Shown piece after piece: positions 1 through 32,439 of a stretch of 32,439 nucleotides of DNA. The DNA comes from Bacteroidetes bacterium HGW-Bacteroidetes-21. Its GTDB lineage: Bacteria > Bacteroidota > Bacteroidia > Bacteroidales > GWA2-32-17. The notes below the pieces were generated by a model that was not told where the DNA came from, did not search any database, and worked only from the letters and a program-made list of their open reading frames with translations. The stretch lies in the NCBI GenBank assembly GCA_002840935.1, contig PHDH01000015.1, positions 1-32,439 on the forward strand, given 5' to 3'. Positions within the stretch are counted from its first letter, which is position 1; every line of letters begins with the position of its first letter. A program made the position numbers and the translations under genes.

Positions 1-7
1 AAGTCAT

Positions 8-60
8 CTAAACCGTCGAGGTGACTTCCCCGCTAACGCACAGTCGCCCCGACGGTTTAG
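8..60. repeat. Long imperfect inverted repeat / stem-loop
   Basis: CTAAACCGTCGaGGtGAC (8-25) pairs with GTCgCCcCGACGGTTTAG (43-60): 16 Watson-Crick pairs, 1 G-U, 1 mismatch, 17-nt loop. It is cut close to the window edge. Confidence 0.75.
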
Positions 61-63
61 GGC

Positions 64-93
64 TTTTGACCGGGCGATTGCTTCCGGTCAAAA
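64..93 (-). terminator. Rho-independent-like hairpin at the end of the MBL-fold gene
   Basis: TTTTGACCGG (64-73) / CCGGTCAAAA (84-93) perfect 10-bp inverted repeat with 10-nt loop, overlapping the stop codon of the minus-strand CDS. Confidence 0.65.
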
Positions 94-717
94 ATTATTT
101 ATTTCCTGATAAATATGCGATGAGGGACCGTGGCCGGGATAAATGGCGGTACTGTGATCGAGAGTAAAAATCTTTTTGGTAATGGAATGCATCAGACTTT
201 CGTAATCGCCTCCGGGCAGATCGGTGCGACCATAACCCATTTTAAATAAGACGTCGCCGGTAAAAAGGATATTGTTTTTTTCGCTGTAAAGCCCAATACT
301 ACAGATAGAATGTCCTGGCAGATGCATTACTATGAGGGAGGAATTTCCAAAACGAATAACAGAATCGTTATCGAGAATAATGGTGGGTTTAGGAGGACTG
401 TCCATGCTAAAGCCAAAACTCTGTGTTTGCGTAGTGACGCCAAATTTGTCCCAGTAAATGCTGAAGTTCTTGTGCCCAGCCAGCTCCAAATTATAGGTTT
501 TGCAAACGAAACTGGCTCCCATCAGATGATCGAAATGAAAATGGGTTGCGATAACCATTTTGGGGGTCAGGCTCTTTTCTGTTATAAAACTTTCGAGTTC
601 GTTGTTTTCTCTATTATCTGAACAAGCTGGATCGATGATGATGCATTCGCCGGATTCATCATATACCACATAGGTATTTACCTGCAAAGGGTTAAATGCG
701 AAAGCTTTTATTCTCAT
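88..717 (-). CDS. MBL-fold metallo-hydrolase (glyoxalase II-like)
   Basis: THFHFDHLMG (HxHxDH motif), LPGHSICSIG, FTGDVLF and YPGHG motifs of the metallo-beta-lactamase fold. Confidence 0.92.
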   Translation of the reverse strand: MRIKAFAFNPLQVNTYVVYDESGECIIIDPACSDNRENNELESFITEKSLTPKMVIATHFHFDHLMGASFVCKTYNLELAGHKNFSIYWDKFGVTTQTQSFGFSMDSPPKPTIILDNDSVIRFGNSSLIVMHLPGHSICSIGLYSEKNNILFTGDVLFKMGYGRTDLPGGDYESLMHSITKKIFTLDHSTAIYPGHGPSSHIYQEINNF

Positions 718-1385
718 TATATGTTTCCTTTTATCATGGGGACGAAAGCAAATAATCCGTGTGTGGATGATTTAAGTTGTCCTTCCATGTTTTTTTCGAT
801 TAGTGTCATGGTTTGCGAATCCTGTTTTCCCAGTGGGATGACCATTTTTCCGCCGGGTTTGAGTTGTTGTATGAGTTTTTCGGGGATTTCGGGAGCAGCG
901 GCAGTGATTAAAATTCTGTCGTAAGGTCCATAAGTGGGTTTCCCTTCGTAGCCATCGCCGTAAAACATGGTGGGGAAGTAGTTCAGCGAATTGAGTAAAG
1001 TGCGGGTTTGGTTGTATAAGTCTTTTATTCGTTCGATAGTGAAAACTCTTGCGCCAGTTTCAAGAAGCACAGCAGCCTGATATCCGCTGCCGGTTCCTAT
1101 TTCTAAAACTTTGCAGCCTTTTTGTATGTCGAGCAGCTGGGTTTGAAAGGCCACGGTATAGGGTTGCGAAATGGTTTGATCGTTGCCAATGGGCAGAGCC
1201 TGATCTTTATAAGCCAGGTTGGATAATCCCATAGGAATAAACAAATGCCGGGGGACGCTGGCAATGGCGTTCAGAACCAGCTGATTTGCAATGCCTTTTG
1301 ATTCTAATTCTTTGGCCAGTTTCTGGCGTAGCCCTTTATGATGATATCCGTCTTCCATAGTTTTGTGCAAAAATAATGTTTTCAA
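717..1385 (-). CDS. pcm: Protein-L-isoaspartate O-methyltransferase
   Basis: VPRHLFIP, ISQPYTVAFQTQLL, VLEIGTGSGYQAAVL and GPYDRILITAAAPEIP are characteristic PCMT motifs. Stop overlaps the next ATG (TAATG). Start may be the internal Met at 1358. Confidence 0.93.
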   Translation of the reverse strand: MKTLFLHKTMEDGYHHKGLRQKLAKELESKGIANQLVLNAIASVPRHLFIPMGLSNLAYKDQALPIGNDQTISQPYTVAFQTQLLDIQKGCKVLEIGTGSGYQAAVLLETGARVFTIERIKDLYNQTRTLLNSLNYFPTMFYGDGYEGKPTYGPYDRILITAAAPEIPEKLIQQLKPGGKMVIPLGKQDSQTMTLIEKNMEGQLKSSTHGLFAFVPMIKGNI

Positions 1386-1462
1386 TAACGAACTGTTAAA
1401 AAAAACATGAAAAACGTTAAGAAAGGCCTGTTAATAAAAAGTATTTTTGAAAAAAAAGAGAT

Positions 1463-2434
1463 ATGCTGAGGATAGGCGTAGTAGGAGCCGGACATTTTGG
1501 ACGGTTTCACATACAATCAATTACACAGATACCCGGGTTCCGGTTGTCAGGCTTCTACGATATTGATCCCGAGCGGTCGGAAAAAATTGCAAGCGAGTTC
1601 AACGTGCATGCTTTTTCGTCGTACCAGGAATTGCTGGATAATTCGGACGTGGTTGATATTGTCGTTCCCACTGTTTCGCATTACGAATGCGCTGTTCAGG
1701 CGATAAAACAGCATAAACATGTTTTTCTTGAAAAGCCGATGACCGCTACGGTGAAAGAAGCAGAGGCCATACTTAAACTGGCAGGCGAAGCCCAGGTCAA
1801 AGCGCAAGTGGGGCATATCGAAAGGTTCAACCCCGCATTTTTGGCTGCCCGTCCTTATATTTCAAATCCCATGTTTATTGAAATTCACCGTCTGGCCGAA
1901 TTTACCATACGCAGTACCGATGTGTCGGTGATTTACAATTTAATGATACACGATATTGACATTGTACTGAGTGTTGTGAAATCCAACCTCAGACGTATAC
2001 ATGCCAGCGGGGTAAAAGTTGTGACAGATTCTACCGATATAGCCAATGCCCGCCTCGAATTTGATAATGGTTGTGTAGCCAATATTACCGCCAGCCGGAT
2101 TTCGACCAATAATATGCGTCGTATGCGTTTTTTCCAGAAAGACACTTATATTAATGTTGATTGTCTGAATAAAAAATCGGAAGTGCTGAAAATGAAGAAT
2201 AACGGTCAGATTGAACTAACCGGATTGATGTCGGGAAGCGGAGATATTGGCAATTACGAAGATTTTATCAGCGAACCATTGAGCATTAGTCCGAATAACT
2301 CAATAAAAGTCGAACTGGAATGTTTTCTGGAAGCCATTGAGCAAAATAAAGACGTGCCCGTTTCTTTTGAGGCAGGATATAACGCATTACTTGTTGCCAG
2401 TCGCATTAGCGATAAGATTGAGAGTGTGTTGTAG
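1463..2434 (+). CDS. Gfo/Idh/MocA family oxidoreductase
   Basis: N-terminal Rossmann GVVGAGHFGRFH; HVFLEKPMTATVKEA (conserved EKP); GHIERFNPAF. Confidence 0.92.
   Translation: MLRIGVVGAGHFGRFHIQSITQIPGFRLSGFYDIDPERSEKIASEFNVHAFSSYQELLDNSDVVDIVVPTVSHYECAVQAIKQHKHVFLEKPMTATVKEAEAILKLAGEAQVKAQVGHIERFNPAFLAARPYISNPMFIEIHRLAEFTIRSTDVSVIYNLMIHDIDIVLSVVKSNLRRIHASGVKVVTDSTDIANARLEFDNGCVANITASRISTNNMRRMRFFQKDTYINVDCLNKKSEVLKMKNNGQIELTGLMSGSGDIGNYEDFISEPLSISPNNSIKVELECFLEAIEQNKDVPVSFEAGYNALLVASRISDKIESVL
2332..2434 (+). repeat. 103-bp direct repeat, copy 1 (3' end of the oxidoreductase gene)
   Basis: About 97/103 identical by eye to 5044-5146. Confidence 0.95.
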
Positions 2435-2477
2435 GTGGGGGTTTTGGATGGTTAACTGTTGAGCGGCCTATTATGAT

Positions 2478-3255
2478 ATGATGAATAGAATATTGTTGTC
2501 ATTGTTAATGTTTTATACTCTGCCTTCTTTTGGACAGATTGATATTATTAATTTAAGTTTGACTGATTCCACTAAAAATATTTTATATAGTGGGGGGGGG
2601 GGCCACAAATTTGATTAAAATCATTGGAATAGAGAATAAAACTAATATAATGTTAATTTCAAATGTAAGAAGTTATAAAGTCGATAGAAATAGGTGTGAT
2701 TTATACCATCTTTATCCATATTTAGAGAAATCAGATACATTAAAAGTTCTAGTAGGTGATTGTGTCGCTTTTTCAAAACAATTTGATTGTCTCTCGTTTC
2801 CTAATTATAAAACAGTATTAGGTGAAACTAATGATACTGCGTTAACTAATACGGAGATTGTAAACAATCCCTTTTTGAATTTAGTGCTTATTGATTGTTT
2901 TTATAAAGTCGATTACCATGTTGTTAGATATGATATTAGTTTTTTATTGAAAAAAAGTAAAATTAAACTTCCCAAAAGAATAGGTGAATATAGATTAGTT
3001 ATTAAAAGACGAAAACAATTGTATGAATCAAATTTAATCCCAATAGATGAGCCAAAGTATCGTCTTCATATCAGTTTCGAAAAAGATTATAAAGTATTAA
3101 ACACAACTGTTTATGAGAATAAACTACCTAAAGAACATCTTGATATAATAAACTTAATGCAATCTGGGGATAAATTAGTTTTTGATAATATAATCATTCG
3201 GAAAAATGATGGAGCTGATGTAAATATTGGTCCATTAACAATTACAATTAAATAG
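2478..3255 (+). CDS. Secreted GldM C-terminal-domain-like protein, reading frame broken at a G11 tract
   Basis: ATG at 2478 gives signal peptide MMNRILLSLLMFYTLPSFGQ, then ...DSTKNILYSGGGGHKFD* stops right after G11 (2592-2602). Removing one G joins it to the 221-aa ORF at 2590 (...SGGGATNLIKIIGIENKTN...). NxLYxG...NxIKI and GDKLVFDNIIIRKNDG..VNIGPLTITIK resemble the GldM C-terminal domain. Confidence 0.55.
2592..2602 (+). repeat. G11 homopolymer tract inside a coding region
   Basis: Direct read: atagtGGGGGGGGGGGccaca. Confidence 0.95.
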
Positions 3256-3271
3256 TACAGTGGGTAATTCA

Positions 3272-3334
3272 GCATAGCATTCTGCAATAAAAATCTTTTG
3301 GCGGGTTGAAAAAGTTGGTGTAATTTGCACAATG
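3272..3334 (+). repeat. 63-bp direct repeat, copy 1
   Basis: gcatagcattctgcaataaaaatcttttggcgggttgaaaaagttggtgtaatttgcacaatg; 5 mismatches against 4232-4294. Confidence 0.93.
3296..3327 (+). promoter_or_regulatory. Candidate Bacteroidetes-type -33/-7 promoter for 3370..4212, lying within repeat copy 1
   Basis: TTTTG, 20 nt, TAATTTG (close to TTTG-N19-21-TAnnTTTG, with the -7 one base short), about 40 nt upstream of the ATG at 3370. Confidence 0.4.
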
Positions 3335-3369
3335 CCAAGTGTGAAAATGTCCCCAGCAAAATTAAAACT

Positions 3370-4212
3370 ATGAAAAGGCACTTTAGTTTATTGTTCATTT
3401 TATTGCCTGTCATTAGCATGGCTCAATTTGATTATATTGATCAGAAGGCATTATATGTTACTCATAAGATAAAAAGTATTATAAGTGTTTATCATGACGA
3501 AGACACAAATGAGAATCGAGAAATATGGAAAATTGATTCTACAGGTAGAATGATTTCATATCAACTACATACATTATGGGGAGAGACATATCTTGGTTCA
3601 ACTGAATGGAAATACAATGGGACCCTATTATCAACATGTACAGATATTGGGGATTACGGTAAAAAAAACCATAAAATTGATACAGCAAGAACAATATACT
3701 TATATAATGACTCTCAATTATTAGTAAAAACCAAGTTCACATGGCCAATAGACGAAGACACTTTAATAACTGAATATAAATATATTAATGGACTTATTAT
3801 TTGTGAAAGTATTTTTTATGGAAATTATCAAAATGGATATAAAACATATTCATATGAAGACATTGTCTCGACAAAATCAAAAACGGTTTCTATTACTGAA
3901 TTTTATAATAATAATGTCAGTTTTATTCCTTTTATTAAAACTATGAAGTATTATGATACATTAGGAATAATTCAAACAGAAATTGAATACAATTTTATTA
4001 AGGAATGTTCAATTCCTTCGATTATTAAAACATTTATATATGATAATGGAAAACTTATAAGAATAAAAGAACTCTATATTGTTGATGACTCAGATAAGCC
4101 ACATGAGTATAATGATGAAATATTTGAATATAATGAGAAAGGTCTAGTATCAAAAGTATTAACCATCAACAATGGGTCTTCGGAAAGTTATTGTACATAT
4201 GAATATGAATAA
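3370..4212 (+). CDS. Hypothetical secreted protein (signal peptide, beta-rich Tyr/Asn-rich repeats)
   Basis: MKRHFSLLFILLPVISMAQ signal peptide; the ORF track extends upstream to 3325 but the signal peptide favours 3370. Confidence 0.75.
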   Translation: MKRHFSLLFILLPVISMAQFDYIDQKALYVTHKIKSIISVYHDEDTNENREIWKIDSTGRMISYQLHTLWGETYLGSTEWKYNGTLLSTCTDIGDYGKKNHKIDTARTIYLYNDSQLLVKTKFTWPIDEDTLITEYKYINGLIICESIFYGNYQNGYKTYSYEDIVSTKSKTVSITEFYNNNVSFIPFIKTMKYYDTLGIIQTEIEYNFIKECSIPSIIKTFIYDNGKLIRIKELYIVDDSDKPHEYNDEIFEYNEKGLVSKVLTINNGSSESYCTYEYE

Positions 4213-4231
4213 GATACAAGTGTTGATGCGC

Positions 4232-4294
4232 GCATAGAATTCTGCAATAAAAATCTTTTAGCGGGTAGAAAACGTTGGTGTAGTTTGCACAATG
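4232..4294 (+). repeat. 63-bp direct repeat, copy 2
   Basis: gcatagaattctgcaataaaaatcttttagcgggtagaaaacgttggtgtagtttgcacaatg, exactly 960 bp from copy 1. Confidence 0.93.
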
Positions 4295-4362
4295 AGTTAA
4301 TCGAAGTATCTTAAAGTAATACCCAATTAATTTGCGCTTAGTTGCTTTTCCCAACCGTATTT

Positions 4363-4926
4363 CTAGTTTATTTCTTTTTTTATCTCAATTGCTAATCGGT
4401 TTAAAACTTTCCAATCATTTGTTTTTTGAAATTCAACAATATTTGGATAAACACCATTAAATTTATCATTACAAGTCATTATTGACTCATCAAAAGTCTT
4501 AAGTAATTCTTTTTCGGAATCATTAAATGCTTCATTAATTATTTTGTTGTCGATTCGATAAAAATTTTCCCATTGTTGAAATAGTTCCTGTAATTGATTT
4601 AAATCGCTTTCTGAATCTTGAAATTCAAGTTGTTTTTCTTTTGATGTCCACAATTCAAGATTCTCTATTATACTGTTACGAGACATTCTAATGAAATTCG
4701 AATCATATATTTCATCACTTATAGCTTTTATCCTATTTTCTTTTCGAATTTTTTTAATTCTGAATAAATAAAAAGGCACATAATAAACATTAAGAATCAC
4801 AAGCATTATCAGACGATTTGTATTCTTGTCATATTTATTCAAAAACCAAATGCAATAAATCCAAAGAATCATTGCAATTGAATAGATAATAGGGAATACT
4901 ATCTTAAAGATTATTGAATCATGCAT
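4363..4926 (-). CDS. Hypothetical membrane protein (two N-terminal TM helices and a cytoplasmic helical tail)
   Basis: MHDSIIFKIVFPIIYSIAMILWIYCIWFL...LIMLVILNVYYVPFYLF. Real ATG is probably at 4926; the track's start at 4968 is a TTG inside a hairpin arm. Confidence 0.65.
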   Translation of the reverse strand: MHDSIIFKIVFPIIYSIAMILWIYCIWFLNKYDKNTNRLIMLVILNVYYVPFYLFRIKKIRKENRIKAISDEIYDSNFIRMSRNSIIENLELWTSKEKQLEFQDSESDLNQLQELFQQWENFYRIDNKIINEAFNDSEKELLKTFDESIMTCNDKFNGVYPNIVEFQKTNDWKVLNRLAIEIKKEIN

Positions 4927-4951
4927 AATTTGTTCTTTCGTTTTTATATGG

Positions 4952-5049
4952 ATGGTAACGGTTCGCAAACAGGCGAATACTGCAAATCTGTAACTTTATA
5001 ATCAATGCTTGCCTCTTTCATGTAGTTACGATTGTTTGCTGTTAGCCAT
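4952..5049. repeat. Large imperfect inverted repeat, attC-like
   Basis: ATGGTAACggttcGCAAACA (4952-4971) pairs with TGTTTGCtGTTAgCCAT (5033-5049). Nested AATCtGTAACT (4985-4995) pairs with AGTTACGATT (5024-5033) with one bulged T. Confidence 0.65.
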
Positions 5050-5146
5050 TGAGCAAAATAAAGAGGTGCCCGTTTCTTTTGAGGCAGGATATAACGCATT
5101 ACTTGTTGCCAGTCGCATTAGCGATAATATAGAGAGTGTACTTTAG
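5044..5146 (+). repeat. 103-bp direct repeat, copy 2: displaced 3'-end remnant of an oxidoreductase gene
   Basis: In frame it encodes AIEQNKEVPVSFEAGYNALLVASRISDNIESVL* against AIEQNKDVPVSFEAGYNALLVASRISDKIESVL* in the intact gene. Confidence 0.93.
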
Positions 5147-6849
5147 TCGATTTCCTTCATTTTTTTTAGAAATACCTTTAAAAACTGGGAACATTCTTCG
5201 AAAGATTTAAAGGTGTGTTCTTTCTTGAGCAGACTGGGTATGAGGTTAACTTTCTCCATCATGTACAGAGGTTGAGGCTGAATGATGGTCATGAGAACAG
5301 TTTTATTTTTATTTTTCAGATTAAGAATAGCTGTTTCAAGCGCGTAGAGACCTGATTGATCTATGAACGGCACTTTTCTCATTCGGATGATAACTACTTC
5401 TACATTGTCGGGTATGCCATTCATTATTTGCTGAAAACGGCTCACTGAACCGAAAAAAAGCGGACCGTCAAGACGTTGTATGTAGATTTTATTGCGAATA
5501 TCTTCAGAAATCCCCATTTCATCGTCCCAAGTTATTTCTTTATCATTTCCGCTGATAGGATCTGCATTAATTCCGCTGTCTACCAAATCACTGGCTCTTT
5601 TCATAAATAGAACAGACGCAAGTACCATTCCCAATCCAACTGCTTGAAGCAAATCTACAAACACAGTTAAAACAAGAACCAGAACAAGTATAATGGCATC
5701 TGCCCGGGGAATAAACAGGATGTCTTTAATGCCTTTTTTGTCGATAATACCAATTCCAACGGTTAATAAAATACCTGCCAGAACAGAAAAGGGAATGTAG
5801 GCAACCAGACTACCTAATCCTAGAAGAATTCCTACAAGGAACGCCCCATGAATAATTCCACTGATTTTTCCTCGACCGCCTGCTTTTACATTTACCAATG
5901 TTCTCATAGTCGCTCCTGCACCGGGTATGCCACCGAAAAAGCCGGATATTGTATTGCCAATGCCTTGCCCAATAAGTTCTTTGTTGCTGTTGTGTTTGGT
6001 TTGAGTTATATTGTCAGCAACTACAGAGGTAAGGAGTGTATCAATGGTTCCAAGTCCAGCCAGCGTAAGGGCGGGAATAATCATAGCGAAAATCATTTTC
6101 GGATCCATGCTGATGATATCGTTGAAGTGGAATGAAGGTAATCCAACCGGAATATTTCCAATTGCTTTTACATCCCATTTTAGGAAAAAGGCTAAAAGCG
6201 TAGAAATTAATAAGGCCACTAAAGTAGATGGTACTGCTTTGGTGATTTTTGGAAAAAAATATATTATTGCGATGGTAAGGCTTCCGAGGATAAGCTCGAG
6301 CGGATTAATGTTTTGAAATAAAAGAGGCAGACTTTGAATAATATCTAAAGTTTTTTTTGGCGATTCAACACCAAGCAATGGGAAAATCTGTAAGAGAATA
6401 ATGATTACACCAATACCACTCATAAATCCGGATAAGACAGGGTAAGGAATATATCGTATATATTGACCGATTTTGATCAGTCCAAAGATGATTTGAAAAA
6501 TTCCGGATAGAATGAAAATTCCGAGCAAAAAGCCGAGGGTAGCTGAAGTTAATTCGCCATTGATGGCATACATGGCAACTAAACCCGACGTGATAACTGT
6601 CATTGGGCCCGTTGGACCGCTGATTTGAGAGGGCGTGCCCCCAAAAAGTGATGCGAAAATACCCAAAAAAATGGCGCCGTATAATCCAGCTTCTGCGCCC
6701 ATTCCTGATTGAACTCCAAAAGCTAGCGCCAATGGCAATGCGACTATCCCAGCAGTAATGCCACCAAAGATGTCTCCTTTAATATTTTTCATTTTAGATG
6801 CAGAATGATTTAAAAAAAGATTGGCAAAATTATATTTAATTGCTTTCAT
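5143..6849 (-). CDS. SulP family inorganic anion transporter with C-terminal STAS domain
   Basis: GDIFGGITAGIVALPLALAFGVQSGMGAEAGLYGA, FGGTPSQISGPTGPMTV, IDTLLTSVVADNITQTKHNSNKELIGQGIGNTISGFFGGIPGAGATMRT and a STAS domain (VPFIDQSGLYALE). Confidence 0.96.
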   Translation of the reverse strand: MKAIKYNFANLFLNHSASKMKNIKGDIFGGITAGIVALPLALAFGVQSGMGAEAGLYGAIFLGIFASLFGGTPSQISGPTGPMTVITSGLVAMYAINGELTSATLGFLLGIFILSGIFQIIFGLIKIGQYIRYIPYPVLSGFMSGIGVIIILLQIFPLLGVESPKKTLDIIQSLPLLFQNINPLELILGSLTIAIIYFFPKITKAVPSTLVALLISTLLAFFLKWDVKAIGNIPVGLPSFHFNDIISMDPKMIFAMIIPALTLAGLGTIDTLLTSVVADNITQTKHNSNKELIGQGIGNTISGFFGGIPGAGATMRTLVNVKAGGRGKISGIIHGAFLVGILLGLGSLVAYIPFSVLAGILLTVGIGIIDKKGIKDILFIPRADAIILVLVLVLTVFVDLLQAVGLGMVLASVLFMKRASDLVDSGINADPISGNDKEITWDDEMGISEDIRNKIYIQRLDGPLFFGSVSRFQQIMNGIPDNVEVVIIRMRKVPFIDQSGLYALETAILNLKNKNKTVLMTIIQPQPLYMMEKVNLIPSLLKKEHTFKSFEECSQFLKVFLKKMKEID

Positions 6850-6900
6850 TATTCAGTGTATGTTGATATTTTTATTAACTTTATATTTGTTTTTCAAGGT

Positions 6901-9900
6901 ATGAAGGTAATTTTCTTTTCTATCCTATTTTTCTGGCTTGCGGAATTTTCGTTTGCCCAGCCTTACGCTAACGATTGGGTGGATTACAATAAAACTTATT
7001 TTAAGATCCCCCTTACTGGCGAAGGTATTTACAGGGTTTCCTATGCTACTTTAAATAATTCTAATCTTCAGTTTCCAATCAATAGTATTTCGCCCAAGAA
7101 TATTCAACTTTACATTAAAGGGCGTGAATGGCCCATTTTTATTAGCGGTGAAGAGGATGGTATTTTTCATAACTACGATTATATTGAGTTTTATGCCCCG
7201 GCTTCAGATGGTTGGCTGGATTCCTTAATGTATTCGCCCAATTTGTCCATTACCAATCCCTATTATAGTCTGGTGAATGATACTTTGTTTGCCTATTTAA
7301 CATGGAATCAATCCTTAAATAATTTGAGAGCGGGATACGAAACCGATGTAAATTACTCTGCTTATACTGCTTGGCAATCGCTTTGGTGCAAAAGTAATGT
7401 GATATGGCATAATCCTCAATACTTTTATTCAGGGGCTGACGATCCAGCGTATCAGTCGGGTGAGGGTTGGTTCGACGAATACTTTCAGCTAGGGAGTCAG
7501 GTAACCAGATCGCTCAGTACCCCCGGGTATGTTGCTGGTGTTTATCCGGTGACTGCCAGCTATTCTGTGGCAGGAGCTTCTAACGCTACTACGTATATAG
7601 GCTCAAATCACCATTTAAGATTGTCTGTGGGTTCGACTCCTTATGCTGACACGCTATTTCTTGGTTATAAGGCGGTTAAAGGAAGTTTCGATGTGTCTGG
7701 GGCCTTGACTGCGCAAACTCAGTTTAAAGCAGAAAGTGTAAATGACCTGAATGTGCCTGCCGATAGAATGACTATTGGTTATCTTACGCTGGAATATCCC
7801 CGGAATTATAACCTATTGCAGGCAGAATATCTGAAGTTTAAACTGCCGTCAATGGGCGGTGCTAAAACACTCATTAGCTTTGCCCAGATTCCATCGTCGG
7901 GTATTGTTTTGTGGGATATTTCCCGATTCAAAAAAATTCTGTGTACGGGATCAGGGACAAATGCTCAGGCTTTGTTGCCCGATAATGGGAGCGAATTGAC
8001 CTGCTATATGTCTTCGGTTGCTCAAATAAAAAATGCGGTTCTCGCAGGGAAATTTGAGCCGGTAAATTATAAAAACGTGGCAGGTAATAGTACATACATT
8101 ATCATTACACACAAAAGTTTATGGGCTTCTGCTCAGCAATATAAAAGTTACCGCGATAGCAAAGGCTATCCAACGGCGCTGATAGATATCGATCAGTTGT
8201 ATTCTCAGTTTTCATACGGAATTAATAAGCACCCATTGGCTATCCGTAATTTTATTGAATATGCGCTGGATTCCTTTAATGTAAAACCCGAATATGTTTT
8301 TCTCATCGGTAAATCCATTCACTCCGGAAAATGGTCGTATAACGAATGTTTTAGAAAGTCAAATGCGAACTATGACATGTGTTTAGTCCCTTCCTGGGGC
8401 TCACCTTCTTCCGATCATATGCTGGTAGCGGGTATTGATAGCGTGGATTTCTATATGCCATTGTCTATTGGTCGTCTGGCAGCGGTTACAAATGCCGATG
8501 TGACAAATTACCTCGCCAAAGTAACCGCTTTCGAAAACCAACCCCCTTCACTTTGGATGAAAAATGTATTGCATTTTGGCGGTGGGCAAAGTTCTTACGA
8601 ACAACAACTTTTTGCGGGATTTCTCAGCAATTATGCTTCAGTGATAAGTGATACCCTGTTTGGGGCCATGGTGCATACTTTTCTTAAGACATCCAGTGTG
8701 CCGGTTCAAATTACATTGTCCGATTCTATCCGCAACCTTATCAACGGGGGATGCTCTCTCATGAATTTTTTTGGGCATGGATCATCCTCAGGCTTTGATC
8801 AGAATATTCAGGAACCATCCTATTATACCAATACCGGTAAATATCCTCTCCTGATTGCCAACTCCTGTCTTACCGGAGATATTCATCTGCCTCCCCCATT
8901 ACGATTAGGCGAGACTTGGGTGTTAACACCTTCCAAAGGTTCTATCGCATTTCTTGCTTCGGTGGATATTGGTTATGCCGTCTCGTTGAATTTTTTTACC
9001 AGTGAATTTGTGAGACAGTTTTCTTATAAACACTATGGTTATAGCATTGGTCGGCAGGTTAGTGAGACGATTAATTATATTGTCACTGGAACAACTTATG
9101 ACCAGACCTATGTGAATTCAGCCATGGATTTCACTTTACACGGAGATCCGGCTATTATCCTAAACTCTTTTCGCAAGCCCGATCTGATGGTCAACAATAC
9201 CTCTTTGTTTTATACGCCGACCGAATTGACAACTATCGTTGATTCTTTCGATGTGCATGTCATTGTATATAATCTGGGCAGGACAGTAGCCGATACTTTT
9301 TTAATTGAACTGACTCGTACTTTGCCCAGTGGTCAATCCGAAATATTTTACAAATCCATGTCGGGTTGTATTTTGAAAGACACCGTTACTTATAGATTGC
9401 CAGTAGATGTCGTCAATGGACCTGGTGTTAACCGTTTCTGTGTACGTGTTGATTCTGAAAACTGGATTGACGAAGAGAATGAAACCAATAACAGTGTTTG
9501 CGTCGATAAAGTGATTGTTTCGGGTGATCTTGTGCCGGTATATCCATATGAATATGCGATTTTTCCCTCCAATACCGTAACGCTGAAAGCTTCCTCCGGT
9601 TATCCGTTTTTAAGTCCGCAGCAGTGTGTATTTCAGATAGATACCACAGATAATTTTTACACTCCTTTAAGTCAGGGAATTTTGACCTATTCGGGTGGGG
9701 TGGCCAGTTGGCAGCCTCCTTTTACATTGACAGATAGCACCGTGTATTACTGGAGAGTGAGCCTGATTCCGTCAGCCGGACAGAGTTACAACTGGAAAGA
9801 AAGTTCATTTATTTATATTCCCGGCAAAACAGGGTGGTCGCAGGCACATTTTTTCCAGTTTAAAAAGGATGATTTTAGCTTTATCAATTATAACCGCAAT

Positions 9901-11856
9901 CAAAGATCGTTTGATTTTGATACATCGCCTACATTGATTACCTGTCATAACATCGGTTCCCCATCTTCCAGCCAGTTTGTTGATATAAAATATGCCATCG
10001 AAGGATTGAATGATTATTCTTCCTGTGGTCCCGGTAACGCAATTCTGGTGGTGGTTATCGACCCAGAGACGCTTATTCCATGGGAATCGAACAAATCCGA
10101 TTACGGACAGACAAATTATCCACTTTGCCCAAGCCGAACGAGATACGATAGGTATTATCAGTTTTATGTTGATCCCGGTGTTTTATCAAGTATGAATGAT
10201 TTCCTTCAGAACGAAGTTCCTGATGGTTACTACTTGTTGATTTACTCTTTCCGAAACGGAATGTTTAGTTCTGTTTGGGATGATGTGCCGGGTCTTTATG
10301 AGACATTCGAATCTCTGGGCGCAACTTCTGTAAGAGCGATACCCGATAATTATCCCTATATTTTCTTCTGTAAAAAGGGAGATATTTCAACGGCTGTAGA
10401 GACTATTGGTAGTTCATCTACGGCTACAATTGATTTTGAGCATCAGATAAATTTGAATGTTGATTATGGCTATATTACTTCAACCATTGTCGGACCTTCT
10501 TCCCGCTGGGGATCGCTACACTGGAGATATACTCATGACGCCGGGTTACGCGATATTGCAAATTTGAACGTTACGGCAATAGCTCCCAATGGCAATAGAA
10601 TGAATGTATTTACAAATCTGGATGCCGATTCACTCGATATTTATGATCTCGAAACTCATGTTAATGCGCAGGATTATCCATTTCTGGAACTTAAACTCTA
10701 TGCAAAAGACGATACCCTGACAACACCAGTACAGTTAAAAAGGTGGCAAGTTACTTACGACGGAATTCCCGAAACAGCCATTAATCCCCCCAGTGGATTT
10801 GTCTTTGAAGCCGATACTTTAGACGAAGGAGAAGACATGTTATTTGGTGTGGCTACCGAAAATATCAGCGAATTTGATATGGATAGCCTTCTTGTGAAAT
10901 ACTGGTTAACCGATAATGATAATAATCTGGCTCATATTGGGGTCCGACGTCTCAGGCCTCATCCTGCCGGTGATGTGTTAATGGATACTATTCGTTTAAA
11001 TACCACAGGATATCAAGGACTCAATAATATATGGTATGAAGTAAATACCGAAAATTCAACTACGGGATATTTCGATCAACTGGAACAATACCATTTTAAT
11101 AATGTAGTGCAGAAATCGTTTTTTGTCAAGTCGGACATAACCAACCCAATATTGGATGTTACTTTCGATGGTGTTCATATAATGAACGGGGATATCGTGT
11201 CGGCCAAACCTCAGATTCTTATCGCACTGAAAGATGAGAATAAATTTTTAGCCCTCAACGATACGTCCATTTTTAATGTATACATTAAAGATATGCAGAC
11301 GGGTTTGGAAAACAGAGTGTATTTTAGTCAGACCGGAGAAATGCAATTTATTCCTGCAGTTTTGCCTAAGAATAGTTGTAAGATAAAATACAATCCGGTA
11401 TTTGTAACCGATGGCATCTACGAACTCCGTGTTCAGGCGCGTGATGTATCGAGTAACGAAAGCGGCGATTTCGATTATCTCATCAGATTCGAAGTAATCA
11501 ATAAATCTACGGTGACCCATTTGTTTAATTACCCCAATCCCTTTTCAACTTCCACACGCTTTGTCTTTACGCTTACTGGGTGGGAGTTGCCTGATGATTT
11601 GAGGATACAGATTATGACAGTAACCGGAAAGTTGGTACGCGAAATTAAATTAGAGGAATTGGGCGCGATACATATTGGAACAAATATTACCGAATTTGCT
11701 TGGGATGGCACCGATGAATATGGTGATAAGCTTGCCAACGGAGTGTATTTTTACCGGGTTTTTACCAAGATTAACGGAAGTTCTATCGAACATCGTGAGA
11801 CAGATGCCGACAACTATTTCAAAAAAGATTTCGGGAAGTTGTACATTATGCGGTAG
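6901..11856 (+). CDS. Large C25 (gingipain/PorU-like) cysteine peptidase with CARDB-like and C-terminal FlgD/T9SS-like domain
   Basis: Signal peptide MKVIFFSILFFWLAEFSFAQ at 6901; candidate catalytic His (MNFFGHGSSSG) and Cys (LIANSCLTGDI); CARDB-like segment (VNNTSLFYTPTELTTIVDSFDVHVIVYNLG); C-terminus FNYPNPFSTSTRFVFTL...GVYFYRVFTKING. Confidence 0.85.
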   Translation: MKVIFFSILFFWLAEFSFAQPYANDWVDYNKTYFKIPLTGEGIYRVSYATLNNSNLQFPINSISPKNIQLYIKGREWPIFISGEEDGIFHNYDYIEFYAPASDGWLDSLMYSPNLSITNPYYSLVNDTLFAYLTWNQSLNNLRAGYETDVNYSAYTAWQSLWCKSNVIWHNPQYFYSGADDPAYQSGEGWFDEYFQLGSQVTRSLSTPGYVAGVYPVTASYSVAGASNATTYIGSNHHLRLSVGSTPYADTLFLGYKAVKGSFDVSGALTAQTQFKAESVNDLNVPADRMTIGYLTLEYPRNYNLLQAEYLKFKLPSMGGAKTLISFAQIPSSGIVLWDISRFKKILCTGSGTNAQALLPDNGSELTCYMSSVAQIKNAVLAGKFEPVNYKNVAGNSTYIIITHKSLWASAQQYKSYRDSKGYPTALIDIDQLYSQFSYGINKHPLAIRNFIEYALDSFNVKPEYVFLIGKSIHSGKWSYNECFRKSNANYDMCLVPSWGSPSSDHMLVAGIDSVDFYMPLSIGRLAAVTNADVTNYLAKVTAFENQPPSLWMKNVLHFGGGQSSYEQQLFAGFLSNYASVISDTLFGAMVHTFLKTSSVPVQITLSDSIRNLINGGCSLMNFFGHGSSSGFDQNIQEPSYYTNTGKYPLLIANSCLTGDIHLPPPLRLGETWVLTPSKGSIAFLASVDIGYAVSLNFFTSEFVRQFSYKHYGYSIGRQVSETINYIVTGTTYDQTYVNSAMDFTLHGDPAIILNSFRKPDLMVNNTSLFYTPTELTTIVDSFDVHVIVYNLGRTVADTFLIELTRTLPSGQSEIFYKSMSGCILKDTVTYRLPVDVVNGPGVNRFCVRVDSENWIDEENETNNSVCVDKVIVSGDLVPVYPYEYAIFPSNTVTLKASSGYPFLSPQQCVFQIDTTDNFYTPLSQGILTYSGGVASWQPPFTLTDSTVYYWRVSLIPSAGQSYNWKESSFIYIPGKTGWSQAHFFQFKKDDFSFINYNRNQRSFDFDTSPTLITCHNIGSPSSSQFVDIKYAIEGLNDYSSCGPGNAILVVVIDPETLIPWESNKSDYGQTNYPLCPSRTRYDRYYQFYVDPGVLSSMNDFLQNEVPDGYYLLIYSFRNGMFSSVWDDVPGLYETFESLGATSVRAIPDNYPYIFFCKKGDISTAVETIGSSSTATIDFEHQINLNVDYGYITSTIVGPSSRWGSLHWRYTHDAGLRDIANLNVTAIAPNGNRMNVFTNLDADSLDIYDLETHVNAQDYPFLELKLYAKDDTLTTPVQLKRWQVTYDGIPETAINPPSGFVFEADTLDEGEDMLFGVATENISEFDMDSLLVKYWLTDNDNNLAHIGVRRLRPHPAGDVLMDTIRLNTTGYQGLNNIWYEVNTENSTTGYFDQLEQYHFNNVVQKSFFVKSDITNPILDVTFDGVHIMNGDIVSAKPQILIALKDENKFLALNDTSIFNVYIKDMQTGLENRVYFSQTGEMQFIPAVLPKNSCKIKYNPVFVTDGIYELRVQARDVSSNESGDFDYLIRFEVINKSTVTHLFNYPNPFSTSTRFVFTLTGWELPDDLRIQIMTVTGKLVREIKLEELGAIHIGTNITEFAWDGTDEYGDKLANGVYFYRVFTKINGSSIEHRETDADNYFKKDFGKLYIMR

Positions 11857-11966
11857 GTTGCAATCAAAATATTGCAGTTAGGAAAGCCTTCTCTTCAGAT
11901 CGGAAAGATCCTCCTTAATTTATTGTTTTCTTAATGTAGTTTTAAGTGAAATTAAATCATAAGATT

Positions 11967-14666
11967 ATGAAAACAATTTTTGCTTTGGTTATAATTGCTT
12001 TTCTGGCTAAAGAAATGTCAAGTCAGAACGAAATTATTAGTTTAGATCTACCCGTGGAATATACTGCCTCAGAAATGCATTATAGAACAGGTATTGCCTC
12101 TGATTCGGATAATAATTTATGGGTAGCCTTCCAATATAAAGGATTAGCTAAGTATGATGGTAGCAGCTGGACATTATATAATACTTCAAATTCGCAGATA
12201 CCCAACGACACGATCTTGTGTCTCTATATTTATAATAATGTAGTTTATGCCGGCACACCTCATGGACTTATTTCTTTTAACGGAACGGTCTGGTCAACTG
12301 CAACAATGGCGAATGGACTTGCAGGATCGCAAATCAATGGGATATTTGCCGATGGACAGTCTCTTATTGTCACTACCGAACAACATTTATCTATACGAAA
12401 CGGTGGCGTTTGGACAAATTATCTGATTCCAAATTCAAACTTTGGCGCAGGAACATTTTTCGATTATTTGAATTTCCATACCCCCATTATTAAAGATGCC
12501 TCTGGCAATATTTGGATCGGACGATATGATGCCGGTTTGCTCCGGTTTAATGGCTCCGTATGGGAGTCTGTAAAGTATAATACAACCTTTTTAGTTCGCC
12601 CTAGAGCATTAATTATGGATAGTAACGATAATATTTGGGTAGGGACTTCTTCAACAACATTTATTTATAACGGTGATTCTCTGGTAAGAACGAATCAGTT
12701 ATATGAGGATTGGATGGGAGTGCTTCCAGTGCAAATCTCTTCTTTTGCAGAAAACTCAGATGGTGAAATATTTTTCGGCTCTAATGTGTATCAATATTTG
12801 CTTAATGATGAATTGCAAACTATTCAACTTTCTTTTGCAGGGGGATTTGGTCTATTGTGTTGTTTCAATAATGGAAGCTATAAAGTAATTCATGCTACCT
12901 CGGATGTTACAAAGTTTTATTCATTTTATTCAATATATTATAATGACTATGGTGATTTATACAAGCCTGGCACATACAAATACCTTGATATAAATCAGGT
13001 CAAAGCAGGTTTTGGTAATAGGGGCTCGTTTTTTTGGGATTTGGCAGGTAGTCCAAAATACGAAGTGCCAAAGGGATCGGGAAAACATTCGTTGTTTTGC
13101 GGTGGTCTTTGGATTGGAGGTCTTGATGCGAATGATCATATTCATTTTTCTGGCGCAACGTTTCAACAGGATGGGTATGATTATTTTCCAGGACCGCTTA
13201 AAACATCTTCAGGGTCGGGTTATACCGATACAACAGCATGTTTGCCCTATAATAGAATATGGAAAATAAACAAAACTGAAATTGATAATTTTAGACAATG
13301 GTTTGCGGATGGCAGCTTGGGAACGGGCAATCATATTATTCCAGAGGTTATAGCCAATTGGCCAGCACATGGGGATGACCTTAGTGGTTACGATTATTAT
13401 CTGGCACCATTTGTTGATACCGATAGCAATGGAGTATATGAACCAGCGCATGGGGATTATCCAAAAATTCGGGGGAATCAAATGTTATGGTGGGTTTTTA
13501 ACGATAAACTTGCTCCACATGGCGAGTTTGATGGTTTGCCCATGGGCGTCGAGGTCAGGGCTTCAGCCTATGCTTATGGTTGTGACACTCTTAACGATAG
13601 CACTAACGCGATAAACTATACTACTTTTATGCACTACGAAATAATTAATCGTACAACCTATACTTATAATAATTGCTTTGTTGGGATTTTTAATGATGCT
13701 GATTTGGGTGATCATAGTGATGACTTTGTTGGCTCAAATGTGGGATTAAATAGTTTCTATGTTTACAATGGCGATGAATGTGATGGTGATGGTAATGGTA
13801 AAACTTATGGATTGAATCCACCTTGCCAGTCGATTGTTGTTTTAAATGGGCCCTGGGCTCCAGAGAATGATGGGTTAGACAATGACCATGATGGAGACAT
13901 AGATGAGATGTGGGAGTCAACCGGCATGTCTGGCTTTACTTACTTTAATAATTCAAGTAGTGCGTTAGGGAACCCCGTAACTGCAGAAGATGGGTACAAT
14001 TATTTAAATGCCAGTTGGAGGGATGGTTCGCATTTGCAGTATGGCGAAACAGGTTACAATACGGGGGGAGTTAATTGTCAGTATATGTTTCCAGGGAGAC
14101 CAACCACTGATCCTTATGGGTGGGGTACCGGGGGTATTCCTCAAGAAGACTGGAGTGAAGAAAGTGAAAATAATTCACCAGGCGACAGGCGTGGTTTGGC
14201 CAGTATGGGCCCTTTTGCATGGACGCCAGGGGAAATTCAATACATTGACATTGCATATGTATGGTCCAGAGCCGATTCAGGCGGAGTGCACGCAGGAGTC
14301 TCAAAAAATCAGGAAGAAACAGCAGATGTTATAGCATGGTATAAAAATGGAGGGACTATGCCCTGGATTACTGGAGGAAATTTCCCAAATTGTGATCCAA
14401 TACAGAATACGGTATACCAAAACGAACTGACTTCAAGTAGCTTTTTTTTACACCCAAATCCTGCTTCAGATAAGGTAATGGTAAGTTCTAGTTTACCTAA
14501 TGATAATTATTCAATAGAACTTATTAATTATAGCGGACAAAAAGTAGCTCAGTATCAAGGGAAAGGGAATACGAAACTAGACATATCTGGTTTTGCTAAA
14601 GGCATTTATATTGTCCGGGTTATTGGTCGTCAGCAAATTGAATCCCGAAAACTTATAATAGAGTGA
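11967..14666 (+). CDS. T9SS type A sorting-domain protein with N-terminal two-component-regulator-type propeller repeats
   Basis: MKTIFALVIIAFLAKEMSSQ signal; repeats such as DSDNNLWVAFQYKGLAKYDGSSW, DASGNIWIGRYDAGLLRFNGSVW and DSNDNIWVGTSS; Ca-binding-like DNDHDGDID; C-terminus FFLHPNPASDKVMVSS...FAKGIYIVRVIGRQQIESRKLIIE. Confidence 0.88.
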   Translation: MKTIFALVIIAFLAKEMSSQNEIISLDLPVEYTASEMHYRTGIASDSDNNLWVAFQYKGLAKYDGSSWTLYNTSNSQIPNDTILCLYIYNNVVYAGTPHGLISFNGTVWSTATMANGLAGSQINGIFADGQSLIVTTEQHLSIRNGGVWTNYLIPNSNFGAGTFFDYLNFHTPIIKDASGNIWIGRYDAGLLRFNGSVWESVKYNTTFLVRPRALIMDSNDNIWVGTSSTTFIYNGDSLVRTNQLYEDWMGVLPVQISSFAENSDGEIFFGSNVYQYLLNDELQTIQLSFAGGFGLLCCFNNGSYKVIHATSDVTKFYSFYSIYYNDYGDLYKPGTYKYLDINQVKAGFGNRGSFFWDLAGSPKYEVPKGSGKHSLFCGGLWIGGLDANDHIHFSGATFQQDGYDYFPGPLKTSSGSGYTDTTACLPYNRIWKINKTEIDNFRQWFADGSLGTGNHIIPEVIANWPAHGDDLSGYDYYLAPFVDTDSNGVYEPAHGDYPKIRGNQMLWWVFNDKLAPHGEFDGLPMGVEVRASAYAYGCDTLNDSTNAINYTTFMHYEIINRTTYTYNNCFVGIFNDADLGDHSDDFVGSNVGLNSFYVYNGDECDGDGNGKTYGLNPPCQSIVVLNGPWAPENDGLDNDHDGDIDEMWESTGMSGFTYFNNSSSALGNPVTAEDGYNYLNASWRDGSHLQYGETGYNTGGVNCQYMFPGRPTTDPYGWGTGGIPQEDWSEESENNSPGDRRGLASMGPFAWTPGEIQYIDIAYVWSRADSGGVHAGVSKNQEETADVIAWYKNGGTMPWITGGNFPNCDPIQNTVYQNELTSSSFFLHPNPASDKVMVSSSLPNDNYSIELINYSGQKVAQYQGKGNTKLDISGFAKGIYIVRVIGRQQIESRKLIIE

Positions 14667-14796
14667 GTAAAACTCTCATTTAATATATCCCGATGTCCAA
14701 TCGCTGTTATTTTTTTATTGCTGTGGAAGAAACTCTTACTAAAGTAAGGTAATTTATTCAAAAAAGATTTTGGGAATTTGAGTAAAATGCTGATTA

Positions 14797-15513
14797 TTAA
14801 AATTTAATGCCAATACCAATTCTTAAATAATACTTTTTTTGTAATTCTTCAAAGTCAACTGTTGCTTGTGTCTTTTGAGAGTTTGGAAGTAAAGGGTTGT
14901 CGACGAAACGAGAACTATATTTCAAGTTTATTAAACTAAAGGGAATATTCATGTCTAAATATATTCTTGAATTGACGAAATAAGTAATCCTTGGAGTTAT
15001 AAGCATATCCGCTCCAAAGACAGTAGAAGTTGTTTTATATAAATTATCAATCTGGGGAACAAATTTCTCGCTAAAATAATATGGGTTTATTCCAAAGCCA
15101 AGCCCTGGTACTAAACGATGATTTTTGTTAAAGTTTAATTGATATTCATACCTCAATGAGATGGATGATGTTCTTTTATCAACATTGTACAACGACTGAA
15201 CAAACCCATTAGTATCATATAATTCCTGATTAATTATTGTTTCTTTGTCCCAATTAAGATCAGTTAATTCGATCTCTTGTAAGTGATTGTTTTTCGAATT
15301 CCATTGGAAGGCAACTGTAGGGTTTAACACTTTAAATATTGAATATTTATACGTGTATTGCGTCTGGTCTGCATTTAATCTATCTAATTTGACATACTCA
15401 TAAGTAGTCATATTGTAAAATTTTAAAGCATATTTATAGTCAAAATTTGACTCTTGTGACCAGGCATATGCTGTCATCATGCAGAAAATGACAATTGTTA
15501 TGATGTTTTTCAT
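14797..15513 (-). CDS. Hypothetical secreted / outer-membrane beta-barrel-like protein
   Basis: Signal peptide MKNIITIVIFCMMTAYAWSQ; alternating hydrophobic strands ending in YYLRIGIGIKF. Confidence 0.6.
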   Translation of the reverse strand: MKNIITIVIFCMMTAYAWSQESNFDYKYALKFYNMTTYEYVKLDRLNADQTQYTYKYSIFKVLNPTVAFQWNSKNNHLQEIELTDLNWDKETIINQELYDTNGFVQSLYNVDKRTSSISLRYEYQLNFNKNHRLVPGLGFGINPYYFSEKFVPQIDNLYKTTSTVFGADMLITPRITYFVNSRIYLDMNIPFSLINLKYSSRFVDNPLLPNSQKTQATVDFEELQKKYYLRIGIGIKF

Positions 15514-15779
15514 AGAAATTTATTTTGATTTAATTTAATTTTTATTTGCGAGACATTTTATGCTGTTTGAATGTTTCATTATCGGTTGTTTGTATTGTAG
15601 CAATAAACAACAATTTTAAACTTTTATTATATTTCGCACGAAAATATTTAAATATAGCCAAGTAAATATAGCTAAAGACCAGACTGTTATAGATGTTGGT
15701 GGGGGATGGGAGGGGGCTTAAAAGCTCGCTACTAGAATAAAATCGGTGTCTAATCTACATTAATTTCAAAAATCAATAA

Positions 15780-16406
15780 TTAAGAATAATAATCTTCAAA
15801 TGTTTTACAATCCATTAGTTTTGGCTGCTGTAAATTATGATATTTATCGGTAGGGATTTTACTAACTGATTTTACTAACATATCAGTTAATGAAGTTGAC
15901 ATTTGGCCTAAATAAACCAACGAGAAAGTCAGATATTCAAGTGGATTATTATCAATTTTAATATCAGTTAGAATAGTATAGTTTTTAGGAATACTATAGT
16001 ATTCTTGTTTTTCTCTGCCGTTTAAATTATTATTAGCTTTATTTACAATTAAAGATAAAATTGATAAGCTATCTCTAATTTTGCCAATAAAATCAAATTT
16101 ATCAACTTGTAATTGTAATTTTTTAGTATTAGTTATTTTTGGGTTTTTAAGAATCTCGATTGAACTTTTCATTTCAATAAAATCAATACATTCTCTATCA
16201 ATAATTATTTTAAGTGCATCACATGATTTTATTGTATCTAATTGGTATTCACGTACTATTAATTCTTTTGTTCTGTCAAAATCAATTACTTCTACTTTTG
16301 ATTTTTTATAACAATTTTTATCAAGTTTCCCAACTTCCAAAATAACAAAGTATTTTTTATCTATCCCAAACTGGAATAACTTTGTTAATATCTGACTTAT
16401 TGCCAT
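15780..16406 (-). CDS. Hypothetical protein with a PD-(D/E)XK nuclease-like motif
   Basis: IKSCDALKIIIDRECIDFIEMKSS fits a D...(E)xK pattern; start overlaps the end of the upstream ATPase gene by 10 bp. Confidence 0.5.
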   Translation of the reverse strand: MAISQILTKLFQFGIDKKYFVILEVGKLDKNCYKKSKVEVIDFDRTKELIVREYQLDTIKSCDALKIIIDRECIDFIEMKSSIEILKNPKITNTKKLQLQVDKFDFIGKIRDSLSILSLIVNKANNNLNGREKQEYYSIPKNYTILTDIKIDNNPLEYLTFSLVYLGQMSTSLTDMLVKSVSKIPTDKYHNLQQPKLMDCKTFEDYYS

Positions 16407-18229
16407 ACAATTTCTTTTAATGGTTCAGCAAGTTTTGAGAAAATAATATTTAAATTATTACTGACATCTGTTATTGTTGATTGCGTCTCTCCGTCCTCGA
16501 TTTCAGCATAATAATAGCTCGTTTTATTTTTTAATTGAGATAATTCGCTATAATACTTTAATGCTTGAATAATATAGGGGCTATGAGAGCTGATTATAAC
16601 TGAAATATCATTTCTGACTAAATCAATAATCATTTTAGCATATTCAATTTGCCATTGAGGATGAAGATGATTTTCTGGCTCGTCAATTATTAATAAACTT
16701 TTGTCATTTAACATATTACCTTGTAGTAATAGCTGAATTATGCCAAATGATTTTATTCCAGATGCAGTGTTCGCAGGTTTTATTTGAATATTTTTATGTT
16801 TATCAATTTTTTGCGAAAAAATAAAATCTCGATTGTTTTTGTCAAATGTAAATCCACCTTTGATTATAGTAGAAATATTTTTTATACATTCAATGAAATT
16901 TAAATTATTCTCAAATAGTGTATTTGAAAAATATTTTGCATTCTCAATTTTAGAAATTAAATCTTTGATGTGTAAAGAAACCTTAGGTCTAGTTCTTTGA
17001 AAAGAATTTATTTCGCTTCTATCACTTTCAAACAAAGTATCCGAGGATTGAATTAAATCATACATTTGAAGCAACAACGGAGTTTCTATATATACAACAT
17101 CTTTAAACATAAGTTCATCAAATAGGTTTAATGAGCTAATTTGGTTTTTGTCAAATTCTATTTCCAATATTTGATTTGTGCCTGCATTGTAATTTATATA
17201 TGACTTTCTTGAGGAACCTTTAGGTGTTATTTCAGATTGAAATTCAGAAAATAATGCTCTTGTTAATGCTCGCTTTATTTGGTCGTTCTTATTTTCATTT
17301 GAAAGTAAATCCTTTTTTATTTCTAATAGGATATTTGTACAATCTTGTTGTATACTTGTAGGATATTTTAAAAGCAAATTCTGTTTGTAATCAAAAAATT
17401 TATTTAATTGTTCTAACTCATATTCAGGAAATATTGACGCTTGGTTGGTTTCAAATAATTTTTTTATTTGATTTTGAAATATTCTAGGATTAAACTCATC
17501 TCTACTAAACTCATCTTTTCCAAATTCAGGAACTCTTCTTAATCGAAAATAAAGTTTTTCAATTTTGGAGAAAACAATTTGTTCTTTACTTTCATTTAAG
17601 TCTTGTTCATATCTACTAATTGCTTTAACAATTGAAAATATTAGCTTGCCAACTGTGCTTTTTCCGGTGTCGTTTATTCCAGCAATAACAGTAAGACCAT
17701 TCAATTTAATCCTTGCAGATTTAATCTTGCCTATATTTCTAATTTCAAAAATTTCATCCAAATTTTCACCTATGTGTTTAGTGATTTTTAAAGGATTAGT
17801 TTTATAATATACAGGATTGCTATTGAATTGAAAATCATTAATGCTAAAATGTTCTATTTTTGAAGCTTTCTCAAATATTATTGCATATCTTTCATTTAAA
17901 ACATTGTCCTTTATAATTCCATTTACTCTTTGAGTTATCCAATCTCCAAACAAATCTTGATGATATTTAATTGCTTTTTTAAATTCAATTCTATTATATA
18001 AATCTTTAACACTTAGTATTTCTTTAATTTCTGCAATAAAATACTTACCCCTATCATTTCCACCAGCAGCAATTAAAATTTTATCAAATTGTTTTCCTTT
18101 ATTCAAATTAAATTTCCAAGCCAAAGAAATTCCAAACACTTTTACTTTTTGAATTGGAGTGATTGTTTCAGCTACACAAATCCCAGAAAACTTGGGTAAA
18201 TCCTTTTCTATTAAATCTTTAATATTCAT
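16397..18229 (-). CDS. AAA family (SMC/OLD/AAA_15-21-like) ATPase with N-terminal extension
   Basis: Walker A AGINDTGKST, signature-like NTASGIKSFGIIQLLLQG, Walker B KSLLIIDEPENHLHPQWQ, switch VIISSHSPYIIQAL; about 165-aa extra N-terminal domain. Confidence 0.9.
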   Translation of the reverse strand: MNIKDLIEKDLPKFSGICVAETITPIQKVKVFGISLAWKFNLNKGKQFDKILIAAGGNDRGKYFIAEIKEILSVKDLYNRIEFKKAIKYHQDLFGDWITQRVNGIIKDNVLNERYAIIFEKASKIEHFSINDFQFNSNPVYYKTNPLKITKHIGENLDEIFEIRNIGKIKSARIKLNGLTVIAGINDTGKSTVGKLIFSIVKAISRYEQDLNESKEQIVFSKIEKLYFRLRRVPEFGKDEFSRDEFNPRIFQNQIKKLFETNQASIFPEYELEQLNKFFDYKQNLLLKYPTSIQQDCTNILLEIKKDLLSNENKNDQIKRALTRALFSEFQSEITPKGSSRKSYINYNAGTNQILEIEFDKNQISSLNLFDELMFKDVVYIETPLLLQMYDLIQSSDTLFESDRSEINSFQRTRPKVSLHIKDLISKIENAKYFSNTLFENNLNFIECIKNISTIIKGGFTFDKNNRDFIFSQKIDKHKNIQIKPANTASGIKSFGIIQLLLQGNMLNDKSLLIIDEPENHLHPQWQIEYAKMIIDLVRNDISVIISSHSPYIIQALKYYSELSQLKNKTSYYYAEIEDGETQSTITDVSNNLNIIFSKLAEPLKEIVWQ

Positions 18230-18410
18230 CTCATTAATTATTTAATTCTAATGCAATACTAACAATTTTTAGTTGAATTTCAAAAAGAGTTCAAAATTGG
18301 CCGTGTACTTATGTGAGAATAAGATAGATAGTATTCAAGTGTAAGTTATATTGCCAGTATTCTTGATTAGGATTTGGCTCAACTATCAACTATTAGAATA
18401 TATGTTGGGG

Positions 18411-18728
18411 TTAAACTTTATACTCAGGAAAATACAACATTATATTTACATCATTTAGATATACATCACAAGCAATAGGAGATACTTTTGCCTCTTCTTG
18501 TTTAATTATTATTTTGGGATTTCGCAAATCAACCAGTTGATCCTTTAATAACTTTTCAAGTTTTTCTTTTGCGTATTTTGCAGCAGACGTCCCATGTGGA
18601 GGTGTGAAAGATCCCCAAATTCGTAAAATATCGCCTTCTAATATAGTGCCATTTGGATTTTTCCAAGACCACATTGGTGAAACTTTGATAGTGTCAAAGT
18701 TTATTATTTCTGTAACTTTAAATTTCAT
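18411..18728 (-). CDS. Small SNase (thermonuclease)-like fold protein, probably catalytically inactive
   Basis: VTEIINFDTIKV...GDILRIWGSFTPPHGTSAAKYAKEKLEKLLKDQLVDL...CDVYLNDVNI follows the SNase layout but lacks the Glu43/Arg87 equivalents. Confidence 0.5.
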   Translation of the reverse strand: MKFKVTEIINFDTIKVSPMWSWKNPNGTILEGDILRIWGSFTPPHGTSAAKYAKEKLEKLLKDQLVDLRNPKIIIKQEEAKVSPIACDVYLNDVNIMLYFPEYKV

Positions 18729-18732
18729 AATC

Positions 18733-19269
18733 TTAAGTATTAGGCGTTTCAGTAATTGCAGGATTTAAAACATCTTGTTTCGTATCGAAGTTTAATTTCC
18801 GCTTAGTCTCTATTATAATGCAAAATAACTGATATAAAACAAATAGCCCATATGTAAAAAATACTCCACTTAATATTAAACAAGAAATTCTCACAAATGG
18901 AAAGTTAATAGATTTCACATATTCCTTTATATAAATATAGCAGATTACGAGTATTAATGCTAATATTAAAGGAATAAATAATCTTAATATTTGTCTTTTG
19001 GGGTTTAATAATTTCAATTGTTTTTTAGCACGTGACTTATTCTTAGTTAGAGATTTAAGGCTATCTTTTATTGTTTTTTCGAAATCTTCTGAATCATTTT
19101 GAACATTCATCTTTGTTATTTTTTCAATCTGTTTAATTTCTTCCTCATTTCTTGCTTTAAACTTTTCAACTCCATCTATGAAAACATTTAGTAGTAGAGT
19201 TATAGCAGGTGCAATAAAACTTAGAATTGAAATTAACAGTTTTGAATAAATCGAAATAATTTCTTTCAT
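18733..19269 (-). CDS. Hypothetical membrane protein
   Basis: Three hydrophobic segments (ISILSFIAPAITLLLNVFI, LFIPLILALILVICYIYI, CLILSGVFFTYGLFVLYQLFCIII); 4 bp upstream of the SNase-like gene on the same strand. Confidence 0.65.
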   Translation of the reverse strand: MKEIISIYSKLLISILSFIAPAITLLLNVFIDGVEKFKARNEEEIKQIEKITKMNVQNDSEDFEKTIKDSLKSLTKNKSRAKKQLKLLNPKRQILRLFIPLILALILVICYIYIKEYVKSINFPFVRISCLILSGVFFTYGLFVLYQLFCIIIETKRKLNFDTKQDVLNPAITETPNT

Positions 19270-19466
19270 CTGATTACAATTTTTGATAGTAGTTAATTAA
19301 ACTAGAACTCACTTGTCCACAAAATAATGCGTTGTTATTTTGCATATTAAAGTTGATGCTTGTCATTGGTTGCCTGTTAATTTATAAATACAAATTTAAA
19401 CTATTATTTTCTAATGTGCAGATATTTCTTTTGTTAATAGGAAGAAATTCTAATCTCTGAAAAACC

Positions 19467-19967
19467 CTATTCAACCCGCTTCACATCCCCATTGTCTTCG
19501 CATTCAGCCAATATAGTTTGTATAGTTTTCTGAGAAACGGGATGAACAAAGTCCGGAGCAATTTCGTTTAGAGGAACCAGTACAAACAATCGTTTTTCTA
19601 TGTGCGGGTGGGGGGTGGTAAGTGAATTTTCAACTAGAATAAAGTTGTCGTAAAACAGTATGTCGATGTCGATAGTGCGGGCTGCATAGCCTTCGCTGGC
19701 GTTGCGGATTCTGCCCAGTTGTGTTTCTATTTGCAGGAGTTGATGAAGTAATTCGGAAGGTGTTAAGGTAGTTTCAATTTTTGTCACAAGATTGTAAAAT
19801 GATTCCTCGTGATTAAATCCCCAGGGGCTGGTTTCGTAAATCGATGATGTTTTAATAATTTTTCCACCGCGGACAGCTATTTGCTCTAATGCCAAAGAAA
19901 GCATTCTGGTTTTGTCACCCAGATTGCTTCCCAGAGCTAGAAATACTGTATATGTATTATCTGACAT
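19467..19967 (-). CDS. folK: 2-amino-4-hydroxy-6-hydroxymethyldihydropteridine diphosphokinase (HPPK)
   Basis: FLALGSNLGDKTRML, SSIYETSPWGF, YAARTIDIDILFYD and LTTPHPHIEKRLFVLVPLNEIAP are HPPK signatures. Confidence 0.96.
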   Translation of the reverse strand: MSDNTYTVFLALGSNLGDKTRMLSLALEQIAVRGGKIIKTSSIYETSPWGFNHEESFYNLVTKIETTLTPSELLHQLLQIETQLGRIRNASEGYAARTIDIDILFYDNFILVENSLTTPHPHIEKRLFVLVPLNEIAPDFVHPVSQKTIQTILAECEDNGDVKRVE

Positions 19968-19991
19968 GATCAGATAAAGGGTTGGAAAAGG

Positions 19992-22958
19992 TTATAACCT
20001 CTTCTTTTCTTCTTTTTCGGTAAATGATTCGATGACGTCACCGTTTTGGATGTCGTTAAAACCGTCGATGTTAAGACCGCATTCGAGACCAGAAGTGACT
20101 TCCTTGGCATCGTCTTTGAAACGTTTGAGTGAGCCCAGATTTCCGGTAAAGGCAACAATACCGTCGCGGATAAGACGAACTTTTGCACTGCGGATAATTT
20201 TTCCATCAACTACCATACAACCGGCAATGGTGCCTAGTTTGCCAATATTGAATGTTTCACGGACTTCGGCAGTACCCAGAATTTCTTCTTTAATAATGGG
20301 CGAAAGCATACCTTCCATGGCCTGTTTAATTTCTTCAATGGCGTCGTAGATTACAGAATAAAGTTTAATCTGAATTTCTTCTTTTTCGGCCAGTTTACGT
20401 GCCGAAGTTGAAGGACGAACCTGGAATCCAATGATTACTGCGTTGGATGCAGCAGCAAGCATGACGTCTGAGTCAGAAATCTGACCAACAGCTTTGTGGA
20501 TCACGTTCACTACAATTTCTTCGTTAGAAAGTTTAATGATTGAATCACTTAGTGCTTCGATAGAGCCATCTACGTCACCCTTAACAATAACGTTAAGTTC
20601 TTTGAAGTTCCCTATGGCAATACGACGACCAATTTCTTCCAGCGTAATATGTTTCTGAGTACGTAAGCCTTGTTCGCGGATAATCTGTGTCCTTTTATTG
20701 GCGATTTCTTTGGCGTCATGTTCGTCGACCATAGAATTCAGCGAGTCACCTGCCTGAGGAGCTCCCTGAAGTCCAAGAATCTGAACGGGCATAGAAGGTC
20801 CGGCTTCGGTTATTTTCTGATTACGTTCGTTGTACATGGCTTTCACACGACCATAGTTAGGTCCTGCCACAATGATATCTCCGATTTTCAGTGTGCCGGC
20901 ATGTATCAGGGCTGTAGCAACATATCCACGTCCTTTATCCAGCGATGATTCAAGTACGGTCCCAATAGCTTTTTTATGAGGATTGGCTTTTAAATCAAGC
21001 ATTTCTGCTTCAAGTAAGACTTTTTCCAGCAGTTCTTTTACATTCAAACCCTGTTTGGCTGCAATTTCTTGCGATTGATAAGTGCCTCCCCAATCTTCAA
21101 CCAGTAAGTTCATTTGGGCCAGCTGTTCTTTAATTCTGTCGGGATTGGCTTCAGGCTTATCAATTTTGTTGATAGCGAATACAATTTTTACACCGGCAGC
21201 CTGAGCATGGTTGATGGCTTCGATGGTTTGAGGCATGATGCCGTCGTCAGCTGCAATTACAATAATAGCAACGTCGGTAACTTTGGCTCCACGAGCACGC
21301 ATAGCTGTAAAAGCTTCGTGACCCGGAGTATCGAGGAAAGTGATTTTACGGCCATCTTCGAGACTTACATTGTATGCGCCGATATGCTGAGTAATACCTC
21401 CGGCTTCACCAGCAACAACATTTGAGCTTCGGATAAAGTCAAGGAGTTTCGTCTTACCGTGGTCAACGTGTCCCATAACAGTAACAATGGGTGGACGATG
21501 TTCGAGATCTTCGGGTTTGTCTTCTTCGGTGATGATTTTGTTCTCTTCTTCATCTGAAGTGAACTCTACTTTAAATCCAAATTCGTCGGCAATCAGCGAC
21601 ACCATTTCGGCATCAAGGCGTTGGTTGATAGATACAAACTGACCAACATCCATACATTTCTGTATGACCTGATTTACAGGAGTACTCATGAGGGTTGCCA
21701 ATTCGTTAACAGTTAGAAACTCAGTAATTTTAATGATGTTTCTTTCGCCGTCAATTCTATCTTGTTCGTCCTGCTGTTTCTGATGAAAAGCATCACGTTT
21801 ATCTCTTTTATATCTTGAAGTTTTTGACTTTTCTTTGGTTCCCAGAAAAGCTTTAACTTGCTTGATGTTTTCGTCCACTTCCTGCAGGTCAACTTCAGAG
21901 CTTGATCCTTTTTTCTTCTTTTTCCATTTCGGACCTGTTTTGGCTGTTTCTGCATTTGGTTTAGCTCCTGGCACCACCGTATTATTGGTGAGTTTTTCGG
22001 GACTGATTCTTTTTCTTTTGTGTTTGGCTGCATCGTTGGCTGCTGGGGTTCCTGCAGCGGGTGCTGCACCGCCAGGTTTTTTGTCGCCATGTGGCCTGGA
22101 TTTATCGTCTTTTCTGTCTTTGCGAAACTTATCGTTGTTAGATTTTACGACTTTTTTCTCTTCCAGAATGATGTTCCCTAAAATCTTGGGTCCGTCAATT
22201 TTCTGATAGTTGGTTTTAATGAAGTTGTCGTCTGCAGACTTTTCTTCAACAGGTTTTTCGGCTGTAACTTCAGGTTCTGTCTCGGGCTCGGGTGTGGGCT
22301 CGGGAATAACTTTGGCAACGGGTTCCTCAGGAATTACTTCTTCAACAGGTTGTTCTTGAACAGGTTCTGCCTTTTTAGGTTTTATTTCGTCGAGGTTAAT
22401 TTTATCAACGATTTTAAAACTGGGCTTATCTGTTTTAATACGCTCAACAACTACTTCCTCTTTTTTTATTGGAGGAATAACAACCGGCTCTTTTACTATC
22501 TCTTTAATCACTTCTACCGGCTCAGGTTTAACTTCCGGAATTTCTTCCTTTACTACGGGAGCAGGTTCGGGTGCTTTGACCACTTTTTTAGGTCTGTTAA
22601 TTTCGTCCAGATTTATTTTTCCTTTTACTGTAGGGCCGGGAAGTTTTACGGACTGATCTTTAATCATAATCTCCTCGTCCTGTTGCTCGGGAGTTTCGGC
22701 GGGTTTACGTTGTAAGTTCTCCAACGTAATAGTCTGCTTCTCGTTAGAAGGAATAATTACCTGACTGGATTCCATTTTGGCATCAAAATCAGGCTTGAAC
22801 TCTTTCATAAGGAAAATATGAATATCCTCATTGAGTTTTTCGTTAGGGTCCTTCTTGATTTCAATTCCCTTTTTTGCAAGAAAATCGACAGCGGTCTGCA
22901 GTCCAATGTTTAGTTCCTTGCAAACTTTCTGAAGTCGGTATACCGTTTTTTCGGTCAT
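19992..22958 (-). CDS. infB: Translation initiation factor IF-2
   Basis: [36 protein letters not shown] and NKIDKP G-domain motifs; long charged/Pro-rich N-terminal linker. Confidence 0.98.
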
Positions 22959-22982
22959 ATTTTATGATCTCCTGTTTTCAGT

Positions 22983-24218
22983 TTATTCAAATTCTGCTTT
23001 TAATATTTTAATCACATCCAGAACTGTTTCTTCTTCCAGATCGGTGCGCTTGACAAGAAACTCAGAAGTGTTACGTAATACACTTTTAGCGGTATCAAGA
23101 CCAATTTTTTTGAATTCTTCAATAATCCAGCCGTCAATTTCATCGGAGAATTCTTCCAGATTTACATCTTCTTCTTCCTGTTCGATATTTCTAAAGACTT
23201 CAATCTGATAACCGGAAAGCTGACCGGCCAGGTTGATATTTAATCCGCCTTTACCAATAGCCATAGAAACCTGATCTGTATCGAGGTAAACTTCGGCCCG
23301 TTTGTCGGCTTCAATGATTTTAATGTTGGAAATTTTTGCGGGGCTCAGTGCGCGGGAAATAAAGAGAGGTAAGTTATTGGTAAAGTTTACCACATCGATG
23401 TTTTCGTTTCTTAGTTCGCGAACGATACCATGAATACGGCTACCTTTCATACCTACACAAGCGCCAACGGGGTCGATTCTTTCATCGTATGACTCAACGG
23501 CAACTTTAGCTCTTTCGCCAGGTACACGTACAATTTTCTTGATGGTGATTAGTCCATCCATAATTTCAGGAACTTCGAGCTCAAAGAGTCTTTCTAAGAA
23601 GACAGGAGAGGTGCGGGAAAGAATAATTAAAGGAACGTTATTTTTCATCTCAACGCGAATTACAACTGAGCGTAGTGTTTCTCCTTTGCGGTAAAAGTCG
23701 CCGGGGATTTGCTCTGTTTTGGGCAGGATGAGTTCTATGCCTTCATCGTCGAGGAGTAGAATTTCCTTTTTCCATACCTGATACACTTCGGCTGTAATAA
23801 TTTCGCCAATGCGTTCTTTGTATTTCGAAAATACGTTTCCTTTTTCCAGCTCGAGTATCTTCGATTGTAAGTTCTGCCTAAGCGAAAGGATAGCACGACG
23901 GCCAAAACTTCCGAATTTAATTTCTTGTGTTACGTCTTCTCCCACAGAATAGTCTTCGTCGATGAGTTTGGCTTCGCTGAGTTTAATCTGAGTGGCAGGA
24001 TCGTCATATTCGCTATCCTCAACAATGATGCGGTTTTGCCAAATTTCAAAGTCGCCTTTGTCGATGTTGATGATTACATCGAAATTATCTTTGTCTCCGT
24101 TGAGCTTGGTGAGGGTTTGTTTAAAAACATCTTCCAGAACACGCATCATGGTCGCACGGTCAATGTTCTTTAGTTCTTTGAACTCTGAGAATGATTCGAT
24201 AAGATTAATGTTTTCCAT
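22983..24218 (-). CDS. nusA: Transcription termination/antitermination factor NusA
   Basis: VRVPGERAKVAVESYDERIDPVGACVGMKGSRIHGIVRELRNENIDVV (KH1) and AIGKGGLNINLAGQLSGYQIEV (KH2). Confidence 0.97.
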   Translation of the reverse strand: MENINLIESFSEFKELKNIDRATMMRVLEDVFKQTLTKLNGDKDNFDVIINIDKGDFEIWQNRIIVEDSEYDDPATQIKLSEAKLIDEDYSVGEDVTQEIKFGSFGRRAILSLRQNLQSKILELEKGNVFSKYKERIGEIITAEVYQVWKKEILLLDDEGIELILPKTEQIPGDFYRKGETLRSVVIRVEMKNNVPLIILSRTSPVFLERLFELEVPEIMDGLITIKKIVRVPGERAKVAVESYDERIDPVGACVGMKGSRIHGIVRELRNENIDVVNFTNNLPLFISRALSPAKISNIKIIEADKRAEVYLDTDQVSMAIGKGGLNINLAGQLSGYQIEVFRNIEQEEEDVNLEEFSDEIDGWIIEEFKKIGLDTAKSVLRNTSEFLVKRTDLEEETVLDVIKILKAEFE

Positions 24219-24227
24219 ATCAGGATT

Positions 24228-24680
24228 TTATTTGAATGATATACTTACTTTTACTTCTTTTACCTCGCTAAAGGAAAAGGTTTTAAAAATGGGTTCGACT
24301 TCTTTCTTTTTGCTTTTGGTCTTTTCTTCAATCGTTATGTCTTTGGATGTGACTGCTGTCATTTTTCCGGCAACGATAGAATTGTCTTTTAATTCAATTT
24401 CAATATTCTTTCCCAGATTTTTGGCAAATTGTGCGGCTACTTTTAACGGTCTGTCGAGGCCGGGAGAGGATACTTCCAGAGAATATTTTTCCATGGCATC
24501 GCCCAAAAATTCGGATAAGCCACGACTTACTTGCGTACATTCCTGTATGCCGATGCCTTGCTCAGTGTCAATAAAGACGCTGATTTCATTCTTTTTCGAA
24601 ATCTCTACTTCGACAAGGAAAAACCCCATTTCGGCAGATTTGTTTTCGAGCCAGGCTTCTATTTTTGCTTTCATAACCAT
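24228..24680 (-). CDS. rimP: Ribosome maturation factor RimP
   Basis: LEVSSPGLDRPLKVAAQFAKNLGKNIEIEL motif; position upstream of nusA-infB. Confidence 0.95.
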   Translation of the reverse strand: MVMKAKIEAWLENKSAEMGFFLVEVEISKKNEISVFIDTEQGIGIQECTQVSRGLSEFLGDAMEKYSLEVSSPGLDRPLKVAAQFAKNLGKNIEIELKDNSIVAGKMTAVTSKDITIEEKTKSKKKEVEPIFKTFSFSEVKEVKVSISFK

Positions 24681-24691
24681 TGTTTAATAAA

Positions 24692-24714
24692 ACAGGGGAC
24701 TTTCCGCCCCCTGT
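24692..24714 (-). promoter_or_regulatory. Leader hairpin directly upstream of rimP (attenuator- or RBS-occluding-like)
   Basis: On the minus strand: ACAGGGGgcggaaagtCCCCTGT followed by TTTTATT, ending 11 nt before the rimP ATG. Confidence 0.6.
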
Positions 24715-24737
24715 AATTTTCCTCCGTTATTTCGGCC

Positions 24738-24745
24738 ACAAAAGT
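24738..24745 (-). promoter_or_regulatory. Candidate -7 box for the rimP-nusA-infB operon
   Basis: Minus strand reads ...ctattacTTTTGTGGCC, i.e. TACTTTTG matching TAnnTTTG. Confidence 0.45.
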
Positions 24746-24876
24746 AATAGAAATAATTATATTACCAAAAGATTTGTGAAACTTAATGCAAGCTAAAAGC
24801 CTCTTAAGTCATCAACAGTATTCTAAAAATGAATTAAATAATGGAAAATAAACTGCCTTGTAAGTTTTCAAAGCAG

Positions 24877-25887
24877 TTAAGGGATAATAAAGTCAATATG
24901 CGAATTTACGCTTGCATTTCCATCAGGAGGAACAACAAATGACTGTGTTACATTGGAGTTCATGTAATCCCCGCTCAGGTGCTTTTTGTCGTTGTTTTTG
25001 TCGACGTATGTGTAAATGTAATACTTGCCGGGATGTGCGTTTTTAATTGTGTAGACAGATGTCTCAGACGTCAGAAAAACGGCTTTGGAGATAAACTTTT
25101 TTCTTTCCGGCAGGTATTGTATGCCCTCGAAAAATGGTTTGGTAGTAAGCAGGATGCATATTTCGTCGGTGGGTACTACATTTAGCTTTTTGTCGATGGA
25201 AATATTTACGGTGATACTGCCCAGGTATGGCTGATCGGCAGTTTTGTATGGGTCATTATCGAGATTAAAGAATATGCTTTCCTCCATGTTTTTGAATTCG
25301 TCCGAAAAATCTTTAATCATTTTTGGCTGGGGATAGTTGAAATGTGCAATGGCATCTTTGGCATTATCTCGACTTGCCAAAGTCGCTGTCCAGGTGGTGT
25401 GTGGCTCAAGCGGAAAAACTTTATTGAATTTGTTGGTGTAGACTTTCATGGTCATTTCGTCGCCATTGAAAACGAATTCAGTATAGGCCCGTTTAACTCC
25501 CTTCACAAAGTCGCAAAAACGGAAATAGTTTCCCGAGGTAGCTACAGAATCCATCACTTCGTAAGTAACGCAACATTGGTTTTTAAAACAGCCTTCGGTT
25601 CGCATCGCCAGTTTTAACTTTCCGTCGTGTTTTACAACGAAAAAACTAAAAATGTTAACGGTATTAGAATCCAGTAGAGAAAATTGCGAAACCTGCGAGG
25701 CCGAAACGGGGCGAAAATCAACATACCACTGATCAAAACTTCCTGCCGAGGTGGTCGAGGTAACGGGACCATTCCATTGTCCCGGAATTTTGTTCAGGAA
25801 ATCGAAGCCCAGAACTGGTTCTGTCTGGCTGAAACTGCTATTATTGATTAGCAATAGCAGGGTGACTGAGAAAAGGATAGTTTTCAT
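24877..25887 (-). CDS. Hypothetical secreted protein
   Basis: Signal peptide MKTILFSVTLLLLINNSSFSQ; N-terminal segment PGQWNGPVTSTTSAGSFDQW and C-terminal beta-sandwich-like segment. Confidence 0.7.
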   Translation of the reverse strand: MKTILFSVTLLLLINNSSFSQTEPVLGFDFLNKIPGQWNGPVTSTTSAGSFDQWYVDFRPVSASQVSQFSLLDSNTVNIFSFFVVKHDGKLKLAMRTEGCFKNQCCVTYEVMDSVATSGNYFRFCDFVKGVKRAYTEFVFNGDEMTMKVYTNKFNKVFPLEPHTTWTATLASRDNAKDAIAHFNYPQPKMIKDFSDEFKNMEESIFFNLDNDPYKTADQPYLGSITVNISIDKKLNVVPTDEICILLTTKPFFEGIQYLPERKKFISKAVFLTSETSVYTIKNAHPGKYYIYTYVDKNNDKKHLSGDYMNSNVTQSFVVPPDGNASVNSHIDFIIP

Positions 25888-25950
25888 TATAAAACGACTA
25901 AGGGAAATTAAGTTACTAAATTAATGTTTTTATTTAATCAGAACAAAGCT

Positions 25951-25980
25951 AAAAAAAGCCTGATTTTTCAGGCTTTTTTT
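25951..25980. terminator. Bidirectional Rho-independent terminator
   Basis: AAAAAAAGCCTGATTTTTCAGGCTTTTTTT: GC stem flanked by A and T runs. Confidence 0.85.
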
Positions 25981-26054
25981 ACAAAGACCTCCAAGGTCTT
26001 TGTCTTAATTTATTTTAGTCTTACAGACCTTGGAGGTCTGTTACTTTGGAGGTC
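25981..26054. repeat. Cluster of palindromic GACCTCCAAGGTC units
   Basis: ACAAAGACCTCCAAGGTCTTTGT (25981-26003), CAGACCTTGGAGGTCTG (26024-26040) and a partial unit CTTTGGAGGTCT just after. Confidence 0.85.
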
Positions 26055-26056
26055 TA

Positions 26057-27220
26057 CTATTCGTAATTCCCTTTTTTTAATATGGTATGATCTTTCATCA
26101 GGAATTCGCCCATGGCCACCACGTGATAAATTTCGTTGTTGTTGATGAAAACCATGTCGGCATCTTTTCCTTCTTCGATACGGCCTTTGGCGCTCAGTTT
26201 CAGGATATCGGCAGGACTGGAAGTCAGTACTTTTACAGCAGTTTCGAGCGGGATATCTTCGTCGCGTACCATATCCATGAGTTCACGGAAGTTGGCAGAA
26301 GGACGACCCATTTCGAGTTTTATGAGTTTGCCGTTTTCGTCGAAGCCCGGAAGGGAGCCGCAAGCGTCGGAGGTAAACGTAATTCTTTCGATGGGAACGC
26401 CGGCGTCGAGCAGCATTTTGACAGATTTTGAAGGTTTCACTTCATATTCGGGGAAATAAGGATAGGAACTGGAAGTGATATCTACAATACCACCTTTTTT
26501 ACCATATTCAATAGCGTCAACCAGCGTGTAATCGTTACGATTGCAATGGGTAGGATAAAACTGAGTTAGTTTTAACATGCCCTTACTTCTTTCAATTACA
26601 TCATATAATGGCTGGAAAGGATTCTGCTGGTCGCCCAGATGAATATTTACCAAACCGGCTTTGCCACCCAGCATACCGCCAACGCGGGCATGTTCGGTCA
26701 GACGGAGTAATTCGTCGGTCGAAGGCCAAGATGAACGATGGTCGGAAATAGCGATTTCGCCCACGCCAATGACTTCTTCTATCATAGCAATGTCTCTTCC
26801 GGAATCCCCTGTAATGGTCGGGGTGGGAACCTGATAAGCGCCAGTATAAATATAAGCTGTAACACCATCTGCTTTGAGTCCTTTAGCTTTCATGAGAACT
26901 GATTCTACGGTGCGTGTCATTCCGTCTGTTCCAAGACAACCCACAACGGTAGTTACGCCAGCTTCGACCAGCATGCTGAGTTGGAGTTCAGGAGTGCGGG
27001 TTCCGGGGCCGCCTTCGCCACCGGCGCCGGCAATATGTATGTGTGCATCAACAAAACCGGGAACCACTTTCAGTCCGTCGCAGGAAATTTCCTCTACGGG
27101 ATATCCATCGGGTTTTGCAATGTCGTCGGCGATGAGTAAAATTTTGCCTCCACCGGTCAGAATATCTTTTCTGCCTTTGTAGTCGGGAGCGTACAATTCA
27201 CATTTTTTGAAAAGAATCAT
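26057..27220 (-). CDS. iadA: Isoaspartyl (beta-aspartyl) dipeptidase, amidohydrolase family
   Basis: VVPGFVDAHIHIAGAGGEGGPGTRTPELQ, EIAISDHRSSWPS, VNIHLGDQ and FTSDACGSLPGFDENG are typical of IadA. Confidence 0.94.
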   Translation of the reverse strand: MILFKKCELYAPDYKGRKDILTGGGKILLIADDIAKPDGYPVEEISCDGLKVVPGFVDAHIHIAGAGGEGGPGTRTPELQLSMLVEAGVTTVVGCLGTDGMTRTVESVLMKAKGLKADGVTAYIYTGAYQVPTPTITGDSGRDIAMIEEVIGVGEIAISDHRSSWPSTDELLRLTEHARVGGMLGGKAGLVNIHLGDQQNPFQPLYDVIERSKGMLKLTQFYPTHCNRNDYTLVDAIEYGKKGGIVDITSSSYPYFPEYEVKPSKSVKMLLDAGVPIERITFTSDACGSLPGFDENGKLIKLEMGRPSANFRELMDMVRDEDIPLETAVKVLTSSPADILKLSAKGRIEEGKDADMVFINNNEIYHVVAMGEFLMKDHTILKKGNYE

Positions 27221-27240
27221 AATTATTTGTTTTAAGTTAA

Positions 27241-29130
27241 TTATTCATATTTATACACCAATCGTTCCAGTTCTCTTTCGATAGAACGTACCAGTTTTTT
27301 GTCTTTTTCTTCTTCCCCGTCGAAGTAAAAACGATCTGTTTCTCTTCCTTCGCGAAAAATTTTACAGGTGTCTTTTTCCATGATGATAAGTAGTCCACCC
27401 GGCAGTAGTTGATCTTCGAGTACTTTTTCTTCGGCTGGATGGGCTTCGTCGAGAATAACAATGTCTGCACCTTGATGCAGGAGTCCGAAGTCGTAAATAT
27501 CGTTGCGGGTATGTTGGAATATGGCGAAGTCGACTTGTGGATTTCGGAGTATGATTTTCACATTCTGGTCGTGTTCGGGATTTTTGTAGAAGAATTGGTG
27601 GTTGAACCAGATGCCGTCGGAGGTGAGGGCGCCTACGTATATATCGGGATTTATATCGTGTAAGAGTCCATTGAGCATGGCAGCCAGTTCGTTGGAAATG
27701 AAATTTCCGGCAATAATGGGTATGCGACTGTTAATGGGTTTCTCGAAATGAGAGAGCAATATTTTTGCAGGAACGTCAATAGATCCACCATAAGCTGGTG
27801 CCAGATGCATGAAAACACCGGGACCGGCATTGATTTCAATGATGCCGAAGTTACCTTCGTTCCAGGGTTTTGAAATATCGCCAGCCAGCACATCTATGCC
27901 AAGACATTTGACAGTGAAGAAGCGTGCAATGTCTTCAACAAGTTTAATATTGGTAGGATGAATTTTGTCTGTTACATTAATCGAGACACCTCCTGCAGAG
28001 ATATTGGCTACGCGGCGTAAAACGATACGTTCGCCTTGTTGTGGTATGCTGTCGATGTTAAGATTCTGCAAATGGAGAAATTCGTGAAGGTTATCGTCTT
28101 TTTTAATTTTACAAAGAGGGGAACGTGCGTTGTCGAGGCGTATTTCGAGATCATTTTCAATGTCAATCAGTTTGCCTATGGTGTTTACGCCATCTCCGTC
28201 AACATACGCCGGAACACGTTCGAGCGCAGCAATAAATTTACCACCTACGGCCAATAAGCGATGGTCGGTGCCAAAGATCTGAGTCTGTACCAATGCTCCA
28301 TCAAAGTTGACGCCTTCTGCTTTGGCCGAATCTACAATTTTGCGGAAGGCAATGCGAACTTCTTCTTCAGAGTTAATGCCTGTTGTAACACCGTTGCCTT
28401 TATGGCCAGCGACTGGTTTTACCACGCAGGGGAATCCGATTTTCAGTGCTTCAGCCACAATTTCATCTTCTTCAAAGCAGTTGGTGCCGTTGGGTGTAGG
28501 AAGTCCGCACATTTCAAGAAAATCACCCACCATATCCTTAAACATGGTAAATTCTGTATCTTTTATTCCGTCGGTATGAAAAGTGGTAGAACGGCCTCTG
28601 AGTTGCTTTTTACCATAGCCCCACTGAAATTGGTTTTCTTCGAAAAGATAATATACCGGAATGTTGAGGCGAAAACCTGCTTCTACCAGTGAATAGATGG
28701 TAGGACCTCCATATAATGTTCTGTCGAATTCACTCTGAAGCTGAATAAAAACTTTTCCAAAGTCATATTCTTCTCCATTTGTTAATTTATTAAACCATTC
28801 GGCGACAATTTTCACACATTTTTTTGAAAGTTTTTCATCAAGATGCTCAACAGCTACAACGAAATCAGCTCCGTCAAGTGTGACATCGTATTTGTCGATA
28901 TACAGGCCAATTTCCATTTTAAGGATATCCCTAACAGTAACAGCGAACAATTCGGCAACATCATCTAGTTTATGTTTTTTAATCTCAGGAAAATGTTTGG
29001 ATACCGCATCTTCGTATATGTGCAGAGGACTTTCATTTTGAATTGAAAGGTTGAAAACAAAGGCCCGAGAGTTCAAATAGAAGTTCGGACCGTTGTAAGC
29101 GTAAAACTTAGATACAGTAAAATTTTCCAT
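27241..29130 (-). CDS. Cyanophycin synthetase-like ATP-grasp protein with a degenerate, truncated Mur-ligase domain (CphA2-like)
   Basis: CphA-like N-terminus; ATP-grasp PCVVKPVAGHKGNGVTTGI and IIEINAGPGVFMHLAPAYGG; C-terminal remnant IPIIAGNFISNELAAMLNGLL...VGALTSDGIWFN...ILRNPQVDFAIFQHTRNDIYDFGL without GTNGKTTT. The track's upstream extension to 29226 is unlikely. Confidence 0.85.
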   Translation of the reverse strand: MENFTVSKFYAYNGPNFYLNSRAFVFNLSIQNESPLHIYEDAVSKHFPEIKKHKLDDVAELFAVTVRDILKMEIGLYIDKYDVTLDGADFVVAVEHLDEKLSKKCVKIVAEWFNKLTNGEEYDFGKVFIQLQSEFDRTLYGGPTIYSLVEAGFRLNIPVYYLFEENQFQWGYGKKQLRGRSTTFHTDGIKDTEFTMFKDMVGDFLEMCGLPTPNGTNCFEEDEIVAEALKIGFPCVVKPVAGHKGNGVTTGINSEEEVRIAFRKIVDSAKAEGVNFDGALVQTQIFGTDHRLLAVGGKFIAALERVPAYVDGDGVNTIGKLIDIENDLEIRLDNARSPLCKIKKDDNLHEFLHLQNLNIDSIPQQGERIVLRRVANISAGGVSINVTDKIHPTNIKLVEDIARFFTVKCLGIDVLAGDISKPWNEGNFGIIEINAGPGVFMHLAPAYGGSIDVPAKILLSHFEKPINSRIPIIAGNFISNELAAMLNGLLHDINPDIYVGALTSDGIWFNHQFFYKNPEHDQNVKIILRNPQVDFAIFQHTRNDIYDFGLLHQGADIVILDEAHPAEEKVLEDQLLPGGLLIIMEKDTCKIFREGRETDRFYFDGEEEKDKKLVRSIERELERLVYKYE

Positions 29131-29424
29131 ATACTTATATATTAGATTTAGCCGTAAAAATATGACATTTTGGTTAATCTCAAATAAAAAAACGCAGAAA
29201 TTAGCGGTATCATTGAAATATTCCAATCTAGAGGGTCAGATTTCCGGGTTGGATTTGGAAAAAAGGCTTTTGTGTTTCGGCTTATTATAATGAACACTAA
29301 TCCATTACGATAGTTCGGAGGGGAATGGGCTTAACTTAGGAAAAATTTATTCCTTTTGACTTAGAGCAGTGTATAGTTTATATTAGTAATAGAAAAAAAA
29401 GTTAAGGTATCTCGAAACAGGGCA

Positions 29425-29451
29425 TAAAAAAAGCCTTACAGAGTAAGGCTT
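29425..29451 (-). terminator. Rho-independent terminator of the cold-shock gene
   Basis: Minus strand AAGCCTTACtctGTAAGGCTTTTTTT. Confidence 0.8.
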
Positions 29452-29479
29452 AAGTAATTAATGGTTAATAAGATATAAA

Positions 29480-29671
29480 CTATGCGAGTTTAACATTAAC
29501 AGCATTTAATCCTTTTTTACCTTCTTGAAGGTCGAAAGTTACTTCGTCATTCTCGTTGATTTCGTCTACTAAACCTGAAGCATGTACAAAGTATTCTTTC
29601 TCTGATGCCTGATCTTTAATAAATCCAAATCCTTTGGATTCATTATAAAACTTTACTATTCCTTTATTCAT
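29480..29671 (-). CDS. Cold-shock domain protein
   Basis: MNKGIVKFYNESKGFGFIKDQASEKEYFVHASGL: RNP1/RNP2-like CSD motifs. Confidence 0.96.
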   Translation of the reverse strand: MNKGIVKFYNESKGFGFIKDQASEKEYFVHASGLVDEINENDEVTFDLQEGKKGLNAVNVKLA

Positions 29672-29873
29672 TTTGAAAAATTAATTTGGCGCAAGTTACA
29701 GCTAAATATTAAGAATACAGTAATTTTTTTGAAAAATTTTAATTTTTCTTGAAAAGTAGTTGTTTGGAACTTATGTTTTTGTTAATATTGTTCAATAGTC
29801 GCTTTACTGTTAATCTTTTGTAAGATATTGAAAAATAGAGGCTGCTTTTTACAAAGCACATCGTGATATTTCG

Positions 29874-29881
29874 TACTTTTG
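29874..29881 (+). promoter_or_regulatory. Candidate -7 box upstream of the HMA gene
   Basis: TACTTTTG matches TAnnTTTG, about 17 nt before the ATG at 29898. Confidence 0.45.
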
Positions 29882-29897
29882 CATAAACTCTATCACC

Positions 29898-30167
29898 ATG
29901 AAAACACACATCGACATTGAAAATTTAAAATGCTACGGATGCGCAAACACTATTACACGAAGTCTCTCACGCACGGATGGAGTTACAGATGTCATAGTAG
30001 ATCATGAGTCAAATACCGTCAGCGTTACTTATAATGGTGAAAAGGATAGGCGTGATGAGTTTGCTGCTATTTTAAAAAAACTGGGTTATCCCGAAAAAGG
30101 AAGCAATAATGCAGGTGCTACAGTAAAATCATATATGAGTTGTGCTATTGGCAGGGTTAAAAAATAA
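29898..30167 (+). CDS. Heavy-metal-associated (HMA) domain protein, copper-chaperone-like
   Basis: IDIENLKCYGCANTITRSLSRTDGVTDVIVDHESNTVSVTYNG: CxxC-containing HMA fold. Confidence 0.88.
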   Translation: MKTHIDIENLKCYGCANTITRSLSRTDGVTDVIVDHESNTVSVTYNGEKDRRDEFAAILKKLGYPEKGSNNAGATVKSYMSCAIGRVKK

Positions 30168-30349
30168 CTGCGTCTATAAAACTATTAATTCATAAACTAG
30201 TGGATTAATGAGTGGGTTTGCTTGTATTTGCTTAGTTTCGAATAAATAAAAGTCTTATAATTGAATCTTTTTTCTGCTGTTTTTGAAAATTTATTACAGT
30301 AGATTCATAAAAAATTTTCATCTTTGGTGTGAAAATTCACCCGTAAACT

Positions 30350-32439
30350 ATGCGTTTATTCTTATTACTACTATTTTCAAGTTGTACTTTATGTCTGTTG
30401 GCGGGTAATACCGATAGTCTTCTTCTTGAACTGAACAAAGAAAGAATGGACAGCATTCGCATACGACTCATGCTGGAAGTGGGCGATTCCTATGAATTAT
30501 CAAACCCCGATAGTCAGATCTTTTACTACAATAAGGCAGCTGTTGTAGCATGGGATGCGCGTGCAAGGCATTGGAAATACAAACTACTTTATGCTGTAGC
30601 AACTCGTTATAGTGGAGTCTTTCATGGTGGTAGAGGCGATTTCGAGAAAAGTATGTTCGACTTCAAAAAGTCATTTAATATGTGTCGCAACCTCACTGAG
30701 GAAAGCGATACAGAAGCTGTGAAAGAAGGAAGGCAGGGATTGTCAAAATCGTTAGTGAATTTTGCCGGGATACAATATTATATGGGTGATTACGATAAAG
30801 CGGCCAACAATTATTTGGCGGCCTTGTACATGAAAAAGTTGTTGAAGGATAAAAAAGGAATGGCTCTTTGTATTAATAATATTGGGAATGTATATTTAGC
30901 TAAGGGGCAGTATGATAAGGCTTTGAATTATTACCAGCTAGGGATTGATCAGTGGGCTGCGATGAAAGATACTTCTGATCCAGTACTTTCAGAAGAAGCT
31001 AAAAAGGGTATGAGTATGGGGTATATGAATTTGGGTATCATACAACGCAATCAAAATAATTATGAAGAAGCGATAGATTATTACCAGAGGTCGGCCGATA
31101 TTCGCATTGCTATTAAGGATTTTAAGGGACTTACTGATTGTTATGTAAACATGGGGATTGCCTATAAATACTTCAAAGAATTTGACAAAGCCCTGATGTA
31201 TTACGATAAAGCTCTGCTTGTTTTCGAACGTTTGGGCGATAAAAAAGGGATACTTCGTGTGATGAGCAATATGGGTGTTCTGTATATTGAAACCATGGAT
31301 TACGAAAAAGCCACTGACCTGAATTTAAAATCTCTTGCCATCGCCGAAGAAATTGGTGATAAGCAGGCTATTGCGCATATTAATAATAATTTATCTGACA
31401 TTTATTTTAAAACCGAACAATTCGATAAAGCTTTATCCTGTGCCGAAAAAGCCCATGATATGGCAGCTAAAGTGTCGAGTCTGGCTGAATCTACCCGCGC
31501 TTATTATCTCCTGATGGAAGGCTGGGCAGGTAAAGGAAATTACAAGCTGGCATACGAAAACGCCAAACAGCATATTATTTCTAACGACTCTCTTAAAGGC
31601 ATAGAAAAATCGAAAGTTGTTCAGGAAATGGAGACCAAGTATCAGTCGGTTAAAAAGCAGCAGGAGATTGATAAACAGCAGCTTGAACTGACGAAAAAAG
31701 AAGAGGAAATTAAAAGAAAAGAAGCCGAATCCGCCTTTCAGCAAACGCTTTCTATGGCTTTGTTCGGAGGACTTTTACTTGTCTTGTTGTTGGCTTATTT
31801 TATATACAGAGGCTATCAGACCAAGAAAAAAGCCAATGTTCTTATTTCCTACAAAAACGGTCAGCTCGAACAAGCGAATACCGAAATTACGGCTCAACGC
31901 GACGAAATCGAAGCTCAGCGTGATACTCTCGATTCCCAGAAAAATCTATTAGAAAGAATTCATAACGAACAGACAGATAGTATAAGGTATGCCAAACGGA
32001 TTCAGAAAGCTTTAATTCCTTCGGAGGAAATGTTAACAGATTTGTTGATGAAGGAAAGCCGTAGTGTTATTGCTGATTATTTTGTGTATTTCAAACCCCG
32101 CGATATTGTTTCGGGCGATTTTTTCTGGTCGATTAAAATCGAAAACCGACTTATCTTTTGTGTCGCCGATTGCACAGGACACGGTGTCCCGGGTGCCTTT
32201 ATGTCTATGCTCGGGTTGTCTTATCTCAACGAAATTGCTAAAAGACACAACATCTTTTCGGCTTCCGACATATTAAACGAGCTGAGAGCCAGTATCGTTG
32301 TCTCTCTTCGCCAGCAAATTGATGAAGAAGGGAAACATGTAAACGAGTTTAATCCGGCCATACCTATCAACCGTGATTCATTGCATGATGTAAAAGATGG
32401 AATGGATATTTGCCTTTGTGTGTTAAATACTGAGACCAA
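30350..32439 (+). CDS. TPR-repeat, single-TM, SpoIIE-type protein phosphatase (partial; runs off the window)
   Basis: ATG at 30350 (MRLFLLLLFSSCTLCLLAGN); multiple TPRs (YDKALNYYQLGIDQW, YEEAIDYYQRSADIRI, FDKALMYYDKAL); TM ALFGGLLLVLLLAYFIYRGY; DYFVYFKPRDIVSGDFFW...CTGHGVPGAFMSMLG. Absent from the ORF track because no stop lies in the window. Confidence 0.92.
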   Translation, partial: MRLFLLLLFSSCTLCLLAGNTDSLLLELNKERMDSIRIRLMLEVGDSYELSNPDSQIFYYNKAAVVAWDARARHWKYKLLYAVATRYSGVFHGGRGDFEKSMFDFKKSFNMCRNLTEESDTEAVKEGRQGLSKSLVNFAGIQYYMGDYDKAANNYLAALYMKKLLKDKKGMALCINNIGNVYLAKGQYDKALNYYQLGIDQWAAMKDTSDPVLSEEAKKGMSMGYMNLGIIQRNQNNYEEAIDYYQRSADIRIAIKDFKGLTDCYVNMGIAYKYFKEFDKALMYYDKALLVFERLGDKKGILRVMSNMGVLYIETMDYEKATDLNLKSLAIAEEIGDKQAIAHINNNLSDIYFKTEQFDKALSCAEKAHDMAAKVSSLAESTRAYYLLMEGWAGKGNYKLAYENAKQHIISNDSLKGIEKSKVVQEMETKYQSVKKQQEIDKQQLELTKKEEEIKRKEAESAFQQTLSMALFGGLLLVLLLAYFIYRGYQTKKKANVLISYKNGQLEQANTEITAQRDEIEAQRDTLDSQKNLLERIHNEQTDSIRYAKRIQKALIPSEEMLTDLLMKESRSVIADYFVYFKPRDIVSGDFFWSIKIENRLIFCVADCTGHGVPGAFMSMLGLSYLNEIAKRHNIFSASDILNELRASIVVSLRQQIDEEGKHVNEFNPAIPINRDSLHDVKDGMDICLCVLNTET

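Follow-up and report, generated by a model that had tools for sequence, protein, structure and literature searches.

The 3' end of a Gfo/Idh/MocA oxidoreductase gene (ox) occurs twice in the 32,439-nt stretch of DNA that was analysed here (the window), once at the end of the intact gene and once beyond an AT-rich block, next to a sulP-type sulfate permease gene. This raises the question of what the block is and how it could have come to lie at a gene end that is still complete. The window belongs to a draft genome of 326 contigs that is 88% complete.

The two copies of the ox 3' end

The two copies are in direct orientation on either side of a 2609-bp block and are identical at 97 of 103 bases, confirming the duplication flanking a 2.6-kb AT-rich block that a first-pass annotation had reported. 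A repeat finder paired 2318-2434 with 5030-5146 (117 nt, 91%), and the 103-bp pair was the longest repeat in the 32-kb window, far beyond chance. Self-BLAST of the whole window (at least 50 nt) returned this pair and a 63-nt repeat internal to the block, and no others; the rest of the assembly yielded no further copy of the tail. The GC content of the block (2435-5043) was 28.1%, compared to 42.9% upstream and 39.0% downstream. No tRNA or other RNA was found as an insertion target. The pairing of ox with a pcm-like gene was seen at 87 of 107 ox loci, the window's own counted. Among the 106 ox homologues, the nearest of which were ~50-56% identical, none had sulP nearby and none had its 3' end repeated over a similar length.

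The six differences between copy 1 and copy 2 (2353 C/G, 2416 G/T, 2419 T/A, 2428 G/A, 2429 T/C and 2431 G/T) fall at codon positions 3, 3, 3, 3, 1 and 3, respectively. At the protein level they amount to D/E, K/N and synonymous I, V and L changes and are of the coding type, as had been noted. They are also clustered, with one in the first 84 bp, which includes a 62-bp identical run, followed by five in 16 bp (hypergeometric P 0.0007 and scan P 0.0075, both post hoc). TAG ends both copies, and that of copy 2 (5144-5146) does overlap the sulP stop (5143-5145, minus strand). The bases that its TAG shares with the stop of sulP favour copy 2 over copy 1 as the resident 3' end. The evidence likewise supports the earlier proposal that the copy 1 tail was supplied from outside, as a replacement by which the ox ORF was restored.

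Cargo and attC-type sites in the block

The block holds cargo ORFs and attC-type sites (Table 1), the latter assigned by BLAST and by aligning them to sites of arrays elsewhere in the genome. The first-pass annotation mentioned neither these attC-like repeats nor the clustering of the copy differences.

Table 1. Coordinates of the features at the ox-sulP locus
Feature	Position	Strand	Remarks
pcm-like gene	717-1385		divergent from ox
Gfo/Idh/MocA oxidoreductase gene (ox)	1463-2434	+	intact, 323 aa; PF01408 E 1.2e-32
Copy 1, ox 3' end	2332-2434	+	element-borne tail (preferred model)
62-bp identical core	2354-2415, same as 5066-5127	+	candidate crossover place
Putative cassette start G^TTAACCATCC and spacer to copy 1 stop	2435-2456	-	8/9 match (post hoc)
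Cargo ORF1, secreted-type start MNRILLSLLMFYTLPSFGQ at 2481	2481-3255	+	open frame 2590-3255
attC_A1, degraded attC-type repeat	3260-3350 (core 3272-3334)	+	CM R1 92.9 bits (site in CM R1 training set)
Cargo ORF2, secreted-type	3370-4212	+	single homologue (37%) among 246 further genomes of the order
attC_A2, degraded attC-type repeat	4220-4310 (repeat 4232-4294)	+	CM R1 77.8 bits (site in CM R1 training set)
Cargo ORF3, probable membrane protein	4363-4926	-	patchy homologues, in 5 of the 246 further genomes
attC_B, attC-type site	4960-5046 (repeat 4941-5044)	-	aligns with attC-type repeats of L009, L010 and L013
Copy 2, ox 3' end	5044-5146	+	probable resident tail, detached from gene
sulP-type sulfate permease gene, STAS domain	5143-6849	-	PF00916 E 2.7e-83, PF01740; resident neighbour

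The secreted-type start of ORF1, MNRILLSLLMFYTLPSFGQ, is out of frame with the remainder at an 11-G tract (2592-2602). Searches of the cargo against Pfam, NCBIfam, PHROGs and PADLOC gave sub-threshold matches only; those of ORF1 were confined to PHROGs, with no match in Pfam, NCBIfam or PADLOC. ORF2 had no match in viral contigs or in phages, and neither ORF1 nor one attC_A site had a match in plasmids. One of the five ORF3 homologues sits within an intact cassette. The 28% GC content and the patchy cargo support the earlier view that the block is foreign.

attC_A1 had BLAST matches on four other contigs, and attC_A2 lacks its right half beyond 4294. The outer end of attC_B abuts copy 2, ending exactly at its start, and the ORF3 cassette begins with the inner end, CCG^TTACCATCC. 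When folded, attC_A1, attC_A2 and attC_B gave z values of +0.4, +0.9 and -0.7, respectively, none better than shuffles. No intact cassette start/end pair (chain link) is left in the block, and no attI-like consensus above chance was found within the window. The attC_A sites, ORF1 and ORF2 are oriented opposite to attC_B and ORF3. As previously observed, there is no integrase gene in 2435-5043. Judged from sequence, the block is best described as a decayed cluster, a relic at best, of integron-type gene cassettes and not as an ordinary integrase-bearing island. The AT-rich region at 15.5-19.4 kb was considered as a second cassette island and rejected, as it had no attC-type match and no flanking repeat.

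A possible cassette start was found beside copy 1. The G^TTAACCATCC site at 2456 (minus strand), 22 bases beyond the copy 1 stop, is the sole non-self site of the 1169 GTT sites in the window to match the complement of the attC_B outer end at 8 or more of 9 bases, a single post hoc observation. If closed into a circle, G^TTAACCATCC, the spacer, the antisense ox tail and attC_B would together make up a complete ORF-less cassette of ~208 bp.

Cassette arrays and a XerA-like recombinase

The repeats of the block recur on other contigs of the source genome. Contig C251 carries a clean tandem array (L009) of six cassettes, all six of which consecutively start with GTT-N6 and end in its exact 9-nt reverse complement. 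In a test on the genome-wide arrays (L009), 14 cassette chain links were counted, compared to a mean of 0.92 and a maximum of 8 in shuffles. Two attC-type sites of L009 (z -2.6 and -3.1) and one of L010 (z -4.6) form bulged hairpins, as do attC-type sites in L220, L212 and L208. Clusters of attC sites without an integrase are termed CALIN. L009, L010 and their relatives resemble integron arrays and CALIN in having tandem single-gene cassettes, G^TT bounds, start/end complementarity and bulged attC-type hairpins; further likenesses are the mostly unknown and patchy cargo and the lack of an integrase adjoining the window block. In contrast, the sites in the window show decay and do not all point the same way.

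In several families of the Bacteroidales, arrays of this sort come after a XerA-like tyrosine recombinase. In relatives, a cassette start was located 74-137 bp after the recombinase gene at 6 of 10 loci, compared to 9-17% per locus in shuffles. The nearest candidate integrase in the source genome is encoded on C136, a contig that stops ~300 bp past the recombinase gene and, unlike those of integrons, this protein lacks the IntI-specific insert: its alignment to IntI4 falls into two segments, with IntI residues 182-240 left out, and no above-cut-off match to TIGR02249, the IntI-specific additional domain, was obtained in the genome. The C136 recombinase and its homologues lack the IntI insert and match XerA-type tyrosine recombinases (NF040815; PDB 5hxy and 4a8e) throughout the catalytic part. 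They differ from this type in that the C136 protein has a ~100-residue N-terminal extension and that several of the C136 homologues in the order adjoin cassette arrays. In surveys that rely on the IntI-specific domain, complete integrons are reported to be very scarce in Bacteroidetes (PMC9024848). Since the arrays of several Bacteroidales families adjoin a recombinase without this domain, an entire branch may escape such surveys.

Proposed routes of entry of the block at the end of ox

Integron insertion alone leaves no 100-bp duplicate of gene sequence. The explanation that we prefer, with a confidence that falls just short of an even balance, is that a decayed cassette group entered as a circle of ~2.7 kb, carrying an ox tail of ~103 bp beside an attC, via a single reciprocal crossover. 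The circle would already have held its copy of the ox 3' end next to the attC, the two jointly forming a small ORF-less cassette. A crossover between this tail copy and the resident ox, most likely by RecA-type homologous recombination within the 62-bp identical stretch, would have inserted the circle. The chromosomal ox would thereby have gained the circle's tail (copy 1) and remained intact, and the resident tail (copy 2) would have been stranded beside sulP. We infer the circle, the crossover and its homologous, not integrase-catalysed, nature. If a circle crossed over once within the homologous gene segment, this would explain why the gene end is duplicated, why the ORF is restored, why no integrase is present and why the differences are uneven, as direct repeats on either side of the insert that are identical in the core and diverged at the edges are the product expected of such an event. 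Alternatively, the clustered differences could stem from later gene conversion. The opposed orientations of the attC_A sites and attC_B are unlike a simple array, and an internal inversion or a second event would be needed to produce them. Direct recombination of the R'' end of attC_B with ox (G^TTAGCC versus GGAAGCC) was also considered and rejected, as the bases to the left of the repeat do not fit.

The first-pass annotation had read the locus as classic integration by a site-specific integrase, for which e14 offers a model. In E. coli, this prophage supplies the icd 3' end and leaves a 163-bp duplicate, and the tail swap is a conservative Asp/Glu change (PMC6379469). The ox locus likewise has a replacement 3' end, a restored ORF, a conservative protein change and the old end on the far side. 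It differs in that the block has no integrase or phage genes, the duplicate is 103 bp rather than 163 bp and the cargo consists of integron-type cassettes. Site-specific integration of an attP with a replacement ox 3' end, the integrase having since been lost and the cassettes being cargo, is consistent with this geometry, with the 62-bp identical core and its diverged edges and with the other phage-type integrase genes of the source genome. We nevertheless regard it as unlikely: the 2.6 kb contain neither an integrase nor a remnant of one, a tail duplication of comparable length was found at 0 of the 106 distant homologous ox loci, and the abutment of attC_B on copy 2 and the cassette-start motif beside copy 1 would be left unexplained. 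The tail replacement, the restored ORF and the foreign block of the earlier interpretation are supported, but integration of the classic integrase type is unsupported, the block being an integrase-free relic of integron-type cassettes.

It is improbable that the gene end was duplicated locally, by slippage or break repair, with cassettes inserted between the copies later and partial homogenisation. Although this would make a donor allele unnecessary, and gene conversion between the copies could leave an identical middle, all six changes are third-position or synonymous, which is unexpected for non-coding drift (simple binomial ~2%). Moreover, cassettes would have needed to land precisely at the start of the sulP-side tail, with that tail retained.

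Homology-facilitated illegitimate recombination and 3'-end displacement have been described for T6SS and Rhs loci (PMC5361080). As in T6SS effector arrays and Rhs, the insert here is anchored in a gene, a leftover 3' end lies downstream and there is no integrase; unlike in those loci, the new and old ends of ox are nearly identical and the product is essentially unchanged. Linear DNA from a related strain, with the island after its own ox, could have recombined homologously on the left and by microhomology on the right. This would yield allelic, coding-type differences and a repeat of arbitrary length without an integrase, and a short microhomology is present at the right junction (CTG..AGCC). 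However, the differences are not allele-like in their spread (1 in 84 bp, 5 in 16), a single linear event is not expected to give a net duplication of recipient sequence and the cassette-start match is not predicted, making this route quite improbable. An assembly chimera, in which the 62-bp identical stretch served to link an unbroken ox-sulP locus to a strain variant or to a free cassette circle, is highly improbable even though the draft is fragmented and 62 bp are enough to mislead short-k assemblers, because a circle or tandem with attC_B and the post-stop sequence flanking one ox tail would still be needed and a linear array cannot yield this contig.

Circle entry by a crossover in ox may have a wider meaning. 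It is possible, though doubtful, that the locus records a stage of cassette formation, in which an ORF-less cassette with a captured antisense tail from a housekeeping gene of the host re-entered via that homology, the arrays being run by a XerA-like recombinase that lacks the IntI-specific domain, is widespread in Bacteroidales and has been overlooked by IntI-based surveys. The locus bears on the origin of cassettes and on their route to chromosomal sites away from the integrase. If true, the harmless integration of a cassette carrying a recognisable host-gene fragment, by way of that fragment, would provide a concrete route, namely capture by homology at the end of a gene, with the ORF restored. 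The finding on the domain-less recombinase and the arrays of Bacteroidales, a by-product of the analysis, may matter more than the locus itself.

Duplicated oxidoreductase tail and the block it encloses

The window is a contig of a draft Bacteroidales genome of 3.9 Mb, which is 88% complete and in 326 contigs. The 3'-terminal 103 bp of its Gfo/Idh/MocA oxidoreductase gene (ox) are present a second time with 6 differences, and the TAG of this second copy overlaps the stop codon bases of the convergent sulfate permease gene, sulP. The first-pass annotation, which had described this duplication around an AT-rich block and the TAG/sulP overlap, was right in these observations; it noted neither the clustering of the differences nor the repeats inside the block. 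The sulP overlap is the basis for taking copy 2 as the probable resident tail. All six differences are third-position or synonymous, and they are clustered: one is at 2353, the next 62 bp are identical and five lie within 2416-2431 (hypergeometric P 0.0007 for the tail; scan P 0.0075; both post hoc). Among the ox homologues searched, which are distant (42-56% identical), neither a nearby sulP nor a similarly long duplication of the 3' end was found (0/106 loci for each).

The 2609-bp block between the copies has 28.1% GC, compared to 42.9% and 39.0% outside. It carries three cargo ORFs, a 63-nt direct repeat and a further repeat element whose outer end is the exact start of copy 2. No integrase gene, tRNA or Rfam family is present in the block. 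An 11-G run within ORF1 leaves a signal-peptide-like start (MNRILLSLLMFYTLPSFGQ) out of frame with the remainder; the run could reflect phase variation, a frameshift through decay or an error in sequencing. A second AT-rich stretch of the window (26% GC), between a T9SS-type region and folK/infB, contains an ATPase-like ORF of 610 aa together with a partner of 208 aa; an attC-type site and a flanking repeat were looked for there and neither was found.

Coordinates of features in the window and, in the last two rows, at other loci
Feature	Position	Strand
ox	1463-2434	
Copy 1 of ox tail	2332-2434	
Match to attC_B cassette start	2456	minus
ORF1, upstream start	2481	
ORF1	2590-3255	plus
11-G run	2592-2602	
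63-nt direct repeat	3272-3334, 4232-4294	
ORF2	3370-4212	plus
ORF3	4363-4926	minus
Further repeat element	4941-5044	minus
attC_B	4960-5046	minus
Copy 2 of ox tail	5044-5146	
sulP	5143-6849	minus
Second AT-rich stretch	15500-19400	
166-bp element of L010 (contig C148)	5253-5418, 6928-7093, 8250-8415, 10683-10848	
Recombinase gene 3' fragment of L206	3119-3293	

Cassette arrays and the origin of the block

In integron cassettes, the R'' box is complementary to the cassette's own start, crossover is at G^TT and extrahelical bases are present. Searching the block against its own genome matched its repeat elements on contigs C251, C148, C71, C186 and C97. The array on C251 (L009) is clean: six consecutive cassettes tile the contig, each opening with a 9-mer, GTT-N6, whose exact reverse complement closes it (in order, GTTACCAAC, GTTAGGGTG, GTTACCTGC, GTTACCAAC, GTTAGGTGG and GTTAGGGTG), and the spacers between them contain the repeat. 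Fourteen chain links were observed, compared to a mean of 0.92 and a maximum of 8 in dinucleotide shuffles. Bulged hairpins were obtained for two folded L009 sites (z -2.6 and -3.1) and one L010 site (z -4.6). These features match what is established for integron cassettes. When a covariance model was built for the attC_A type (the plus-oriented repeats of the block), it found 7 sites in the genome, all of which were training sequences and 2 of which are in the window, and 2 new sites in a different genus of this family.

These defining features are found genome-wide but not within the window, where the sites are decayed: its attC-type copies fold no better than shuffles, and the start/end chain-link search found no intact cassette left in the block. 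An ORF3 homologue (43%) in another family is the cargo of an intact cassette (GTTACCAACC...GGTTGGTAAC; L173/L206) that comes directly after a recombinase gene's 3' fragment. Given the degraded attC-type sites akin to clean arrays and this homologue, a relic cluster of cassettes is the best reading of the block, and its derivation from integron-type cassettes is highly probable. The L206 fragment (57 codons, XerA-like), immediately upstream of the cassette, is another case of a cassette adjoining the 3' end of a gene.

Possible entry through the gene tail

Every cassette should begin with a sequence complementary to its R''. The outer end of attC_B, the minus-oriented site that abuts copy 2, is CAATGGCTAAC, so the expected start of its cassette is GTTAGCCAT. 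Besides attC_B itself, 1 of 1169 GTT sites in the window (both strands) matched at least 8/9: GTTAACCATCC, 22 bp past the copy 1 stop and in the same orientation as attC_B, a single-locus match noticed post hoc. If the two ends of the block are joined via one ox tail to form a circle, TTAACCATCC, a spacer, the antisense ox tail and attC_B make a complete ~208-bp cassette with no ORF.

We suggest that the block may have been a circle joined through one ox tail copy lying within this cassette. A crossover within the tail, for which the 62-bp identical stretch would be the natural place, would split the cassette into halves forming the two ends of the insert; copy 1's tail and copy 2's head would then be of circle origin. 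This would explain why the tail is repeated in direct orientation, why the ORF is restored, why no integrase is present and why attC_B lies where it does. Drawn from one locus, such an entry is a tentative reading, with slightly less than an even chance. A weak point is that attC_A sites, ORF1 and ORF2 are oriented opposite to attC_B and ORF3, so that an inversion or another event near 4294-4363 has to be invoked. At this junction, plus-oriented attC_A2 without its right half meets the end of the minus-oriented ORF3 cassette, suggesting an inversion inside the block.

The locus also resembles products of homology-facilitated illegitimate recombination (PMC5361080). A circle is the better fit to the unevenly spread differences and to the cassette-start match. 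An assembly chimera possibly produced the contig, but would itself need a circular cassette molecule. The E. coli prophage e14 in icd gives a replacement 3' end with a conservative Asp/Glu change (PMC6379469), as the window element does; unlike e14, the block has no integrase. The earlier interpretation, integration into a gene 3' end with the ORF restored, is partly supported: the replacement 3' end agrees with it, and no integrase was found in the block.

XerA-like recombinases beside cassette arrays

No integron integrase (IntI) above the TIGR02249 cut-off was found in the genome. Contig C136, which stops 309 bp past the gene, encodes a 383-aa XerA-like recombinase (NF040815, 214.8 bits, just below the cut-off of 220). 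Its alignment with Vibrio IntI4 falls into two parts and leaves out IntI residues 182-240, and its alignment with XerA/XerC is unbroken, indicating that it lacks the IntI-defining insert (PMC9668308). Homologues (E 1e-70 or better) occur in 59/247 genomes of the order, the source genome included. In 6 of the 10 with enough downstream sequence (L218, L220, L212, L213, L219 and L214, from several Bacteroidales families), a cassette start lies 74-137 bp past the gene with start/end complementarity of 8-10 nt, expected at 9-17% per locus in shuffles. Several recombinase loci have more cassettes downstream (spacings 117-123 bp), and the L220 and L212 spacers fold into bulged hairpins.

The 166-bp element occurs four times in L010; its clearest copy ends ...GGCGTTATAAACGAG^TTACCATTC and resembles the putative attI after relatives' recombinase genes (ATAAACnAG^TT). 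From their sequence, these elements seem to be attI/promoter units that recur along a single array. At L211 (genome G232, a single 2.66-Mb contig), repeated segments of ~380-650 bp, 90-96% alike, are interspersed after the recombinase and a 306-bp GTTATAAC...GTTATAAC unit recurs; the segments are possibly ORF-less promoter or regulatory cassettes.

By gene order and sequence, XerA-like recombinases of several Bacteroidales families are associated with cassette arrays, and their loci may represent an overlooked integron branch. In integron surveys, very few of the complete integrons come from Bacteroidetes (PMC9024848), consistent with a search model requiring the IntI domain. Bacteroidales cassette arrays beside a recombinase without that domain are a wider lead, worth a separate study.

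Follow-up and report, generated by a model that had tools for sequence, protein, structure and literature searches.

The question raised by this locus is whether two overlapping genes in an AT-rich part of a Bacteroidota chromosome form an anti-phage system, and whether such a system would be new. The pair lies on a single 32-kb contig from a Bacteroidota metagenome bin, and this whole stretch of 32,439 nucleotides is referred to here as the window. The initial annotation described an OLD/AAA_15-like ATPase gene overlapping by 10 bp a gene for a 208-aa protein with a nuclease-like motif, placed the pair in an AT-rich block between conserved genes, considered it a candidate uncharacterised defence module with no obvious match to Septu, Gabija or PARIS, and named structure prediction, co-occurrence of the two families and a PADLOC search as checks. 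Both reading frames and their overlap were found where that annotation had put them, on the minus strand (Table 1), and the ATPase gene is transcribed first, followed by the gene for the 208-aa protein. The block between 15.5 and 19.4 kb has a GC content of 24-31% compared to 38-44% in the flanking conserved genes, which bears out its description as AT-rich. The annotation's feature list was right about the ATPase and its partner but overlooked an additional N-terminal domain of the ATPase.

Table 1. Positions in the window of the two genes, their overlap and the N-terminal domain of the ATPase
Feature	Position	Strand	Basis
OLD-type ABC ATPase, 610 aa	16397-18229	-	ORF list, Pfam, motif conservation
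PD-(D/E)XK-like nuclease (putative effector), 208 aa	15780-16406	-	ORF list, 15-member alignment, AF2 model, hhalign
PUA-superfamily-like beta barrel (predicted), ATPase N-terminal domain, aa 1-155	17765-18229	-	alignment, model, Foldseek
10-bp ATPase/nuclease overlap ATGGCAATAA	16397-16406	-	nuclease start codon within last ATPase codons

The conserved genes flanking the block are folK, infB and nusA, together with genes for secreted proteins, and the pair stands alone among these housekeeping genes with no known defence gene adjoining it. No tRNA was found when the window was scanned, no integrase was present among the genes identified in the window, and a search for flanking direct repeats as insertion marks gave only short AT-rich matches that look like chance. 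Two hypothetical ORFs of 105 aa and 178 aa (18411-18728 and 18733-19269, minus strand) lie directly upstream of the ATPase inside the AT-rich block. The 178-aa ORF has likely membrane helices, no convincing database match was found for either, and both were rejected as further parts of the system because they are absent beside the pair at other loci. A second AT-rich block (window 2500-5000, about 28% GC) carries the hypothetical ORFs 2590-3255, 3325-4212 and 4363-4968, none with a convincing Pfam match, and is possibly another insertion.

The motifs and domain matches of the 610-aa protein identify it as an OLD-type ABC ATPase, in keeping with the initial annotation. Pfam places AAA_21 (E 3e-15) and AAA_15 (E 3.6e-15) on it, with a weak SMC_N match, and the motifs first quoted for it are present. 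Its motifs are a Walker A motif (GINDTGKST), a signature-like motif (NTASGIKSFG), a Walker B/D-loop region (LLIIDEPENHLHP, IIDEPENHLHP) and an H-loop (SSHSP). The Walker A, signature, Walker B, D-loop and H-loop motifs are invariant or nearly so in 15 sequences. Among solved structures, sequence searching identified retron/Septu PtuA, an OLD protein and AriA as relatives, and the nearest PADLOC models are HEC-02A and PD-T4-4_A, alongside matches to many other ATPase models.

The 208-aa partner has no family name in Pfam, PADLOC, NCBIfam or PHROGs, and a PDB sequence search with the nuclease profile gave no useful match. An alignment of 15 complete sequences showed that G14, F20, I41, D42, F43, D44, T46, K47, S61, D63, F76, E78, K80, K109, S113 and D148 are invariant. 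D63, E78 and K80 (KSCDALK ... IDFIEMK) form the putative active site, preceded by a family signature, VIDFDxTK, and this nuclease-like motif, which had been noticed at the outset, ranks with the best conserved regions of the protein. In the AlphaFold2 (AF2) model (pLDDT 82.8, pTM 0.81) D63 begins a strand (64-68) and E78-x-K80 ends another (73-80), followed by a helix (106-123) and a further strand (141-147). PD-(D/E)XK nucleases commonly have this core order, alpha-beta(D)-beta(ExK)-alpha-beta, so the check by structure prediction favoured a nuclease fold, though no Foldseek match to the PDB was significant (best E 0.08). The top two of these non-significant matches were HamA of Hachiman, itself a PD-(D/E)XK nuclease and listed as an E138A/K140A mutant structure, and the third was MUS81; a fold search of BFVD with the nuclease also returned nothing significant. 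Taken together, conservation and predicted topology strongly suggest a PD-(D/E)XK nuclease fold.

The proposed co-occurrence of the two families was examined with a profile built from five partners, which detected 16 nuclease loci in GTDB genomes. A single Thiomargarita assembly contributes two of them, on separate contigs, and one of these contigs does not extend to the ATPase; with that contig left out and the window included, 16 loci could be judged for pairing. The ATPase gene lies directly upstream on the same strand in all 16, so the pairing of the window is conserved in other genomes far beyond chance. The distance between the two genes ranges from -19 to +16 nt, with an overlap at 13 of the 16 loci, and at nine it is exactly 10 bp. 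The window ATPase ends in ...EIVWQ*, and the GTATGG encoding the conserved Val-Trp (VW) is the source of the nuclease start codon. Because exactly the same overlap length recurs at 9 of 16 loci, the overlap probably serves translational coupling of the ATPase and nuclease. Both genes are also under purifying selection when the window is compared with its nearest relative, L015 (nuclease: dS 0.74, dN 0.25, dN/dS about 0.33; ATPase: dS 1.23, dN 0.12, dN/dS 0.10).

The partner is encoded in genomes of at least four phyla. It occurs in Bacteroidota, Gammaproteobacteria (Methylococcales, Thiotrichaceae, Parabeggiatoa, Thiomargarita), Bacillota (Bacillus, Paenibacillus) and Sumerlaeota. Among 198 related genomes there were only five strong matches, the window itself included, with a sixth at E 3e-4, and a further phylum sample of 396 genomes contained no convincing match besides the window. 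Since the family is so rare and scattered among the sampled genomes, its occurrence has the pattern of a horizontally moving module. Family members often stand alone between housekeeping genes and not in defence islands; in Methylomonas (L020:4673-6624) the pair is inserted between an ftsB-like gene and ispD, within the usual eno-ftsB-ispD-ispF order. In two Thiomargarita nelsonii contigs (L029:6001-6228 and L030:27-254) the nuclease ORF ends after 75 aa, just before the E-x-K motif, and a stop at the identical point in both represents either an assembly break or a gene interruption.

Residues 1-155 of the ATPase are missing from most family members and are fused to the ATPase in the window, L015, L017 and L022. 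In L016 the same domain is a separate 146-aa gene located 5 bp upstream of the ATPase, and identity across the aligned copies is 39-72%. The L016 ATPase is sister to the fused clade in the ATPase tree with support of 93/68, which is not decisive; this placement of the separate gene is consistent with the domain having been gained as an upstream gene and fused later. The model of the domain is confident (pLDDT 87.6, pTM 0.82) and gave Foldseek matches that were almost all, at the top, members of the PUA superfamily (ASCH, YTH, EVE, PD-T4-3). The leading match was an ASCH protein of Zymomonas (probability 0.98, TM about 0.5), and others included YTH m6A readers, the 5hmC-specific nuclease PD-T4-3, EVE-type archaeal proteins and the m5C-binding N-domain of McrB. 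Because the best E value is a marginal 0.015, a PUA-superfamily-like fold is likely and not proven. The sequence of the domain has no significant match to PUA/ASCH/EVE/YTH domains or to PD-T4-3, and searching viral contigs with it found nothing.

A remote copy of the domain (E 7.6e-19) occurs in another genome (L056) on a different, degenerate-looking ATPase; the domain looks like a modular sensor. The L056 protein (L056:1495-3123) is ATPase-like with a degenerate-looking Walker A motif (VSQTNHYKTS), and its gene lies beside those of an hflX-like GTPase and of a restriction-modification-like methylase. EVE and ASCH domains have been described as modified-base binders in restriction contexts (PMC7641849), and a term search of the text of that EVE survey found no fusion of a PUA-like domain to an OLD-type ABC ATPase. 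The predicted fold suggests that the N-terminal domain makes the window protein a sensor of modified nucleic acid attached to an ATPase-gated nuclease. Because most family members are without the domain, sensing by this domain cannot be the common mechanism of the family.

The alternative that survives best concerns this domain. WonAB, from the WASA-1 prophage of Vibrio cholerae, is an ABC ATPase with a PD-(D/E)xK nuclease that acts by abortive infection, and its authors group it with PD-T4-4 and an 'OLD-ABC ATPase + novel REase' operon in a larger family (PMC12137116). The window pair may be an ordinary member of that WonAB / 'OLD-ABC ATPase + novel REase' family whose N-terminal domain is an accessory with no sensory role of its own. 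The two-gene plan and the motifs match, and homologues of the wider operon, WonAB included, occur in about 1% of bacterial genomes (PMC12137116). However, a domain that is conserved at this level, that persists in separate and in fused form and that recurs in L056 suggests a function of its own. We regard the ordinary-member explanation as quite possible without expecting it to be correct.

Mobile relatives of the pair were found through the ATPase. A search of IMG/VR with the ATPase profile identified about 29 viral or prophage contigs with full-length homologues, mostly at 30-39% identity, and in nearly all of them an ORF of about 205 aa comes next, overlaps the ATPase gene and carries the motifs FDxV...KSPDALF...LYFIEFKEG...DIRxKIHEG. 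This prophage branch was reached only by way of the ATPase alignment; searches of phages, plasmids and viral contigs with the window nuclease found nothing. Comparison of the two nuclease families with hhalign aligned them at E 3.8e-10 (probability 96.7%), pairing D63, E78 and K80 of the window with D66, E79 and K81 of the prophage family. Of 5426 complete E. coli genomes, 8 carry the sister pair, and in the two chromosomes that were inspected its place is a P2-like prophage, with the replication endonuclease gene (gene A) on one side and the portal gene on the other. Rousset et al. reported this gpA-gpQ interval of P2-like prophages as an anti-phage hotspot that also holds old and tin (PMC9122126). 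One such pair (L138:12001-13936, E. coli NZ_CP025849.1) consists of WP_001220547.1 and WP_000624949.1 (phrog_14430, phrog_25533), and RefSeq names the E. coli proteins 'AAA family ATPase' and 'hypothetical protein'.

Pairs that are less closely related are found on a mobilizable 5.9-kb Klebsiella plasmid, on an Acinetobacter plasmid and on a faecal phage-like contig. The pair on the Klebsiella plasmid (L048:3028-4993, pMB6975_2) begins directly after the replication gene. In two viral contigs (L076:6307-6882 and L077:6307-6882) a nuclease homologue detected with the A3 profile (E 9.7e-15) is without the D and E-x-K residues (PSVNGLLF...LAFVRTES) and still overlaps its ATPase gene; it is apparently a natural inactive version.

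The relatives in the prophage hotspot and on plasmids are the main evidence for a defence role of the pair. Because a sister branch occupies a published anti-phage hotspot and distant pairs are carried by plasmids, an anti-phage function of the window pair is likely, judged from pairing, mobility and hotspot location. We consider it probable, with reasonable confidence, that the pair is an anti-phage module of the OLD-ABC-ATPase plus PD-(D/E)XK nuclease kind, and that it probably works by abortive infection. Points against this reading are the solitary position of the window pair among housekeeping genes and the Foldseek matches, which are not significant for the nuclease and marginal for the N-terminal domain.

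The pair could also be a toxin-antitoxin-like stabilisation module in which the nuclease is the toxin, the ATPase is the antitoxin and phage defence is incidental; the overlapping two-gene operon, the small effector, the plasmid-borne relatives and the patchy distribution speak for it. However, the gene order is regulator then effector, the ATPase is large, the sister pairs occupy a defence hotspot, and the WonAB ATPase is needed for toxicity and does not neutralise it (PMC12137116). This makes a toxin-antitoxin module unlikely. Slightly less credit is given to the idea that the partner, though PD-(D/E)XK-like in fold, has no catalytic activity, or that it acts by binding and not by cutting. 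The loss of E-x-K in the paired L076/L077 homologue (VRTES) means that non-cutting versions probably exist, and the Foldseek support for a nuclease fold is weak, but D63, E78 and K80 are invariant in the 15 complete members and the prophage branch has the corresponding D, E and K. Finally, a host DNA-repair or recombination ATPase-nuclease pair of the SbcCD/RecF-like kind, unrelated to phages, is very improbable despite the resemblance of OLD/ABC ATPases to RecF/SMC proteins, seen here as the weak SMC_N match, and the housekeeping surroundings of the pair, because the family turns up sparsely and patchily (5 strong matches in 198 genomes, window included) and has relatives on prophages and plasmids.

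The anti-phage reading can be extended into a mechanism, largely by analogy with WonAB. The ATPase would act as a dimer, bind and hydrolyse ATP, and hold the small nuclease, which would be translationally coupled to it through the 10-bp overlap. In the Bacteroidota branch the PUA-like domain, probably gained as an upstream gene and then fused, would sense the trigger, most likely a nucleic acid that is modified or foreign and arises during infection. Once triggered, the ATPase would license the nuclease in an ATP-dependent way, and the licensed nuclease would cut nucleic acid (DNA or RNA), stopping the phage and probably the cell. The whole would be an immune module of three parts: a PUA/EVE/YTH-like reader of modified nucleic acid would control an OLD-type ABC ATPase, which in turn would license a PD-(D/E)XK nuclease. 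We put this proposal forward tentatively. If it is true, recognition in the manner of type IV (modification-dependent) restriction has been joined here to an ATPase-gated abortive-infection effector. The branch also amounts to a natural experiment, with one ATPase-nuclease core whose reader-like domain may be encoded apart, fused on or absent, and this variation makes the question of what the ATPase senses directly testable. In addition, the chromosomal Bacteroidota pair is now linked to an easily testable, unnamed pair in the E. coli P2 hotspot.

Comparison with known systems bears out the statement that the pair does not match Septu, Gabija or PARIS, since a test of the partner or of a TOPRIM domain fails for each. 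Septu (PtuAB) and retron PtuA have an OLD/PtuA-type ABC ATPase, and PtuA-type PDB chains match the window ATPase (5e-10 to 2e-7), but the Septu partner is an HNH nuclease whereas the window partner has a D/E-x-K signature. Septu was rejected because neither Pfam nor PADLOC found an HNH/PtuB match and other residues are conserved in the partner. PARIS (AriAB), Gabija (GajA) and OLD share the AAA_15/AAA_21 ATPase core, but their effector is a TOPRIM domain or protein; all three were rejected because Pfam scans of the ATPase and the partner showed no TOPRIM or DUF4435.

The PADLOC search left the partner unrecognised. HEC-02, a Hma-embedded candidate of PADLOC, also combines an ATPase with a PD-(D/E)XK-like protein, and HEC-02A is the best PADLOC model for the window ATPase (E 3e-27), though the best stretch covers only positions 168-303 of 338, its second half. 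The HEC-02 ATPases form a separate clade in the ATPase tree (support 100/99), isolated members of the window family match HEC-02B weakly (best 2.1e-5), and a comparison of the nuclease profiles of the two families was marginal (E 0.023). HEC-02 was rejected on the partner, as the window nuclease has no HEC-02B match. PD-T4-4 of E. coli (Vassallo et al. 2022, PMC9519451), listed with a PD-(D/E)XK nuclease (PMC10952713), is similar in that the window ATPase matches PD-T4-4_A over nearly its whole length (E 5.8e-26, 3-385/460), but this match is not specific. The window partner has no PD-T4-4_B match, the PD-T4-4_B-like proteins of L050/L051 differ from it in sequence pattern, and a search of the window genome with PDLC04034 (PD-T4-4_B) gave no match, so PD-T4-4 was also rejected on the partner.

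The nearest characterised kind, as far as a comparison by description goes, is WonAB. Both have two genes, an OLD-type ABC ATPase followed by a small PD-(D/E)xK nuclease, with ABC motifs and mobile or prophage-borne relatives; the differences are that WonB is 16 kDa whereas the window nuclease has 208 aa, and that the window ATPase has an added PUA-like domain. In WonAB, active-site mutants of either the ATPase or the nuclease abolish defence, the toxicity of the nuclease needs the ATPase, and activation halts translation while leaving the chromosome undegraded (PMC12137116). Only in 2025 were ABC-ATPase sensors that are paired with nucleases described as a larger family, one still to be characterised (PMC12137116). 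The description of the pair as uncharacterised thus holds for the branch seen in the window and not for the general plan, which has been published as WonAB, 'OLD-ABC ATPase + novel REase' and PD-T4-4 (PMC12137116). The ATPase-nuclease core appears to be an uncharacterised branch of that family, of the same broad kind as WonAB. The PUA-like domain, which shares its predicted beta-barrel fold with PUA/ASCH/EVE/YTH domains and PD-T4-3 but in the window sits on an OLD-type ABC ATPase, is the distinctive and most novel part of the module.
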